A DNA stretch of 64,000 bases from Phormidium tenue FACHB-886 (GTDB lineage: Bacteria > Cyanobacteriota > Cyanobacteriia > Elainellales > Elainellaceae), in contig NZ_JACXWX010000004.1 of assembly GCF_014764505.1 (NCBI RefSeq), forward strand, positions 186,001 through 250,000, written 5' to 3'. Shown in pieces: positions 1 to 64,000 of the stretch (position 1 is its first letter; each line of letters begins with the position of its first letter). The notes beneath the pieces are model-generated. The model was not told the DNA's origin. It saw only the letters and a list, made by a program, of their open reading frames with translations, and did no database searches. A program made the translations under genes and the position numbers.

Positions 1-782
1 TACCCAAACTGTATCGCGGACTGGCGGTGCAGAGCCTCGATCGCAATCGACGTTTGGCAGTCTGGAGCTTGAGTGGCTTTGTGATTGGCGCAGTGGGGCT
101 GTTTTTCGCGATCACTTACCTGTTTAGCACTAATCTGACGAGCGCCTTTCGCTATAACTTCGTCTACTACCCTGCAGTAATTGTGCTAGCAGGAGCCGGA
201 CTTGCCAGCAGTTGGGATATTGCAGCCCGGATTGCCAAAACAGCAGCGCATCGGGTTTCCCCAGTGCTGCTAAGCTTAATTCGCACAAGCGGCAGACAGG
301 TCGTGGTCCTGGTGGCGCTGCTCAGCTTTCTGGGAGGGCTGACGGTTTTGGCAAATTTGGGCTATCAAAAAACGCATCGTCCAGATGTGGTGGCACAAGA
401 AATTCAAGAGCGATCGCAAGGCGATACGCTAGTGACGATCGTGCACCAAACGCATGGGCAAACTGGCAGGCTAATGGGCGTGGCTTGGGAGCTACTGCAG
501 TCTACTCCTGCTGAAAATAGCAGCGCTCCCCTGATACCTCATTTTTTGTTGGCTCATCAAACCCAGAATCAGCGATCGGTCATTATGACATTGCGAAAGG
601 CGATGACAGAGTTACCCAGACCTCTCGACCTTTGGGTAATCAACTTTCAGACAGTGCCAGAACCCCCCCTCAACCGCTTCCTAGAGCAGCAAAACTGCGA
701 TGCTGAAACTAAAAATTTGTACACTGATGGCTATCGCTTCCGGCTCTACCGCTGTAAAACGTTGACCCGGAAGCGATTGTAA
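1..782 (+). CDS. Glycosyltransferase family 39-like membrane protein, C-terminal part
   Basis: The reading frame is already open at the first base of the window (frame 3) and ends at TAA 780-782, so this is the 3' part of a longer gene; the GTG at 27 is only the first in-frame start-like codon. The visible part has two hydrophobic segments near its start, one of them followed by RYNFVYYPAVIVLAGAGLA, and a third around residues 92-108, then a soluble tail of about 140 residues. An R-Y-N/H-F-V-Y-Y-P motif before a last membrane helix is what I remember from cyanobacterial polyprenyl-phosphate-dependent (family 39-like) glycosyltransferases, which act in the plasma membrane on lipid-linked sugars. 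The catalytic N-terminal half lies outside the window, so the assignment is tentative. Confidence 0.5.
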   Translation, partial: PKLYRGLAVQSLDRNRRLAVWSLSGFVIGAVGLFFAITYLFSTNLTSAFRYNFVYYPAVIVLAGAGLASSWDIAARIAKTAAHRVSPVLLSLIRTSGRQVVVLVALLSFLGGLTVLANLGYQKTHRPDVVAQEIQERSQGDTLVTIVHQTHGQTGRLMGVAWELLQSTPAENSSAPLIPHFLLAHQTQNQRSVIMTLRKAMTELPRPLDLWVINFQTVPEPPLNRFLEQQNCDAETKNLYTDGYRFRLYRCKTLTRKRL

Positions 783-871
783 AAAGACTGCGCAAAGCTA
801 CGTTGTACAAGGCTATAAAAGGTAAAGTGGAAAATTGCATAAGATACAATCTTCCACTCCTATCAACTCAA

Positions 872-953
872 TGGGCAGAGGGAGGGTCGAACTCCCACGA
901 CCGAAGTCGCCACATTTTGAGTGTGGTGCGTCTACCAATTCCGCCATCCGCCC
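872..953 (-). tRNA. tRNA-Leu (anticodon CAA)
   Basis: Read on the minus strand, the sequence folds as a class II tRNA of 82 nt. The acceptor stem pairs GGGCGGA with TCTGCCC (one G-U pair), with discriminator A. The D arm contains GGCGGAATTGGTAGACGC. The anticodon stem CCACA/TGTGG closes the loop CTCAAAA, giving anticodon CAA for UUG codons. A long variable arm CGAC-TTCG-GTCG and the T arm GGGAG-TTCGACC-CTCCC follow. The CCA end is not encoded. The 5' 22 nt overlap the 3' end of the upstream M48 peptidase gene on the same strand. Confidence 0.95.
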
Positions 954-1804
954 GTTCGTTTGGCTTCATCATTATACTGCATTTTTCGCGTTTGCAGTAG
1001 CATTTGATAGTCTTGGCTGCTTGCCCAGCGATCAATCTCCAATGCCCGTAAAACCGGAACCGGATGGGTAAGCTGCGCGGTCTGCGCTTGCTTCAGCAAG
1101 TTACCCAGCTCGTCTGTTCCAATGTTTTCATACGAGCGAGCTTGCTCTAGAAAAGCATCCAGATTGAGCTGAGGCGCGAGCGAGGGCGATCCCCCTGTTA
1201 GCTTCATCAGCACCGATGCGACTATACGTGGATCTTGAGCAACCAAAAGAGCAGCCCGATCGCAGGTAAATTCAGCACAGCGCACCCACTGCAAAATTTG
1301 ACTCTGCAGGGTTTGAGTAATCAAGCTACCCAGCGGCAGGAGCTGTCCTGCTAGCACGATCAAATTTGCCAGCGTCAAATAGACGCTGTGTTCGCACTTC
1401 AGGTGTCCTAGTTCGTGGGCGATCACAGCTTGGGTTTCTTCGGGTGTAAGCAGCTCAATCAACGAGGTATGCACCACAATGAAGGGCTGTTTTCCCCGCA
1501 TGGCGAAGGTGTAAGCATTAGGGGCGGGATTTTGCCGCACGTAAAGCTGCGGAGGCTCCAGATCTAAAATCTCGCAAGCTTCTAGCAGCAGCTTATGCAG
1601 ATGAGGCAACTGTCGATCGCTCACCAATACGCTAGAAGCAATATTTTCGACATAAAATACTTGTTCTGCCAAAGGACCTAGCAGCGATCGCACCAGCAAA
1701 TCTAATCCTGGAAGCTGCTTCAGGCTCTGGGTTGCCTGTAGGTCCAGCGGATGACGGAACTGGTCTGACTTCAGACCCATCAGAACGGTTTTGGGAAACG
1801 ACAT
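932..1804 (-). CDS. M48 family zinc metallopeptidase
   Basis: A 290-residue protein with the M48 zinc-binding signature HELGH at residues 130-134 and a candidate third zinc ligand in EFTCDRA (E178). Hydrophobic stretches around residues 142-170 fit the membrane-associated helices of HtpX/Ste24-like peptidases, and the preceding IVVHTSLIELLTPEE is typical of the group. Members are membrane or cytosolic endopeptidases in protein quality control; the substrate cannot be read from sequence. The stop codon lies inside the adjacent tRNA-Leu gene: the last residues GGWRNW and the TAG are read from the tRNA acceptor stem and D arm. RNase P cleavage of a joint transcript at the tRNA 5' end would remove the stop codon. 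The gene is divergent from def, with about 315 bp between the two starts in which I see no further gene. Confidence 0.88.
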   Translation of the reverse strand: MSFPKTVLMGLKSDQFRHPLDLQATQSLKQLPGLDLLVRSLLGPLAEQVFYVENIASSVLVSDRQLPHLHKLLLEACEILDLEPPQLYVRQNPAPNAYTFAMRGKQPFIVVHTSLIELLTPEETQAVIAHELGHLKCEHSVYLTLANLIVLAGQLLPLGSLITQTLQSQILQWVRCAEFTCDRAALLVAQDPRIVASVLMKLTGGSPSLAPQLNLDAFLEQARSYENIGTDELGNLLKQAQTAQLTHPVPVLRALEIDRWASSQDYQMLLQTRKMQYNDEAKRTGGWRNW

Positions 1805-2119
1805 GACTCTAGAAGCGGCGTGTGAAGGGGTGAGACCGGAACGCCAAGGGTACAGACTATTTTAGCGCTGACGCGAATTTGATGAACGGGCTTTTGGAGA
1901 TGTGCGCTCACACTACCCAAAAAACTCAATTTAATGAGAATCATGCACCTGCGAAATTAAGCAGTTGGATGGAGGATGGCGCTGACGCTGATTTTCACAA
2001 GGCATTTGGGCGAGGTTCGGCTTATGGTACAAATTCTCCAATTACGGAAGCGGACAGGATTCATTATGATGGAATCAGAAGGTATCACATCCACATCCCA
2101 TCGATCGAGCCATGGAGCC

Positions 2120-2686
2120 ATGACTGCCCAAATCTTAGTTGAGAAGAAGAAGTTAGATAAGCCGCCCTTAGAAATGCACTACTTGGGCGATCGCGCCCTG
2201 CGTCAGCCTGCCAAGCGGATTACTAAAGTAGACGATGAGATCCGTCTCTTGGCGAAGCAAATGCTGCAAACCATGTACAGCGAAGATGGTATTGGGTTAG
2301 CTGCGCCCCAGGTGGGAATCAACAAGCAGCTTATTGTGATCGACTGCAAGCCAGAAGACCCTACCAATCCGCCGATGGTGTTGATCAACCCCACAATCAA
2401 TCGCTTCAGCCCCAAAACTTGTGCGGTTCAGGAAGGCTGTCTCAGCATCCCCAATGTATTTCTGGATGTAATCCGTCCTGAAGAAATTGAAGTGTCCTTC
2501 AAAGATGAGAACGGTCGCCCACACAGAATCAAAGCGGCTGGGCTGCTGGCTCGTGTGATTCAGCATGAAATGGATCACCTTAATGGCGTTATGTTTGTCG
2601 ATCGAGTAGACAATACGCTTGCCATGAATCAGGAGCTAACAAAGCATGGCTTTGCGCCCAATGCTGTGAAGCCTGTTAAAGGCTAG
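2120..2686 (+). CDS. def: Peptide deformylase
   Basis: A 188-residue enzyme that removes the formyl group from the N-terminal methionine of new proteins. All three family motifs are present: GIGLAAPQVG (residues 57-66), EGCLS with metal-ligand Cys107, and HEMDH (149-153) supplying the two metal histidines and the catalytic Glu. The frame is open further upstream to 1976, but I place the start at ATG 2120 because the resulting N-terminus (MTAQILVEKKKLDKPPL) matches what I remember of cyanobacterial deformylases and the upstream residues look non-coding. A hairpin terminator follows. Confidence 0.93.
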   Translation: MTAQILVEKKKLDKPPLEMHYLGDRALRQPAKRITKVDDEIRLLAKQMLQTMYSEDGIGLAAPQVGINKQLIVIDCKPEDPTNPPMVLINPTINRFSPKTCAVQEGCLSIPNVFLDVIRPEEIEVSFKDENGRPHRIKAAGLLARVIQHEMDHLNGVMFVDRVDNTLAMNQELTKHGFAPNAVKPVKG

Positions 2687-2730
2687 AGAGAAGCAAAGGC
2701 GATTCTAGCTCACCTACATAACCTGTTTAC

Positions 2731-2775
2731 AAGAGCTTGCCAAGATGAGGAGACCCTCATGACAAGCTCTTTGCT
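2731..2775 (+). terminator. Stem-loop downstream of def
   Basis: An outer 9-bp stem (AAGAGCTTG 2731-2739 with CAAGCTCTT 2763-2771) encloses an inner 6-bp stem (ATGAGG with CCTCAT) and ends in a short T run. It lies 44 nt after the def stop, which fits an intrinsic terminator, though the T tract is short. Confidence 0.6.
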
Positions 2776-2851
2776 GTTGATTAATCTCTTTAAATGTTGT
2801 ATTTTCTGCAAAACTTGCAGTTAATCTATTCTGTAAAAGGTAGGATTACTA

Positions 2852-3049
2852 GTGACTCCTAAAAGTGGTGTATTGTTGGCTGGCTCTTGTGTGACGGCGA
2901 TCGCAGCGGTGGGTAGCATTTTTGAACTGTCGTCGGGCAATCCACAGCTAGGTGGTTTAGTGACGAGCATAATTCTGACTCTATCGATTCCGCTGACGGG
3001 CATTTGCTTTTATGCGGCAGTGCAGGATGCAAGAGCAAATCAGCGATAG
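2852..3049 (+). CDS. Small conserved membrane protein, unknown function
   Basis: A 65-residue protein starting at GTG 2852. It is nearly all membrane: one hydrophobic segment at about residues 6-24 and a second at about 36-55, joined by a short polar loop (ELSSGNPQLGG), with a charged tail (DARANQR). I recall similar two-helix small proteins in other cyanobacteria but know no function. It precedes the FHA-PrsW gene by 34 nt in the same direction and may be co-transcribed with it. Confidence 0.65.
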   Translation: MTPKSGVLLAGSCVTAIAAVGSIFELSSGNPQLGGLVTSIILTLSIPLTGICFYAAVQDARANQR

Positions 3050-3083
3050 ACCTGCGCCCTACTCTATACGGCATCCCTAACTG

Positions 3084-4460
3084 ATGACCGGATCACCCCC
3101 GCAAGCGGCATTTCTTCGACAAGTTTCGGCTCAAGGCAGTCCGGTGTCTTCACCGCCTTATCCCCTGCCCGCAAACACAATAATAGTAATTGGGCGCGAT
3201 CCACGCTGCCAAATCATTTTAGATTCTCAAGCTTATGGCGGTGTTTCTCGTCAGCACGCTGAGCTTTCTGTTGCATCTCACTCGCCGTCAGGCTGGCAAA
3301 TTTGTGACCTCAAAAGTGCGAATGGCACTTTTGTAAACGGGCAGCGGCTACAGGGTTGTCATCATCTGCAGGCTGGCGATCGGATCAGGCTCGCCCAAGA
3401 TGGACCTCAGTTCATCTTTGAAATTCTGGTGCTGCCTCAGCCTGTGCCACCCCCTGTTAATTCGCCCAACCCACCGCTGGCAGGGTCTGTTTCCACAACG
3501 CAACCAAAGCCGCAGTCCTATACTGCTCCTGACTCTGTCACTTTCAGCCAACTGTTTCCGATCGTTTCCACTGGTCGAGACCTAACCCGAAAGGCGTATC
3601 TCATTCCGGGTATTCTCACGGTCACCTTCGTCGTGCTGATGTTTATTTCGGTGGGCAGCGATCCACTTTATTTCAATCTGCTGCTGGCGACTTACATTGC
3701 AGGTGCTGCCTATTACTTTGTGTATCAGCTTTGCGGCAAGCTCAAGCCATGGTGGCTGCTGGTAGGAACGGCAATTATGACCGTTCTTTTGCTGGTCAGT
3801 CCTGTTTTAGATTTATTTATTTTGGTCTTCCGCGTTATTCTGCCAGGGGGCATCCCAGATAATACCAGCGAGGTCAACTTTTTTGTGCTGCTGGTGCGGA
3901 TGTTTTTTGGTGCTGGCTTGATGGAGGAATTGCTAAAAGCAATACCCATCTTTATCGTGTATTTTTTGGGAAGCAAGCTGCGCTCACCTAAGCGTGAACT
4001 GATCGGCGTTTGGGAACCCCTAGATGGCATTTTGCTAGGTACAGCATCCGCGGTTGGCTTCACGCTGCTAGAAACTTTGGTGCAGTATGTGCCGGAGATT
4101 ATCAATTCTGTATCGCTGCAAGCCGGAGAAGGAATTGCTCAGGTGGTAGGAATTCAGCTGCTTGTGCCACGCATCTTGGGGTCCATTTCAGGACATATGG
4201 CATACAGCGGCTACTTCGGCTACTTCATTGGCTTAAGTATTCTCAAACCAAGCAAACGCTGGAAAATTCTCTTGATCGGCTATTTGACATCAGCTTCTCT
4301 ACATGCGCTTTGGAATGCCACTGGTTCGATCAACTTCCTCATCCTGGCTGTAATCGGCATTGTGTCCTATGCCTTCTTGGCGGCTGCCATTCTCAAGGCA
4401 AGAGCGCTTTCACCGAATCGGGACCAGAACTTTGCAACCCGTTTTTCAGGGTTCAAGTAA
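3084..4460 (+). CDS. FHA domain fused to PrsW-type intramembrane protease
   Basis: A 458-residue two-part protein. Residues about 33-115 form an FHA phosphothreonine-binding domain: VIGRDPRCQI, SRQHAEL and SANGTFVNG are the canonical G-R, S-R-x-H and N-G motifs. A proline-rich linker (about 118-150) leads to a multi-span membrane domain (about 172-440) with the PrsW signatures EELLK (281-285), E330 in GFTLLET, GHMAYSGYFGY (370-380) and SLHALWNATG (405-414). PrsW proteins are intramembrane metalloproteases or their inactive relatives of the CAAX-protease superfamily, acting in signalling. The fusion suggests that recruitment to a phosphorylated partner controls cleavage (inference). The gene is near a CHAT-FHA fusion and a PP2C phosphatase. 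Confidence 0.85.
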   Translation: MTGSPPQAAFLRQVSAQGSPVSSPPYPLPANTIIVIGRDPRCQIILDSQAYGGVSRQHAELSVASHSPSGWQICDLKSANGTFVNGQRLQGCHHLQAGDRIRLAQDGPQFIFEILVLPQPVPPPVNSPNPPLAGSVSTTQPKPQSYTAPDSVTFSQLFPIVSTGRDLTRKAYLIPGILTVTFVVLMFISVGSDPLYFNLLLATYIAGAAYYFVYQLCGKLKPWWLLVGTAIMTVLLLVSPVLDLFILVFRVILPGGIPDNTSEVNFFVLLVRMFFGAGLMEELLKAIPIFIVYFLGSKLRSPKRELIGVWEPLDGILLGTASAVGFTLLETLVQYVPEIINSVSLQAGEGIAQVVGIQLLVPRILGSISGHMAYSGYFGYFIGLSILKPSKRWKILLIGYLTSASLHALWNATGSINFLILAVIGIVSYAFLAAAILKARALSPNRDQNFATRFSGFK

Positions 4461-4599
4461 AGCTTGAAGTGGCATAGCCAATGGCAGGCAAATCAGCTGG
4501 GCTTTAAGAACCTAGACTTGGGCTGACAGATGGCTGAATAGACATAAGTTCTGTTCAAATTAGGATCGGCACAAACAGTTCGATTCTGTCATCCCAATC

Positions 4600-5217
4600 T
4601 TATCCTTCCTGCTGCGGCAATTGATCGATGGTATAGCGAGCGATTGCCAAGCTGAGTCGAGCTTGCTCAACTCCAGACAGCTCTGCCCACTCAGCGCATC
4701 GTACCGATCGCAGCGCCACTTCTAACATCTCTGTTTCAGAGCCACGCATCGCATAAGCAAATGGACGTGCCAACACCTGTAGGTCTTCTTCTTCCCAGCT
4801 AGGCAAACACTCCTGAACGGCGTGAACCAGCTGATCGGCAAGGGTGAGGTTGCTCGAGAGCATCTGCTGAGCACGCTGAACGATCGTATTGAGCATTTGC
4901 TGGGGCACTTGAGCCGCAAACCGCTGGAAGAATTCAGTTTTAAACAGCCGCTGAGCCACTGTTTCTCTGGCATCCGCTGCTGCCCAAAGTTGGCTGAGCT
5001 GCGTTGCTAGCACCTGCACAGGAGCCGCAAAATCCTCTTCAGACCAGCCCGCCTTTACAACCTCTTGCTCCAATGCTGCAAAGTAGGCTTCTGCTTCGGG
5101 TTCAGCTGGGTTGCAAGGGTAGCACGAGGCAGAATCCTGCAGGATGAGTTGCAGAAGCTCCAGTTCAGCTTGTGCTTGAAAGGGAGCAATCAAAGGACGG
5201 ATGGGTTCATGGGTCAT
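4600..5217 (-). CDS. Conserved cyanobacterial protein of unknown function
   Basis: A 205-residue acidic, Gln/Ala/Leu-rich and apparently all-helical soluble protein without signal peptide or membrane segments. It has three cysteines, two of them in CYPCNP near residues 32-37 and one in VRCAEW near the C-terminus. I do not recognise a domain. The initiating ATG is at 5217. It sits between two genes for FHA proteins but is separated from the next upstream gene on its strand by 223 bp, in which I see nothing but AT-rich spacer with GATCG motifs. Confidence 0.65.
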   Translation of the reverse strand: MTHEPIRPLIAPFQAQAELELLQLILQDSASCYPCNPAEPEAEAYFAALEQEVVKAGWSEEDFAAPVQVLATQLSQLWAAADARETVAQRLFKTEFFQRFAAQVPQQMLNTIVQRAQQMLSSNLTLADQLVHAVQECLPSWEEEDLQVLARPFAYAMRGSETEMLEVALRSVRCAEWAELSGVEQARLSLAIARYTIDQLPQQEG

Positions 5218-5440
5218 AGTCTACTCCTACGCAGTGCGGCATGCGCCGTTCAATGGATCGCTTACTCCGGTTACTACACCTATCTCAAAGCCAGTTCCGT
5301 AACTGTCAGAAATTTTATTGCAGTTTTTTATTGCTCAGGTAATAGAAGAGATTGAACAGCTTGAAAGATCTTACCTTGAGCGATCGAAAACCCTTGAGAA
5401 AATTTAGCGCTCTCCCGATCGGAGCTAGTACATAAAATTA

Positions 5441-7075
5441 CTATACTGCCCCTTCAACAATGAATTCCAATGCCTGACTGCGCGGATTGCCAAACTTAAG
5501 CTGAGTACGTGAACGCAGGGGAACTTCCTGATGATGCACTTTGTGCCAGCCTTCTGCCCCTAGAACCCAAGTTCCCCAGCGCGATCGGTCGCGCAGCAGA
5601 TAGGTTGGCTCTATGTCTTCCTTCCAAGATGAATCGCGGTAGAAAATTTCTGCATGTTCCCGCGACACTTCGGGCTGTTGCAGAACGACATCATTGCCTT
5701 CACCCCGCCCCACGCGCATCATCCCACCCCGCACTGACCAGACCTGGTTAGGAGAGGCAAGCGATCGCAAGTAAGCAGTGGGAGTCTGCCGCCCTAACCA
5801 GCTAGGCGAGGCGTCTGGGATCTCGGTCACACCCTCGGTAAACGGTTGAATCAATTCGCCGTTGAACTCGGGATGCATGTAAAGCACAGGGAGCGTCCAA
5901 GCGGGTTGATTAAACTTGTAAAGCGTCAATAACTGCTGACGAGCGATCGCCACTGCTTCGTCAATGGGTGATCGCTCGGATAAAGCTCTGGCAAAAACCT
6001 GAATAAAAGTCAGCGCTTCTTGATCAGAAATCGAGTCGCGCATTCCTAAAACCGCCGGAACACCGTGATGGATTAGCACTTCGGCTAGGCTGCTGCGGGG
6101 AATTGCCTGCTGCCCTTGCTGATCGGGCTGCGCTCCCCAGCAAGCATTGAACACAGCCAGCTTCACTTGGCAACGAACCAACACCTGGGCTAGTTCTGTG
6201 CCATTTATGGAAGCATCTGGCTGCACCTTCAGCAAGCCGCCATCTGGAGCCGGAATGCCATGACCTGCATAGAATAAGACGTTATAGTTTCCTGTCTCTA
6301 AATTCTTAATCAGCTCAGCTGGTGTGGGCTGCACTAGCGTTTTCACCTGGCAGGCAGCTGGAGTGGTCATGCGGCTTCGCAGATCCGTAGTTGCAGCTGT
6401 TTCTAAGACCCTGGAAAGAGAAGCAGCTTCTTGCTCTAAGTCAAGGCGGGCGGGACTAGCATTTTCATCGGCATCGTGCCCCAAAACCAGCAGAATTTTG
6501 AGAAATTGTTCCGATCGCAGCAGTGGCAATGGATCAACATCGCTAGTAGTGCGGCTAAACAGCAGCTGCTGACTCAGCGAGGCTGCCTGTTTACCCGGTT
6601 GAGGCTGCATAATTTCCCAAGGCAAGGCGATCAAGTCTGGATCACGAATCTCTAGCCGCAGCCGCAGCGGACGGCTTTGCCCCATAGAGATCCCTTGGCT
6701 TTGATTGAAGCTAGTCTGGATGGAGCCATCAAAGAGCCATTGCCACAGGCTGATACCTAAATTTTGCATCAACCGTCCGGTGTAGCTAGTGGGCTGGTTT
6801 GAGTTGGGTGAAGTAATATCTAGCGGGCTGAGGTCGGGTAGCGGAGCGGGCGGGTCGGCTGCCCCTACATGGGGAACTGTTGGCAATCCGCGTAGAGAGA
6901 AGACGGTCTGCCAGTGCTGCCATAGATCGTTTAACGTCTGAGTCCACATCCGGTCATGGTGGACATATCCTCCAGGATAGGGAGCCTGAAACACCCAGAT
7001 TGCGTAATGTTGCGGCTCAGCAGCAGTGAGACGGGCGATCGCTAGACTTAGGCAAGGATTTTCAGACGGCGGCAT
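5441..7075 (-). CDS. CHAT caspase-like protease with C-terminal FHA domain
   Basis: A 544-residue protein. Residues about 190-405 are a CHAT (caspase HetF-associated with TPRs) domain: the catalytic His272 lies in VLFYAGHGIP and the catalytic Cys312 in VFNACWG, as in clan CD peptidases, and EVLIHHGVPAVLGMRDSISD is typical of the family. Residues about 450-540 are an FHA domain (RVGRGEGNDVVL, SREHAEI, WGTWVLG). The first 180 residues hold the usual poorly conserved CHAT-associated N-terminal region. CHAT peptidases serve in regulated proteolysis and, in other phyla, in defence or gasdermin activation. Here no TPR, gasdermin or nucleotide-sensor gene is adjacent, so a phospho-dependent signalling protease is the more likely reading. 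It points the same way as the upstream PP2C gene. Confidence 0.85.
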   Translation of the reverse strand: MPPSENPCLSLAIARLTAAEPQHYAIWVFQAPYPGGYVHHDRMWTQTLNDLWQHWQTVFSLRGLPTVPHVGAADPPAPLPDLSPLDITSPNSNQPTSYTGRLMQNLGISLWQWLFDGSIQTSFNQSQGISMGQSRPLRLRLEIRDPDLIALPWEIMQPQPGKQAASLSQQLLFSRTTSDVDPLPLLRSEQFLKILLVLGHDADENASPARLDLEQEAASLSRVLETAATTDLRSRMTTPAACQVKTLVQPTPAELIKNLETGNYNVLFYAGHGIPAPDGGLLKVQPDASINGTELAQVLVRCQVKLAVFNACWGAQPDQQGQQAIPRSSLAEVLIHHGVPAVLGMRDSISDQEALTFIQVFARALSERSPIDEAVAIARQQLLTLYKFNQPAWTLPVLYMHPEFNGELIQPFTEGVTEIPDASPSWLGRQTPTAYLRSLASPNQVWSVRGGMMRVGRGEGNDVVLQQPEVSREHAEIFYRDSSWKEDIEPTYLLRDRSRWGTWVLGAEGWHKVHHQEVPLRSRTQLKFGNPRSQALEFIVEGAV

Positions 7076-7330
7076 GTAATACAGTGAACTTCAAGACCTA
7101 AATGCATCAGGAGGGAGATTCAATCGGTAGCTGCAATCTATCTCTACAAGTCTATCTGTTCTAGACAGGCAGATAAACGCTTTCATGTCGTTTTTTTAGG
7201 GTCTCTTTAAGAGAAGAGCATCAAAGATCGCGGGGATCACAGATAGAGCAATAGGCGTAGCGATCGCAAATCAGCAAAAACATTTGTACAACAGCTGCCA
7301 GCAGATTCATCGGGTCAGGTCGAAAGACAG

Positions 7331-7370
7331 AGTGATCGCTTTAGTTTGACAGTGATCGCTTTAATTTGGT
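7331..7370. repeat. Two tandem 20-bp units at the PP2C 3' end
   Basis: AGTGATCGCTTTAGTTTGAC (7331-7350) is followed at once by a near copy at 7351-7370 that differs mainly at its end. The second copy contains the stop codon of the PP2C gene. It is probably a small slippage duplication. Confidence 0.7.
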
Positions 7371-9763
7371 GAGGATGTTGCACCTGGAGGCGCTGAACAG
7401 GGAGCAGTCGGGGACGCTGAAGTGGGGGACACCCAAGGAAGAAGGTTGGCTTCTTCAATCCGCCCAGTTTGTCCAAGCTGAGCTGGAGGAGGAACAGCAA
7501 TAGGCTGCACCTCCTCAACCGGCGAGGGGCTCTCGGCTAGGTCAGGCGCAGCAGGAGCAGGGCTATCAACAGGTTCAGTGGGCTGAGCAGGTTGGGGGCT
7601 GGGGGGGACGATCGTTTTGGGAGGCGCTTCTGACCCTACTTCTGCTGCCTCTGGTGCTAAGCAAACTTGCACCTGCAACCAACGTTTTTGGTCGTTTGCA
7701 CCACTTGTACTCAATACTCTTAACACACTGCCGCTAGGCAGAACTGCAAGCGGCTCAGGAGGTTCTGTGTTGGAGAACAAGATGAGAGGAGATGCAGGTT
7801 CGGGCAGGGGCGATCGCACAACAACCTGACTTGAAGCTTGCAGCAAAAGCGGAGAAGCACTGCTTGACGGCGTAGGCTGTAATGCAACGCTAGGAGACGG
7901 AGAGGTAGCCGTGATGGAAGCAGGTTTCCCAAACGGCAGCAGCCAATAAGCTAGCAGACCACCCCCTAACCCTAAGAGCGCCACAATTCCCAACAACAAG
8001 GAGAGGGGAGGAAGGGACTGAGATCGTGCAGGGGACAGTTTCTCACTCTGCACCAGTTTTGTTCTCAGAGTAGAGGAAGTAGTTGGATCTGGCAGAACTG
8101 CTGGCGATTGCGGGGATACTGCAGCCGCCAGAATCGTCCTTTGGGTTTCAGATACAGAGGTCTGGGGCACAGCTTCAGCTAGCGGCAGGGTCGGGGCTGG
8201 TCGGGCTGCTTTGACCCGATAGTGCAGCAAGCCAACCGTGGCATTGTCATAGCCGTTTAGCGTATTAGCAATTTCAATCAACCGCGCCGCCACGCTTGCC
8301 AAGTCAGTTTTACTTTCTAGCAGCGGCAAAATTTCAGAGTCCCAGGCGGTTTCAATACGATCGTTGTCGCTCAAGCCATCAGAACAGAAGATGAATACGC
8401 TGTCTTCATCTAGAATGAACCGCTGCACAGTTGGATAAAGCAAATTAGACGCGCCCATTCCTAGCGCCTGCACCAACGATCCAGCGCTGGGCTGCTGCAG
8501 GGCTTGGCGGTAAGCACTGTAGCCTAAGCGAACCTCACGTGAGGCGACATCATCATCCAACGTTATCTGCCGACAGCCATAGCGAGTCACCCAGTAGGCA
8601 CGGCTATCGCCGACATGCGTGACATAAAGCTCGTGATCGCGCAGCAGTCCCATAACGATCGTTGTACCCATCCGCTGCCGTTCATAGCGCTGTTCGCTAT
8701 CGTTGCGTTGGCTAATTTGGTCATTCGCTGCACAGACTGCTTTCTCCAGCTCCACTGTAAGCGTGATCGAATCCAGCATTTTTGGCTGGAGCGCTTTGAC
8801 TCGCTGCTCCACAGTTTCGATCGCTAGATGCGATGCCACATCTCCCCCTTGATGCCCACCAATCCCGTCGCAAACAATAACTAACGGGAACTGGCTGTCC
8901 TTCTCAACGGTGCCGCTAGCAGGATAACAAGCGTCTTCATTGCGAGAGCGGCTAGGTCCTTGATCGGTAAGCGTAGCAAGCTGAATTTGGGATGTTTGGG
9001 CTTGAGCTACTTCGGCAATCGCCTCGTCTAGCTGCTCTACCAAAATTTCAGCATTATGAATTTGCCCATCAATCAACTGATGGCAAAGCTGCCGGAGGCG
9101 ATCGGCAATTTCTGGTCGGGCAGTCTCAGTCCACTGCAGCCAAAACTCACCTAAATTCCCCAGCGCTAATGCAGAAGCTCGCTCATCCGATCGCAGTTCT
9201 AACAGGTGTAAAATCGAGCCTTCGACCCGCAGTAAGTCTGGATCCAACAGGCTGGAAACTACCTGTTCGCTGCTGAGAGGCTGCCATAGATTTGCCATCT
9301 GCCAGAGCCAGTTGAGCTGTCGCAGCGGGGTTGCCTGCTGCCACTCTTGCAGCAACGCAGGAAAGAGTTGAATCCGAATTTCCGTTTCATCTGCTGGATC
9401 AGGCGTAACCCAGAGGGGTGCATGATCGAGCAACAGCAGCGTGCGATTTCCTTCAGAGTCAACAACTGACAACCAGTCGTACACCTGTGGAACATGCAGC
9501 CGCAGCGGGGAGAGCCGTAGGTAGGGGACAAATGCAGTAGGAACTTCAGCAGAGTTGGCAGACAGCAACCCAGGCTGAGTATCTAGAAAAATACGTGAGC
9601 CTTTGTAGAGGAACCGATCGCCCAGCACCTCGCCTACCTGACAGGACACCGAGCCGCCTGCCGACCACAAGTATTGCCGAATCAGCGGGGTGCGGCAATT
9701 GTGGCAAAACCGATTGCTTTCAGGATTAGAAGCCTGACAGGTAGGATTGGGGCAATAAAGCAT
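7361..9763 (-). CDS. PP2C-type Ser/Thr phosphatase with zinc ribbon and membrane anchor
   Basis: An 800-residue protein with four parts. A zinc ribbon opens it (CPNPTC 4-9 and CHNC 20-23). An uncharacterised helical region follows to about 255. A PP2C phosphatase domain spans about 259-517 with the metal-binding motifs RNED (274-277), DGIGGHQGGD (299-308), GDSRAY (385-390), SDGLSDND (461-468) and YDNAT (505-509). Then come a Pro/Ser/Thr-rich linker, a transmembrane helix at about 587-610, and a Pro-rich tail containing an SH3-like stretch (VLPSGSVLRVLSTSG). The phosphatase should face the cytoplasm. It probably reverses Ser/Thr phosphorylation read by the FHA proteins encoded next to it (inference). 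The 285 bp between this gene and the CHAT gene hold no ORF I can support. Confidence 0.9.
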   Translation of the reverse strand: MLYCPNPTCQASNPESNRFCHNCRTPLIRQYLWSAGGSVSCQVGEVLGDRFLYKGSRIFLDTQPGLLSANSAEVPTAFVPYLRLSPLRLHVPQVYDWLSVVDSEGNRTLLLLDHAPLWVTPDPADETEIRIQLFPALLQEWQQATPLRQLNWLWQMANLWQPLSSEQVVSSLLDPDLLRVEGSILHLLELRSDERASALALGNLGEFWLQWTETARPEIADRLRQLCHQLIDGQIHNAEILVEQLDEAIAEVAQAQTSQIQLATLTDQGPSRSRNEDACYPASGTVEKDSQFPLVIVCDGIGGHQGGDVASHLAIETVEQRVKALQPKMLDSITLTVELEKAVCAANDQISQRNDSEQRYERQRMGTTIVMGLLRDHELYVTHVGDSRAYWVTRYGCRQITLDDDVASREVRLGYSAYRQALQQPSAGSLVQALGMGASNLLYPTVQRFILDEDSVFIFCSDGLSDNDRIETAWDSEILPLLESKTDLASVAARLIEIANTLNGYDNATVGLLHYRVKAARPAPTLPLAEAVPQTSVSETQRTILAAAVSPQSPAVLPDPTTSSTLRTKLVQSEKLSPARSQSLPPLSLLLGIVALLGLGGGLLAYWLLPFGKPASITATSPSPSVALQPTPSSSASPLLLQASSQVVVRSPLPEPASPLILFSNTEPPEPLAVLPSGSVLRVLSTSGANDQKRWLQVQVCLAPEAAEVGSEAPPKTIVPPSPQPAQPTEPVDSPAPAAPDLAESPSPVEEVQPIAVPPPAQLGQTGRIEEANLLPWVSPTSASPTAPCSAPPGATSSPN

Positions 9764-9955
9764 TGCTGCGGCGGTTGGGGTAAACCAGAAATCAGCAGTC
9801 CTACCAGGATAGCTCAGCCATTTGGGGTTGGATCAAGCTCTCTGGAGAGAGAAGATAGTTTTGTGCCCTCAACTCTGTAGGTCAAAAGCTTCTGATCCAA
9901 AACGCTTTGCCGATCTACAAAATTATCTACGCAAAGCTCTAGCCGCAGGCTGGCA

Positions 9956-10318
9956 CTACTTAATCACTAGATGATTGTCTGAGGGCTCATCGGAAATTCT
10001 GGGAAGTCCCATGCTGTAGTTGCGGACACGGCTTTCAAGGTTATAGGCAATATCACCGTTCTGAAGCAGTGCTCGCACAAAATGCTCTAAATCTGACCCA
10101 ATCCGGCGCAGATTGTAATCGGTCAGGTCGGCTCCCTCATAGGCAGCCACCAGTTCATCAAATTTGCGATAGACCTGCTGCAGGGCTTCGTCACTCCAGA
10201 GGAATTCGTTGTCTGGGTCAACGTCTAGTGTCAGGGTATCAGTGCTGGGCACTAGAGCATCGTCAGCAATCTCTGCGGCGAAGATGCGAATGTGGCGAGT
10301 GGTGGACTTAAGCAACAT
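9956..10318 (-). CDS. ndhM: NAD(P)H-quinone oxidoreductase subunit M
   Basis: A 120-residue protein that I recognise as NdhM, a subunit of the peripheral arm of the thylakoid NDH-1 complex found in cyanobacteria and chloroplasts, where the complex takes part in cyclic electron flow and respiration. The opening [17 protein letters not shown], the central LDVDPDNEF and VYRKFDEL, and [16 protein letters not shown] are the conserved stretches. Length and ends agree with the family. It is monocistronic here, with about 190 bp of unremarkable spacer on the PP2C side and a divergent DUF4230 gene on the other. Confidence 0.95.
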
Positions 10319-10568
10319 AGGCGAGTAGTTTCCGAGATGCGGAGCAAGAAATTTAGACGGATCTATAAAGTTATCTTACAGGCTCAACTTAAACGATGGG
10401 CAATTGCAACAGTTTTGTGTTTTTTGGGGAGGGGATTAATTTCTCTTGATGCTTCTCATATTTCGCGCATCTCTTTAAAGAATTACTCCTAGAATAAAGG
10501 ACGGGGTTAGAGCCGGTAGCCTTCTCAAGCGCCCCACCGCCCCCACTCCTATGAGAGGACGCGACCGC

Positions 10569-11432
10569 ATGAACAAATCTACCCAGCAACGGCATCGTGA
10601 GTATGAGGGCGCAATTCGGCGCTTACCCAGTCTGGGTATCCATCGATTTGTCAGGAACTTATCCCTGATTGCGACTGGCAGCGTTGCGCTAATTGCCGTT
10701 TTCTTGCTAGCAGGTATCTGGCGATCGGGGACTGGTTTTTTCACAGAAGTAGTAGAGCTGTTTGAGAAGCCACAGCCAGAGGCAAGAGTAGATGTGCGAT
10801 CGCTGGTGGTGCAGCAGGTTCGGAATGCAAGCGAGCTAACAACAGCAGTATATGTGATGGAAACCGTAGTGCCTGCTAGTCGTGATCGAACGGTCGGCGG
10901 CTATGTAATCGGCACGACGACGCTTCTTTATATTGCTTATGGTGAAGTTAGAGCGGGCGTAGATCTATCTGCGTTGCGACCTGAAGATGTGCAGGTTAGC
11001 GGGAATGCCCTAACGTTACGGCTGCCGCCGCCCAAAGTTCTTGATAGCAAAATTGATGTGAACCGTTCCAAGGTGTATGACTACGATCGCGGTTTCATGG
11101 GCTTGGGACCGGATGTTGCGCCAGAACTGCAGGAGCTAGCCCAGCGCACCACCCTAGAAAAAATTACTGAATCTGCCTGCGCGGGTGGAGTGTTGCAGCA
11201 AGCCAACGATCGCGCCAAGCTTGCCATCAGCCAGCTTTTGTCTACCGCTGGCTACAGCCAGCTAACGGTGGAAACCCAAGCGCCTCTGCCGGATGCTTGC
11301 CTGCCTATCGATTCACCTGTAGTTGCGCCTGCGCCAACATCGCCCACAATTGAATCGCTTCCGGCAGTACCTGTTACTCCTTCGGTTGACCCCAATTCCT
11401 CTCAGCCTGCTCTTCCGGTTCCGCCTGCATAG
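10569..11432 (+). CDS. DUF4230 membrane-anchored protein
   Basis: A 287-residue protein. A hydrophobic helix near residues 29-51 (LSLIATGSVALIAVFLLAGI) anchors it, followed by a predicted extracytoplasmic DUF4230 domain: VVQQVRNASELTTAVYVMET, IAYGEVRAGVDLS and the late AQRTTLEKI. The C-terminal 50 residues are Pro/Thr/Ser-rich. I prefer ATG 10569 over the in-frame ATG 10551 because AGAGGA lies 10 nt before it whereas 10551 has no Shine-Dalgarno-like sequence. The function of DUF4230 is unknown to me. An intrinsic terminator overlaps the stop codon. Confidence 0.85.
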   Translation: MNKSTQQRHREYEGAIRRLPSLGIHRFVRNLSLIATGSVALIAVFLLAGIWRSGTGFFTEVVELFEKPQPEARVDVRSLVVQQVRNASELTTAVYVMETVVPASRDRTVGGYVIGTTTLLYIAYGEVRAGVDLSALRPEDVQVSGNALTLRLPPPKVLDSKIDVNRSKVYDYDRGFMGLGPDVAPELQELAQRTTLEKITESACAGGVLQQANDRAKLAISQLLSTAGYSQLTVETQAPLPDACLPIDSPVVAPAPTSPTIESLPAVPVTPSVDPNSSQPALPVPPA

Positions 11433-11455
11433 GCGATCGGTTGCCTATTTTTTTC
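11429..11455 (+). terminator. Intrinsic terminator of the DUF4230 gene
   Basis: A six-bp stem ATAGGC/GCCTAT with an 8-nt loop is followed by a run of T at 11448-11454. The left arm includes the TAG stop codon. Confidence 0.75.
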
Positions 11456-11685
11456 TGCTATTCATCAACGCTTGGGTGAGAACAACGCTCAAGCGATTTC
11501 TGCGTTCAACATGCAGCAGTTTCCGGTTGTATCAACTTTTCCTCTATGAATACGTAAGTTCTCTAGGGCGACGTACATTAAATGAGGTTAGGAACAGGGT
11601 TGACGGTGGGTGAAAGGCTAACCAGCGATCGGGGAAAGCTAAGCCTGCTACAGGTACGAGACTTACAAAAGAAGTAAGGAGAATC

Positions 11686-14319
11686 ATGGCAGATAGAGAT
11701 AACCGCTTAGGTAGAGCCTCAAGCTTGAGTTTGCCAGCCAATCGCAGTGACAAACTAGGGCGCACAGATTTAGACGATCTATTTCAGGTTAGTCTTAGCA
11801 AGCGGAGTAAGCTTGATCTGGGCGTTTCTGGGATCAGGCGGGGAGCAAACTTTGATGTAGAACTCTATAGGTTCAAAGTTCCTGTCAGCCAGATTCCCAG
11901 CAGGGTTCGCAATACAGATTTCCGAAAGCTGCGGAATGCCGATCGCAGCCGTTATCTTGAATTGGCAGGGTCATCCCGCTCAGGCGGCAACAGAAACGAG
12001 AGTCTTTCGCTTGCGGAGGCAGCAGAGGGCAATTATTTAGTTCGTCTTCTGCGGCGGGCAGGGGACAGCAGATATAGACTCGCAATTACTGCTACTGAGC
12101 TGCCCATTGACCCAAAACCACCTGACCCAAAACCACCTGTCACAGACCCTCCAGGTAGCGAGGGCAACTCATTTGACCGGCCGATTAATGCCAACCTACC
12201 ATTCAGCATATCGGGCACCATCAGTGACACAGACAAAGAAGACTATTACCGTGTTACAAGTACCGGAAGCGACTATCTGCTCGATCTAAGCGGGCTGAGC
12301 GCCGATGCCAATCTTGAAATCTATAATGCCAATCGCACTCTGATTCGAACTTCTATTAATGCAGGGACTGCCAATGAGCGCTTCATTCAGCCTCTTGCTG
12401 CCGGAACCTATTTCTTTAAAGTTTCTCAAGCTGCAGCAGGCAACCAAACCAATTACAGCCTTGGTGCCACTGCGCTAGTAGACAACTACGCTGGAAAATA
12501 TACCGATGCTGCTAGCCTAGCAACAGCCACATCGCTAAACTTATCCGCTACACCTCAAGTTCTCTCCAACTACGTCGTAGAGCAAGGGGTTAGCTCTCCT
12601 GAGGATTTCTTTAAGTTCACAGTTTCCACTCCAACGGCGTTCCTATCGCTAGAGCTGCAAAATATGCCACTTGGCGATCTGGGTGTCCAGATTTTCCAAG
12701 AAACGGAGACACCTCAACAGGGTCTAACGCTCAACAAAGTCAGAAATCCGAACGGCAGCTATCCCAATGAGCTGTATGCAGGTAAACTCACGCAGGGCAC
12801 TTACTACATTCGGATTCTACCGGGCAGCACCATTACGCCCGGAAGCCCCACTGAAGGTTCAACCTATGATTTGTCATTGACCTTATCCGATAAAACCGGT
12901 ATTCCAACGATCGTCAGAGATATTAAATTTGGGGCAGAAGCATCCAACCCCGGTAATGTGACTGCTGTGGGCAACTTTGCTTACTTCTCTGCTAGCGATG
13001 AAAATGGCAGTGCCCTTTGGCGCACGGATGGTACTCTAGACGGCACTAAAAAAATCCGGAACTTCAGTTCGATTACATCTGAAAAGTTTGCAGTAGTAGG
13101 CAGTGGTGCGGCTGCAAACGTTTACTTTGTGGCAGATGATGGGGTAACCGGCAGCGAACTCTGGACAACGGATGGCACTACAGCTCGCCAAGTTGCCGAC
13201 TTCCAAACGAATGGCACTGCCAGCTCTGATCCTAAACAGCTGATGGCGTTAGGCGATCGGCTTTACTTCACCGCCAAAACAGCCAATCAGATCACCAACC
13301 TTTACCGCACCGCAAATTCTGCCGGGACCGCAGTGGAACTAGTTGCCCGTGCTAGCGAAATTGTAACGAACCCAGATGGCACAGCCAGTGCTGCTCCTGT
13401 AGTGGCTAATTTATCCACCACAGAAATGATTGCAGACAATGCTACCGGCACTCTGTACTTCACGGGCAGGTTGCAAATTGGTGCAGGGGCCGGTGCTACA
13501 TCCAGTGGCAATGAACTGCTCAGCGTTACTAACAACAACGTTTTTGGGCTGACCGATTTTCAGCCAGGCTCAGACTCCTCCAGCCTCAGAAACCTGACAT
13601 TGATTGGCAACAAGCTCTTTGCGACTGCCTTTGTGGGTGGCTCTTTTGATCCCCGTCTAATTCGAGTGGATGGTTTCGGCACTTCTCCCAACTATACGAT
13701 CGTGCAACAAGGGGCAGATACACTCACCGTTGACGGCAAGCTCCAGTACACCCTCACGGCAAACGGTACGCTGTACTTCACGGCAGCCAATGCAAGCCAA
13801 GGTAAGGAAATCTTTAAATTAGACAATGCTCTAACTGTGGTGGGCACCGGCACCGGTGCTGGAAAGACGGTTGATGCAACCCTACTGAAGGACGTTCAGT
13901 TAGGAACTTCGGTGGGGTCTGAACCGTTTAACCTGCTCAGCATTGGCAATGAAATCTACTTCTTTGCGGATGATGGTGAAGCCGGTAGAGAACTCTGGAA
14001 GAGCGATGGTACAGACGCTGGCACCGTACTTGTCAGGAATAATGGCGGCAGCCCTCGTGGGTCAATTGCAGACAATGCTTCTATGGTGCTCTTCCAGAAC
14101 ACGCTCTATTTTGCAGCAGATAATGAAGTCGATGGTCGCCAAGTTTGGACTTATGATCCAGCTGCCCCAGCGAACTCACAGCTGAAGCAGATCATCATTA
14201 ATAGAATTCCTGGACAAGGTGCAGAAGGTTCAAGCCCAATTCAATTCACAGTTGCAGGCAGTAACTTGTTTTTTAATGCGACGGACGGTTTATCTGGAGA
14301 AGAACTCTGGTCAATTTAG
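11686..14319 (+). CDS. PPC-domain protein with ELWxxDGT repeats
   Basis: An 877-residue protein, start fixed by AAGGAG 9 nt before ATG 11686. The first 140 residues resemble a PPC-like domain rich in Arg, Ser and Leu. After a linker of PKPPD repeats, residues about 165-265 form a clear PPC (bacterial pre-peptidase C-terminal) domain (GTISDTDKEDYYRV, DANLEIYNANRTLIRTS, AAGTYFFKVSQ), and a third PPC-like stretch follows to about 405. The rest is a repeat region with the hyalin-type motif ELWxxDGT (ALWRTDGTLDGT near 443, ELWTTDGT near 490, ELWKSDGTDAGT near 768), probably forming a beta-propeller. There is no Sec or Tat signal peptide. Cyanobacterial proteins of this kind are often exported by type I secretion, but no RTX motif is visible. 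A surface or extracellular role is inferred. Confidence 0.85.
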   Translation: MADRDNRLGRASSLSLPANRSDKLGRTDLDDLFQVSLSKRSKLDLGVSGIRRGANFDVELYRFKVPVSQIPSRVRNTDFRKLRNADRSRYLELAGSSRSGGNRNESLSLAEAAEGNYLVRLLRRAGDSRYRLAITATELPIDPKPPDPKPPVTDPPGSEGNSFDRPINANLPFSISGTISDTDKEDYYRVTSTGSDYLLDLSGLSADANLEIYNANRTLIRTSINAGTANERFIQPLAAGTYFFKVSQAAAGNQTNYSLGATALVDNYAGKYTDAASLATATSLNLSATPQVLSNYVVEQGVSSPEDFFKFTVSTPTAFLSLELQNMPLGDLGVQIFQETETPQQGLTLNKVRNPNGSYPNELYAGKLTQGTYYIRILPGSTITPGSPTEGSTYDLSLTLSDKTGIPTIVRDIKFGAEASNPGNVTAVGNFAYFSASDENGSALWRTDGTLDGTKKIRNFSSITSEKFAVVGSGAAANVYFVADDGVTGSELWTTDGTTARQVADFQTNGTASSDPKQLMALGDRLYFTAKTANQITNLYRTANSAGTAVELVARASEIVTNPDGTASAAPVVANLSTTEMIADNATGTLYFTGRLQIGAGAGATSSGNELLSVTNNNVFGLTDFQPGSDSSSLRNLTLIGNKLFATAFVGGSFDPRLIRVDGFGTSPNYTIVQQGADTLTVDGKLQYTLTANGTLYFTAANASQGKEIFKLDNALTVVGTGTGAGKTVDATLLKDVQLGTSVGSEPFNLLSIGNEIYFFADDGEAGRELWKSDGTDAGTVLVRNNGGSPRGSIADNASMVLFQNTLYFAADNEVDGRQVWTYDPAAPANSQLKQIIINRIPGQGAEGSSPIQFTVAGSNLFFNATDGLSGEELWSI

Positions 14320-14399
14320 CACTATTCAAACTTCGATCGAATCCAACCTGTGTACTCGACTGTAGCAACCTGAATTGACTCACTAAGTAATTTAAATTA

Positions 14400-14434
14400 C
14401 CGCCTTTTGTAACCAAGAGGCGGCTTTTTTATTT
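14400..14434 (+). terminator. Intrinsic terminator
   Basis: CCGCCT 14400-14405 pairs with AGGCGG 14418-14423, followed by a T-rich tract to 14434. It separates the two PPC-domain genes, so the second has its own promoter. Confidence 0.85.
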
Positions 14435-14623
14435 GAAGAAGTGGCAAAACTGAAGCCAATAGAAGGTTAATCAAGACCTAGATTCAGCTACAGATTTACT
14501 GGCAATCGCAAATACACTTACTTCATGAAATCTATGTAAAAAATTAGACAAAACCACTGAAATTTCTTGAATAGAGAAAAGCGATTCTAGCATTGCCCGC
14601 CTAGATAGATTAGAGACATAGCA

Positions 14624-15424
14624 ATGCGAACGAATGGCAACTTCAAATCCGCTCAGACTCGTGGAACTGTCAACGCTATCGAGCTAAAGAGCGGCGAGCA
14701 GCAGACGTACCAGGGACAGGTTAGTAGTGCAGGCGCGGATCGGCTTTACCGGCTGCGAATCAATCAGCGTAGCAGCTTTCAGGCATCGTTGACTAATTTG
14801 AACGCTAATGCCAATCTGACTCTGCTAAACAGTCGGGGTAAAACGCTGAAGGCTTCTGCTAAGGGTGGACAAGCTAATGAATCGATCAATCGCCGCCTCG
14901 CCAAAGGAACTTACTTTATTCGGGTGTCTGGGCAGCAGGGCAGCACAGCATACAAACTTCAGCTCGCTGCTGTTGATGCACTCCAGAACGGAACCCGATC
15001 GTCTGCTGATGCAAACAATAGCGCCCTTGTACAGCGAGTTGTAGAGCTAACCAATTTGCAGCGAAGCCAAGCTGGGCTAGCTCCTCTGAAGCTCAATGCA
15101 AAGCTTTCAAATGCTGCCTACGTCCACAGCCGCGACATGGCGCTAAGAGATTTCTTTAGCCACACAGGGTCTGATGGTTCTAATGTCACCAACCGTATTC
15201 GTGAGGCGGGCTACCGCTCCCTCAATGCAGGTGAAAATATTGCGGCAGGCTATGCCACTGCTGAAGCTGTTGTGGAGGGCTGGATGAATAGCCCTGGACA
15301 TCGAGCAAATATTCTGTTTCCTAATGTCAAAGAGATTGGCGTTGGCTTTTATTTTCTCAGTAACGATTCTGGCGCAGTTCTCCAGCGATACTACTGGACA
15401 CAAGATTTTGCAACACCCGCTTAG
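14624..15424 (+). CDS. PPC domain plus CAP (SCP-like) domain protein
   Basis: A 266-residue protein. Residues about 15-115 form a PPC domain whose sequence (LYRLRINQRSSFQASL, NANLTLLNSRGKTLKAS, AKGTYFIRVSGQQGS) parallels the second PPC domain of the preceding gene. Residues about 135-262 form a CAP/SCP domain with its conserved features: AAYVHSRDMALRDFFSH (first CAP histidine), GENIAAGYATAEAVVEGWM and NSPGHRANIL (second histidine). Bacterial CAP proteins are generally secreted; the biochemical activity is unclear. As in its neighbour, no signal peptide precedes the PPC domain. The neighbours probably share an export route and arose from a shared N-terminal module. Confidence 0.88.
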   Translation: MRTNGNFKSAQTRGTVNAIELKSGEQQTYQGQVSSAGADRLYRLRINQRSSFQASLTNLNANANLTLLNSRGKTLKASAKGGQANESINRRLAKGTYFIRVSGQQGSTAYKLQLAAVDALQNGTRSSADANNSALVQRVVELTNLQRSQAGLAPLKLNAKLSNAAYVHSRDMALRDFFSHTGSDGSNVTNRIREAGYRSLNAGENIAAGYATAEAVVEGWMNSPGHRANILFPNVKEIGVGFYFLSNDSGAVLQRYYWTQDFATPA

Positions 15425-15451
15425 TAGCCGTGGGGTGAGATAGCGAGATAC

Positions 15452-17662
15452 TTATGCCATACCCGGATGAGTATCAGGACGAACAAAAGAAGGGAGATCT
15501 ACCGTTCCGGGCGATCGCTGCTTCTTGGTGGGGCGCAACGGATGAATCACCGGAGAAGGCCAGCTAGAGTGAGTTAGCCCAGGAATGAAACTCTCAGATT
15601 GGGTGGATTCAGGAGCAACTGGCGTTTCTGCCAGTGGATTGGGGAGTGGAGAGGTTGATGCGTTTGTTTGGGACGATTGCGAAGTCGGTGAAGACGTTGT
15701 TTGAGGGAATGGGTGGGAAACAGCTTCAGGTCCTGCCGACAGCGTTTCTTGAGGCTGCAGCGCCTCAAAGTCGATCGCTTCAAATGCAGACAGATCTCCT
15801 GACAGGCTCGCTTTGACGATATCTTCCGTTGAGACTTCAATCAGCCGTGCTAAATCTTGCCAAAGGTCATCTTCGGCATCGGTATTTGGTTGAACTGGCG
15901 CTGGAGCAGCAACAGGCTCAACAGTAGGCTGGCTAGTAGATTGATTGATTGGCTGACGGGCTGGAGCAGGAGATTCTGTCAGTAGCTCAGGAGATAATTT
16001 AATGGGCAATTCAGGCGGCAACTCATTGGAGCTAGTTGGTTCTGGAAGGTCGATCGCCAGGGATTGAACTGCTTCTTGAATTGAGGTTCCCTTGCGAATT
16101 GCATCTGCCAATCTATCTGCTAGCGGTCGCATGGCTGTATCGATCTGCTCAATCAGCGCTGGATCAGCGAGGACGGGTTCAGCCGGTGCTAGCTCAGGGC
16201 TTTGGGTGACTGGAAGCTGAATGACAGATCGTTTCAAATGAGGTTCTTGAGTTTGGGGGGGTTCTGTCTCAGAGTTCGCAGTTTCAATGGGAGCTGGGAA
16301 AGCTGCCTTGGAGGATGCGTCTTGAATTGGAATAGTTGGCTGCAGCGGAATTACAGCCTCTGGCTCGTCTAGCCCTTCCAGCCCAAGCGTATGCAGCTTC
16401 ATCCAGGCAGCTCGCGGTGTCAGGATCTCGTTTGCTGCTGCCCAGGGTTGAATACGCTGTGTCTTAGGTAGGAAGGATTGTTCATCGAGGGTAGACGTAG
16501 CTTCTCCAAGATCGTATTGCGGTGCGGGAACTTCCAAACATTTCTCTAGCGCCACCTTAAATTGCAGCGTATAGCGCTGTTGGCGATGCAAACGAGCTTG
16601 CAAATCTCGATTGGTAGCCTCCGCCTGTGCCAACTGCTGCAATCGCTCGTTATAGTGCTGCTGGAGCAACGCAGACTCCCGCTCTAGCTGAGAAACGCGC
16701 TCTTGGCTCGTTTCTAGCTGGCCCGTTAGCGTTTCGATCAGAATTTGCTGTCGCTGGTGGGTCTGGTGGGCAAACTCAAGCTGATTGAACAAGCTGACGA
16801 TCTGCTCTTGTGCAGACGCTAAATCTTCTGGGGTCTGGCTAACAATCGTTTGATAGTCTTGCGAACGTCCCACTTCTGCTTGGAGCGCAATTTGGCTGCT
16901 TTCTAGTGCTTCTTCTAGCTGAGAGACGCGATCGAGCAGAATACTGTTGCACTGGTTGAGTTCTTGAAGCAGGCTGATTAGATCAGTGATATCGGTCGGC
17001 TCTGCTGTATTGGCGGCATTTTCTGACCATGCGGCGATCACAGCTGTGGGGTCGGGCAAACTAGGACGGCTGATGGGCGTATCTGCGGGTTTTTCTACTA
17101 GGGGAGCATCAGGGGATTGAGCTTCAGTGGGTTGAACCGCTGGCGATTGCTTGATGGATTGAGCAAGTGCAGCATTGTCTTCCCATTTCAGCAATTCCTG
17201 TTTTAACAATTCCTGCTTCAGCGCTTCCTGCTCAGGGCTATCAGGGGATTGAGCTTCAGTGGGTTGAGCCGCTGGTGATTGCTCGATGGATTGAGCAAGT
17301 GCAGCATTGTCTTCCCATTTCAGCAATTCCTGTTTTAACAATTCCTGCTTCAGCGCTTCCTGCTCAGGGCTATCAGGAGATTGAGCTTCGGTGGGTTGAA
17401 CCGCTGGCGATTGCTCGATGGATTGAGCAAGTGCAGCGTTGTCTTCCCATTTCAGCAATTCCTGTTTTAACAATTCCTGCTTCAGCGCTTCCTGCTCAGG
17501 GCTATCTTGTTCAAACAGCGGGTCTGCCGCGCTGCTCTCTAGCGCTTCTTCTACCAACGCCGTAAAGGGATTTTCCCACCCTGGTTCCGCTGTTGGGGTT
17601 CCTTGGGGTGCTGAGGGGTCGGGGCGGTTTAGCGGGGCGTTTGCTTCACTCATAGCTTTCAC
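15452..17662 (-). CDS. Coiled-coil protein with three tandem 44-residue repeats
   Basis: A 736-residue soluble protein of unknown function. Near the N-terminus (about residues 53-184) three almost identical 44-residue units follow each other, each beginning SPEQEALKQELLKQELLKWE and ending near PTEAQSP. A long coiled coil follows at about 230-370 (ELNQCNSILLDRVSQLEEAL, LETSQERVSQLERESALLQ). The remainder is Pro/Glu/Gln-rich and likely disordered, interrupted by short helical stretches (IEQIDTAMRPLADRLADAI; LWQDLARLIEVSTEDIVKA). No enzyme motif is visible. The architecture fits a scaffold or polar-tether type protein. The ATG at 17662 starts a reading frame without membrane segments. It is convergent with the CAP gene (27 bp apart). 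Confidence 0.75.
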   Translation of the reverse strand: MKAMSEANAPLNRPDPSAPQGTPTAEPGWENPFTALVEEALESSAADPLFEQDSPEQEALKQELLKQELLKWEDNAALAQSIEQSPAVQPTEAQSPDSPEQEALKQELLKQELLKWEDNAALAQSIEQSPAAQPTEAQSPDSPEQEALKQELLKQELLKWEDNAALAQSIKQSPAVQPTEAQSPDAPLVEKPADTPISRPSLPDPTAVIAAWSENAANTAEPTDITDLISLLQELNQCNSILLDRVSQLEEALESSQIALQAEVGRSQDYQTIVSQTPEDLASAQEQIVSLFNQLEFAHQTHQRQQILIETLTGQLETSQERVSQLERESALLQQHYNERLQQLAQAEATNRDLQARLHRQQRYTLQFKVALEKCLEVPAPQYDLGEATSTLDEQSFLPKTQRIQPWAAANEILTPRAAWMKLHTLGLEGLDEPEAVIPLQPTIPIQDASSKAAFPAPIETANSETEPPQTQEPHLKRSVIQLPVTQSPELAPAEPVLADPALIEQIDTAMRPLADRLADAIRKGTSIQEAVQSLAIDLPEPTSSNELPPELPIKLSPELLTESPAPARQPINQSTSQPTVEPVAAPAPVQPNTDAEDDLWQDLARLIEVSTEDIVKASLSGDLSAFEAIDFEALQPQETLSAGPEAVSHPFPQTTSSPTSQSSQTNASTSPLPNPLAETPVAPESTQSESFIPGLTHSSWPSPVIHPLRPTKKQRSPGTVDLPSFVRPDTHPGMA
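17109..17506. repeat. Three tandem 132-bp repeats inside a coding region
   Basis: Three head-to-tail copies with a period of exactly 132 bp (starting near 17109, 17241 and 17373) encode the 44-residue repeats of the coiled-coil protein. Copies differ at only a few positions, so the duplication is recent or kept uniform by gene conversion. Because the period is a multiple of three, copy-number change keeps the reading frame. Confidence 0.95.
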
Positions 17663-17862
17663 TCAACGGCAGACTGGACGAGCAAGTGTAACAAAATTCA
17701 GCCACAATCAATCAAAAGATGGCAATTGCTGATTCTTCGCGACACGACAGAATTGCGTATCCGATTTGAACTCTTAACTAAGTAGCACAGAAACTAATTT
17801 TGGCGACAATTTTTTTGCGAGTTTTGCTTTAAATGATTCAATTCTTTAGGTCTTCGAGGGCA

Positions 17863-18897
17863 TTAGCTCAACACTTCCTGCAGCATTTCTCGATGAAGTA
17901 ATGCCCGATCGACTAGCGCATGAATTCGATCGGTTGACACAGCTTCTCCATTGGCATACAGTTCAAGCCATTCGTGGCTAATCTGATTGGCATCAGTTGG
18001 CATCTGGGGGAGTTCCCATCCTGGCAATTCCAAATCCTGCATGAGCTGTGAAACTTTGGGATCGTAGCTGATCGCAAAACAGCGGCATTCAGCGGCGGCT
18101 GCCATAATTAGCCCGTGAAACCGCATGGCGATCGTCATTTCAACACCCTGGAAGACTCCCCTGAGCTGCTGTGGCTCTGTGATCGTGAGAATTTGGCTCA
18201 CGGTTGAAAGTTCAGCGTTTAGCGTTTGGGCAATTGCCAGATCTTGAGCAGGCTGAAATGGAATTAGTAGAATGCTTGTTTGTGTCGCTTTTTGAAAATC
18301 TGCAAGGGCACGGCTGAGGAGCGCCAATCGGGCAGGCGTGAGGTGAGGATGCGACCGCAGCACTACTGCCACTCTGGGAGCTGGAATGTCCCACAAGCCA
18401 GGAACAGCCACCGGTTGTAAGGCCCACACGGGGTCGGGAGCTAGCAGGAACGGCACTTGCCAACTTGCCAATAATGACGCCGATCTACTATCCCGAACGC
18501 TAATTGCCGTACAGCCTGCAAATGCTCGCTGTGAGAGCGCCCGGGTGAACGATCGTTTCAAGGGACCAATTCCCTGCGCCCAAGCAACTGTTTTTAGCCC
18601 AAACTGCTGCGCCAGCGCCATTAAGCCACCGTAGTAGATAGGGCTGATGGCGCTGGTTGCATCTTGCATCAAACTGCCGCCACCCCAGATAAAAGCATCT
18701 GACCGCCGCAGTGCCTTGACTACGGCTGCTGATTTGCGATCGCAAACCTCAACCCCATAGCGTTTGTATGTTTCCTTTGGGTTGCCCGACAGCACAAGCG
18801 GCTGCACATGACTCGGCAACATTTGCAGCAGTGATGCCAATAGCGCTTCGTCGCCACCATTTCCCATACCGTAATAGCCACACAAAACCGCTCGCAT
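17863..18897 (-). CDS. csaB: Polysaccharide pyruvyl transferase CsaB
   Basis: A 344-residue CsaB-type ketal-pyruvyl transferase that adds pyruvate to cell-wall polysaccharide, which can anchor S-layer proteins. The N-terminus MRAVLCGYYGMGNGGDEALL, the central FIWGGGSLMQDATS and WAQGIGPL, and the late TIAMRFHGLIMAAAA (conserved R-x-H) are hallmarks. Length agrees with the family. Upstream, 322 bp (18898-19219) separate it from the divergent Ycf49-like gene. That gap holds a 9-bp inverted repeat (CAGGACTTA/TAAGTCCTG) but no gene I can support. Confidence 0.92.
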   Translation of the reverse strand: MRAVLCGYYGMGNGGDEALLASLLQMLPSHVQPLVLSGNPKETYKRYGVEVCDRKSAAVVKALRRSDAFIWGGGSLMQDATSAISPIYYGGLMALAQQFGLKTVAWAQGIGPLKRSFTRALSQRAFAGCTAISVRDSRSASLLASWQVPFLLAPDPVWALQPVAVPGLWDIPAPRVAVVLRSHPHLTPARLALLSRALADFQKATQTSILLIPFQPAQDLAIAQTLNAELSTVSQILTITEPQQLRGVFQGVEMTIAMRFHGLIMAAAAECRCFAISYDPKVSQLMQDLELPGWELPQMPTDANQISHEWLELYANGEAVSTDRIHALVDRALLHREMLQEVLS

Positions 18898-19219
18898 CGC
18901 TTGTTTGCTCTCAGCTGAATCACCTCAGGACTTAAGACACTGGGTTCAGTGCACGAAACCTGCTGGCGTCCCCAATCACCATAAGTCCTGCACCCTTCAG
19001 AATAAACGTCAGTTTGACAAAGCGCAAAACTATAGGGGTTGTGATCGACAAAGGTATCAGGTTTTCGCCACACTGAGATCTACAGAGAAGATTTACAGAG
19101 CTGAGCTCCATGGAACAGAAATGACGTAATTCAATCCGGGCTTCTGAAAATTTCTATTTCAGAATTAGAGGATTGGAAAAATAGTTAAATAGGTACTAGG
19201 TCTGCCTGAGTTTCTACTT

Positions 19220-19519
19220 ATGAATGCGCTTTCAATTCCCACCTGGATTATTCATGTTTCTAGCGTGATCGAGTGGATCGCCGCGATCTGGTTAATTTGG
19301 ACATATGGTAATGTGAGCCAAAATCTGGCCTGGCGATCGCTGTCCTTTGCCATGCTGCCCGCACTGATTAGCGCCATGTGTGCTTGTACCTGGCATTTCT
19401 TTGACAATGCCCAATCGCTGGAATGGCTGGTAACGCTACAAGCTGCGATGACGCTGGTTGGAAATATAACGCTGTGTGCGGCAGGCTGGTGGATTTGGCG
19501 ATCGTCTGCTAGAACTTAA
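19220..19519 (+). CDS. Ycf49-like protein (DUF2499)
   Basis: A 99-residue membrane protein with three hydrophobic segments and the typical opening LSIPTWIIHVSSVIEWIAAI, then SAMCACTWHFFDN and LEWLVTLQAAMTLVGN. This is the DUF2499/Ycf49-like family shared by cyanobacteria and plastid-bearing eukaryotes; the function is not known to me. It precedes an Rrf2-type regulator in the same direction by 119 bp. Confidence 0.88.
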   Translation: MNALSIPTWIIHVSSVIEWIAAIWLIWTYGNVSQNLAWRSLSFAMLPALISAMCACTWHFFDNAQSLEWLVTLQAAMTLVGNITLCAAGWWIWRSSART

Positions 19520-19638
19520 GTCCTTCTTGATTTTGTCTACATCAAGAATGTATGGAGGTTCCGTGAAACCCAATAAAACCGATAAACCCTAGTGGTGAAC
19601 CGGAGTATAATGAAGGAGCCCCATCGATCGCGCAACCT

Positions 19639-20076
19639 GTGGAACTTTCTTGTAAAAGTGAATATGCCCTGCTAGCGCTCTTGGAGCTAGCCAGTCAATA
19701 CAATACTGGCGATCCCCTGCAAATTCGCCAGATTGCTGCGGAACAAAATATTCCCGATCGTTATCTGGAACAACTCCTTGCTGCGCTGCGGCGGGCTGGC
19801 ATTGTCCGCAGTCAGCGGGGGGCAAAAGGTGGATATTTGCTTGCGCGTGAGCCTTGGAAGATCACTATCTTAGAGGTGATTAACTGCATTGAAGGCGCAG
19901 ATTCTCAGCCTACTGAGTCAGGGCGAGAGCCAAAATCGGTTGAAGAAGTCATTGTCCGCGAAATCTGGAATGAAGCAGGACAAGCAGCCGATGCAGTATT
20001 GCAGAAATATACGCTCCAAGATCTAGCCGAGAAGCGCAATGCTCGGCAGCAGTTAGATCTAATGTATTACATCTAG
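19639..20076 (+). CDS. Rrf2 family transcriptional regulator
   Basis: A 145-residue winged-helix regulator starting at GTG 19639 (MELSCKSEYALLALLELA). The HTH region includes IRQIAAEQNIPDRYLEQLLAAL, and the wing SQRGAKGGYLLAR, both diagnostic of Rrf2. The three-cysteine cluster that binds Fe-S in IscR and NsrR is absent; only Cys5 and one Cys near residue 93 (NCIEGADS) are visible, so it probably senses something else or binds a cluster in a different way. In cyanobacteria, relatives affect photosystem and iron-stress genes. The promoter of its own region is not obvious. A strong hairpin terminator follows. Confidence 0.9.
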   Translation: MELSCKSEYALLALLELASQYNTGDPLQIRQIAAEQNIPDRYLEQLLAALRRAGIVRSQRGAKGGYLLAREPWKITILEVINCIEGADSQPTESGREPKSVEEVIVREIWNEAGQAADAVLQKYTLQDLAEKRNARQQLDLMYYI

Positions 20077-20102
20077 ATTGGATGAACTAATTCTAATATT
20101 TC

Positions 20103-20146
20103 AAATTCTGGTAGAGAGACTGCTATTTCTCTACCAGAATTTTTTG
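20103..20146 (+). terminator. Intrinsic terminator after the Rrf2 gene
   Basis: A perfect 15-bp stem (20103-20117 with 20128-20142), a 10-nt loop and a T run to 20145. The left flank is also A-rich, so it could act on both strands. Confidence 0.9.
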
Positions 20147-20278
20147 GCGGTCGCCGTTCCAAAGAAGTTCTAAACAGAACAGCGACAGCTATAAATCCTG
20201 ACCCAGTCATACAGCGATTGCTATATGACAAATAGCTTTTGCCCTTATCCCATAGTCTCTTCTCGATAAAATAGGCAT

Positions 20279-20989
20279 ATGGCAAACACTCACTACGACA
20301 TTTTAGAAGTTAGCCCAACGGCAAGCCAATCTGAGATTAAGCAGGCTTATCGGCGGCTGGCAAAGCGCTTTCACCCGGATGTGAGCCGGGAGGCAAGCCA
20401 CGATCGAATTACACAAATTAACGCTGCCTACGAGATCCTCAGTGATCCACGTCAGCGCCAGTCCTACGATCAACAGCTCAACCCCTATTACCGTGGGTTT
20501 GGCACTCCAAATCATGCAGAGGCAGTCAATCGCCAACAGCGGGCTGCGGCGGCTCAGCGGCAATATCGGCAGCGTCAGAGCGGACGAAACAGCGACGAGC
20601 AGCTGCAGCGATGGCTCCACCAGGTTTATCAGCCCGTTAGCCGGGCACTCAATCAAATTTTGCGCTCACTTCAGTCTCAAATCGATGAACTTGCTGCCGA
20701 TCCATTTGACGACGAGCTAGTTGAAGACTTTCAAGCTTACATCGATGATTGTCGGGAGGATTTGCAAAGGGCACAGCGCCTCTTTCGTTCAATGCCCAAT
20801 CCTTCTAGCGTGGCAGGGGCGGCAGCTCACCTTTATTACTGCCTCGATCGAGTAGGCGACGGGTTGGATGAGCTAGAGCGGTTTATCACCAGCTACGATG
20901 ACTATTGTCTGCATACTGGGCAAGAGATGTTTCGGATCGCAGCAGGGCTGAGACGAGAAGCACAGGCAGCAATGAAAGAAATCGCTTAA
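20279..20989 (+). CDS. J-domain (DnaJ-like) co-chaperone
   Basis: A 236-residue protein. Residues 4-68 form a J domain (HYDILEVSPTASQSEIKQAY) with the catalytic HPD in FHPDVS and the QINAAYEILSD helix. No G/F region or zinc finger follows. Instead there is an Arg/Gln-rich linker and a helical C-terminal domain of about 150 residues (QIDELAADPFDDELVEDFQAY) seen in cyanobacterial type III J proteins. It should stimulate an Hsp70 partner; the client is unknown. Confidence 0.9.
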   Translation: MANTHYDILEVSPTASQSEIKQAYRRLAKRFHPDVSREASHDRITQINAAYEILSDPRQRQSYDQQLNPYYRGFGTPNHAEAVNRQQRAAAAQRQYRQRQSGRNSDEQLQRWLHQVYQPVSRALNQILRSLQSQIDELAADPFDDELVEDFQAYIDDCREDLQRAQRLFRSMPNPSSVAGAAAHLYYCLDRVGDGLDELERFITSYDDYCLHTGQEMFRIAAGLRREAQAAMKEIA

Positions 20990-21122
20990 AGCCTATAGCC
21001 ATTCTCAAGCTTAGTGAAGGGATCGACAGTGAAATTATAGATTTCCCCCATAGCTAGACTGTTGTGCGCCAGAATGGTTAAGGAGACATTCTCCGCCCTT
21101 ATTCCTCATTCCTTCTTTCGCC

Positions 21123-22484
21123 ATGCCTCTGCCGATTGTTGCCGTTATCGGTCGCCCCAATGTGGGCAAATCTACCCTAGTCAACCGCTTGACAGGGGTC
21201 ATGGACGCGATCGTCCATGATGAACCGGGTGTAACGCGCGATCGCACCTACCGCGAAGCCTTCTGGCAGGATCGCGATTTTCTGGTGGTTGATACAGGCG
21301 GGTTGGTGTTTGAAGACGACACAGAATTTCTACCGCTCATTCGGGAGCAGGCTTTTATGGCGCTGGCAGAAGCAAGTGCCGCAATCATGGTGGTGGATGG
21401 ACAGATCGGCGTGACCGCTGCCGATGAGACGATCGCCACTTGGCTACGGCAGCAAGCTGTGCCGGTGCTGCTAGCCGTCAACAAGTGCGAGTCGCCGGAT
21501 CAGGGGTTAGTGCAGGCGGCAGAGTTTTGGTCGTTGGGCTTGGGAGAGCCTTACCCAGTATCGGGAATTCATGGCAACGGTACGGGAGAGCTGCTGGATG
21601 CCCTGATGGAATATCTGCCTGCCACCGAGGTGCCCGAAGACACAGATGAAATTAAGGTAGCGATCGTTGGTCGCCCCAATGTAGGCAAATCTAGCTTGTT
21701 GAATGCGTTTGTGGGCGAAAGTCGAGCGATCGTCAGTCCTATTTCAGGTACGACCCGCGACACGATCGACATGCTCGTTGAACACGGTGAACAGCACTAT
21801 CGCATTATTGATACGGCTGGCATTCGCAAAAAGAAGCAGGTGGAATATGGACCTGAATTTTTTGGAATCAACCGTTCTTTCAAGGCAATTCGGCGGGCAG
21901 ATGTCGTGCTGCTGGTGATCGATGCGCTGGACGGCGTGACCGAGCAAGACCAAAAGCTGGCGGGGCGAATTGCTGAAGACGGACGTGCCTGTGTGGTGGT
22001 GGTCAATAAGTGGGATGCTGTTGAAAAAGATGCCTACACCATCTATGAGTACGACAAGCAGATCAAAGACCGGCTGCACTTTACAGACTGGGCTGAAACG
22101 ATTTACGTCAGCGCAGTGACAGGGCAACGGGTAGAAAAGATTTTGGAGCTAGTGAATACCGCTGCCGAACAAAACAAACGGCGCGTCAGCACCTCAGTCG
22201 TTAACGAAGTGCTAGAAGAAGCACTCAACTGGCACACCCCGCCAACTACTCGCCAAGGGCGGCAGGGCAAAATTTATTACGGAACCCAAGTCACCACTCA
22301 GCCGCCGACGATCGCCCTTTTCGTCAACGACCCGAAACTATTTGGGGATAACTTCCGACGCTATATTGAGCGACAGTTTCGTCAGCACCTTGGGTTTAAA
22401 GGAACGCCTCTACGGATCTTCTGGCGCGGCAAAAAAATGCGAGAACTCGATCGCACGAATCCCAACCGAGCCACCAAAGTCTAA
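21123..22484 (+). CDS. der: Ribosome biogenesis GTPase Der (EngA)
   Basis: A 453-residue double GTPase needed for 50S subunit assembly. Two complete G domains are seen: G1 GRPNVGKS at residues 10-17 with DTGG and NKCES, and a second GRPNVGKS near 183 with DTAG and NKWD. A C-terminal KH-like domain follows ([28 protein letters not shown]). The length is normal. A CbiQ-type gene follows 83 bp downstream in the same direction. Confidence 0.97.
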
Positions 22485-22567
22485 TTTCAGTTCAGTCTCA
22501 TTCCAATTTTTCCTCAGCTTCGGCAGAAGTGGAAAGCACCCCTGCCGAGGCACCTTCTTCTAACGCT

Positions 22568-23467
22568 ATGGATTTACTGCGATCGCTGCCCATCGGACTT
22601 TATCTGGAACAGCCTGTTACCTGGCTGCACCGAATCGATGCCCGAATTAAGCTGGGCTGGCTGCTGTGTTTCATGCTGACACCGATCGCCTCTAATCCAA
22701 TCTGGCGGCTGTCAATTGTGGGATGGCTGTTTCTACTAACGCTGAGCACCCGTTTGCCGTGGCGCGTTTGGCGACGGCAGATTGGGCTAATCTTGCTCTT
22801 TAGCGTGCTGCTGTTTGTTATCACGCTGCTTGCTCCCGATGGCGTCAACGTCGTCAGTCAACCTCGCTTACCAAGCGATGAATTTGCGCTGTTGCAGTCT
22901 GCTCCGTTGCCAGCCCTGCCCCAACCCCAAGGCTACCAGTACCTACTGGTTGACCGAGGAGCCATCCACATCACTCGGCGATCGCTAGAGTTAGCAATTC
23001 GCATTGGAACACTGACGTTTGTGCTAATTTACAGCACAAACCTGTATCTACTCACTACCGCACCTGAAGAGATTACAGCAGGGCTAGAAAGTTTGTTGCA
23101 GCCCCTGCGCCGATTTAATTTGCCTGTCACTGAGATCGTGCTGACGCTAACGCTTTCACTGCGGTTTATTCCCCTGGTTTTGGAGGAAGTGCAGAATCTG
23201 GTGCGATCGGTGCGGACGAGAGCAATCAACTGGAAGAAGCTGGGCTTTCGAGGTACCACGCAAGTTTGGGTAACAATTGCTGAGCGGCTGGTGGATAACT
23301 TGCTGGTGCGAGCGGAGCAGATCGCTAGCGCTATGCAGGTGCGTGGCTTTACGAGTCCCGATCGTCATCGGGTGCAGTGGCATCAATTTAGGCTGACGGC
23401 TAGAGATTGGTTAGCAGGGTTAGGAATTGGCGCGTTTCTGGCGGCTCGATTCGTCTGGGGATGGTGA
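22568..23467 (+). CDS. CbiQ-type ECF transporter T component
   Basis: A 299-residue integral membrane protein (start at ATG 22568; the frame is open to 22529 but MDLLRSLPIGLYLEQPVTWL is the expected N-terminus). It has five to six hydrophobic segments and the T-component signature arginine motifs late in the protein (ERLVDNLLVRAEQIASAMQVRGF, the usual A-R-G box, here A-x-x-V-R-G). T components couple an S component and two ATPases for vitamin or metal uptake; none of those partners is encoded in this window, as is common for group II ECF systems. Confidence 0.88.
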   Translation: MDLLRSLPIGLYLEQPVTWLHRIDARIKLGWLLCFMLTPIASNPIWRLSIVGWLFLLTLSTRLPWRVWRRQIGLILLFSVLLFVITLLAPDGVNVVSQPRLPSDEFALLQSAPLPALPQPQGYQYLLVDRGAIHITRRSLELAIRIGTLTFVLIYSTNLYLLTTAPEEITAGLESLLQPLRRFNLPVTEIVLTLTLSLRFIPLVLEEVQNLVRSVRTRAINWKKLGFRGTTQVWVTIAERLVDNLLVRAEQIASAMQVRGFTSPDRHRVQWHQFRLTARDWLAGLGIGAFLAARFVWGW

Positions 23468-24142
23468 AGATTGAGCTTGAGATAACCTAGACCAAAGATA
23501 AGTCAAACTCTAATTGAGGTGAAATTGGGTTGGCAGCAGAGGAGTGGTAGCTAAAGGGCGCACTTGTCATGTCTGCCTCATCAATCGGCGGTTTTTATAG
23601 CGCTATCGCTAAATAAAAGTAAAAAGGCTAGAATTTCTGTAGCAATGCAGCACATTTCAACTTGCTGCTGTCATTCTTTATAAAGCTATCTGCCCAGATA
23701 GGGAACTAAATTGGGCTGAATTATAAGAATCTGTATCAAAGGCAACAGCGATCGCTATGATGTAGGGCGGCGAGGCTATTCTAGCCATGTCTTCTCTCCG
23801 TGTTATTGAATTTTTTAGCCCTGTAAAAGTTTCAGAAGTTTGAAAAGTAGCAAATATGTTTTCCAAAATACCTTAGAAGCAAGCTACACCTGCTTGCCCT
23901 GTCTTCTTTGAGTTCGCTCCCTCTCGTCAAAGATTAGGAAAGCTGTTTTCCAACTGCCTTTCATCGAGAGGACGCCTCAAAACATCACTTCAGGCTCAGT
24001 CATTTGCTCGGCAGACGTAGCGTTTAATAGTTCTTGGTTTGCTCAAAAAGCTATTTTGTGTAGAGAATTTCCTTCAATCCTTAGTACCTATAGAATCAAT
24101 TTGATGCTAAATCCAATTACCCCTGGTGCAGCCCAAGACCGA
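23468..24142. other. 675-bp intergenic region upstream of pipX
   Basis: The region is AT-rich and has no long ORF with coding character. Besides the 36-codon candidate on the minus strand (23678-23788, listed separately) I see GCGCTAT-type motifs and no hairpin terminator of note. Confidence 0.6.
23678..23788 (-). CDS. Candidate 36-residue small protein
   Basis: An ATG at 23788 preceded by GGAGAG (8 nt upstream) opens a 36-codon frame ending in TAA. The product begins MARIASPPYIIAIAVAF and ends LSGQIAL: a short hydrophobic stretch followed by a polar, acidic part. I do not recognise it. The good ribosome-binding site is the main argument; the length is too short for coding statistics, so it could be chance. 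Confidence 0.3.
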   Translation of the reverse strand: MARIASPPYIIAIAVAFDTDSYNSAQFSSLSGQIAL

Positions 24143-24415
24143 ATGAGCAACACTGAAACTTACCTGAATCACCCAACATTTGGTCTGCTGTTTCGAGTTT
24201 GTTTGATTGAGGAAAATCGCGATCTATTTGCAACTTTATATGCCCAACGTTTATTTTTTATCGTCACAACTGGAGCAACAGGAATTCAGTTTGAGCCGAT
24301 CGGACGGACTGATGCTCGTATTTTAGTAGAAGGACGGCTAAGAGATTTGCGTCGTGCTGGGCAACATCAAGAGTTGAACAAGCTGCAAGCAGGTTACAAG
24401 CAAACGTTCCAGTAA
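24143..24415 (+). CDS. pipX: NtcA co-activator / PII-binding protein PipX
   Basis: A 90-residue protein matching PipX along its whole length: ETYLNHPTFGLLFRVC, ELFATLYAQRL-type core (here DLFATLYAQRLFFIV), FEPIGRTDARILVEGRLR and the final helix ending in YKQTF. PipX binds either PII (GlnB) or NtcA and so couples 2-oxoglutarate level to nitrogen-regulated transcription. The ATG at 24143 fits the family; the frame is open to 24056, but those codons look unrelated. It is followed by pipY, as in most cyanobacteria. Confidence 0.93.
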   Translation: MSNTETYLNHPTFGLLFRVCLIEENRDLFATLYAQRLFFIVTTGATGIQFEPIGRTDARILVEGRLRDLRRAGQHQELNKLQAGYKQTFQ

Positions 24416-24624
24416 GCCTTGCTGCAGCATGCTGCGCGTTTGCAGCTAAGCAGGAATGTTTTTCACGGCAGCTTAAATGTGCATTGTCCTATTAAGTCGC
24501 TCTAGCATTTGGAACTCAAATAGAATTTGATTTGAATGCTGTAATTAGGTGTAATTTTCAAAAACTATCTTTACTTTAAGTAATTCTGAATTGCTATAGT
24601 GACTGAGATTGTTAACTTGCTGAC

Positions 24625-25308
24625 ATGACAAGCTTTTCATCTGCTCTCTCGATCGCCGATCGCCTTACCCAAATTCGCCAAACGCTGCCAAAGTCTGTCC
24701 GGTTGATCGCGGTGACTAAACAAGTTTCGGTTGAGGCAATTCGAGCTGCTTATGCGGCAGGAGTTCGCGACTTTGGCGAAAATCGAGTTCAGGAAGCTGA
24801 GGCAAAGCAAGCACAGCTTCAGGATCTTACGGATGTAACCTGGCATTTAATTGGGCATTTGCAGAGTAACAAAGCAGCAAAGGCATTGGCTCAATTTCAA
24901 TGGATTCATTCGGTTGATAGCCTTAAACTGGCACAGCGGCTTGATCAACTTGCTGCAGAGCTGCCTCAAAAACCGAAGGTGTGTCTCCAGATCAAGATTT
25001 TGCCTGATCCCAATAAGTTTGGTTGGAGCGTTCCAGAGCTCTTAGCAGATTTACCTTTACTGGATCAGTGTAGGCAGTTAGAGATTGTTGGGCTGATGTC
25101 GATTCCACCCTTAGGGCTGGATAAAGCAGACACACAGTCTGTTTTTAGCCAAACTCATAATCTGGCAGCGCAGATCCGCCAGCAAAACTGGTCGCACATC
25201 CGGATGGAGGAACTGTCTATGGGGATGTCGGAGGATTACCAGTTGGCGATCGACTCTGGAGCAACGATGATTCGGCTGGGACGTACGCTATTTGGGGATC
25301 GCAGCTAG
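24625..25308 (+). CDS. pipY: PLP homeostasis protein PipY (YggS family)
   Basis: A 227-residue single-domain PLP-binding protein of the YggS/PLPBP family. Lys32 in LIAVTKQVS is the PLP-binding lysine; FGENRVQEA, WHLIGHLQSNK and SMGMSEDYQLAI are family signatures. It helps to keep pyridoxal phosphate and amino acid pools balanced and is functionally linked with PipX. The gap to pipX (209 bp) is longer than in many relatives. Confidence 0.95.
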   Translation: MTSFSSALSIADRLTQIRQTLPKSVRLIAVTKQVSVEAIRAAYAAGVRDFGENRVQEAEAKQAQLQDLTDVTWHLIGHLQSNKAAKALAQFQWIHSVDSLKLAQRLDQLAAELPQKPKVCLQIKILPDPNKFGWSVPELLADLPLLDQCRQLEIVGLMSIPPLGLDKADTQSVFSQTHNLAAQIRQQNWSHIRMEELSMGMSEDYQLAIDSGATMIRLGRTLFGDRS

Positions 25309-26209
25309 CTGAGTGATTAACCAATCGAATGCTCCAATGACAAGACGTTGTCACAGTTTTTGATGTTTATTTAGACTCTTCCATGTCCTGTCAGCAATAG
25401 CGATAGACTGTCGCGAGTCTGTAACATCCCCGCAACAGATTAAAGTTTTTGGTAATTGCGCCACTTTTTTTGAGACTGCACTATACTCTACAGGTAAGCA
25501 ACTAAACCTGCTTTAGGCGCTATATGTAGTACGAACCGGCAGTCTTGCATCCTAGATACTTTTGCCTAAAAGAGGAAGTCTTTTTTAAATTTAGGCTCAA
25601 TGCCTGGATTCATGCATGTTTGAGGGGTTTTATTTGTAAGTTTAAGCAATTGGATGGAGGAAAGCGATCTTAAGGATTGCTTCAGGTTTTTTGGATTCAA
25701 TCTCAAGACTGAATACCCTATATTGAACAGTGCTTCCTAAATCAGTTTTGAGCTTGACTTAGCTCACGGAGCCAATCAAATTACTCGTTACTGTCGTAAC
25801 TTTTAGAGCAGCATCTACCCAAATTGATGCGGTTTTCTGCATCATTTGTTTATACAGCGTTACTTATTTTTACAATCGCTGAGATGGTTTGCTGATAAGC
25901 ATTTCAGCAATTTAATTTTCAGAGTAGTGATTCTAAGCAACCGGATGTATACTGTTGGCTCGACTCTGAAAACCCAAGAAAAATTAAAGCAAAATTGGTT
26001 GTTCAAGTCGGAGCAAAATGATCTAGAATCTTCCCCACGGCTTTGATGAGATTGTTGAGAACTTCTAGGATCTTTGTACTTGAAAGGTGCTTAGAAGGCT
26101 TCTTAAACCTTGTTATTTATCTTTAAGTGCAGTATCTATTGAGCGGCTAGTTTTATTGCGTCAGCCCCAACAGGTTCAAGTAAACGTTAGTTGTGATGGA
26201 GCGTGAATT
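25309..26209. other. 900-bp leader region upstream of sepF
   Basis: No convincing gene. Visible are a small hairpin (AGACT-gtcgcg-AGTCT near 25406-25421), a promoter-like stretch (TTGAGA then TATACT near 25469-25490) and many stop codons in all frames. The length suggests a distant promoter and a long 5' leader for sepF, but I see no riboswitch consensus. Confidence 0.5.
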
Positions 26210-26809
26210 GTGAACACTATCTTCTCGAAACTGAGAGATTTCGTTGGTCTAAATGAAACCGTTGACTATGATTATGAATATGCAGAAGTAGACGGAGAAG
26301 ACTACCGCAATCTCTATCAAGAAGAGCACCCCCAACCTGTGCCGGAGGAAGAACCCCGGCGACGTAACAACACCAGTAGACTGCGAGAGCGCAGCATTCT
26401 TTCTAGCGAGGCAACTATGGGATCTTCAGTAAGCAATGTGATTGGAATGCCCGGTGCAGCAAATGGCATGTCGGAAGTGATGGTGATGGAACCCCGCACT
26501 TTTGAAGAAATGCCTCAAGTTATTCGAGCGCTGCGCGAGCGCAAGTCTGTGGTGTTAAACCTCACAATCATGGATCCCGATCAGGCACAACGGGCGGTTG
26601 ATTTTGTGGCAGGTGGCACTTATGCGATCGATGGCCATCAGGAGCGAATTGGGGAAAGCATTTTCCTGTTTACGCCGAGTTGTGTGCAGGTGAGTACTCA
26701 ATTGGGTGGTATGGCAGATATCGCCATGCAGCAAGCTCAGATGCGATCGGCTGCTCGTCCGATGACTCCTGCGCCTGCTTGGGGAGCCGATCAAGCTCGG
26801 ATGGCTTAG
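26210..26809 (+). CDS. sepF: Cell division protein SepF (Cdv2/YlmF)
   Basis: A 199-residue protein starting at GTG 26210 with GGAG upstream. It has the SepF layout: an N-terminal amphipathic membrane-targeting helix ([15 protein letters not shown]), an acidic and then Arg-rich linker to about 80, and the core domain ([53 protein letters not shown]). SepF tethers and bundles FtsZ at the division site. The tail contains [17 protein letters not shown], low in complexity. The pipX-pipY-sepF-proC order is conserved in many cyanobacteria. Confidence 0.95.
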
Positions 26810-26870
26810 TAGCAGGATTATTTGATGCTTGCAAGAGTAATTTAATCTTGTAGTCTTTATCGCTTTTGCT

Positions 26871-26933
26871 GAAGCTGCATAGATTCAGAGGGCGCACCCC
26901 TCTGGCGTCTACCCTCCGAATCTGTGCAGCTTC
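26871..26933. repeat. Inverted repeat between sepF and proC
   Basis: A 16-bp stem with one G-T pair (26871-26886 with 26918-26933) encloses a second small hairpin (AGAGGG/CCCTCT). No T tract follows, so it is not a standard terminator; RNA processing or transcript stabilisation is possible. The rest of the 337-bp gap shows nothing further. Confidence 0.7.
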
Positions 26934-27146
26934 ATGGGAGATCAGCACTAGTGGTTTTGCTTCTATGCATTGAGATCGCTTTTGCAAGCGGGCTGCTGGT
27001 TTTTAGGCTTTTAGTTAAGTGTGCTGTAAACGTGCTTGTACGTTCAACCTCTTTTGTTAAGCCTTCCAGCTCTGTATTATGGCTTGCTGATCGATTAGCT
27101 TGAGTGTTCATGGCACTCCTAAATTTAAATAGTTTGAGCTAGCACT

Positions 27147-27947
27147 ATGTCAGCAAAGCTTGGCATTATTGGCGGCGGGGTAATGGGGGAAGCTCTGTTG
27201 TCCCGCCTTGTTGCACAGGGAGTTTACTTACCTGCAGAAATTTTGGTGAGTGAACCGCAGGCGCAGCGGCGAGAGTTCTTGGTGCAGCAGTATGGGGTGA
27301 CGGTCACGGTTGATAATCAGGCAGTTGCCTCTGGTGTAGATGTACTGCTACTGGCGATTAAGCCGCAGGCTTTTGAGAGCGTGACGGCGCGATTGCAAGC
27401 GGCTGAGTCTCAACAAGTTGTGTTATCTATTCTGGCGGGTGTGCCCCTGAGTCGTTTGGAGGGGGCTTTTTCAGGTCAACCTGTGATTCGGGCGATGCCC
27501 AACACGCCGGCAACTGTGGGGGCAGGTATGACGGCGATCGCGCTGGGACAGCATGCTCAAGCTGCTCATTTGGAAGCGGCCCGGCGAATTTTTGGGGCGG
27601 TGGGCGAAGTTGTGGAGGTTCCTGAAGGGCTGATGGACGCTGTTACGGGGCTCTCTGGATCGGGGCCTGGCTTTGTGGCGGTGATGATCGAAGCGCTGAT
27701 TGATGGAGGGGTTGCGGTGGGGTTGCCTAGAGCAACTGCGACTCAGCTTGCTTTGCAAACGGTGCGCGGTACGGCGGAGTTGCTGCAAACGACGAATTTG
27801 CATCCTGCTGAGTTGAAGGATCGGGTGACGAGTCCGGGCGGGACGACGATCGCTGGGGTGGCTCGGCTGGAGCAGGCGGGCTTGCGATCGGCGCTGATTG
27901 AGGCGGTGCGGGCTGCTTATCGGCGATCGCAGGAGTTGGGACAGTAG
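27147..27947 (+). CDS. proC: Pyrroline-5-carboxylate reductase
   Basis: A 266-residue enzyme for the last step of proline synthesis, reducing pyrroline-5-carboxylate with NAD(P)H. The N-terminal dinucleotide-binding motif IGGGVMGEAL, the VLLAIKPQ strand, AMPNTPATVGAGMTAIA and the C-terminal signature VTSPGGTTIAG are all present. The length is normal. Confidence 0.95.
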   Translation: MSAKLGIIGGGVMGEALLSRLVAQGVYLPAEILVSEPQAQRREFLVQQYGVTVTVDNQAVASGVDVLLLAIKPQAFESVTARLQAAESQQVVLSILAGVPLSRLEGAFSGQPVIRAMPNTPATVGAGMTAIALGQHAQAAHLEAARRIFGAVGEVVEVPEGLMDAVTGLSGSGPGFVAVMIEALIDGGVAVGLPRATATQLALQTVRGTAELLQTTNLHPAELKDRVTSPGGTTIAGVARLEQAGLRSALIEAVRAAYRRSQELGQ

Positions 27948-27970
27948 AGGGATGTAGGGATGTGTTTGGA

Positions 27971-28043
27971 GGTTCGCTAGGAGTTGGAGCCGAACCGTGG
28001 GGGAGACCCCCACACCTCCTGTCAGGGGACGGACTGCGTCCCC
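27971..28043. repeat. Cluster of small hairpins after proC
   Basis: Three consecutive inverted repeats: GGTTCG/CGAACC, GTGGGGG-aga-CCCCCAC (27997-28013) and GGGGAC/GTCCCC (28025-28043). They directly precede the large palindrome at 28066-28169 and look like a composite of REP-type intergenic elements. Confidence 0.65.
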
Positions 28044-28065
28044 CGGCACCCCCTCCAGATTAGGG

Positions 28066-28169
28066 TATGGCGCTACGCGCATTCGTCAGGACAATTCTTT
28101 TTGTGCAAAAGCCCCGCGTAGCAGGGCTTTTGCACAAAAAGAATCTCGATCTAGGCGTGTAGCGCCATA
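28066..28169. repeat. 104-bp palindromic repeat element
   Basis: A near-palindromic unit. The inner arms (28094-28114 and 28124-28144) form a perfect 21-bp stem with a 9-nt loop. The outer ends are inverted copies of TATGGCGCTAC. The right arm, read on the minus strand, is closely related to the sequence at 42269-42308. It lies between co-directional proC and the PucC-type gene and could terminate proC, but the shared outer sequence argues for a dispersed repeat (MITE- or REP-like). Confidence 0.8.
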
Positions 28170-28355
28170 ATGGTGGGTGGCAAAGGGTTGGGATGCGGAT
28201 GGATTGATGTGGGCTGTGGTTTTTCGGTGAATTGTTTTTGCAGTCGGTGAACTGCTTGGTGATTTACTTAATGAATAAATTTTTGAAGGACGATTGCAGT
28301 CTTATGCTTAAAAAATAGAGTTAAGTCGTTTGCAATTGCTTTTTAAGATTTACTT

Positions 28356-29774
28356 ATGACCCTTGATCCTTCTACCCCCTATTCGCCGGATTCGCTTGCA
28401 CAACCTGCGCTAGCCCGACTCAATCTGTTCACAATGTTTCGGTTGGGTTTATTTCAGATGGGGCTGGGGCTGCTGTCGCTCCTGACGTTGGGTGTATTGA
28501 ATCAGGTGATGATTTCGGAGCTGCGAGTGCCCGGAACGATCGCGGCCGGTACGATCGCGATGTATCAGTTCATTGCGCCTGCTCGGATTTGGTTTGGGCA
28601 ATTGTCTGATGCGAAGCCGATTCGCGGCTATCATCGTACGGGCTATATCTGGGCTGGGATGGCCCTGCAGATCGTTTGTTTGTTTTTGGCGGTGCAGGTG
28701 GTTTGGCAACTGGGCGCTAGCTTGGCAACGGGTTGGACGTTCCAATCGACGGCGTTGACTGCGCTGCTGGCGCTGATGTTTGCGCTGTATGGGCTGTGCA
28801 TTAGCGCTAGCTCCACGCCGTTTACAGCGCTGCTGGTGGATATTTCAGATGAAGATAATCGATCGAAACTGGTGGGGATTGTTTGGTCGATGCTGATGGT
28901 GGGGATTGTGCTGGGGGCGATCGTTGGGCAAAGGATGCTGACCGGGCTGACCCCAGAGACGCTGCAGTCTAGAATTAATTTTCTGTTTGTGGTGTTTCCA
29001 ATCGCTGTGTTTTTGCTGGCAGTGATCGCGACGTTTGGCATTGAGAAAAAATATTCTCGCTATGCCCTGCGATCGACGGTTGCAGAACGCGAAGACCGGA
29101 TCACGCTGGGTCGGGCTTTTCGGGTGTTGACGGCCAGCCCGCAGACTGGCATTTTCTTTGCCTTTTTGCTGGTGATGACGATCAGTCTGTTTTTGCAGCA
29201 GCCTGTACTGGAGCCTTATGCTCGCGAGGTGTTTGGCATGACGATCGCCGAAAGTGCTGGGCTGAACAAGTATTGGGGATATGGAATTCTAGCGGGAATT
29301 GGTATTGCCGGATTTTTGATCGTGCCTCGGCTGGGCAAAAAAACGACGGCAATGCTGGGCTGCTGGTTCACAAGTGCTTGCTTTGTGCTGGTGATTTTGG
29401 CTGGCTTCAGCGAGAGCCAAACGCTGCTAAAAAGCGGGGTGGTGCTGTTTGGTTTGGCGTCGGGGATTTTGACCAACAGTGCAGTTAGCTTAATGTTAGA
29501 TTTGACAGCGGCTGAAACAGCGGGAACGTTTGTTGGGGCGTGGGGATTGGCGCAGGCGATGTCGCAGGCGACCGCAACGGTAACAGGGGGGGCGCTGCTT
29601 GATTTGGGGCGGCAGTTGTTTCAACAGCCTTTTCCGGCGTATAGCGTGGTGTTTGCTTGTGAAGCGCTGGGCATGTTGGCTGCAGTGGCGCTGCTGAGTC
29701 GGGTTAATGTCCAGGAGTTCCGGACGAAGGCACAAAAAGCAATCGCGGCTGTGTTGGAAACGGAGCTGGAGTAG
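28356..29774 (+). CDS. PucC/BCH-family MFS transporter
   Basis: A 472-residue protein with about 12 membrane segments. I recognise the PucC/BCH family from the opening LNLFTMFRLGLFQMGLGLLS, NQVMISELRVPGTIAA, FGQLSDAKPIRGYHRTGYIW and FLIVPRLGKKTTAM. Members occur in phototrophs and are linked with (bacterio)chlorophyll or light-harvesting assembly; the transported substrate is not established. The gene stands alone with its own spacer on both sides. Confidence 0.88.
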   Translation: MTLDPSTPYSPDSLAQPALARLNLFTMFRLGLFQMGLGLLSLLTLGVLNQVMISELRVPGTIAAGTIAMYQFIAPARIWFGQLSDAKPIRGYHRTGYIWAGMALQIVCLFLAVQVVWQLGASLATGWTFQSTALTALLALMFALYGLCISASSTPFTALLVDISDEDNRSKLVGIVWSMLMVGIVLGAIVGQRMLTGLTPETLQSRINFLFVVFPIAVFLLAVIATFGIEKKYSRYALRSTVAEREDRITLGRAFRVLTASPQTGIFFAFLLVMTISLFLQQPVLEPYAREVFGMTIAESAGLNKYWGYGILAGIGIAGFLIVPRLGKKTTAMLGCWFTSACFVLVILAGFSESQTLLKSGVVLFGLASGILTNSAVSLMLDLTAAETAGTFVGAWGLAQAMSQATATVTGGALLDLGRQLFQQPFPAYSVVFACEALGMLAAVALLSRVNVQEFRTKAQKAIAAVLETELE

Positions 29775-29918
29775 GCGGGCTGGACGCGATCACCTCCTAT
29801 CTTTTAAAATTGCATCACTAATGCCAGCCTTAAGCTAAACAATTGCCGACGCGCCCCAATGTAGGCCTAGCCAAAGCGTATACTAGGGAGCAAACTCGAT
29901 AAAGGGCGATCGACCCGC

Positions 29919-30743
29919 ATGGATTGGCAAGAAATTCTCCAGTTTGCAGCAGCCACCACCGAACGAGTCGGGCAGCGGTTGCTTCAGGAGTTTGGGCAGG
30001 CCTCAGCTACCGAAAAGCCAGACGGCAGCTTGGTCACGCGATCGGATCAATGGGCAGATGCAGAACTGCGGCAGGCGATTGCCGCGGCTTTTCCCAGTCA
30101 CGGGGTGCTTAGCGAAGAAACTGAACATATTTTTCCTGATCAAGACTGGTGCTGGATCATTGACCCGATCGATGGCACCACCAACTTTACGCGGGGTATT
30201 CCGCTTTGGGCGATCTCGCTGGGTTTGCTCTACAAAGGAACGCCAGTCTTTGGCTATGTGCATGTGCCACCGTTGCACCAGTCGTTTTATGGCTATTGGG
30301 CAGGCAATTCTGGATTGGATTGCCCCACGGGAGCATTCACCGTTGGTGGAGACGTTGCAGAAGTTCGGCCAATGCACAGCCGCAGCGATCCACCTTCTAG
30401 CAATCAGTTTTTTAGCCTGTGCGCCCGCAGCATTGCGGTTCTGAACAAGCCATTTCCCTGCAAAATCCGGATGCTGGGGGCATCCACCTATAATCTGTTG
30501 ATGGTTGCAGCCGGAGCTTCGCTGGGCGGCGTTGAAGCAACTCCAAAGATCTGGGATATTGCCGCAATTTGGGCGATCGTGCAGGCAGCGGGCGGTGTTT
30601 GGCAAGCGCTGGAGCCAGAGCCAATTTTTCCGCTGCAGGTAGGAGAAGATTATGGCAGCCGCCCTTATCCAACGTTGGTAGTGAGTCGATCGGAGTGGGT
30701 TCCCACGTTTCTGCCGCTAGTAGAGTTTTTGGGAAACCCCTAG
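29919..30743 (+). CDS. Inositol monophosphatase family protein
   Basis: A 274-residue Mg-dependent phosphatase. Motif 1 (WCWIIDPIDGTTNFTRGIP) and motif 2 (KIWDIAAIWAIVQAAGGVW) of the IMPase superfamily are intact, as is the early GVLSEETE metal site. Substrates in this superfamily include inositol phosphates, fructose-1,6-bisphosphate and histidinol phosphate; the sequence alone does not decide. It is convergent with the KDPG aldolase gene (25 bp apart). Confidence 0.92.
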   Translation: MDWQEILQFAAATTERVGQRLLQEFGQASATEKPDGSLVTRSDQWADAELRQAIAAAFPSHGVLSEETEHIFPDQDWCWIIDPIDGTTNFTRGIPLWAISLGLLYKGTPVFGYVHVPPLHQSFYGYWAGNSGLDCPTGAFTVGGDVAEVRPMHSRSDPPSSNQFFSLCARSIAVLNKPFPCKIRMLGASTYNLLMVAAGASLGGVEATPKIWDIAAIWAIVQAAGGVWQALEPEPIFPLQVGEDYGSRPYPTLVVSRSEWVPTFLPLVEFLGNP

Positions 30744-30768
30744 CTGCTTAGCTAGAGCAGATATAGCG

Positions 30769-31413
30769 CTATGCACGCAAACGCTGCATTAGCTGGGCAG
30801 CCTGTTGGCTAATTGCAGCCCAATCTCCCTGGGCGATCGTCTGCTGAGGAAACAGATGCCCCGATAACCCCACCGCAATGGCACCTGCTTGCAAAAAGGC
30901 TTCGGCGTTTTCTGGTGTAACGCCGCCTGTTGGAATTAACGGAATTTGGTTCAGCGCCGCCTGCAGATGGCGAATATACTCTACCCCGCCGACCGCCTGG
31001 ACTGGAAATACTTTGACGCAGGTAGCGCCTGCCTGCCATGCCGCCACAATTTCGCTAGGCGTAAGCGCACCCGGAATGACTGGAACTCGCTCGGTCACGG
31101 CAAGCTGCACCAGCTCTAGATTGAGGTGGGGTGAAAAGAGAAATTGTGCGCCAGATGCAATTGCCAATCGCAGCTCCGAGCGGGTCAGCAGCGTTCCAGC
31201 ACCAATCTGACACTGGGGCAGCTTGTCGCGCAGATGACTGATTAAATCAGCAGGGCGATCGCTATTCCAGGTAATCTCGATCAGCGTCATGCCGCCTTTG
31301 GCAACGGCGGTTGCCATCTGAACGCCTAGCTCAAAGCTGGGGGCACGAATGACGGCGATCGCGCGTTGGGTTTGCAGCATGGCTAACCAGGTGTTTTGCA
31401 GCAGATTGACCAT
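30769..31413 (-). CDS. eda: KDPG/KHG aldolase (Entner-Doudoroff type)
   Basis: A 214-residue class I aldolase that cleaves 2-keto-3-deoxy-6-phosphogluconate to pyruvate and glyceraldehyde 3-phosphate. The Schiff-base lysine lies in ATCVKVFPVQAVGG, the catalytic Glu in LIEITWNS, and QIGAGTLL and PTGGVTPENAEAFLQAGA are conserved. I start at ATG 31413 (MVNLLQNTWLAMLQ); the frame is open to ATG 31461, whose extra 16 residues look unlike the family, and a palindrome covers that upstream ATG. It is divergent from an ArsR-type regulator. Confidence 0.88.
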   Translation of the reverse strand: MVNLLQNTWLAMLQTQRAIAVIRAPSFELGVQMATAVAKGGMTLIEITWNSDRPADLISHLRDKLPQCQIGAGTLLTRSELRLAIASGAQFLFSPHLNLELVQLAVTERVPVIPGALTPSEIVAAWQAGATCVKVFPVQAVGGVEYIRHLQAALNQIPLIPTGGVTPENAEAFLQAGAIAVGLSGHLFPQQTIAQGDWAAISQQAAQLMQRLRA

Positions 31414-31440
31414 AAAAATTCTCAGCGAGCCCTCAACTGC

Positions 31441-31491
31441 TCTTTCTAATTTGACGATCATCTAATTAGATGAGTATAAAATTAGATAAAG
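31441..31491. promoter_or_regulatory. Palindromic operator candidate between eda and arsR-type gene
   Basis: A perfect 16-bp palindrome TCATCTAATTAGATGA (31458-31473) is flanked by further CTAATT/AATTAG half-sites on each side (TTCTAATTTG before, AAATTAGATA after). The cluster lies between divergent start sites and overlaps the upstream ATG of the eda frame. ArsR/SmtB regulators commonly bind AT-rich imperfect palindromes in such positions, so autoregulation by the divergent gene is likely (inference). Confidence 0.55.
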
Positions 31492-31546
31492 CGGCTCTAG
31501 ACGGGCGCAAGGCGATTTTTCACATAAGGAACGGGGTTAAACCATT

Positions 31547-32155
31547 ATGACTACTGCTGAAGCCGTGCAGAGCGAACTGCCAGACTTCCAAACGCTGCTA
31601 GCCTTCTTCAAAGCGCTGGCGAACGAAAGTCGGCTAAAGTTAGTCGGCATTTTGGCACAGCGGGAATGCAGCGTTGAAGAGTTGGCAGCATTGCTGCAGC
31701 TCAAAGAACCAACCGTTTCCCATCACCTCGCCAAGCTCAAAGAATTGAGTTTGGTGCAGATGCGTCCGGTTGGCAATACACACTTTTATCGGCTAGACAG
31801 CGATGCTTTGCTTAATCTCAACAAGGCGATCCTTACATCTGATTCGATCGCCTCACTCTCTCCGGCAATCGGATCAGATGTCTGGGAAGAGAAAATCTTG
31901 AAGAGCTATCTGGAGTCTGGACGGCTCAAAGAAATTCCTGCTAGCCGCCGCAAACGCTTTGTGATACTCAAGTGGCTGGTACGGCAGTTTCAGCCAGAGG
32001 TGCATTACTCCGAGCGGCAGGTCAATGAGCTGATCCAGCATTATCACCCGGACAGCGCCACACTGAGACGAGAGCTCATTGGCTATCAGATGATGCAGCG
32101 AGAGCGTGGTGAGTATTGGCGGCTGCCTGAAGCAAATTGGCAGCAGTTGGATTAG
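31547..32155 (+). CDS. ArsR-type regulator with DUF2087 domain
   Basis: A 202-residue protein. Residues about 15-90 are an ArsR winged helix (FFKALANESRLKLVGIL; PTVSHHLAKLKELSLVQ). Residues about 125-195 are a DUF2087 domain (RKRFVILKWLVRQF; YSERQVNELIQHYHPD; LRRELIGYQMMQRERGEYWR). No metal-binding CxC or His-rich motif of SmtB/ArsR sensors is visible, so it probably senses a non-metal signal. The recognition sequence candidate lies just upstream. Confidence 0.9.
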   Translation: MTTAEAVQSELPDFQTLLAFFKALANESRLKLVGILAQRECSVEELAALLQLKEPTVSHHLAKLKELSLVQMRPVGNTHFYRLDSDALLNLNKAILTSDSIASLSPAIGSDVWEEKILKSYLESGRLKEIPASRRKRFVILKWLVRQFQPEVHYSERQVNELIQHYHPDSATLRRELIGYQMMQRERGEYWRLPEANWQQLD

Positions 32156-32163
32156 TCCCTAGA

Positions 32164-32700
32164 TTAAGGGCGGTGAGTGCGGCGCAGTTCGGTGATTTGA
32201 TCGGCGATCTCCAAAATAGCAGCGGGCATTTCAGGTCCTGTCAGAATCACATCGATCTGGGCAGGACGGTTTTTCAGAAATGCCAGCACCTCTACCTCAG
32301 ACAGTAGCCCAAAGTTGATCGCCAAGCTGAGTTCATCCAACACCACCATGGCGTAGTCTCCTTGCGCTATCACCTGTTGAGTGTGTTCCCAAAGCGATCG
32401 CACTGCCGCAGCATCAGTAGGTTGCACTTCACCAATGCCAATGCATTGGGGTAGGTCACAGCGAATCCAATCTAGGTGTTGCCCAAGACGAACTGGATGC
32501 TGATGCCCTTGCCCAATGCCGCCTTTGAGGAATTGCACAATCAAGACGGGGGTGCCCTGCCCGGCAATTCGCAAGGCCTGCGCCATGACATTAGTAAAGA
32601 AACTGCGGTGTGGGCTGGTGAAGACTTGCACAATCCCCTCAATTGAGTGGGGCAGTGAAGGCTGAATGCTGCGGTGTGGGGCTTCGAGTTGGGAAACCAT
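32164..32700 (-). CDS. BtuR/CobO-like P-loop fold protein with lost Walker A
   Basis: A 178-residue protein of the cob(I)alamin adenosyltransferase (BtuR/CobO) fold. VQFLKGG and the Walker B-like MVVLDELSLAINFGLL match the family, as does the late VDVILTG-type strand (here IDVILTGPEMP). Where BtuR has GNGKGKTT, this protein has SPHRSFFT (residues 29-36), so the phosphate-binding lysine and threonine are missing. It should not bind ATP in the usual way and is unlikely to be a normal adenosyltransferase. I recall cyanobacterial proteins annotated as P-loop NTPase family that share this form. It is convergent with the ArsR-type gene (8 bp apart). Confidence 0.78.
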   Translation of the reverse strand: MVSQLEAPHRSIQPSLPHSIEGIVQVFTSPHRSFFTNVMAQALRIAGQGTPVLIVQFLKGGIGQGHQHPVRLGQHLDWIRCDLPQCIGIGEVQPTDAAAVRSLWEHTQQVIAQGDYAMVVLDELSLAINFGLLSEVEVLAFLKNRPAQIDVILTGPEMPAAILEIADQITELRRTHRP

Positions 32701-33062
32701 TAGAAAACTTCCGAACGAAGGTGAATAGCGAACAGACCTGTAGGCAGGGGCTTTTACAATAGGTGCTCAAAAACTGAGAAAGGGATGGAGGGGCGTGAGC
32801 GCTATTGTCTTAAGGGCTTTTAAAGATAGCTGTTTTTGTTATCCGCTGAACAATGAATTAGTACAAGCGTATAATAATTGATCCATTAAATTTTCAACAG
32901 CAGCGTAAATATAGCGCCTCTTCCTTTGTTTCCTCCATATAAAACACCATATGTGATGGAACGTCAAGAATCGCAGGGAACAGTTCCGCACTGCGGGCTA
33001 AAGCGCTGCCAAAACGGTATACCAAGCAAATCAACATTTTGCTGCTGGGCATTGCTTAACAG

Positions 33063-33121
33063 GGGGATGATTTTTGAGTGAGAGGGGCGCGGAGCGCCCC
33101 TCTCACTCAAAAATCATCCCC
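33063..33121. repeat. Perfect 28-bp hairpin with 3-nt loop
   Basis: The left arm (33063-33090) and right arm (33094-33121) are exact reverse complements of 28 nt, separated by GGA. The loop end reads GGGGCGC-GGA-GCGCCCC. Neither flanking gene ends here because both are transcribed away from it, so it is not an ordinary terminator of a listed gene. No T tract follows on either strand. Confidence 0.95.
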
Positions 33122-33187
33122 GAAATCAGCAACACCTGCTGCTGAGGCGGACTTTTTCCCGTCTTCAACAAAATGCACGATTGGTAA

Positions 33188-33205
33188 AGGACTTGCGTAA
33201 GTCCT
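33188..33205. repeat. Short palindrome AGGACTT-GCGT-AAGTCCT
   Basis: A seven-bp inverted repeat 50 nt before rph. The same AGGACTT/AAGTCCT words form an inverted repeat in the csaB upstream gap, and such motifs recur in cyanobacterial intergenic DNA. Confidence 0.5.
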
Positions 33206-33255
33206 GGTATTCTGAGAACGGGTTTGAAAAGATTTAACATAAATTGGTTTTCGTC

Positions 33256-33978
33256 ATGGTTTGGCAGCGTCCGGATGGTCGGCAAGCAGATCAGCTCCGT
33301 CCTGTGCGATTCGAGCGGCACTTCACGCGATATGCACCGGGATCGGTGCTGACTTGCTGTGGAGAAACGCAGGTACTCTGTACGGTTAGCATTCAGCCTG
33401 GGGTGCCCAAATTTCTGGAAGGAAAAGGGCAGGGCTGGCTAACCGCAGAATACCGAATGCTACCTTCTGCAACTGCACAACGGCAGGCGAGGGAATCTAT
33501 GAAGCTGTCTGGACGCACCCAAGAGATCCAGCGGCTGATTGGGCGTAGCCTGCGGGCAGCGCTAGATATGCAGGTGTTGGGCGAGTGGACGCTCACAGTA
33601 GATGCAGACGTGCTGCAAGCCGATGCCGGCACTCGCACTGCTTCAATTACAGGTGGCTATGTAGCGCTATATGATGCGATCGCTCACCTGCTCGAATCGG
33701 GCAATCTGCATCAGTCCCCGATTTGCAATCAGATCGCGGCTATCTCGGTTGGCTTGCTAGAAGGTGAACCGCTGCTAGACCTGAACTATCCCGAAGACGT
33801 AGCGGCAGACACTGATCTCAACATCGTTCTCAACGATCGCCTGGAAATCATCGAGCTGCAGGGTACTGCTGAGCAAGGCAGCTTTAGCCGATCGCAGCTT
33901 AATCAAATTCTGGATCTAGCCGAAAAAGGCATTAGAGAGCTAATGGAACTGCAGCGGCAGGCGCTGGGGCAAGTTTAA
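33256..33978 (+). CDS. rph: Ribonuclease PH
   Basis: A 240-residue phosphorolytic 3'-5' exoribonuclease that trims tRNA 3' ends. The start [20 protein letters not shown] and the motifs [55 protein letters not shown] and [13 protein letters not shown] are diagnostic. I use ATG 33256 rather than the upstream TTG 33244. Confidence 0.95.
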
Positions 33979-34141
33979 GCAGATTTCTAGAATGATTGGG
34001 GGTGAGGGGCAATGTCAGGGCAGGCAGTGCCCCTCTGCTTTGCCTTCCTTCAGAATTACTGAAGCTTGTCGGCGCCAATATAGGCGATCGTTTAGACTCG
34101 ATAGAGCAAAACTAGATATCAAGCATAAAGGCGAATTTACG

Positions 34142-34975
34142 ATGGGCGTTTCTGTTGAAGTCAATAGCAGCAACTTTGCCGATGCTGTGGTGCAGGCATC
34201 CTTCCAGCGCCCAGTAGTGGTCGATTTTTTTGCTCAGTGGTGTGGACCTTGCCAAATGCTGAAGCCAATGCTGGAAAAGCTGGTGCAAGAGCATGATTTT
34301 GTGTTGGCAAAGGTTGATATTGATCAGAGCCAGGATTTGGCAAGCACTTATGGCATTGAAGGCGTTCCGGATGTGCGAGTCGTTAGCCAAGGGCAGATGT
34401 ATCAGGGCTTTGTGGGCGCGTTGACAGAGCCACAGCTGCGGCAATGGCTATCGCAAGTAATGGCACATCTCAGCTCAAAATCTGAGCTAGATTCTCAGCT
34501 AGAGGCAGTGCAAACCGCGATCGCCGCTGGAGATGAAGAAACCGCAAAAACGCTAATTTCAACGCTAATGGAGCAGTATCCGCAAGACCGACGGGTTGCC
34601 ATCACTGCTGCAAAATTCCTGATTAACCAAGATCGGCTCGACACTGCCGAGAAGCTACTGATTTTCATCGACGACACCGATCGGGACTACGGCGCACAAG
34701 CCCGCGCTCTGCGAGAACTCATGCAGCTCAAACTGCAAAGCATTGACCCCATCCTCAACCATGAGCTGGATGCACCATTCTTTCAGGCGGTTCGGCAAAC
34801 CCTGTCAGAGAATTATGCCGCCGCGCTTCAAGGGTTTTTGAGCATCCTCAGCCGCGATCGCAAATACCGCAGCGATGGCGCTCGCAAAGCCATGATTACC
34901 ATCTTTGATTTGCTGGGCGCTCAGCATCCGCTAACGCAGCAGTATCGCAGAGAGCTGATGCAGGCACTTTACTAA
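34142..34975 (+). CDS. Thioredoxin-domain protein with TPR-like C-terminus (CnoX/YbbN-like)
   Basis: A 277-residue protein. Residues 5-105 form a thioredoxin fold with an intact C-G-P-C active site at Cys34-Cys37 (FFAQWCGPCQML) and the cis-Pro in GVPDVRV. The remaining 165 residues form TPR-like helices (AAGDEETAKTLISTLMEQYP; DRLDTAEKLLIFID). This is the architecture of CnoX/YbbN, a chaperone-redox protein that guards substrates for GroEL and DnaK. Here, unlike E. coli CnoX, the redox motif CGPC is complete. ATG 34142 is chosen over the open frame upstream (33992), which encodes unrelated residues. Confidence 0.9.
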   Translation: MGVSVEVNSSNFADAVVQASFQRPVVVDFFAQWCGPCQMLKPMLEKLVQEHDFVLAKVDIDQSQDLASTYGIEGVPDVRVVSQGQMYQGFVGALTEPQLRQWLSQVMAHLSSKSELDSQLEAVQTAIAAGDEETAKTLISTLMEQYPQDRRVAITAAKFLINQDRLDTAEKLLIFIDDTDRDYGAQARALRELMQLKLQSIDPILNHELDAPFFQAVRQTLSENYAAALQGFLSILSRDRKYRSDGARKAMITIFDLLGAQHPLTQQYRRELMQALY

Positions 34976-35017
34976 TTGATATTTATAGATGCCTAGAAAT
35001 AGCTAGAGCTGAGCGCT

Positions 35018-35282
35018 TCACAGCCAGCCTGCAAAGTTTGGTTCGATCGACTGATATTGTCCATCAATCAAGCGAAAGCCCCAGAATTCTTGTGTTTCTG
35101 GGTGAAACAAAAAATAGGCATACACTTTCAGCACATCCTGGTTGAGCTGTTTTTTGAGGGTGCAGCGAATGTCGATCGCACCCTCAAAAAGCAGCTCAAT
35201 AATCTTTGTGGATAGCGCCGAGATAGTGCTTCAACGGGCTTTCAGGGAATAATCTGTACTTCAGCCAGTTGCAACCTGCCAT
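35018..35282 (-). pseudogene. Frameshifted small gene, unknown function
   Basis: Reading the minus strand, ATG 35282 opens a frame (MAGCNWLKYRLFPESPLKHY...) that stops at 35196. A second frame, open from 35230 to the TGA at 35018, continues with clearly coding-like sequence: KIIELLFEGAIDIRCTLKK, VLKVYAYFLFHPETQEFWGF and a C-terminus RLIDGQYQSIEPNFAGWL. The second frame has no ATG, GTG or TTG start. A single-nucleotide shift between 35196 and 35230 would join both into a protein of about 88 residues. It may be a decayed gene or a sequencing error. I do not recognise the family. It fills the gap between the thioredoxin-TPR gene and corA. Confidence 0.5.
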
Positions 35283-35402
35283 AGAATCTTGCAGTCATCT
35301 AGGGCAATATGGCTAAAAGGAGGTGGCGAAGAGAATCTGCAATTGCCTACAATCGCGATTACACTGCTCCAAATCTAACTGTCTTTAATATTTGTCCCCA
35401 TC

Positions 35403-36584
35403 ATGACCAACCACCCCTCTTCCTCGCATGACTCAATTGGTGTGCTTCCGTTCGTTCCCGGAGTGATGGAAGATGAGGCAGAGGAGGAGTCTCTTTTAGA
35501 TTACTTCCATGATGAACCCGGCACGATGCCAGGAACTTTGGCGATCGAAGCTGACGCACCACCCCCAGTAATCTTCTTAATCGACTATGAGCCGGAAACT
35601 GCAGTGCGGCTGAAGATCGAGCAGCCCGAAGAATGTGCGCCCTACCTGGATACACATTCAGTCTCTTGGGTAGATGTGCAGGGGTTGGGCAGCGAGGATG
35701 TATTGCAGCGGCTGGGCAACGTGTTTAATCTGCACCCGCTAATGCTGGAAGATGTGGTAAACGTGCCGCAGCGACCCAAGGTGGATGAATACCCGGAGCA
35801 GATTTTGCTAATCTGCCGGATGGCAGTGCTAACTGAAGACGGCAAAACTTGTACCCACGAACAGGTCAGCTTTATTCTGGGCAAGCACTATTTGCTAACG
35901 GTACAGGAGGAGCCAGAGTACGATTGCTTTGGACCGGTGCGCGATCGTATCCGGTCGAACAAAGGCATTATCCGCAGCCAAGGCGCCGACTATCTGGCGT
36001 ATGCCTTAATCGATGGGATCGTCGATGGTTTCTTTCCGGTGCTGGAGGTGTATGGCGAAACGATCGAAGAACTGGAAGACGAAGTTGTTGTGTGTCCAAC
36101 GCGACAAACGCTGGAAAAAGTGCATCGGCTCAGGCGGGAGCTGCTGACGCTGCGCCGCGCCGTTTGGCCCCAGCGAGACGCAATCAACTCACTCATTCGC
36201 GATGGCAATCCGCTGATTAGCGAAGAGGTGCGGGTGTACCTGCGCGACTGCTACGACCATGTGGTGCAGCTTCTGGATATGATCGAAACCTACCGAGAGT
36301 TAGCCTCTAGCTTAATGGATGTGTATGTGTCTTCGGTGGGCAACAAGATGAACGAGGTGATGAAGGTGCTGACGATCATTTCCACCATCTTCATTCCGCT
36401 GACGTTTATCGCAGGGGTTTATGGGATGAACTTCGACCCAGGTAAGCCCGGAAATATGCCAGAGCTGGAGATGCCCTACGCTTATGTGGTGTGTTGGGCG
36501 GTGATGGTGGCGATTGCCCTCGGATTAATCTACTTCTTTAAGCGACGCGGCTGGTTTGACAATTTTTCGGGCATCAAAGACTAG
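35403..36584 (+). CDS. corA: Magnesium/cobalt transporter CorA
   Basis: A 393-residue CorA-type channel. It has a long acidic cytoplasmic N-terminal domain (about 1-325), then two membrane helices, with the pore signature YGMNF (G-M-N) at the end of the first and a charged KRRGWF tail after the second. The helix VLTIISTIFIPLTFIAGVYGMNF is preceded by SVGNKMNEVMKV, as usual. Homopentamers import Mg2+ across the plasma membrane. The first 50 residues are acidic and variable. It stands alone with a short divergent gap to the frameshifted gene. Confidence 0.95.
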   Translation: MTNHPSSSHDSIGVLPFVPGVMEDEAEEESLLDYFHDEPGTMPGTLAIEADAPPPVIFLIDYEPETAVRLKIEQPEECAPYLDTHSVSWVDVQGLGSEDVLQRLGNVFNLHPLMLEDVVNVPQRPKVDEYPEQILLICRMAVLTEDGKTCTHEQVSFILGKHYLLTVQEEPEYDCFGPVRDRIRSNKGIIRSQGADYLAYALIDGIVDGFFPVLEVYGETIEELEDEVVVCPTRQTLEKVHRLRRELLTLRRAVWPQRDAINSLIRDGNPLISEEVRVYLRDCYDHVVQLLDMIETYRELASSLMDVYVSSVGNKMNEVMKVLTIISTIFIPLTFIAGVYGMNFDPGKPGNMPELEMPYAYVVCWAVMVAIALGLIYFFKRRGWFDNFSGIKD

Positions 36585-36713
36585 CGCCAATTTTGTAGCG
36601 CCACCCTCAAGAGAGTCTGGCAAAATCTAGTGTTATCCAGGCGCAAAGCGTTCTGGGGGTGATGCGGGGGTGATACGATCGCTACGATCAATCCGCTTGT
36701 GCAGACACCCCCT

Positions 36714-37226
36714 ATGGATCTAAAGTCTCTAATTCGCGACATTCCCGATTTTCCTCAACCCGGCATTGTCTTCCGGGATGTGACAACGCTACTGCGCAAT
36801 CCAGATGGACTGCGCTACACGATCGATCTGCTGGCAGAGCAGTGTGCCCCGCTGGAACTGGACTACATCATCGGTATTGAATCGCGGGGCTTTATCTTTG
36901 GGATGCCGCTGGCACACAAGATGGGTTTGGGCTTTATCCCAGTGCGGAAGAAGGGCAAGCTGCCTGCTGCCACCTACTCGGCAGAATATGCCCTGGAGTA
37001 CGGAACCGACAAAATCGAGATGCACCAGGATGCAATGGAACCCAATAGCCGCGTCCTGGTTGTAGATGACTTAATTGCCACAGGTGGAACTGCCGCTGCT
37101 GCTGCCAGCCTCGTTAGCCAGGCAAGCTGTCAACTCGCTGGATTTGCATTTATCATTGAGCTAACTTTTTTACAGGGACGCAAGAACCTGCCAGACGTGC
37201 CGATCGTAACGCTGTTGGAGTATTAG
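36714..37226 (+). CDS. apt: Adenine phosphoribosyltransferase
   Basis: A 170-residue purine salvage enzyme converting adenine and PRPP to AMP. The PRPP-binding motif [17 protein letters not shown], the [11 protein letters not shown] loop and the opening [19 protein letters not shown] are typical. I use ATG 36714 (MDLKSL), five codons inside the open frame, in line with family length. Confidence 0.95.
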
Positions 37227-37284
37227 GCTGGAGAGCAAGCGCTAGAGGATGTCTGAACTGCAAGCGTTACCCGAACCGCCGCTA

Positions 37285-37351
37285 AATTCTCTAATTGAGA
37301 GGATTTTGAGGAGATAGGCTCGAAAGCCTCCTCAATTAGAATTAGAGAATT
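37285..37351. terminator. Imperfect nested hairpin after apt
   Basis: The outer arms AATTCTCTAATT (37285-37296) and AATTAGAGAATT (37340-37351) are exact complements, and AGGCT/AGCCT with a CGAA loop forms the tip; the middle is mismatched. It lies 59 nt after the apt stop. It resembles the perfect long hairpins elsewhere in the window but has decayed; a terminator role is plausible. Confidence 0.55.
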
Positions 37352-37491
37352 CAGGGGGCAAATACAGAGCATTTGTCGCTTCTCAGAACTCTCTTCTCAG
37401 AACTCTCTTTGACTGTCGCTGGCTCCACCTTGAATTGATTAGCTCTGCATTGACAAGAAGCCTCTCACCCCTACGATGACGGGATCTACTC

Positions 37492-38550
37492 ATGACTTCT
37501 GCTTCTTCTACCCAAAGACGGCTCCGATCTGTTCAAAATGGGCTGATTAACTTTCTCAGGAGCGAATCGTTTGCCTATGCGGTGAAGCGGATTCTTCAGG
37601 CAATTCCAACCTTGCTTCTGGCTTCAGCGTTGAGCTTTTTTATTGTCAACCTTGCACCCGGAGACTTTTTAGATACGATTCGCCAGAAGCCGGAAGTGTC
37701 GCAAGAAACGATCCAAGCGCTGGAGCGGCAGTTTGGCTTGGATAAACCGACGATCGAGCAGTACTTTCTTTGGCTGAAGAATATTGTGACTCAGGGGGAT
37801 TTTGGAGTCAGCTTTGCCTACTCGCAGCGATCGGTGGCTTCGCTGCTCTGGGAGCGGGTGGGCGCAACGCTGCTGCTGTCAGTGGCTTCGCTGCTGCTTA
37901 CTTGGGCGATCGCTATTCCGCTGGGCATCTACAGCGCCGTGCATCAAAATAAGGCAGGCGATCGGGTGCTGCGGTTTTTTACCTATCTGGGGCAGGGCTT
38001 CCCCACGCTGATCACAGGTCTGTTGTTCTTGTTTTTTGCCCAAATTACTTCGCCGCTATTTCCGGTAGGCGGCATGACGAGCATTGACCATGCCGATTTG
38101 ACCCCACTCGGCAAAATTCTTGACATCGGCTGGCACATGATCCTGCCCACGCTGGTACTGAGCGTCACGGGTTTTGCTGGGCTGCAGCGGCTGATGCGCG
38201 GCGAACTGCTAGATGTGCTAAGGCAAGACTACATCCAAACGGCTCGCGCCAAAGGGCTGCCAGAGAATCGCGTTATCTATGTCCATGCGCTCCGAAATGC
38301 TGTTAATCCACTGATTACGCTGCTGGGCTTCGAGTTTGCCGGGCTGCTCAGCGGTGCATTTATTACTGAAAACTTCTTCAACTGGCCGGGTCTGGGACGC
38401 TTGATTTTACAGGCAGTGAACAACCAAGATCTGTATTTGATTATGGCAAGTTTGATGATGGGTGCGGTGATGCTGGTTGTAGGCAACCTGCTGGCTGATT
38501 TAGCGCTAAAAGTAGTCGATCCGCGCATCAAACTCTCGGAGATCGACTAA
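37492..38550 (+). CDS. DppB/OppB-type ABC transporter permease
   Basis: A 352-residue permease with six predicted membrane segments. FIVNLAPGDFLDTIRQKPEVSQ near the start and the EAA-like loop DYIQTARAKGLPENRVIYVHALRNA are the family signatures of peptide/nickel-type permeases. No substrate-binding protein, second permease or ATPase is next to it, so its partners must be elsewhere. The gene is 30 nt upstream of the propeller protein gene and probably co-transcribed with it. Confidence 0.9.
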   Translation: MTSASSTQRRLRSVQNGLINFLRSESFAYAVKRILQAIPTLLLASALSFFIVNLAPGDFLDTIRQKPEVSQETIQALERQFGLDKPTIEQYFLWLKNIVTQGDFGVSFAYSQRSVASLLWERVGATLLLSVASLLLTWAIAIPLGIYSAVHQNKAGDRVLRFFTYLGQGFPTLITGLLFLFFAQITSPLFPVGGMTSIDHADLTPLGKILDIGWHMILPTLVLSVTGFAGLQRLMRGELLDVLRQDYIQTARAKGLPENRVIYVHALRNAVNPLITLLGFEFAGLLSGAFITENFFNWPGLGRLILQAVNNQDLYLIMASLMMGAVMLVVGNLLADLALKVVDPRIKLSEID

Positions 38551-38580
38551 ACCCACTGAGACTTCCTCACCGAACTTTCT

Positions 38581-40098
38581 ATGACTTCTTTTCGCAGATT
38601 TTCTCAGCCGATCGATCGCATTGCTATTTCATTAATGCTGGTGTTAGCGCTGGTCATTACTGGAATTGTGCTAAAGGGCGATCGCACAGCCCCCCAAATT
38701 CGAGATTTCACCTGGCAGGATCGGCAGGTGGGTGCCGAAGACACAGCATTCCTGCTGAATTTCAACCGCCCCATGGATCACGCAAGCGTGGAGCAGAATC
38801 TGCGGATTGAGCCGCCTTTACCTGGCAAGTTTAGCTGGGCAGGACGGCGGATGGCATATACATTGGAAAGCCCAGCTCCCTATGGCAAACCCTTCACGCT
38901 GTCCTTGCAGGGAGCACACGATCGCTTCAGCAGCGCTAGCGACCGGCGCACTCAGATCCAGCCTTACCGAGGGCAGTTCCGCACTCGCGATCGCGCCTTT
39001 GTCTATCTGGGGGCAGAAGGGGCAGAAGCCGGACGGCTGGTGCTGCAAAACCTGACGGCACAGCAGCAGGCAGTGCTGACCCCAGAAAATTTGGTGGTAA
39101 TGGACTTTAAGCCTTATCCAGAAGGCGATCGCATTTTGTTTTCGGCAATCGAGCGCACGACAGAAGTCGGGGGGCTACTAGAGCAGCAGCTCTACAGCGT
39201 GACAACGGGCATCCAAAACGAAGCGCCCGCCGATCTACTGGGTGCGGCTTCCAGTCCTGCTCCGGCTCGTCCTGCAGCAGCGGCTGGCAAAGTAGAGCGA
39301 GTGCTGGATAACAAAGACTATCAAAATCTCAAGTTTGATTTATCCCCTGACGGCAAAACGATCGTGGTGCAGCGGGTCAGCCGCCAGAACCCCAGTGATT
39401 TTGGCATCTGGATTTTGCAGCCCAATCAGCCGCCCAAGCCTGTCAAAACCGATCCGGGTGGCGATTTTCTAATCACGCCGGATAGCGACGCCTTGGCGAT
39501 GGCACAGGGGCAGGGTATGGCGATCTTGCCGCTGGCAGAAACCGCTGAGCCGCTCGATTTTTTGCCCAAGTTTGGCATGGTGCTAACGTTTGCCAGAGAT
39601 GGCTCTGCGGCTGCCATGGTTAAATTCAACACCGATCCCAACAACCCTACGCGATCGCTATTTTTAGTCAACAACCAAGGCACAGACAAGGAGCTACTCA
39701 AAACAGACGGCTCGATCCTCAGCGCCCAGTTTGACCCTGCGAAGCAAAATCTCTATTGCCTGATTACTCGCCGCATTCCGGGTGATGTCTACCAAGAGCA
39801 GCCTTACTTGACGGCTATTCATCTCCCTACAGCAGAAGTAACCGATCTACTCCAGCTGCCAATTCAGCGCGATGTGCAGATGGCTCTCGCACCAGACGGC
39901 TTGGCAATCCTGTTTGACCAGGTAATCGATGCGCCCAACAACCAGCAGCAAGGAGCTGTGCGAGGCAGTGAAGGAAAGGCGATCGCCTCCAGTAATTTAT
40001 GGATCGTGCCGGTTTTGCAAGATTCAAAGGGTGTAGCTCAACCCGCTGACCCCCAAGAGCTGGGACTGAAAGGACTGCGCCCACGCTGGTTGCCTTAG
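38581..40098 (+). CDS. Membrane-anchored protein with Ig-like and beta-propeller domains
   Basis: A 505-residue protein: a single N-terminal membrane helix (about 13-29, ISLMLVLALVITGIVL), an Ig-like domain of the SbsA/Big_5 sort (about 38-130: FLLNFNRPMDHASVEQNLRI) and then a repeat region of PD40/WD40-like blades (FDLSPDGKTIVVQRVS; FLITPDSDALAMAQGQGMAI; MALAPDGLAILFDQV). It would face the periplasm. Function unknown; its tight linkage to the DppB-type permease suggests a joint role in the envelope. Confidence 0.75.
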   Translation: MTSFRRFSQPIDRIAISLMLVLALVITGIVLKGDRTAPQIRDFTWQDRQVGAEDTAFLLNFNRPMDHASVEQNLRIEPPLPGKFSWAGRRMAYTLESPAPYGKPFTLSLQGAHDRFSSASDRRTQIQPYRGQFRTRDRAFVYLGAEGAEAGRLVLQNLTAQQQAVLTPENLVVMDFKPYPEGDRILFSAIERTTEVGGLLEQQLYSVTTGIQNEAPADLLGAASSPAPARPAAAAGKVERVLDNKDYQNLKFDLSPDGKTIVVQRVSRQNPSDFGIWILQPNQPPKPVKTDPGGDFLITPDSDALAMAQGQGMAILPLAETAEPLDFLPKFGMVLTFARDGSAAAMVKFNTDPNNPTRSLFLVNNQGTDKELLKTDGSILSAQFDPAKQNLYCLITRRIPGDVYQEQPYLTAIHLPTAEVTDLLQLPIQRDVQMALAPDGLAILFDQVIDAPNNQQQGAVRGSEGKAIASSNLWIVPVLQDSKGVAQPADPQELGLKGLRPRWLP

Positions 40099-40153
40099 GG
40101 CGATCGGCAGCACATCTGCCCGCTTTTTACCCATGTTTGTGGGAGTATGCTGC

Positions 40154-40193
40154 TAAAATCTACGGTAATATGACACATGTGCCGTAGATTTTA
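40154..40193. promoter_or_regulatory. 12-bp inverted repeat upstream of the ProX-like gene
   Basis: TAAAATCTACGG (40154-40165) pairs exactly with CCGTAGATTTTA (40182-40193) around a 16-nt spacer containing the palindrome CACATGTG. It lies between the propeller gene stop and the ProX-like start. It could be a terminator of the upstream gene or an operator; the absence of a long T tract favours the latter slightly. Confidence 0.5.
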
Positions 40194-40314
40194 AGCCATG
40201 AATGCGCGGAATGCTGCCTTGCCTCTTTCAAAGGTAAGGTTTAGCTTCTTTACTGAGTCCGCTATCATGTGATGAACTGTACATTATTTGTACTGCCCGA
40301 TTGAGGCTGTATTC

Positions 40315-41232
40315 ATGAAACGAATTCGTCGCTTATTGCTTCTGCCCCTTATTGCTCTGCTGACGGCTGGTATTTTGATCGCCTGTGCCAGCGGCGGCGG
40401 CGGTGATACAAGCAGCGCCAATGCACCTATCAAAGTCGGTTCCAAAGATTTTACAGAGGCATTTATCATTGGTGAAATGTATTCTCTGGTTTTGGAAAAA
40501 GCAGGATTCCAGGTAGAACGGAAGCTAAATCTAGGTGGAACGCCTGTGGCACAGGCAGCCTTGGTCAGCGGCGAAATTGATTTGTATCCAGAGTACACGG
40601 GAACAGCGCTGCTAGATATCCTTAAGCAGCCTGCAAATGCAGATTCCAAGCAGGTGTTTGACACTGTTTCAACGCAGTACAAGCAGCAGTTTAACTTGGT
40701 GTGGCTAGATGCAGCGCCTATGAACAATACGCAAGCTCTGGCAATGACCCAAGAAGCTTCGAAGAAGTTTGGCGTTCGCACGATCTCCGACCTGGTCGCC
40801 AAAGCTGATCAGCTGACGCTGATCGGCGCACCAGAGTTTGAAGTCCGGCAAGATGGACTGCCCGGTATTAAACAAAAGTATGGCGATTTTGAGCTGAAGG
40901 AATACAAAGCGGTGGATTCGGGCTTGCGCTATAAAGGCTTGCTCTCTGGCGAAGCAGATGTCACCGTTGCCTATGGCACAGACGGTGAAATCAGCGCGAA
41001 TAATCTGGTTGTGCTAGAAGATGACAAAAAGCTATTCCCGCCCTATCAGGTTGCGCCCGTTGTGCGGCAGCAAGCCTTAGACACTAATCCCAACATCGCG
41101 CAAGCCCTAAATGCTCTAGCACCCAAGCTGACAACCGAAACTATGCAGCGCCTCAACAATGAAGTGAGCGGCAAGCAGCGCGAGCCAGCAGAAGTTGCCA
41201 AAGAGTTTTTAACCCAGGAAAAATTGCTGTGA
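40315..41232 (+). CDS. ProX/OpuCC-type glycine betaine/choline-binding lipoprotein
   Basis: A 305-residue lipoprotein: a signal peptide (MKRIRRLLLLPLIALLTAG) with lipobox ILIAC, then an OpuAC/ProX-like binding domain starting at IKVGSKDFTEAFIIGEMYS, with GEIDLYPEYTGTALLDI and SGEADVTVAYGTDGEI. This is the family of substrate-binding proteins for quaternary amines such as glycine betaine and choline (OsmF/YehZ, OpuCC). I use ATG 40315, nine codons inside the open frame, because it gives the proper signal peptide. The next gene starts within its stop codon. Confidence 0.9.
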   Translation: MKRIRRLLLLPLIALLTAGILIACASGGGGDTSSANAPIKVGSKDFTEAFIIGEMYSLVLEKAGFQVERKLNLGGTPVAQAALVSGEIDLYPEYTGTALLDILKQPANADSKQVFDTVSTQYKQQFNLVWLDAAPMNNTQALAMTQEASKKFGVRTISDLVAKADQLTLIGAPEFEVRQDGLPGIKQKYGDFELKEYKAVDSGLRYKGLLSGEADVTVAYGTDGEISANNLVVLEDDKKLFPPYQVAPVVRQQALDTNPNIAQALNALAPKLTTETMQRLNNEVSGKQREPAEVAKEFLTQEKLL

Positions 41233-42188
41233 GCGCCATTCAATTTGATCAGGTTACGCTTCAGTTCCCCGGTGCATCGCGTCCCGCTGTTGATCGCGCC
41301 ACTGCAACGGTTGAACCCGGACAGCTTGTGGTGATCTTGGGTCATTCGGGCTGTGGCAAAACGACGCTGCTGAAGATGGTAAATCGTCTGTATGAGCCGA
41401 CTTCTGGGAAAATTTACCTGAACGGCAAAGATGTTCGCCAGCTCAAAGTCACTGCGTTGCGGCAGCAGATCGGCTATGTAATTCAGCAGTCGGGCTTGTT
41501 TCCTCACATGACGGTGGCGCAAAACATCGGTGTTGTGCCGAAGCTGCTGCGCTGGGCGCGTCCTAGAATCCAAGCACGGGTAGATGAGCTGCTAACGCTG
41601 GTGCAATTGCCGCCAGAAGAATATCGTCACCGCTATCCAGCGCAGCTTTCGGGCGGGCAGCAGCAGCGGGTGGGTTTGGCGCGAGCCTTGGCGGGTGATC
41701 CGCAGGTGATGCTAATGGATGAGCCCTTTGGGGCAATCGACGCGATCACCCGCACCAGCCTCCAGGATGAAATTCTGCGGCTGCAGCGGCAGCTCCAAAA
41801 AACGATTCTGTTCGTTTCGCACGACGTTGAAGAAGCGCTGCGGCTTGCCGATCGCCTGATGATTATGGAGAAGGGGCAAATCGTTCAATACGATACACCG
41901 TTCAACGTTTTAACCAATCCTGCTAGCGCTTTTGTTCACGATCTGCTGGGCACAGACGACATGGTGCGGCAGCTCAGCTTGCTGCGCGTTGAAACAGCAA
42001 TGACATCGCCAACCGATCGCTTGAACGGTGAACCGACGGTTGATCGGCATGACAGCCTGCGTAATGCCCTGTCGCTGATTCTAAAAACAGGTGCACCCAA
42101 GCTGGCAGTTGTTGAGAATGGCGCGCCTGTAGGTGTTCTGACGCTAGAGCATATTCGGGATTCAGCCGGAGTTCGGGCAAACGCGTGA
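41229..42188 (+). CDS. ProV/OpuCA-type ABC ATPase
   Basis: A 319-residue ATPase starting at GTG 41229, which overlaps the preceding TGA (GTGA), so translation is coupled. Walker A ILGHSGCGKTT, the signature LSGGQQQRVGLARAL and Walker B VMLMDEPFGAID are intact. The last 70 residues form a partial CBS-like domain (HDSLRNALSLILKTGAPKLAVVENG), as in OpuCA. The permease expected in a quaternary-amine importer is not encoded here: a strong hairpin follows and the next genes run the other way. Confidence 0.92.
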   Translation: MSAIQFDQVTLQFPGASRPAVDRATATVEPGQLVVILGHSGCGKTTLLKMVNRLYEPTSGKIYLNGKDVRQLKVTALRQQIGYVIQQSGLFPHMTVAQNIGVVPKLLRWARPRIQARVDELLTLVQLPPEEYRHRYPAQLSGGQQQRVGLARALAGDPQVMLMDEPFGAIDAITRTSLQDEILRLQRQLQKTILFVSHDVEEALRLADRLMIMEKGQIVQYDTPFNVLTNPASAFVHDLLGTDDMVRQLSLLRVETAMTSPTDRLNGEPTVDRHDSLRNALSLILKTGAPKLAVVENGAPVGVLTLEHIRDSAGVRANA

Positions 42189-42219
42189 GATCAGCGCGTC
42201 ATGCCGCTCTAAGTTTAAG

Positions 42220-42278
42220 CAACGCCATACAAAATAAAAAGCCGCGCTTCGCGCGGCTTTTTATTTTGTATGGCGTTG
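42220..42278. terminator. Perfect 28-bp hairpin, bidirectional terminator
   Basis: The arms 42220-42247 and 42251-42278 are exact reverse complements of 28 nt around the 3-nt loop TTC. The loop-proximal GC part (GCCGCGC/GCGCGGC) is followed by A5/T5 and an AT-rich section, so each strand shows a GC stem then a T run. It lies between convergent gene ends (ProV-like and PotC-like) and should stop transcription from both sides. Confidence 0.9.
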
Positions 42279-42308
42279 CGCGCCTAGATAGAGATTCTTT
42301 TTGTGAAA
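42269..42308. repeat. Second copy of the dispersed repeat arm
   Basis: This stretch begins TATGGCGTTGCGCGCCTAG and continues with GAGATTCTTTTTGTG. It matches, at roughly 35 of 40 positions, the minus strand of 28130-28169, the right arm of the 104-bp palindromic element. It overlaps the right end of the 28-bp hairpin. Confidence 0.75.
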
Positions 42309-42359
42309 AGGTTTGCCGTAACCTATGCACGAAGCGCTATAGCTGTGGCATGGCTGCCG

Positions 42360-43178
42360 TCAAGATTGCTGCTGTTTCTTAGAAAGAAATTGGAAGGTGG
42401 TAAAGGCGATCGCAATCAGCGCAAACGAAAACAGCGTGGTCAGCGTCCCCAAGGCATATAGCGCGGGTGACGTGACGTTTGTGGTCATGCCAAAGATCTC
42501 CAACGGCAGTGTATTGTCTTGCCCCGACACAAGCGACGTACGAGTAAATTCATCGTAAGACAGTGTAAACGCCAACAAACCAATGCCAACCAAGCTTGGC
42601 AGGATTAGCGGAAATACGACTTCCCAAAATGTTTTTGTATCTCCCGCACCCAGATCTTTAGCGGCTTCCTCATAGGAAGGATTAAAGCGATTAAACACGC
42701 CCAGCATGATTAAAAACGCGAATGGTACTGTCCAGGTTAGGTGTGCGCCAAAACCGGATGAGAACCAGTTCGTTTCCACCTGCAGCACCTGGAACACAAT
42801 GCCAATCCCTAGCGAAATCAGGACGCTGGGAACAATCAGGCTGGAGATGGTGAGATAGAAAATTAAATTCGATCCTTTAAAGCGGTTGCGAAATGCCAAC
42901 CCGCCCAAGACGCTGACGATCGTCGACAGCAGCAGCACTGCCAGCCCCAAAATCAGCGATCGCTGGAACCCCTCAACAAAGTTGCCGACTCGCTGTTCGG
43001 CGAACACCTGCCCCAGCCAATAGAAGCTGAAGCCGCGCATGGGAAAGGTGAGCGTTCCATCCGGTCCCTGCAGCGACAGCATGAAAATGGCGATCATTGG
43101 GCCGTAGAGGAACAGCACAAATAGCCCAAAGAAAGCTGCCAGTAGAAAAAAGGAAAGCGATCGCGTTTTCATCGTCAT
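42360..43178 (-). CDS. PotC-type ABC permease
   Basis: A 272-residue inner-membrane permease with six hydrophobic segments and the EAA loop YEEAAKDLGAGDTKTFWEVVFPLI typical of the polyamine/opine/thiamine-type importer family. It is the last gene of the operon potA-potD-potB-potC-like and starts 20 nt after the potB-like stop. The substrate is inferred from context to be a nitrogen-rich organic cation or ureide rather than a polyamine. Confidence 0.9.
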   Translation of the reverse strand: MTMKTRSLSFFLLAAFFGLFVLFLYGPMIAIFMLSLQGPDGTLTFPMRGFSFYWLGQVFAEQRVGNFVEGFQRSLILGLAVLLLSTIVSVLGGLAFRNRFKGSNLIFYLTISSLIVPSVLISLGIGIVFQVLQVETNWFSSGFGAHLTWTVPFAFLIMLGVFNRFNPSYEEAAKDLGAGDTKTFWEVVFPLILPSLVGIGLLAFTLSYDEFTRTSLVSGQDNTLPLEIFGMTTNVTSPALYALGTLTTLFSFALIAIAFTTFQFLSKKQQQS

Positions 43179-43198
43179 GACTGATTAAAGCCCACTGA

Positions 43199-44053
43199 TT
43201 AAAGCTCTTTGCGAATATCGACCACGCGCAGAATGCCCGCTACCAGAATCAGCGTCACCCCTAGCAGCACCACCGCATTTGCTGCTGCCAGCGGATACTG
43301 CAGGCTGCCGATCTGCGTCTGGATCAGCTTACCCACCGAGGCCGACTGTCCGCCGCCCATCAGCCGCACCGTAACAAACTCCCCCATCACCAGGGTCACC
43401 ACAAAAATCGAGCCGATCGCAATCCCCGGAGCTGCCAGCGGCAAAATAATCTCTTTCAACGTCTGAAAGCCCGACGCGCCCATGTCTTCAGCGGCTGTAA
43501 TCAAGTTGCGATCGATCCGCATCAGGCTGTTGAAGATGGGCGCAATCATGAAGAAGTTATATAAATGCACCATGCCCAGCACGACCGCAAAATCAGAAAA
43601 CAGCAGCCATTCGATCGGCTGTTGAATCAATCCTGCGCCTATTAGCCCCGTGTTGATTAGCCCCTCTTTACCCAGCACCGGCACCCAGGAGATCATGCGG
43701 ATGATATTGGAAGTCCAGAAGGGGACGGTACAAACCAGAAATAGAATAATCTGCAGCTTTTGGTTTTTGATGTAGAACGCCAGAAAATACGCAACTGGGA
43801 AGGCGAGCGCCAAACAAAAAAACCAAACTAAAAATACATACTTAAACGTATTGAGATAGGTTTTGAGGGAAACGCTGGAGGTAAAAATTTCAAGATAGTT
43901 CTCCATCGAGAAGGCGGGCGTCATGGCAAAACCATTAAACTGCCAGAAGCTAACGATGAAGATCATGACGATCGGAAACACCAAAAACAGCAGGAAGACC
44001 AGCGTTTGAGGCGTTACCAGAGCATAAGGCTGTAGCGCTTTCCAGGCTTTCAT
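43199..44053 (-). CDS. PotB-type ABC permease
   Basis: A 284-residue permease with six hydrophobic segments beginning TLVFLLFLVFPIVMIFIVSF, and the EAA loop ITAAEDMGASGFQTLKEIILPL. It pairs with the PotC-type protein to form the membrane channel. A small perfect hairpin separates it from the binding-protein gene upstream. Confidence 0.9.
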   Translation of the reverse strand: MKAWKALQPYALVTPQTLVFLLFLVFPIVMIFIVSFWQFNGFAMTPAFSMENYLEIFTSSVSLKTYLNTFKYVFLVWFFCLALAFPVAYFLAFYIKNQKLQIILFLVCTVPFWTSNIIRMISWVPVLGKEGLINTGLIGAGLIQQPIEWLLFSDFAVVLGMVHLYNFFMIAPIFNSLMRIDRNLITAAEDMGASGFQTLKEIILPLAAPGIAIGSIFVVTLVMGEFVTVRLMGGGQSASVGKLIQTQIGSLQYPLAAANAVVLLGVTLILVAGILRVVDIRKEL

Positions 44054-44083
44054 AGTTTAATCCTGACACTGATAAATCGTGAC

Positions 44084-44114
44084 TTTGAGGAGGGCGCAGT
44101 GCGCCCTCCTCAAA
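44084..44114 (-). terminator. Intercistronic hairpin inside the importer operon
   Basis: A perfect 14-bp stem TTTGAGGAGGGCGC/GCGCCCTCCTCAAA with the 3-nt loop AGT lies 6 nt after the binding-protein stop and 30 nt before the PotB-type start. In ABC operons such a structure commonly protects or partly terminates the message so that the binding protein is made in excess. Confidence 0.8.
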
Positions 44115-44120
44115 CACAAC

Positions 44121-45449
44121 TTACGATGCAATAAACTCATTCCACTTCTTAACCAGGTATACCTGCTCTTGCATCGTGGAGTTCCAGACCACAACGTTAC
44201 CCATCCGCTCTTTGAAGGAGCCACCATCGCGGACAGCACCCTTCTTCTCTAACGTTTTGCCAAACGGATCAACCATGTCGGCCGCCGCCGCCTTGCCTTC
44301 GTACCAAAAATCCCATTCCTCCGGCTTCATAAACTTACGAGCATTTTCAGGAATGGCGCTGTAGTAGCCTTGCCGTCCGAGGAAGGCGCCTACCCAGCCG
44401 TCTAGCAGCCAGTTGAAATATTCATAGGCAGCATCCAGCTGGATACCCGACAGATTCTTCGACAAACCCACGCCGCCGCCCCAAGCGCGATAGCCTTCTT
44501 TCAGCGGCGCATAGATGCACTGCACCCCCTTCGCTTTCACGGCAGTGACCGCAGGCGACCACATCGACTGCAGCACCACCTCACCCGAAGTCATAAAGTT
44601 GACCGACTCATCAAACGTCTTCCAGAAGGCGCGGAACTGCCCGTTGGCTTTTTGCTCTCTTAGAATCTCGGTGATCTGATCGATCTCAGCACGGGTCATG
44701 TTGCCCTTGTCACCAAATTTCATCAGCCCGGCGGATTCTGCCACCAGTGCGGCGTCCATGATGCCGATCGAGGGAATATCCAAAATTGAAGTCTTGCCTT
44801 TGAAAGCCGGATCAAACAGCTCCCCCCAACTCTCAATCTTCTTGCCCGTCAAATCAGGACGATAGCCCAAGGTGTCAGCATTGTATTGAAACGGAATCAG
44901 CGTTGCCCAGTCGGTCGCTTCGGTGGCAAAATCTTTAGAGTTTTGATCCCTGAGGTACATCACCTTGTAGGGAAAAGTGCCTTGGGCTTGCTCTACCTTG
45001 GCACCGTCAAACTTGTTTTGGGTGAAGATGGGAACGATCTTGTCGAAGTCTTTGATCCTTTTAGTGTCGATCGCCTGCAGATTTCCAGAGGGTACTACCA
45101 GCGGCAGGCTGAAGAACTCGCCATCAAAAATGTCATACTGACCCGGCTGGGTAATGGCGATCTGGTTGTTTTCTTCGGTGCTGAGGGCACGCATCTCCAG
45201 CTTAAAGCCCAAATCTTCCTGGGCTTTGTTGCGGATTTCGTTGATCTGAGAAACGCCTGTGCCGATTAGCCGCAGCGTCACATCTTTAGTTTGATTGGTG
45301 TTAACTTCTGGGCTTTGCGCCGGGTTGTTGGGGGTGCCGCTGGGAGCTGTGGCTTGGTTGCTGGGTGAAGAGGCACAGCGCGTTGCAGCAAAAGCAGCTC
45401 CAGCCGCCAACCCAGTCCGCATAATTTGACGACGAGTAAGTTTAGCCAT
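44121..45449 (-). CDS. PotD-type extracellular solute-binding lipoprotein
   Basis: A 442-residue family 1 binding protein. The N-terminus LTRRQIMRTGLAAGAAFAA has a twin-arginine-type motif and is followed by a lipobox-like ATRC, so Tat export and lipid anchoring are likely. The mature part begins after a Ser/Pro/Asn-rich linker (VTLRLIGTGVSQINEIRNKA) and carries family stretches such as FQYNADTLGYRPD, SWGELFDPAFKGKTSILD and WGGGVGLSKN. At about 400 mature residues it is longer than E. coli PotD. The ligand is not readable; the operon context points to a nitrogenous compound. Confidence 0.88.
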   Translation of the reverse strand: MAKLTRRQIMRTGLAAGAAFAATRCASSPSNQATAPSGTPNNPAQSPEVNTNQTKDVTLRLIGTGVSQINEIRNKAQEDLGFKLEMRALSTEENNQIAITQPGQYDIFDGEFFSLPLVVPSGNLQAIDTKRIKDFDKIVPIFTQNKFDGAKVEQAQGTFPYKVMYLRDQNSKDFATEATDWATLIPFQYNADTLGYRPDLTGKKIESWGELFDPAFKGKTSILDIPSIGIMDAALVAESAGLMKFGDKGNMTRAEIDQITEILREQKANGQFRAFWKTFDESVNFMTSGEVVLQSMWSPAVTAVKAKGVQCIYAPLKEGYRAWGGGVGLSKNLSGIQLDAAYEYFNWLLDGWVGAFLGRQGYYSAIPENARKFMKPEEWDFWYEGKAAAADMVDPFGKTLEKKGAVRDGGSFKERMGNVVVWNSTMQEQVYLVKKWNEFIAS

Positions 45450-45548
45450 TGTTTTCCGTGTTGAGATAAGGGGGTAAAACTTAGATCAGATGATTTCGGC
45501 GATCGAGGGACACCCATTCACACCCGCGTGCAAATCCAGGGTTTTCGC

Positions 45549-46736
45549 TCAATGGGGCAAGAAAACGCACTCTTCTGTCTTCCAGCTAAGCGTCACCAGT
45601 TGCCCTTCTGGGACAGGCTGCCGCATCCATTCCGAGCTACGGACTTTGTAGACAATTTCTTGTCCTGTGGATTCTGCCATGAGCGAGACGCGGGTAATGT
45701 ATCCGGTAAACTCAATCAGGACAATCCGCGCCGTAAGCTGGTTCGGTGCAGCGGGGTCTGCAGGCGGGTAAGGCAGCAAGTCTATGCTGTCGCTACGGAC
45801 ACAGCAAGCTGCCGTCATGCCAGGATTGGCCGTTTGCCCTTTGCAGAAAAATGTGCCGATCCCGTCCACGTCTAGGCGGACGATCGCCCCCGTCTCCTCC
45901 ATTGCCACGCCGCTGACGGTGCCTACAAAGATATTGTTGTCGCCGACAAAGCGAGCCACAAACCGCGAGGCAGGCGCTTGGAAGATCTCATCAGGCGTGC
46001 CAATCTGGTCAATGTGCCCGTGATCCATCACCACAATGCGATCGGACAAGGCAAAGGCTTCGTCTTGCCCGTGGGTCACCTGAATAAATGTCATACCAAA
46101 CTGCTTTTGCAGCTTCCGCAGCTCTGAGCGGGTGTGAACTCGTAAATTTTCATCTAGCGCGCTCAGTGGCTCATCGAGCAGCAGCACCTGCGGACGAGTC
46201 ACCAGCGCCCGTGCTAGGGCTGCCCGCTGCTGCTGTCCACCGCTGAGCTGAGCGGGTTTGCGCTCGGCAAAGCGGCTCATTCCCACGATTTCTAGAATCT
46301 CGCCCACCCGCTGAGCGCGTTCGCTCTTGGGCATGTTGCGCATCTTCAAGCCAAACTCTATATTTTCCCAAATTGTTTTGTGCGGAAACAGCGCATAGTT
46401 TTGGAACATCATCGCTGAGTTGCGCTTCGCGGGGGGCAAATCGTTAACCCGACGATCGCCAATCAAAATATCTCCGCTCGTCACCTCTTCGTGTCCGGCA
46501 ATCATTCGCAGCGTTGTAGTTTTGCCGCAGCCACTCGGGCCCAGCAGGCAGGTATAAGACCCCGCTGGAATATCGAGATTAATGTTCTCAACGGCAGTAA
46601 ATGAGCCGTATTTCTTCGTGACCGATCGCAGTGTTACGCCAGCGCTTTGGTCTGCCAGCTCTTTTTGAATTTGGCTGTCTGCTATAGCCTGGAGATCGCT
46701 GGTGATCGGGGTAGAAGTGGAAGCAGGTGAGTTCAT
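45549..46736 (-). CDS. PotA-type ABC ATPase
   Basis: A 395-residue ATPase and first gene of the importer operon. Walker A LLGPSGCGKTTTLR, signature LSGGQQQRAALARAL, Walker B VLLLDEPLSALD and the H-loop THGQ are intact; the C-terminal about 120 residues form a TOBE domain. The first 38 residues are a variable extension. An NtcA-type promoter lies 122-164 nt upstream of the ATG, so transcription of potA-potD-potB-potC should rise under nitrogen limitation. Confidence 0.93.
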   Translation of the reverse strand: MNSPASTSTPITSDLQAIADSQIQKELADQSAGVTLRSVTKKYGSFTAVENINLDIPAGSYTCLLGPSGCGKTTTLRMIAGHEEVTSGDILIGDRRVNDLPPAKRNSAMMFQNYALFPHKTIWENIEFGLKMRNMPKSERAQRVGEILEIVGMSRFAERKPAQLSGGQQQRAALARALVTRPQVLLLDEPLSALDENLRVHTRSELRKLQKQFGMTFIQVTHGQDEAFALSDRIVVMDHGHIDQIGTPDEIFQAPASRFVARFVGDNNIFVGTVSGVAMEETGAIVRLDVDGIGTFFCKGQTANPGMTAACCVRSDSIDLLPYPPADPAAPNQLTARIVLIEFTGYITRVSLMAESTGQEIVYKVRSSEWMRQPVPEGQLVTLSWKTEECVFLPH

Positions 46737-46857
46737 AAGAGAATTCAGGAGATGAAGAAACTGGCAAGCCGCAGTGACATATCTTTACATTCAGGAAAAC
46801 GAGTCAGAACCTAGCTGAAAGAACTCCAAGTGGAAAGGCAGTTGTCATAATTAGCTA

Positions 46858-46900
46858 ACAATACACAAGCAATTTGGCACAGAATTGTAGCTTGAAATAC
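46858..46900 (-). promoter_or_regulatory. NtcA-activated promoter of the importer operon
   Basis: On the minus strand GTATTTCAAGCTAC (46900-46887) matches the NtcA box GTA-N8-TAC exactly. After a spacer of 23 nt comes TATTGT (46863-46858), which fits the -10 consensus TA-N3-T. This spacing is that of classical NtcA-activated cyanobacterial promoters. The predicted transcript start is near 46850, leaving a leader of about 115 nt before the PotA-type start. Confidence 0.8.
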
Positions 46901-46958
46901 ACCTTGACGAAAGACTCGTTTTGTTAAGCGATCACGCTGTCGCGGGTTACAACAGCCT

Positions 46959-48215
46959 TTACTGATACACTCGATCGAGCTTCATCAGGGTTTGCAGGAG
47001 CACATTTGCCCCCTGAGTACACTGTTCGGGTGAAGTATACTCCTGGTTGGAATGGCTGAGCCCGTTTTGGCTAGGCACAAAAATCATACCCATATCGGTA
47101 ATTCGTCCGATCTCTAAAGAGTCATGTCCGGCGCGGCTAGGCATATGGCGATAGCTCAACCCCAACTCCTGGCAGACCTGCTCGATCGCATCTTGCACCG
47201 TCGGCGCTGCCAGCGTTGGCTCGACGCAGAGCAGTGGACTTAAAGTGATCTCAGTGTCGGTAGCTGTGGCGATCGATCGGATTTCCTGCTGCAAGCGCTC
47301 CAGCATCTGGTTGAGGCAGTCCTGTGAGAGGTCACGCATATCCACAGTTAGATCAACCTGTCCCGGCACAATATTGACGGCATTGGGGGCAACCGTGAGA
47401 AAGCCGACCGTTGCCACGGGCTGGCTCGGCATACTCAGAGCAATTTCTTGCACCGCCAGCACAATTTGGGCAGCAGCAACGAGGGCATCTTGCCGCAGGT
47501 CCATGGGGGTGGTTCCAGCATGGTTGGCTTGCCCTTTGATCTGGATCGCCTTACGTAGCATACCCACCACACCCTGCACCACGCCGATCTCCTTACCCGC
47601 TTTTTCCAACACGGCTCCCTGCTCTACATGCAGCTCCACAAAGGCAGCTATATCGCTACGGGTGCGTTGCGCCGTTTCTAGCGCATCCCAGTTGCCGCCC
47701 ACTGTTTCCAGGCAGGCTTCAATCGTGGTGCAGATCGAGGCGCATTTGGCGTTGGGTTTGTATTGCTCTGGCGATCGTTTAGCCGTGCCTGCCATCGCCT
47801 GACAGCCAATCATAGTGTTCTCTTCATCCGTGAATACGATCACCTCGAGCGGGTGGTTCAGCCGAATATCGTTGTCTCGCAGCGTCCGCACTACTTCAAT
47901 CCCAGCCAGCACACCCAACACACCGTCATACATGCCGCCCGATGGAACGGTGTCAATATGCGACCCAGTTGCCAAGGCAGGCGCACCGGCAACCGTACCG
48001 GCATAGCGACCGATAATATTTCCGGCGGCATCGGTGCGAACCGTCATGCCTGCTTCGACCATCCACTGCTGCACTAGGTAGCGGGCTTGTAAAATTTCGG
48101 GCGTGAAGGCAAGACGGCAGATGTCGCCGTTGGGCAACCGTCCCACTTTGGCAAGGCGAGTGATACTGGCATTGAGGCGATCACCGTTGACCGCAAGCGT
48201 TGAAAGAACTGGCAT
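46959..48215 (-). CDS. M20-family N-carbamoyl amino acid / ureide hydrolase
   Basis: A 418-residue binuclear-metal amidohydrolase of the allantoate amidohydrolase/beta-ureidopropionase/hydantoin-pathway carbamoylase group. Metal ligands are visible as His86 (GSHIDTVP), Asp97 (MYDGVLG), Glu131-Glu132 (TDEEN) and His196 (ELHVEQG), with a late LSHSNQEY histidine and the dimerisation motif GQANHAGTTPMD. The sequence after Glu132 (NTMIGCQAMAG) differs from the usual E-G-x-R-F, so the exact substrate is uncertain. I use ATG 48215 because GGAGAG lies 8 nt upstream; the longer start at 48242 has none. It lies directly upstream of, and in line with, the importer operon. Confidence 0.88.
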   Translation of the reverse strand: MPVLSTLAVNGDRLNASITRLAKVGRLPNGDICRLAFTPEILQARYLVQQWMVEAGMTVRTDAAGNIIGRYAGTVAGAPALATGSHIDTVPSGGMYDGVLGVLAGIEVVRTLRDNDIRLNHPLEVIVFTDEENTMIGCQAMAGTAKRSPEQYKPNAKCASICTTIEACLETVGGNWDALETAQRTRSDIAAFVELHVEQGAVLEKAGKEIGVVQGVVGMLRKAIQIKGQANHAGTTPMDLRQDALVAAAQIVLAVQEIALSMPSQPVATVGFLTVAPNAVNIVPGQVDLTVDMRDLSQDCLNQMLERLQQEIRSIATATDTEITLSPLLCVEPTLAAPTVQDAIEQVCQELGLSYRHMPSRAGHDSLEIGRITDMGMIFVPSQNGLSHSNQEYTSPEQCTQGANVLLQTLMKLDRVYQ

Positions 48216-48359
48216 ATTGACTCTCCGCAGATCTAGATGCAATGGATTCGGGCAAAAGGTGTTTTAGAAATGGGTGGGAGACGTTCTTGTGAAGTAGCGT
48301 TACACAAGGAGTTGGGGCTTGGCAGTATCACAAGCGGCAGATTGTCTGTAGCCTGTTGC

Positions 48360-48412
48360 TATACAACTCATTTCTACAAGCTTCTTTGTTGTATATTGCA
48401 TACTGTATACAA
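48360..48412. promoter_or_regulatory. TTGTATA/TATACAA operator cluster
   Basis: Between the divergent hydrolase and AH_C-type genes lie three copies of one half-site: TATACAA at 48360-48366, TTGTATA at 48389-48395 and TATACAA at 48406-48412. The last two form a 24-bp inverted repeat with a 10-nt centre that includes GCATAC. This resembles operators of GntR-family regulators (inference). No regulator gene is adjacent. Confidence 0.55.
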
Positions 48413-48568
48413 TTAATAGCCTGCAGAACGTATCTAAGCAAACAGTTTTCGATCGAATCTCCTCATTAAACAGTTTAAGGGAACCGCTCTTGTGCCCTTG
48501 AGACTGCTAGCCTGTATTGTCTTTGTATTGTCTGTAGTTGCAATGTTGTTTGGATATCTGAATAGATC

Positions 48569-48955
48569 ATGAAGCACGTCTTTATCTGTGGATCTGCCCT
48601 TCGGGGTCAGCCCGATCACCAAAATCTCCAGTCTGCTACCTTTGTCCGGGAAGCCAAAACCCAGCCGCTTTACCGCCTTCATGCAGCAGAAAATGGTTGG
48701 CATCCGGCTATTTATCAGGTCGAATCCGGCGGTATTTCAATCCCTGGAGAGCTTTATGCGCTAACGCCAGAGCAATATGACTACTTGGTTTCTACCGAGC
48801 CGCCCCACATGTACCCTGCTGATGTAATTTTGGAAAATGGTGAGATCGCAACTGCTATGCTGTACCCACGCGAGCTAGTAGAGCAGCATCACTGGGAAGA
48901 CATCTCCCACTATGGCGGCTGGGCAGCCTATAAGCAGGCAACAGTTGTTGCTTAG
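48569..48955 (+). CDS. Stand-alone allophanate hydrolase C-terminal-type domain protein
   Basis: A 128-residue protein related to the gamma-glutamylcyclotransferase/AIG2 fold, and closest in my memory to the C-terminal domain of allophanate hydrolase (AtzF). The pattern is a G-x-x-L-R-G opening (VFICGSALRGQPDHQ), a middle GELYALTPEQYDYLV, and the final DISHYGGWAAYKQ, matching the D-I-T-x-F-G-G-W-R-A-Y end of AtzF. The amidase half of AtzF is absent. In AtzF this domain is reported to take part in decarboxylation during allophanate breakdown; here it may serve a ureide pathway with the divergent hydrolase. A terminator follows. Confidence 0.75.
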   Translation: MKHVFICGSALRGQPDHQNLQSATFVREAKTQPLYRLHAAENGWHPAIYQVESGGISIPGELYALTPEQYDYLVSTEPPHMYPADVILENGEIATAMLYPRELVEQHHWEDISHYGGWAAYKQATVVA

Positions 48956-49034
48956 TTGCTTAATCGGTTTTGTCCACTTTGAGAGTTTTGCTGCTTAAGG
49001 GTTTCACATCATAACTCAGGTCGGCTGAAGAACT

Positions 49035-49060
49035 GGCTCCTACTTCGGGGAGCCTTTTTG
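49035..49060 (+). terminator. Intrinsic terminator of the AH_C-type gene
   Basis: GGCTCC (49035-49040) pairs with GGAGCC (49049-49054), with an 8-nt loop and a T5 run. Confidence 0.85.
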
Positions 49061-49158
49061 CTGCGAATCAATCCTCTACATTCAGCGTTCTATTACAAAT
49101 TATCGTGCCAAACTACGCTATAACTAGCAGACACCGCACAGCCCCTGGAGGCGATCGC

Positions 49159-50481
49159 ATGACCCAAGCCCACAAGCTCCACCAGTTCCCCAGTCATCCC
49201 GATCTATTTAGCGATCGCTCTTCAACCCGCATGGCATCTGCCTTGCCTATCTGGGAAGCCAGCAGCATTCTGACGCAACGTGGACAGCTACCTTGGAGCA
49301 ACGACCCGGAAGGCAAACTACGCTACGCCAGAGAAATTGGCAATGGACAGGGAGCGCTGCATTTCTGGGTGACAGAAGATTTAGAAGACGAATTTCCAGT
49401 ACCGCTAGCTGGAGCAGCTGCCTTAGCGGTGGTTGATGCGTTCGATATCCGGGCTGCCTGTATGCACCTGATCTATGCTGCTCATGCCACTCAGTTTGAG
49501 AAGCCTTGGGAGCAGGAATTTGTAATTGACGATCGGCAAATTGAAGCCTATTTGGGCTTGAAGAAGCGCACTGACAAAAACCGCCAGGAAAAGCTGGCGC
49601 TCATCGAAGAGCTTGCCAAACAGCCCTGCAAGATTACCACGTATATCTCGTATCCCAGGCAGGGCAAAGTCAAAGGCTTTACGCTGGAAGAAGGACGGCT
49701 TTGGCATTTGATGGGAACGCGCTATCACTATCAGCAAAACTTGCTGGGCAATAAAGAATTAGTCGGCATCACGTTTATCCTCAAAGCTGGACTGTGGGCG
49801 CGCTATTTCCTCAACGAAGAAGGGCACAAAACGAAAAGCGCCTACTATCAGGCGGGCGTTTTGCCACAGGCGATGCTGGAAACTGTGATGAGCGTGTGGC
49901 AACACCGCGAGGGGGCAGCACGGCTAATGGTGTGGCTGCTGTTTAAAACGCAGTTTAGCCGTCAGCTACCGCTAACGGTGCAAACCTTGATGGAAGTCGC
50001 ATATGGGCGCGAAAAGGTAGAGCAAGCCAAACGCCACAGCGAATTTCGTAAAAAGCTAGCGAATACCTGGGACGAGGATTTATTGACGCTGCACGATCGC
50101 GGCTGGAAACTTCAGTTTGAACCGACGACTTATCCTTTAGAGATTCAGCCGCCCGGATTTGGGCGTGAAAATTTGCAGCGTCCTAGAGGTTTTTTTGATC
50201 AGCTCTTGGCAGCACAGCTCTGGATCTCGCTGGAAGAAGGGCTGGAAACGGTAGCCCCAGCAGAATTGAATAAGGCAGTGCCACAGCCGCTCGGCTACCA
50301 GTCTGAACTGAGCTTGACGGGAACTCAGGTGAAGCAGTTGCGTATGGAAAAAGGATGGAGTCAGCGAAAGTTCGCCAAACTAACCGGGATGAGCCAAGGA
50401 CTCATTTCGCTCATTGAGAATGAGGAGCGGGTGATTACGCCCGAGAGCGAAGCGATTTTCAAGCAAACGTTTGAGATGTGA
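49159..50481 (+). CDS. Conserved cyanobacterial protein with C-terminal XRE-type HTH
   Basis: A 440-residue protein (ATG 49159 preferred; the frame is open to 49105). The last 65 residues are a helix-turn-helix of the XRE/Cro type (VKQLRMEKGWSQRKFAKLTG, MSQGLISLIENEERVI). The first about 370 residues are an unrecognised domain with winged-helix-like character (DRQIEAYLGLKKRTDKNRQE; WHLMGTRYHYQQNL). That combination recalls replication-initiator or plasmid-related proteins, but nothing else here is plasmid-like, so I leave function open. It is convergent with a DUF559-type gene, with 38 bp between. Confidence 0.65.
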   Translation: MTQAHKLHQFPSHPDLFSDRSSTRMASALPIWEASSILTQRGQLPWSNDPEGKLRYAREIGNGQGALHFWVTEDLEDEFPVPLAGAAALAVVDAFDIRAACMHLIYAAHATQFEKPWEQEFVIDDRQIEAYLGLKKRTDKNRQEKLALIEELAKQPCKITTYISYPRQGKVKGFTLEEGRLWHLMGTRYHYQQNLLGNKELVGITFILKAGLWARYFLNEEGHKTKSAYYQAGVLPQAMLETVMSVWQHREGAARLMVWLLFKTQFSRQLPLTVQTLMEVAYGREKVEQAKRHSEFRKKLANTWDEDLLTLHDRGWKLQFEPTTYPLEIQPPGFGRENLQRPRGFFDQLLAAQLWISLEEGLETVAPAELNKAVPQPLGYQSELSLTGTQVKQLRMEKGWSQRKFAKLTGMSQGLISLIENEERVITPESEAIFKQTFEM

Positions 50482-50519
50482 AACTGAGAAGTGAAATGAT
50501 GCTTGTCCGCAAAGTGGGG

Positions 50520-51269
50520 TTATGGCCTCGATTTTAGCCCGCCCAGCCGATCGATGTTCTCCAACACGGTGGGAATACAGTATTCGCCGAGCTGCTCTCG
50601 GACTTGCCGAGTATTAAACCGCAGCGTTCGCCAGCCGTAGGTACCTAGTGTATTGTCTCGGACGTTATCTTCGGCAATTCGATCACGCTGCGAATGCCAG
50701 CGATCGCCATCTGTTTCAATGTTAATGTTGCCCCGGTTGCAGTAGATGGCGAAATCTAGAAAGTAGTTTTGTTCTTTAACTTCTATTCTTTCCTGTCGCT
50801 CGGCGGTAATATTTAAGGTTCTCAGCGCCTCCCAAACTTCGTCTTCCAAAGGGCTATCGTCGTATAGATCGTTAATCTCAGTCGCGGTTAGTAATTTACC
50901 AATTGTCGTTGTAATAAAAGTAATGCGGCGATGCCGATGGCTGACGATCGACCTTGGCAAAGGTTGGATCGGGGAAAGGTCTAGCTTATAGTACTGCTTG
51001 TGACTCTTGGCGTTGGGTGGTTCTTGAGGGAAAAGCTGAGCGCGATCGCAGCGGCTAACCTGCAAAACCTGCGCGTAATAATTCACCGAGTATTTTTGAT
51101 CGCTAAAGGCTCTGGTTTGATAGAACGCTAGCCAAGTGGGGGACCAGCGCTTTTTAAGGAATTTGTCAACGCTGGACACAGGAATGCGATACCAGTGCTG
51201 TTCAAAGGCGATCTGCAGGTCTAATTTGTTATTCATGATGGCGACGAGCGCCTCATCCCAGCGTGACAT
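50520..51269 (-). CDS. DUF559/Vsr-like endonuclease-domain protein
   Basis: A 249-residue protein. The C-terminal about 100 residues carry a PD-(D/E)XK-type core as in DUF559 and very-short-patch-repair-like nucleases: YFLDFAIYCNRGNINIETDG, then DRWHSQRDRIAEDNVRDNTL and WRTLRFNTRQVREQL. The N-terminal 150 residues are unrecognised and rich in aromatic residues (VLQVSRCDRAQLFPQEPP). Cyanobacteria hold many such lone nucleases; a role in repair or defence is possible. Two inverted repeats lie directly at its promoter. Confidence 0.78.
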   Translation of the reverse strand: MSRWDEALVAIMNNKLDLQIAFEQHWYRIPVSSVDKFLKKRWSPTWLAFYQTRAFSDQKYSVNYYAQVLQVSRCDRAQLFPQEPPNAKSHKQYYKLDLSPIQPLPRSIVSHRHRRITFITTTIGKLLTATEINDLYDDSPLEDEVWEALRTLNITAERQERIEVKEQNYFLDFAIYCNRGNINIETDGDRWHSQRDRIAEDNVRDNTLGTYGWRTLRFNTRQVREQLGEYCIPTVLENIDRLGGLKSRP

Positions 51270-51310
51270 GTACCTAATTAGTACGGGTATACTATTTTAA
51301 CAGTATAGCG
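51270..51310 (-). promoter_or_regulatory. Inverted repeats at the nuclease gene promoter
   Basis: GTAC-ctaatta-GTAC (51270-51284) touches the start codon region, and ATACT-attttaac-AGTAT follows at 51289-51306. They lie where a repressor or the protein itself could bind. The GTA...TAC spacing is nine, so the first repeat is not a proper NtcA box. Confidence 0.45.
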
Positions 51311-51333
51311 CTAGGTACCTACCTAAAGCAAAG

Positions 51334-51367
51334 TCTCCAAAAGCCTTGTATATTAAGCTTTTGGAGA
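51334..51367 (-). terminator. Hairpin after the Ser/Pro-rich protein gene
   Basis: TCTCCAAAAGC (51334-51344) and GCTTTTGGAGA (51357-51367) form a perfect 11-bp stem with a 12-nt loop, 28 nt after the stop of the upstream gene. There is only a weak T run, so terminator function is probable but not certain. Confidence 0.6.
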
Positions 51368-51394
51368 AACTTGGTTTAGGTTCTGAGTAGGCTA

Positions 51395-52426
51395 TCAGGG
51401 ATTAGAGAAAGTATTAATCTCTCCACCGCCGATTGACTGTCCCGGTGCCGATCGCGGCACAGAAAAAGGTTGAGCCGACTGCGAACCAGAGGCATTGTTG
51501 GCTGAGCTGCCGCCAAAGCCGGAACCGGAACTGCTGTTGGGCAGCATGGGTTGAGCGGTAGCGGGAGAAGAATAGCTGCCGGGAAGTGGTTGCGGTCTGG
51601 AAAAGCCGCTAAAGCCAGAGGAGCTAGACGGAGCAGATTCGTTTGTCCTGAAAGCAGGAGGGACAGTGTAGCCCGTAGTGCCGGCTGGTGGTGATGTGCG
51701 CGGCGCATAAGGCTGGAAGCCAGAGGATTCGGCTGGCGAGAGGGAATTGGGCGATGGAGAGGGAGCAGGCGCACTTACGGTAGGCGTAGGAGCAGTAGGC
51801 GCAGGAGCGGTAAGGGAAGGACTAGGCTGGGTGGATTGGGCGGCCGAACCTCCACCCGAGGAACGAGTTGCCCGATCGATTGCCGACTGCAGAGGGCTAA
51901 CCGGGGCAGTGCTGCCTTGAGCAGAAGTGCTACTGCCGGAGCTAGCGCCTGAATTCCCGCTTGAAAATGGATCTGCTGCCGTGCTGGGTGAAGCCGGCAC
52001 AGCTGAGCCAGCTGAACCAGGCGTGCTGCGCTGAGTCGTTGCAAAAGGATTTAACGGGTTAGCAGATGAATTAGCAGCCTGCGAGGGTGGCGCAGAGGGT
52101 ACAGGGGTCAAACCTGGAATTTCTAGCGTTCGTCCTGTGGAGTCTGTCAATCCCGGCAGTTCGCCATATTCACCAAAGTCGCTGCTTGCTGGATATTGAG
52201 GAGCCAGTGCTGGGTTACGACGTACAGCAGGCGCTTCAGCATTGGTTGAGGCGGGGTTAAGGCTACTCCAATACTGCGACAGGATGTAGCCTGTGACTAA
52301 TAGCAGAGCGGCCGAGCCCCAAACTGCCGGACGGCGCAATACTTGCAGACGCGCTTTTAGAGGATCGATGGAAGCCGCTAAAGAGGGCGGCTTGGGCTTG
52401 GGCGAAGGTGGCTGGAAGGAAGGCAT
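51395..52426 (-). CDS. Ser/Pro/Gly-rich membrane-anchored protein
   Basis: A 343-residue protein with a short Pro/Lys-rich cytoplasmic start, one membrane helix near residues 33-51 (PAVWGSAALLLVTGYIL) and then about 290 residues of low-complexity Ser, Pro, Ala, Gly and Thr. No folded domain is recognisable; it may be a cell-envelope spacer. It follows the lptF-type gene by 87 bp on the same strand and may belong to the same transcript. Confidence 0.65.
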   Translation of the reverse strand: MPSFQPPSPKPKPPSLAASIDPLKARLQVLRRPAVWGSAALLLVTGYILSQYWSSLNPASTNAEAPAVRRNPALAPQYPASSDFGEYGELPGLTDSTGRTLEIPGLTPVPSAPPSQAANSSANPLNPFATTQRSTPGSAGSAVPASPSTAADPFSSGNSGASSGSSTSAQGSTAPVSPLQSAIDRATRSSGGGSAAQSTQPSPSLTAPAPTAPTPTVSAPAPSPSPNSLSPAESSGFQPYAPRTSPPAGTTGYTVPPAFRTNESAPSSSSGFSGFSRPQPLPGSYSSPATAQPMLPNSSSGSGFGGSSANNASGSQSAQPFSVPRSAPGQSIGGGEINTFSNP

Positions 52427-52513
52427 GGTTCAGTAATTTCCCCGATGCGATCGTCGTCCACATTCTAGCTACGGGTGCAGGGCGATCGCAAAGTAAATAA
52501 AGTTTGTGTGACT

Positions 52514-53692
52514 TTACTTTGATGAACGAGTGAGCAGAATTCCTGCAGCAGCCAGCCCAAAGAAGTTTGGCAGCCACGCCCCCACAAAAGGAGAAATAAT
52601 GCCGCGTTGGGCGATCGCGCTGCTGATGAATGCCAGCAAATAGTAAGCAAAGATGATAATAATGCTGATGGCAAATCCGGTCGCTCGACCTGTCCGCCGG
52701 TTGAGCCTTGCCCCCAGTACCGCGCCAACCAACCCAAACGACACACAAACAAACGGCAAAGCATATTTCTGCTGAATCCGGACTTTCAGCTTCTGGATCT
52801 TGTCTTCACTGCCGCCCTTCTCCAGCAAGCCCAAATATTCTTGGGCTTGAGCAATGTTCATCTCGTCGTAGTCACGCTGCTTTGAAGCTAAATCAAGCGG
52901 TTCACGTGGGAGCTGAAGCTGCTGATTGTTGAAGGTCACAATGTTGCGGAATGAGCCATCCGTCGAAACGACATAGATCGTGCCGTCGGCAAAGTCCCAG
53001 GTGTTTTGAGCGCCGTTCCAGGCGGCAGTTTTGGCGCTGACGATTTGGTTAAGTCCATCCTGAGAGAAATCCAGCACGGTCAACCCTTGCATCTGCTGCC
53101 CATCAAACCGACGCGCGTAAAACAGCCGCGAGAGCTGGTCAACGGACTCGCCATCAGGCTGCTCAACTTTTTTGTATTCCTGATAAAGAATGTTGTTTTC
53201 CTGAAAAGAGGGATTTTCCTCGTTTAGTGCTTTTTCTAGGGTCAGCGTTGCCTGGTAATTGGCGCTCGGCACAATCAGCTCATTAAACAAGAAGGTTAGC
53301 CCTGTAATGGCAAGACACAAAAGCAGCGCAGGCACAATCAGCCGATAGACATTGACCCCACAGGCTTTCAGCGCAGTTAGCTCGCTGTCGCTGGCTAAAC
53401 GGCTATATGCCATCAGGGTTGCCAGCAGCGTTGACATGGGGAAGGAATAGGCAACAAACTGCGGAAACTTGAGTAGAAAAACTTGGGCGGCGATCGACAT
53501 CGGCAATCCCGACTCTGTCACTCGCCGAATCAAGTCAAATAGCGCATCCACCGACACGCCCAGCGACGAAAACGCTCCTACGCCGAACAAAAACGGCAGA
53601 ATCATCTCCACGAAGATATAGCGATCCATCACGGAGAGACCCGGCAGTCCGTTCCAGGGCATCAGGCGGGGAAGTTTGATGGAGGAGGTCAT
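52514..53692 (-). CDS. LptF/LptG family permease
   Basis: A 392-residue permease of the lipopolysaccharide export complex. It has membrane helices at the N-terminus (MDRYIFVEMILPFLFGVGAF) and at the C-terminus (about 305-390), with a periplasmic beta-jellyroll between (FYARRFDGQQMQGLTVLDFS). In cyanobacteria a single such protein commonly acts with LptB. The start overlaps the stop of the lptB gene by 4 nt (ATGA), so the two are translationally coupled. Confidence 0.92.
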   Translation of the reverse strand: MTSSIKLPRLMPWNGLPGLSVMDRYIFVEMILPFLFGVGAFSSLGVSVDALFDLIRRVTESGLPMSIAAQVFLLKFPQFVAYSFPMSTLLATLMAYSRLASDSELTALKACGVNVYRLIVPALLLCLAITGLTFLFNELIVPSANYQATLTLEKALNEENPSFQENNILYQEYKKVEQPDGESVDQLSRLFYARRFDGQQMQGLTVLDFSQDGLNQIVSAKTAAWNGAQNTWDFADGTIYVVSTDGSFRNIVTFNNQQLQLPREPLDLASKQRDYDEMNIAQAQEYLGLLEKGGSEDKIQKLKVRIQQKYALPFVCVSFGLVGAVLGARLNRRTGRATGFAISIIIIFAYYLLAFISSAIAQRGIISPFVGAWLPNFFGLAAAGILLTRSSK

Positions 53693-54417
53693 AGATGGAA
53701 GCTATCTCCCAGGTAGTATTGCCGCACTAGCGGATTTTCGTACAGCTCAGCGGCGCTGCCAGAGGCAAGGATCTGCCCATCGCGCATGATGTAGCCGCGA
53801 TCGATGATAGCAAGCGTTTCACGGACGTTGTGGTCGGTAATCAAAATGCCCATCTGGCGATCGCGCAGATTTGCCACGATGGACTGGAGTTCGGTGACGG
53901 CAATCGGATCAATTCCGGCAAAGGGCTCATCTAAAAAGAGAAATTTGGGGCCGGTTTGTCCGGCGGCTAGGGCACGGGCGATCTCAGTGCGGCGGCGTTC
54001 ACCACCAGAAACACGCACTCCGGACGTAAGCGCTACTTTTTCCAGGCGAAATTCCCTAAGGAGCTGCTGCAGACGTTTTTCATGTTCTTGGCGCGGTACC
54101 CCTGTCTGCTGCATCACGAGCAGCAAGTTATCACAGACGCTGAGGTTGCGGAAGATGCTAGGTTCTTGAGCCAAGTAGCTAATTCCCAGCCGCGCTCTTT
54201 CCGACATCGGCAGGTTGGTAATGTCGCGGCTATCCAGCCAAACTTTGCCCTGGTCAGGTTTTTCTAAACCCGTAGCGATGTAGAAGGTAGAGGTTTTTCC
54301 GGCTCCGTTGGGTCCCAGGAGCCCAACGATTTCTCCTCTCGACACCGAAAGGTGAACGCGATTGACAACCACGCGCTTGCCGTAGGATTTGTGGACGTTC
54401 TCCAGAACAATTTTCAA
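53689..54417 (-). CDS. lptB: LPS export ABC ATPase LptB
   Basis: A 242-residue ATPase that powers LPS transport. Walker A GLLGPNGAGKTSTFYIATGL, signature VSGGERRRTEIARALA, Walker B FLFLDEPFAGID and the H-loop TDHNV are intact. I place the start at TTG 54417 (MKIVLENVHKSYGKRV), which fits LptB; the longer open frame to 54720 runs over the lptA gene in another frame and encodes Ser/Arg-rich nonsense. The C-terminus LVRQYYLGDSF is typical. Confidence 0.93.
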   Translation of the reverse strand: MKIVLENVHKSYGKRVVVNRVHLSVSRGEIVGLLGPNGAGKTSTFYIATGLEKPDQGKVWLDSRDITNLPMSERARLGISYLAQEPSIFRNLSVCDNLLLVMQQTGVPRQEHEKRLQQLLREFRLEKVALTSGVRVSGGERRRTEIARALAAGQTGPKFLFLDEPFAGIDPIAVTELQSIVANLRDRQMGILITDHNVRETLAIIDRGYIMRDGQILASGSAAELYENPLVRQYYLGDSFHL

Positions 54418-54550
54418 GAGTCTGCTCTTTGGAATGCGGAGGAGCTTAGCATCAGTAAAATAATCTCTGATTTTACCAGAGGAAAACAGTTGCCGCACTG
54501 CGACTGTAAGGTAGCTTTTTCCAGCCGAAAAGCGACTGCACTGTTGCGGT

Positions 54551-55075
54551 CTACTGCGGAGGGCTAATCGGCTCTTTAAATTCTGGTTTGGGATTGAAGG
54601 GAGGCAGCTCCTCAGCAGCGGCTGGGGAGGGCGTAGGCGAGGGCGATGCGTCTTGAACGAGGTAGATCGACTCGACCTGCTGACCACCATCAGGAAGCGC
54701 TTCAAAACGTCCTTCGTCAATTAAATAAGTCACTGTCTCACCCCGCAGGCTGTTTCCCTCCTGAAGGACGTAGACGTTGCCCGTTAGGATGATGCGCCGT
54801 TCGCGGCTGTAGTATTGCGCCTGTACCGCCGTAGCCTGAATCTGGCGCGCCGGATAGTTAATCTGCACGTTGCCACGGGCAGTGATCACACCTGTAACCG
54901 AGTTTGCTTCTTGAATATCCGATCGCAAGGTTAATGCTTGCCCGGGAGCAACCGTTTGGGCGTCTACCGGGTTGGCAGTGGGAAGGGCGATCGCGCCGAG
55001 GAGAGTTGAAGCGGAGAAAACCGCTAAGCTCAAACGACGCAGCAGGGGAGAGAGCGATCGATCCATAAGCTTCAT
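54551..55075 (-). CDS. lptA: LPS transport periplasmic protein LptA (OstA-like)
   Basis: A 174-residue protein with a signal peptide (RLSLAVFSASTLLGAIALP, cleavage after VDAQ) and one OstA-like beta domain (LTLRSDIQEANSVTGVITAR; VQINYPARQIQATAVQAQYY; LRGETVTYLIDEGRFEA), followed by a Pro/Glu-rich tail. It carries LPS across the periplasm. It is the first gene of lptA-lptB-lptF; 134 bp separate it from lptB. Confidence 0.9.
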   Translation of the reverse strand: MKLMDRSLSPLLRRLSLAVFSASTLLGAIALPTANPVDAQTVAPGQALTLRSDIQEANSVTGVITARGNVQINYPARQIQATAVQAQYYSRERRIILTGNVYVLQEGNSLRGETVTYLIDEGRFEALPDGGQQVESIYLVQDASPSPTPSPAAAEELPPFNPKPEFKEPISPPQ

Positions 55076-55305
55076 GGCTTCAGTTGGATGGAAAAGAACG
55101 TAGCGTAAAGAATTTTCTAAATATTAGGTTGAGCGGCACACTAACTGGTTGCCAAAGACCCAGATAACGTGCCCCGAGCAGTAAGATCCAGACGGTGAAC
55201 AGGCTAGAGGAGTTCCGGTGTTGCCGGATCCTAAGTGTGCTGGCACTCGGCTCGTTTAAACTTACCCACCCAGATTAACATTCCCTGCCGCTGCTGCCAC
55301 CTGCA

Positions 55306-56934
55306 TTACTGCAGTCCAGATTCCCCAATTTGTGGTTCTTCAGCTTGGGCTTGCACCTGCAAAATCTGCACCTGCAAAATCTGGTTTGGCTCAATTACGG
55401 CGGGCTGGGGGGCAGCTAGATAAGTTCCGGCGGCGCTGCTGGCGGCTCCGGCAGCAACGGCTGCTAGTAAGCCCACGCCTGTCACTGCTCCTAATACCGT
55501 GCCAACCACTGCCCCTAACCCAGAGTTGCGGAATAGCCGATTGCGCGGCACCCGCCGATCGCCTTCCAAAGGTTCAGATTCACCTGATACCAGCAGGCTT
55601 TGCCCCTGCCAGCTAATCGCCTGCACCACAAACTGACTGCCTTTACTGCTGGTTTCAAATCTACCAATCACTTCGCTGTCGGCAGGAAATAAAATGTTGC
55701 CTGTGCGATCGAAAACCGCTTCTTGCAGAATTAGCACTTCCTGCCGCGCTTCGTCTGCCGTGAGCTGTAGTGGCTCGCTGCCAGGGTAGCGGAGGCTGAG
55801 GACAGTTCCGGGTGGAATAGAGGCGTCAGCTGTAGTCGCTGAAAGGCTGGTGGGCAACAAGCTCGATTGCAGCGGCAAAGGCTGCCCAAACTCGATCTGA
55901 TTGTTTGCGGGCGTAGGGTTCGCGGGCGGCGCAGTCACGGGTGCCGATGGGGCAGGGGCCGGAGAATCTGGAGCAGGCACGGGAATTGAAGTCGTCCCTG
56001 GAGTTGCCTCTGGAGTTACCTGTGGGCTTGCTTCTGGGGCTATTGTTGGCAAGGTTGCTGGACGCTGAGGGGCTGAGGGCGCTTGTGGACTTGCCTCTGG
56101 CTGCGGAACCGATTCTAGCGAGGGAACGTTGATGGTTTCAGACGGAGTAGGTGGCTCACCTGCTGCCTGTGCCACATCTGGCGGAGGCAATGCCAATCTT
56201 TGATCGGCTGGTCGCTCGGCTGGGCTTGCTGAGCTAGCAGGCTGCGCGCTAACTGGCGATGGCACATTGGGAGCAGATGAGCGGGTGGCGGGTGGGTCAA
56301 CTGGGATTTCTTGGGCATCCGACTCTAGCGGAGGCAAGCCTGGAAACGGCATTGATGGGGTAGGAGCCGTGCTAGGCAGTGGAGCAGGCGGCGGAGCTGC
56401 AGCAATTGTTGGATTGGTTGCTGGGGTAGGCGCTGAGGCGATCGCTGGGGTCGTTGGGCTGTCTCCTGCTAGCAACGGACGCAAGACCCAGCGATCGCCA
56501 CCGTTGCCGCTGCCAACCCGTTTTAGTTCTGCTTGTCCGGGAGCAAAAACGGCATCCGGAGCCATCTCAATCACAATTCGGGAAACATTGGACTGGAACT
56601 GAGATAGACGAATTTGGCGCACAGCTCCGGTGGAATACGCCTGCTGCATTGGCACAGAGCCAATTTCAGCATTGGGAATTTCTAGGACAATGCGGGCGGG
56701 TTCTGCCACCAGGAAAAACCGGGGTGTTGTGCCAGCAGGCACCGTCACTTCTAGCTGGCGGGTTGCCGGATCAAATGCCCAATTGGAGAGGCTGGCAGCT
56801 CGTGCCGCAGTCATCAACTCCGAAGGCGCGATCGCCATAGCACCCATCCAGCCTGCCCCCAGCCAGACAGCAGTTGAAAATTTTGTGATGCTCATGATTT
56901 GGCTAATTTGCCGCCCAACAGACTGCTTCCGCAT
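55306..56934 (-). CDS. AMIN-domain envelope protein
   Basis: A 542-residue exported protein. The start at ATG 56934 is set by AGGAGGAG 4 nt upstream. It has a signal peptide (to about residue 45, MTAARAAS), an AMIN domain (about 50-140: TRQLEVTVPAGTTPRFFLVA; FQSNVSRIVIEMAPD) that binds peptidoglycan or sits in secretin-like systems, a long Pro/Ala/Ser-rich region (about 160-360), a compact domain (IPPGTVLSLRYPGSEPLQL; ILFPADSEVIGRFE) and a C-terminal glycine-rich membrane-like stretch (GAVVGTVLGAVTGVGLLAAV). Near the C-terminus a 15-bp tandem duplication encodes ILQVQILQVQ. The function is not known; a wall-associated role upstream of the lpt genes is plausible. Confidence 0.82.
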   Translation of the reverse strand: MRKQSVGRQISQIMSITKFSTAVWLGAGWMGAMAIAPSELMTAARAASLSNWAFDPATRQLEVTVPAGTTPRFFLVAEPARIVLEIPNAEIGSVPMQQAYSTGAVRQIRLSQFQSNVSRIVIEMAPDAVFAPGQAELKRVGSGNGGDRWVLRPLLAGDSPTTPAIASAPTPATNPTIAAAPPPAPLPSTAPTPSMPFPGLPPLESDAQEIPVDPPATRSSAPNVPSPVSAQPASSASPAERPADQRLALPPPDVAQAAGEPPTPSETINVPSLESVPQPEASPQAPSAPQRPATLPTIAPEASPQVTPEATPGTTSIPVPAPDSPAPAPSAPVTAPPANPTPANNQIEFGQPLPLQSSLLPTSLSATTADASIPPGTVLSLRYPGSEPLQLTADEARQEVLILQEAVFDRTGNILFPADSEVIGRFETSSKGSQFVVQAISWQGQSLLVSGESEPLEGDRRVPRNRLFRNSGLGAVVGTVLGAVTGVGLLAAVAAGAASSAAGTYLAAPQPAVIEPNQILQVQILQVQAQAEEPQIGESGLQ

Positions 56935-57217
56935 CGCTCCTCCTCTTCTTGGATAGTTTCGGTATGTTGCGTGGGTTGGCTTTGTTGCCTGCCCTAAACG
57001 ATCTGAATCCAAGCTGACGTAACGAAGAAGTTATACTACGACGCGGCAATAACGTCACGCGATCGATCCAAAATTTGGCAATTTCAAGGGAACGGAAAGA
57101 CGAGGTTTGCCTCCTCCGATTGAATCTGTGGGCTTTATTAAATTTCGTGGTCTGAAACTCCAAGCGTTGCCTCCGGACCTCTTAGGATTGAAATCATCTC
57201 AATCACACAGATCTACT

Positions 57218-58561
57218 ATGCAGGACTCTACTTCTCTTCCGTTTTCCTCTGCCGATCGCGCCAGCCTAGAAGCGTTTTGGATGCCATTTACTGCCAATCG
57301 GCAGTTCAAGTCAAAGCCGCGCGTCATGGTTTCTGCCAAAGACATGTACTACACCACTGAAGACGGGCGGCAAGTCCTAGATGGGACGGCGGGGCTGTGG
57401 TGCGTCAACGCCGGACATGGGCGCTCAGAAATTGCCGAGGCAGTGCAGCAGCAAATCATGACGCTGGACTATGCGCCTGCCTTTCAGATGGGGCATCCCG
57501 GCGCGTTTCAGCTTGCCGATCGCCTAACGAAGATGCTGCCGGGCGATCTGGATCATGTCTTTTTTACCAACTCTGGCTCGGAAGCGGTTGACACGGCACT
57601 GAAGGTTGCGATCGCCTATCATCGCGTTTGTGGGCAGGGGACACGGCAGCGCCTGATTGGGCGCGAGCGGGGCTATCATGGCGTCGGCTTTGGTGGCATT
57701 TCCGTGGGCGGCATCGGCGGCAACCGCAAGTATTTTGGCAGCTTGCTCACGGGGGTCGATCATCTGCCGCATACGCATAACCTAGAGAAAAACGCCTTTA
57801 GTAAAGGGCAGCCAGAGTGGGGCGCTCACCTTGCCGATGAGCTAGAGAAAATTGTGGCGCTGCACGATGCTTCCAATATTGCTGCTGTGATCGTGGAACC
57901 CGTAGCTGGCTCAACGGGCGTGCTGATTCCGCCAAAGGGCTATCTGCAGCAGCTCCGGGCAATTTGCGATAAGCATGGGATTCTTCTGATTTTTGACGAG
58001 GTCATTACGGGATTCGGGCGGCTAGGCGCCAGCTTTGCTGCGGAGTATTTTGGCGTATTACCAGATATGATCACCGTTGCCAAGGGCATCACCAACGGCA
58101 CCGTGCCGATGGGAGCAGTGTTTGTCCGCAAGGAGATTCACGATGCTTTTATGGCGGGTGCAGAGAACGCGATCGAGCTGTTCCACGGCTACACCTACTC
58201 TGGTCATCCGGTTGCCTGTGCTGCATCCATGGCAACGCTGGATATTTACGAACGGGAAGGCTTATTTGAGCGGGCGGGGGCACTGGCAGGCGATTGGGAA
58301 GCCGCAGTTCACTCGCTGAAAGGATTACCGCATGTGATCGATGCGCGCAATCTGGGGCTAGTGGCTGGGATCGAGCTAGAGTCAATTCCCGGCAAACCGG
58401 GTGCTCGCGCCTTTGAGTGCTTCCTGCGCTGCTATGAGCAAGGCTTACTGATCCGCACGACGGGGGACATCATTGCCCTATCGCCGCCGCTGATCATCAA
58501 CAAATCCCAGATTGACGAGCTGTTTGACAAGCTAACTCAAGTGATAAAGGAATTGCCCTAG
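57218..58561 (+). CDS. Class III aminotransferase (beta-alanine/omega-amino acid:pyruvate type)
   Basis: A 447-residue PLP enzyme. The Schiff-base lysine is Lys289 in ITVAKGITNGTVPMG. FFTNSGSEAVDTALKVA and LIFDEVITGFGRLG are family motifs. The opening FWMPFTANRQFKSKPRVMV and LDGTAGLWCVNAGHGRSEIA match omega-amino acid:pyruvate aminotransferases, which use beta-alanine or similar amines with pyruvate. I use ATG 57218; the open frame reaches 57107. It precedes upp by 120 bp in the same direction. Confidence 0.9.
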   Translation: MQDSTSLPFSSADRASLEAFWMPFTANRQFKSKPRVMVSAKDMYYTTEDGRQVLDGTAGLWCVNAGHGRSEIAEAVQQQIMTLDYAPAFQMGHPGAFQLADRLTKMLPGDLDHVFFTNSGSEAVDTALKVAIAYHRVCGQGTRQRLIGRERGYHGVGFGGISVGGIGGNRKYFGSLLTGVDHLPHTHNLEKNAFSKGQPEWGAHLADELEKIVALHDASNIAAVIVEPVAGSTGVLIPPKGYLQQLRAICDKHGILLIFDEVITGFGRLGASFAAEYFGVLPDMITVAKGITNGTVPMGAVFVRKEIHDAFMAGAENAIELFHGYTYSGHPVACAASMATLDIYEREGLFERAGALAGDWEAAVHSLKGLPHVIDARNLGLVAGIELESIPGKPGARAFECFLRCYEQGLLIRTTGDIIALSPPLIINKSQIDELFDKLTQVIKELP

Positions 58562-58681
58562 TCGCTAATTTCTGCCAATTTTCCTGAATCTCAGCTCAAA
58601 ATTTCGCCGCGATCGCCATTCAATGAAACAATTGACAAGAGGCTTGTGCCTCAAATTCGTCACAAATTGCTGCGATCGATA

Positions 58682-59338
58682 ATGGCTCTGCAACTGCGTG
58701 TTTACGTTCCGCCTCATCCCTTGATTCAGCACTGGCTAGGCGTTGCTCGTGATGAAGCAACGCCTTCGGTGCTGTTTCGCAGTGCGATGACCGAGCTAGG
58801 GCGGTGGCTGACCTATGAGGCAGTCCGAGAGTGGCTGCCTACCCTGGAAACGGAAGTCAACACGCCGCTGGCGCCCTGCGCGGCGACCTTTGTCAATCCG
58901 GAGGTGCCGATCGCTGTCATCCCCATTTTGCGGGCAGGGCTGGCGCTGCTAGATGGAGCACAAACGCTGCTGCCGCTGGCTTCCATCTATCACATCGGGG
59001 TAGTCCGCGATGAGGAGACGCTAGAGCCCAGCGTTTACCTCAACAAGTTCCCGGCGCAGTTTGACCCGCAAACCCGCGTGTTAATCACAGAACCCATGCT
59101 GGCAACAGGCGGCACGATCACAACCGTAATGGGTGAGCTCACTCAGCGCGGCATTGCTGCTGCCAATGTCCGGATTGTTTCTGTCGTGACGGCTCCGGTC
59201 GCCTTGCAGAAACTGAATGAGGCATTTCCGGGACTAGTCATCTATGCCGCCTGTATTGATGCGGGGCTAAATGAGAAGGGATATATTGTGCCGGGGCTGG
59301 GGGATGCAGGCGATCGCACCTTTGGCACGGACCAGTAG
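58682..59338 (+). CDS. upp: Uracil phosphoribosyltransferase
   Basis: A 218-residue pyrimidine salvage enzyme converting uracil and PRPP to UMP. The PRPP motif VLITEPMLATGGTITTVM and the C-terminal uracil-binding IDAGLNEKGYIVPGLGDAGDR are intact. The start MALQLRVYVPPHPLIQHWLG at ATG 58682 is preferred to the upstream GTG 58646. Confidence 0.95.
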   Translation: MALQLRVYVPPHPLIQHWLGVARDEATPSVLFRSAMTELGRWLTYEAVREWLPTLETEVNTPLAPCAATFVNPEVPIAVIPILRAGLALLDGAQTLLPLASIYHIGVVRDEETLEPSVYLNKFPAQFDPQTRVLITEPMLATGGTITTVMGELTQRGIAAANVRIVSVVTAPVALQKLNEAFPGLVIYAACIDAGLNEKGYIVPGLGDAGDRTFGTDQ

Positions 59339-59430
59339 GGCGTCTTAGCACGCCTGCATCCGTAGCGTTATCATCCTAGTGAGAAAGATCTTTGTAGTGT
59401 TAGTCCCTCCGGGGAGCAACAGGATTTGTT

Positions 59431-59781
59431 ATGAGCCAGCAAGGTAACTTCGTCGGTGGATTCTTTTTGGGCGCTGTAGTGGGCGGCGTGGTGGGCGGCG
59501 TCGTTGGTGTGTTGGCGGCCTCACGGCTAGCGCAGGCAGAAGCACCCGACCAGCTCTCTAAGCGAGACAAGCTAGAAGGCAGAGAGAAGAAACGTCAGCT
59601 CAAGGCTCCTAAAGTGACTACGGAGCAAGGCATGGAAGTAGCACGGCGCGGCTTAGAAGACAAAATTGCTCAGCTGAATGATGCGATCGATGATGTCCGG
59701 CAGCAGCTGGGCACCGTAAACGGTAATCCGAAGGAGCCACCTCAAGGACGGGCGATCGCTCCGCAAGATCCATCTCTCTAA
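59431..59781 (+). CDS. Small protein with glycine-zipper membrane helix (YtxH-like)
   Basis: A 116-residue protein: a glycine-rich membrane helix at about residues 7-30 (GGFFLGAVVGGVVGGVVGVL), a charged Lys/Glu-rich stretch and a helical segment (ARRGLEDKIAQLNDAIDDVR), then a disordered tail. This layout recalls YtxH/gas-vesicle-GvpP-like small membrane proteins. The function is unknown. It is convergent with mscL and closed by a long hairpin. Confidence 0.75.
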   Translation: MSQQGNFVGGFFLGAVVGGVVGGVVGVLAASRLAQAEAPDQLSKRDKLEGREKKRQLKAPKVTTEQGMEVARRGLEDKIAQLNDAIDDVRQQLGTVNGNPKEPPQGRAIAPQDPSL

Positions 59782-59884
59782 GAAAGCAATGGCAGACCTG
59801 AAAACCACTGGCAATGCTGCAAATGGCACTGCCTGAACAACTGCTCGAGCGGTGGGTAAGGCTATCTGCGCTATACACAGGTTA

Positions 59885-59935
59885 AAACTTTTTATATAAA
59901 AGCCCCGCCAGGCGGGGCTTTTATATAAAAAGTTT
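59885..59935. terminator. Perfect long hairpin, bidirectional terminator
   Basis: The arms 59885-59909 and 59911-59935 are exact reverse complements of 25 nt; allowing for the turn, the stem is 24 bp with a 3-nt loop. The loop-proximal part is GCCCCGCC/GGCGGGGC, the outer part AT-rich with T runs on each strand. It lies between convergent genes and should terminate both. Confidence 0.9.
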
Positions 59936-59948
59936 AGTAAAACTGCCC

Positions 59949-60380
59949 TTACTTAGATTCAATGACTTGAGTGAGACGCTCGATCGCATGCGTCAGGTTT
60001 TCTTGTGACACAATCACCGCATCTGGGACAACGGCTTCTTCAGCTGCCTTCTCGCGGATAAAGCGCCTTTTGACCGATTCAAGAGCACGAATTAATAGAA
60101 AGATGGAAAAGGCAATTACTAAGAAATTGAGAATCGCTGCTAGGAACGAACCATATTTGATTGCCGTACCGGGAATCACCAAATTCTGCAGGCTGTTAAC
60201 ATTTGCTGCTTGAAGCGCAGGATTGAGAATCGCAGGAGCCACGATGTCCTCCACAAACGAGGTGACAATCCTACCAAAAGCGGCACCAATGATTACAGCA
60301 ACCGCCAAATCCACTACGTTGCCCCTTGCAATGAATTTTCTAAATTCAGCAAAAAATCCCGTTCCACCTGATGTTGACAT
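59949..60380 (-). CDS. mscL: Large-conductance mechanosensitive channel MscL
   Basis: A 143-residue channel that opens on membrane tension to release solutes in osmotic downshock. The first helix with FRKFIARGNVVDLAVAVIIG and the second with GSFLAAILNFLVIAFSIFLL are diagnostic, with a periplasmic loop between and a charged cytoplasmic C-terminal helix. AAAGGAAA lies just before the ATG. Confidence 0.96.
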   Translation of the reverse strand: MSTSGGTGFFAEFRKFIARGNVVDLAVAVIIGAAFGRIVTSFVEDIVAPAILNPALQAANVNSLQNLVIPGTAIKYGSFLAAILNFLVIAFSIFLLIRALESVKRRFIREKAAEEAVVPDAVIVSQENLTHAIERLTQVIESK

Positions 60381-60506
60381 ATTTTCCTTTGTGTTTTAAT
60401 TGCAAGCGTTTTATACAGAGGATAATGTCCTGCTTTTGCCAAAGAATGTCAACCTATTACGCTAAATTTTTTCTACGTTAAACTTATTCCGCTGCAGCTT
60501 GCCAAT

Positions 60507-61148
60507 TCAAGCATCTTTGAGGCGGCGGCTGCCCCGAAAGAATAAGTAAAGCGCCAGTATTTGCACAAGGTGATATAGATCGTTGTGGTTGAACCACTCA
60601 GCCAGGTCAATGTTACTGCTCTGCAGCCCGATCGCCACTACTGAGGTCAACACACCTGCCACAATCCAGCCTGCCGCTGCGCTTTTGAAGACTGAGGCGA
60701 TCGTCAAAATCAGCACCACCAGCATTGAAAATAGATAATCTGCTGCGCCATAGCTAAAGATGTTGTCAGCAGTATATTGGCTCATCATCCAGCCCAGCAC
60801 AACTACCGTCTTGATGCCCACTCCCACATAGCACACTCGTCGCCAGCGGCGGGGCAGGCTGCTTTTAATAGACGCCAGCAGCATAAAGAAACTGGCAGCG
60901 CTCAAGGCATACACCATTCCTTGCCAAAGTTCCTCTGCCCGATCGCCCAGCCCCACAATAAACCCATGGCAGGTGCCGCCGAGTGCCGCTGCCACTGCCA
61001 CCGCTGCAAACGCTGCTCCCCAAAGCTGGATCGATCGCTGTCGCCAAATTGCCCCCCGGTGAAATAACAGTCCTGCAAAAATTAGTGATTCCAGCGCGAT
61101 TGCATAGTCAGTGAAAGTCGTAACGGGTTCAGTGATCAGCATGAGCAA
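60507..61148 (-). CDS. Seven-helix membrane protein, possible CREST-like hydrolase
   Basis: A 213-residue protein with about seven hydrophobic segments and little loop sequence. Polar residues in helices (ALESLIFAGLLFHRGA, GGTCHGFIVGLG, and the late NHNDLYHLVQILALYLFF) resemble the Glu, Ser, His and H-x-x-x-H pattern of the ceramidase/CREST superfamily of membrane hydrolases. No family name is certain. It lies alone between mscL and the CYTH gene. Confidence 0.6.
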   Translation of the reverse strand: MLMLITEPVTTFTDYAIALESLIFAGLLFHRGAIWRQRSIQLWGAAFAAVAVAAALGGTCHGFIVGLGDRAEELWQGMVYALSAASFFMLLASIKSSLPRRWRRVCYVGVGIKTVVVLGWMMSQYTADNIFSYGAADYLFSMLVVLILTIASVFKSAAAGWIVAGVLTSVVAIGLQSSNIDLAEWFNHNDLYHLVQILALYLFFRGSRRLKDA

Positions 61149-61341
61149 GCGGTAGGAAGTAATAAGCAGCGAACAGCAGGCAAAACGGTGTCAGCAACGG
61201 TGAACTGAGCAGCAATCCAGATTAGACGACAAGACTTCTATAGATTGTAAGGACTGAGCAAAATCCACAACGGCAGAGGATTTACGGAAGCTTTAAAATG
61301 AGTCGGACAGTCCGAATTAGAAGACACCATGCGGGTTCACA

Positions 61342-61830
61342 ATGGCGATCGAAACTGAGCGCAAGTTCCTGCTTCAAGGCGACGGCTGGCGCAGTCTGGC
61401 GGTAGGTACAGTCTACCGCCAAGGCTATTTGGCATCTGATGTGCGGCGTACCGTTCGGGTACGAATTGCCGGAACGCAAGCTTTTATCACAATCAAGGGG
61501 GCGTCAGTTGGTATCAGCAGAGCTGAATTTGAATACGAAATTCCAGTTGCTGATGCGGCTGAGCTGCTAGAGACGTTGTGCGATCGCCCCTTAATTGAAA
61601 AGACACGCTACAAAATTCCCTGGCATGGCATGGTTTGGGAAGTTGACGAATTTGGCGGCGAAAACGAAGGCTTAATTGTGGCAGAGGTGGAGCTATCCGA
61701 CCCCAGCCAGCCTTTGGTCTTGCCAGAGTGGATCGGGCAAGATGTGTCTGACGATCCGCGCTATTTCAATTCCAATTTGGCGAAGCAGCCGTTTCGAGAC
61801 TGGGGCAAGGCTCAGCGAGGTGAAGTTTAG
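61342..61830 (+). CDS. CYTH-domain protein (triphosphate tunnel metalloenzyme)
   Basis: A 162-residue protein with the CYTH signature E-x-E-R-K at the start (IETERKFLL), then TVRVRIAGTQAFITIKG, RAEFEYEIP, KTRYKIPW, WEVDEFGGENEGLIVAEVEL; it should hydrolyse tripolyphosphate or a related triphosphate inside the tunnel fold. A 13-bp palindrome TCGGACaGTCCGA (61303-61315) lies 27 nt before the start and may be an operator. The C-terminus is 21 bp from the convergent holB gene. Confidence 0.92.
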   Translation: MAIETERKFLLQGDGWRSLAVGTVYRQGYLASDVRRTVRVRIAGTQAFITIKGASVGISRAEFEYEIPVADAAELLETLCDRPLIEKTRYKIPWHGMVWEVDEFGGENEGLIVAEVELSDPSQPLVLPEWIGQDVSDDPRYFNSNLAKQPFRDWGKAQRGEV

Positions 61831-61851
61831 CGGGGCACAGTCAAACTTCGG

Positions 61852-62811
61852 TCAAACTTCGGTCAGTTCTGTCAGCGTTACCTCCCAAACCAGCCGCGGC
61901 TGCACAAACTGCCGTAGATAGCGGCGGGCATTCTCTAGAAGCTGCAGAATTTCCGGGCGGGGATGAGTTTTCCAATAAGTTTGCTGGAGGTAATCGATCA
62001 GCCAAAGCTGGGCTTCAGCGTCAAGCGTCTGGCTAACCTGACGCGCCAACTCCATTGCCGATCGCAGCGAGTTGGGCGGCGATAGAACTGCCGTAAGCAG
62101 GTCTGGCGGAATGGCTTGGAGCTGCTGCCAGTGGGCGATCGCCTCTCCGGGACTGCCCTCTGCCAATGCCAACACCTCCGGATGCTGCAACAGGTCTGCA
62201 TAGTTCGCCTGGGTCAGCACTTGAGCGATCGCTGCTTGGCTGAGACGCTGAAACGGAATTTTTTGGCAGCGAGAAACGATCGTAGGCAGCAGCACTTCGG
62301 CACTGGTCGCCAGCAGAATTAGGGTGGCGCGTCCTGGCTCTTCCAAAGTTTTTAGCAGTCCGTTGGCAGCGGCTTCTGCCATGCTGTCGGCTTGCTCAAT
62401 CACCACGACCGATCGAGCAGCCTCCAGCGGCGGACGTCCGAGAAACCGCGCCACCTCTCGAATTTGCTCCAGCCGTACTTCAGGAGGCGATCGCCGTTTC
62501 ACACCTAGCTCTGCTGCTTCTGCTGCCGAGAGCCGCTTCCCTTGATGCAAGTAAGTCGGCTCCACCCACAGCAAATCTGGGTGGTTGCGCTGCTGAATGC
62601 GGGTGCTGTAGCTGGCGGCAGGTGATGCAGCCTGCTTTAGCGGAGTACGCCGATCGATCAGCAGAAGTTCTGCAAAACACTGAGCGGCGAGGCTGCGCCC
62701 AACTCCGGCTGCTCCTGCAAATAAATAGGCTGGCGCGATGCGATTTTGGGCGATCGCCCTCATCAGCAGCTCAACGGCTTGGGACTGTCCAACTAAACGA
62801 GTGAAAGACAT
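61852..62811 (-). CDS. holB: DNA polymerase III delta' subunit
   Basis: A 319-residue clamp-loader subunit. The first 40 residues contain LVGQSQAVELLMRAI and a P-loop variant AGAAGVGRSLAAQCF, followed by EQADSMAEAAANGLLKTLEEP and ILLATSAEVLLPTIVSRCQ (the S-R-C motif). Part of the DnaX-delta-delta' complex that loads the sliding clamp. It follows tmk by 33 bp, the usual tmk-holB linkage. Confidence 0.92.
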   Translation of the reverse strand: MSFTRLVGQSQAVELLMRAIAQNRIAPAYLFAGAAGVGRSLAAQCFAELLLIDRRTPLKQAASPAASYSTRIQQRNHPDLLWVEPTYLHQGKRLSAAEAAELGVKRRSPPEVRLEQIREVARFLGRPPLEAARSVVVIEQADSMAEAAANGLLKTLEEPGRATLILLATSAEVLLPTIVSRCQKIPFQRLSQAAIAQVLTQANYADLLQHPEVLALAEGSPGEAIAHWQQLQAIPPDLLTAVLSPPNSLRSAMELARQVSQTLDAEAQLWLIDYLQQTYWKTHPRPEILQLLENARRYLRQFVQPRLVWEVTLTELTEV

Positions 62812-62844
62812 GCAGAAGGATAGAAACGCAAAGGATTGAGAAAT

Positions 62845-63498
62845 TTAAAACCACTGACTTAGGTACTGCTGCAAAACGCTCTGAATCTGCTCAAACACCG
62901 CCATCTCATCCAGACTGGCATCAATCCGTACAATCCGATCGGGATTATTTGCGGCAAGCTCACGAAAGCCCTGCTGCACTCGGTAATGAAACTCTAGCGT
63001 TGCTTGCTCCATTCGATCGCCCCCGCCGCTGCGCTGTTTTGCTCTGGTTAAGCCTGTTTCCACGTCTACATCTAGCCATAGCGTCAGATCGCTGGTCAGC
63101 CCTTGGGTAGCGATCTGGTTCAGTTGCTCAATCAGCGATCGATCAAGTCCACGCCCGTAGCCTTGATAGGCGATTGTGGAGTCTGTGTAGCGGTCGCAGA
63201 GAATTACTGCCCCTTGCTGGAGGTGGGGCTGCAGAAAATGAGCCACATGCTGAGCGCGATCGGCAGCATACAGAAGGAGTTCGGTGCTGGCGGCAATAGG
63301 TTCTGGGGAAGCAGGTTGAAGCAGCAGCTTGCGGATAGCTTGACAGAATTCTGTACCGCCTGGTTCGCGCGTCGTTTGCAGCTGATGCAGGCTACCAGCG
63401 AAGCGATCGCTGTCTTGGAGCCAAGCCTGCGATCGCTTCAACTGTGTCGTTTTGCCACAGCCTTCCACTCCTTCAAAAACGATAAGTTTTCCCTGCAT
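62845..63498 (-). CDS. tmk: Thymidylate kinase
   Basis: A 217-residue kinase that phosphorylates dTMP to dTDP. P-loop FEGVEGCGKTTQLK, the DR-Y motif VILCDRYTDSTIAYQGYGRG and TREPGGTEFCQAIR are intact. The terminal LQQYLSQWF is ordinary. It is first in the tmk-holB pair. Confidence 0.96.
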   Translation of the reverse strand: MQGKLIVFEGVEGCGKTTQLKRSQAWLQDSDRFAGSLHQLQTTREPGGTEFCQAIRKLLLQPASPEPIAASTELLLYAADRAQHVAHFLQPHLQQGAVILCDRYTDSTIAYQGYGRGLDRSLIEQLNQIATQGLTSDLTLWLDVDVETGLTRAKQRSGGGDRMEQATLEFHYRVQQGFRELAANNPDRIVRIDASLDEMAVFEQIQSVLQQYLSQWF

Positions 63499-63626
63499 GG
63501 CACTTCTTTTACAGCAGCATCTAGCTCAATTTGAAGAAGTTCAATATAGCGCTTTCGGCCGGCGGCAGATCGATTTTTGCGGTTGCGTGTCGCTGTGGCT
63601 GTACCCACACCCAGACATCAAGCCTG

Positions 63627-64000
63627 TCACAGTTTGGAATTTGCAGAACGCTGGGTCAGGCGCACCTCCGGTAAATAGCGGCTCAGCTCCTCCCTGAGCC
63701 GATCGGCTTGATACTCATATAGCTCTAGCTCGATGGCCTCTGGTAGCCGCTCTACAAACGATTGAGCCTGCTCCAAGCTACAGCCCGACAGGCGATACAG
63801 CACATTCCTACCTTCCTGCCGAGAATCTTGATTCAGCGGCGGCTGGGCTGAGAGCTGCCAGCGCTGGGCTGGGGCAATGTCGCGGTGTTCAATCCGGCGC
63901 AGCCCGTTGATCGACCCCAGTACCACCAAGCGATCGCCCACCTGCAGGCGGCGATCATCCAACGGCAGCAGCCCTTCCATCAGGTCAGCGGGCATGGCTC
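63627..64000 (-). CDS. TrkA/RCK-like protein, C-terminal part
   Basis: The frame is open to the right edge, so only the last 124 residues or so are visible and the ATG at 63995 need not be the start. The fragment opens with LDDRRLQVGDRLVVLGSING, a shape seen at the end of TrkA-C/RCK-type regulatory domains of potassium channels and transporters, followed by about 80 residues (VLYRLSGCSLEQAQSFVERL) that I associate with a cyanobacterial NAD-binding channel-regulator family. The assignment is tentative. Confidence 0.45.
   Translation of the reverse strand, partial: AMPADLMEGLLPLDDRRLQVGDRLVVLGSINGLRRIEHRDIAPAQRWQLSAQPPLNQDSRQEGRNVLYRLSGCSLEQAQSFVERLPEAIELELYEYQADRLREELSRYLPEVRLTQRSANSKL

Follow-up and report, generated by a model that had tools for sequence, protein, structure and literature searches.

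The window, that is the whole 64-kb stretch of DNA analysed, contains a minus-strand operon in which a gene for an M20-family amidohydrolase (AAH) is followed by the genes of a PotABCD-like ABC importer, including its substrate-binding protein (SBP). The genes and putative promoter elements are as follows:

24143-24415, plus strand: pipX, the NtcA co-activator gene (Pfam PipX, 137 bits; NCBIfam, 141 bits against a cut-off of 125)
42360-43178, minus strand: potC-like permease gene (Pfam/NCBIfam profile matches)
43199-44053, minus strand: potB-like permease gene (Pfam/NCBIfam profile matches)
44121-45449, minus strand: SBP gene (SBP_bac_8, PotD/YdcS-type fold)
45549-46736, minus strand: potA-like ABC ATPase gene (Pfam ABC_tran and TOBE_2; under the curated PotA cut-offs)
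46858-46863, minus strand: putative -10 box TATTGT (TAN3T), 23 nt downstream of the NtcA box
46887-46900, minus strand: putative NtcA box GTATTTCAAGCTAC (GTA-N8-TAC), starting 164 nt 5' of the potA ATG
46959-48242, minus strand: AAH, first gene of the operon (NCBIfam allantoate amidohydrolase subfamily)
48396-48412, minus strand: palindrome TTGTATACAGTATGCAA, a likely FCD-GntR operator, enclosing TACAGT
48407-48402, minus strand: TACAGT, the likely -10 of AAH, inside the palindrome
48430-48443, minus strand: near-NtcA box GTTTGCTTAGATAC, with five of the six core bases, 22 nt upstream of TACAGT
48569-48955, plus strand: AHC, a stand-alone gene of allophanate-hydrolase C-terminal type, divergent from AAH (Pfam AH_C, 103 bits)

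AAH and potA lie on the same strand, separated by 222 nt, and potA starts with the ATG at 46736. The AAH open reading frame opens with TTG at 48242, although the ATG at 48215 may be the genuine start. The order AAH-potA-SBP-potB-potC recurs in relatives, accompanied in many loci by the divergent AHC gene; since AAH precedes potA in one operon, the potA promoter is an internal one. Genes of AHC type are also repeatedly found next to AAH, to the palindrome or to xdhA-like genes (L202, L206, L211, L212), and a urease is encoded in the genome as well. At 40288-42188 of the window, an osmoprotectant-type pair of SBP and ATPase genes, recognised by eye, has its end facing the pot operon and is unrelated to the promoter.

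The sequence-only reading had placed an NtcA promoter before potA, and the layout it claimed is exact: GTATTTCAAGCTAC at 46900-46887, a gap of 23 nt and TATTGT at 46863-46858, all on the minus strand and on the potA side. The box is centred at 46893.5, which is 41.5 nt upstream of ~46852, the putative start deduced from the TATTGT -10, and a transcript beginning there would run through potA-SBP-potB-potC. GTA-N8-TAC occurs three times in the 64-kb window against 3.44 expected from shuffles, and the combination of box, N23 and TAN3T has 30 matches in the whole 8.9-Mb genome against 50 for a reversed control pattern. With the consensus at chance level in both window and genome, the motif alone proves nothing, and it is conservation that carries the argument. 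These frequencies favour an alternative explanation, a chance match or a binding site for some other regulator, with potA transcribed solely from the AAH promoter. The remaining two GTA-N8-TAC matches in the window (5428-5441 and 14387-14400) displayed no promoter layout by eye and were taken as chance; the latter, which abuts a terminator-like hairpin followed by T's, is probably such a match.

To assess conservation, importer loci were gathered from the genomes of relatives and from GTDB genomes (best 80 of 424 loci). The first set comprised 41 loci (L091-L130 plus the window), from which L095, L124 and L127-L130 were dropped as having no usable potA start, leaving 35; one of these, L097, offered just 191 nt upstream of potA. 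The second set consisted of the 62 loci, among the best 80 from GTDB, with a potA of >55% identity and 330 nt of upstream sequence. Merging of the two sets (35 and 62) yielded 81 distinct loci, and removal of two non-cyanobacterial ones left 79.

Of the 79 distinct cyanobacterial loci, 49 had an exact GTA-N8-TAC in the 330 nt preceding potA, against 0-9 loci (mean 4.2) for each of the other spacings between GTA and TAC; as the potA loci are related to one another, no exact probability is claimed for this count. Once look-alikes sharing 9-mers were removed, the exact box was present in 46 of 74 potA upstream regions. Among all 4096 NNN-N8-NNN patterns, GTA-N8-TAC ranked first in the 79 regions (49; mean 5.8, sd 3.5), with ranks 2 and 3 (41 and 30) occupied by the identical motif shifted by one base to either side. 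The remaining pot genes were hardly ever preceded by the exact box, the counts being 1/84 for SBP, 1/80 for potB and 0/77 for potC. In the 35-locus set, window included, it occurred within 330 nt of potA in 19 loci, spacings of 2 to 20 otherwise giving 0-4; the average over all 64 palindromic NNN-N8-NNN cores was 2.9, and the runner-up reached 9. Base shuffling of upstream sequence produced an exact box in 8.8% of cases. The 62 GTDB loci contained it in 38 instances, with 0-9 for other spacings. Loci sharing the AAH-potA-SBP order of the window had the exact box in 11 of 17 cases (10 of 16 excluding the window), and the other six had a 5/6 box at best; such partial boxes before potA carry no weight, because 81% of shuffles contain one.

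Among 44 boxes from relatives, 14 have a TANNNT 22-25 nt downstream; at each of offsets 9-21 and 26-34 it was found for at most one box, and at offset 2 for four. The positive control was urtA, given as a known NtcA target in PMC3898017: 24 loci scoring over the cut-off were used, L240 was dropped as a truncated locus, the starts of L223 and L237 were set manually, and an exact box was present in 18 of the 23 loci counted, other spacings giving 0-5. The flanks of the potA box are similar to those of the urtA boxes of relatives.

The expectation that relatives would keep the box was borne out by the 49 loci in which it is exact; it failed for the other 30 of the 79, which had no exact box in the 330 nt upstream of potA and include all four loci of genus g18 in the 35-locus set (G017 twice, G026, G032). 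These 30 loci count in favour of a chance match, against which stand the 49 of 79 loci compared with 0-9 for other spacings, the positional -10 and the urtA-like flanks. The GTA and TAC of the GntR palindrome are moreover separated by 7 nt, not 8, which argues against a site of that other regulator. This explanation appears highly improbable. A genuine NtcA promoter is the preferred reading, and the features of class II found at potA are a GTAN8TAC box, a TAN3T -10 at 23 nt and conservation upstream of orthologues. Given the conservation of the box, the positional -10, the urtA-like result and the presence of ntcA in the genome (388.5 bits against a cut-off of 244.95, at G000:C1:179465-180043), the site was accepted as an NtcA class II promoter, as the sequence-only reading had proposed, and on comparative sequence evidence it looks real. 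The pipX gene, invoked in the same proposal, is also real, although the argument from it adds little because it lies ~22 kb away.

Canonical NtcA-activated class II promoters include those of urtA, nirA, glnA and ntcB, as described by Picossi et al. (2014; PMC3898017). The potA site resembles them in its GTAN8TAC, its TAN3T -10, a centre ~41.5 nt before the deduced start and its urtA-like flanks. It differs in that its two flanking genes, AAH and potA, belong to one operon, and in that the promoter at the head of this operon pairs a near-NtcA box with a GntR-type palindrome covering the -10.

This palindrome, with consensus TTGTATACAGTATACAA, is present upstream of AAH at many loci and, where potA heads its operon, can precede potA itself (e.g. 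L096, L118, L290, L293, L305, L312). Out of 92 oriented palindrome matches, the 39 with an intact TACAGT were tabulated, and nine of them had five or six of the six NtcA core bases exactly 22 nt upstream; at other spacings (10 to 59), an NtcA-like box preceded the palindromic TACAGT at 0-3 of the 39 sites. All nine sites are AAH or pot promoters. The simplest reading of the AAH promoter is that NtcA activation would be combined with binding of a regulator across the -10, and the protein bound at the palindrome would presumably repress. AAH genes unlinked to pot in L127 and L128 (G027 and G018) had neither box nor palindrome in the upstream 330 nt. The possibility that the potA box is itself a GntR operator was ruled out, the palindrome being GTA-N7-TAC and a spacing of 7 occurring upstream of potA in 5 of 79 loci against 49 of 79 for a spacing of 8.

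In the genome of the window, the palindrome was found at up to two mismatches in three places (none for the reversed control): before AAH; beside uraD, encoding OHCU decarboxylase (TIGR03164, 190 bits against a cut-off of 96), with a guanine deaminase gene (581 against 375) and a permease-like gene lacking an NCBIfam match on the same stretch of contig; and before hpxO, the gene for an FAD-dependent urate hydroxylase (609 against 500). Another copy, with three mismatches, is located ~0.3 kb upstream of an FCD-GntR gene followed by uraH, which encodes hydroxyisourate hydrolase (129 against 87). The genes concerned are scattered on several contigs. Across 60 genomes, 30 had matches; the match rows numbered 76 and those of the control 7, most palindromes being counted on both strands. 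Twenty additional loci were hand-picked from this match list; at 12 of them (L194, L195, L197, L198, L200-L203, L206-L208, L211) the gene immediately after the site was of purine-pathway, permease, AHC, AAH or GntR type, or belonged to a Rieske-hpxO pair, at five (L196, L205, L210, L212, L213) such a gene was in the stretch and not directly downstream, and at three (L199, L204, L209) the stretch contained none. Several genes at these 20 loci owe their names to inspection by eye or to similarity with genes of the window's genome, not to an NCBIfam score; two proteins from palindrome loci were scored, one as xdhA (498 against 467) and the other as a xanthine permease (429 against 414).

The regulator gene and the palindrome tend to occur together. 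Among 36 genomes, 19 had both a close GntR orthologue and the palindrome, three the GntR alone, two the palindrome alone and 12 neither (Fisher p 2.6e-5, kinship ignored). Exceptions include G012 (L100), with the palindrome and no close GntR orthologue, and G005, G010 and G021, with the GntR and no palindrome at two mismatches. The palindrome is likely to be the operator of one FCD-GntR regulator of purine breakdown, as judged from its genomic distribution.

Evidence on the substrate of the importer comes in part from AAH. This protein scored 430.8 bits with NF006771, the allantoate amidohydrolase subfamily (cut-off 399), and remained under the cut-off of the AllC equivalog TIGR03176 (276.9 against 597.75); its family also includes N-carbamoyl-amino-acid hydrolases and beta-alanine synthases, which was counted against the allantoate reading. 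It also scored close to the N-carbamyl-glutamate amidohydrolase ErtE (436.5 against a cut-off of 520), and its best solved relative is the N-carbamoyl-L-amino acid hydrolase 3n5f. These matches suit an alternative in which the NtcA promoter is genuine and the importer and hydrolase serve hydantoins, dihydropyrimidines or N-carbamoyl amino acids instead of allantoin/allantoate. Also in keeping with it, a gene scoring as dihydropyrimidinase/hydantoinase (TIGR02033, 583 bits against a cut-off of 393) adjoins the pot operon in several relatives (L096, L101, L106, L115, L116, L259, L261, L318), and racemase-like and cytosine-permease genes are close by in some loci; at L116, the cytosine permease gene is alongside the dihydropyrimidinase/hydantoinase gene. 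Since that gene stands beside several cyanobacterial pot operons, other cyclic ureides stay candidates. In the window's genome, its orthologue is unlinked to the pot operon (contig C112, L157), and the 14.5 kb around it contained no palindrome at up to three mismatches. What weighs against this alternative, which we regard as unlikely, is that the palindrome is common to hpxO, uraD, uraH and xdhA, and that importer homologues outside the cyanobacteria adjoin AllB, ureidoglycine aminohydrolase or PuuE.

At two such loci, the potABCD homologue lies among allantoin genes. In a Caldilineales MAG (Chloroflexota, L316), it is preceded by a gene for a xanthine-dehydrogenase-type oxidoreductase, which had no model over cut-off, and followed in turn by allantoinase AllB (494 against a cut-off of 358), (S)-ureidoglycine aminohydrolase (287 against 200) and, truncated where the locus ends, a gene of the AAH family. 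The corresponding order in Tolumonas osonensis (L326) is GntR, potABCD, a racemase-like gene with no NCBIfam match and allantoinase PuuE (529 against 425). The proteobacterial importer homologues as a group (L319-L326; Azospirillum, Roseibium, Donghicola, Tolumonas) have 55-61% identity, with a racemase-like gene in all eight and a second FCD-GntR type in most.

The other candidate use of the importer is NtcA-controlled uptake of polyamines, which would serve as a source of nitrogen. The gene set and SBP fold are indeed those of the PotABCD and PotFGHI spermidine-putrescine importers, and PotB, PotC and PotA models rank among the best partial matches of the importer proteins. Two models of the SBP were built, one from 11 close sequences (pLDDT 43), which was discarded, and one from 30 sequences (pLDDT 87), which was used; the latter matched YdcS with Z 33.3 and PotD (1pot) with Z 30.8 over 317 residues at an rmsd of 2.7. 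As the PotD/YdcS fold is common to polyamine, GABA and opine binders, it does not settle the ligand. The importer departs from the polyamine systems in several respects. The SBP shares 13-19% identity with the solved polyamine binders heading the fold-match list and matched no NCBIfam family at E 1e-3, while the ATPase missed both PotA cut-offs (TIGR01187, 330.5 against 355.6; NF006987, 343.8 against 482). Two residues after a conserved Trp, the SBP has Gly325, invariant in 30 homologues, where YdcS, VcPotD1, the PotD of 4eqb and the PotD-like SBP of the same genome have Asp, a residue which we take to hold the polyamine amine. That PotD-like SBP, encoded elsewhere in the genome, matched PotD, PotF and YdcS models, all below cut-offs, and the neighbours of the present importer are ureide genes. 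Polyamine uptake seems very improbable. Most likely, judging from gene context and protein comparison, the importer brings in a ureide of purine breakdown, the candidates ranking as allantoin/allantoate first, other cyclic ureides next and polyamines last.

Taken as one reading, a class II NtcA internal promoter, an AAH promoter overlapped by GntR and a ureide importer are proposed with a probability of roughly three in four. NtcA works with 2-oxoglutarate and PipX. Under nitrogen shortage, 2-oxoglutarate-loaded NtcA with PipX would bind 46887-46900 at about -41.5 and recruit RNA polymerase to the TATTGT -10, giving more potA-SBP-potB-potC transcript. At the AAH promoter, the FCD-GntR regulator would act over the -10 in combination with NtcA activation, so that this promoter would fire on nitrogen shortage plus a purine/ureide signal. 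The internal promoter would allow the nitrogen signal by itself to switch on importer synthesis, before inducer has entered the cell; the ureide would then be imported and hydrolysed by AAH, with release of ammonium. The binding of NtcA and GntR, the induction, the start sites, the direction of GntR control and the substrate are all predicted from the comparisons above. The earlier proposals of a nitrogen-limitation operon and of a role other than polyamine housekeeping are both upheld by the comparison of loci. The sequence-only reading is nonetheless incomplete, having missed the internal position of the potA promoter, the NtcA-like/GntR promoter of AAH and the purine/ureide regulon.

On a wider scale, we lean towards a two-input purine/ureide regulon in filamentous cyanobacteria related to Elainella, Leptolyngbya and Nodosilinea, in which GntR would sense products of purine breakdown pathway-wide and NtcA would sense nitrogen shortage only at the hydrolase and importer, the PotABCD-like proteins forming an undescribed allantoin/allantoate importer family that would also occur in Proteobacteria and Chloroflexota. 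The promoter type itself is already known. The two-input regulon may be undescribed, as may the family of ureide importers; in the openly searchable literature, the combination of NtcA with allantoin, xanthine dehydrogenase, uric acid or PotABCD brought up no such system. The enzyme families are those of bacterial purine/allantoin catabolic groups (xdh, hpxO, uraH, uraD, allantoinase, allantoate amidohydrolase), here linked by one palindrome, and importer homologues occur within such groups in the Caldilineales MAG and Tolumonas. Unlike in the usual groups, the genes are scattered over several contigs, NtcA-like boxes being found only at the AAH and importer promoters. A general nitrogen regulator is likewise tied to allantoin use in Burkholderia cenocepacia, where NtrC is needed for it and a potA/potD pair is among the NtrC-regulated genes (PMC5491218). 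That system differs in using NtrC instead of NtcA, and the account of it in PMC5491218, as far as it covers the pot genes, does not link them to allantoin.

If correct, the proposal would provide a likely function for a transporter family easily mislabelled as a spermidine/putrescine importer, and would make purine ureides a candidate organic nitrogen source for filamentous cyanobacteria. It would also describe a compact promoter in which global nitrogen activation and pathway-specific regulation by GntR converge on one -10 box.

Further gene types were observed near the palindrome. Rieske-type oxygenase genes lie beside it or beside purine genes (L154:14956-16014, L195:5149-6102, L201:5040-6059, L210:4035-4982) and could encode purine or methylxanthine oxygenases. 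Genes of a NitT/TauT-type ABC transporter, recognised by eye, adjoin the palindrome in two genomes (L205:2025-4677 and L212:5405-8399, in G028 and G058), on stretches that also hold hpxO or uraH, and possibly represent a second importer type of the palindrome regulon.
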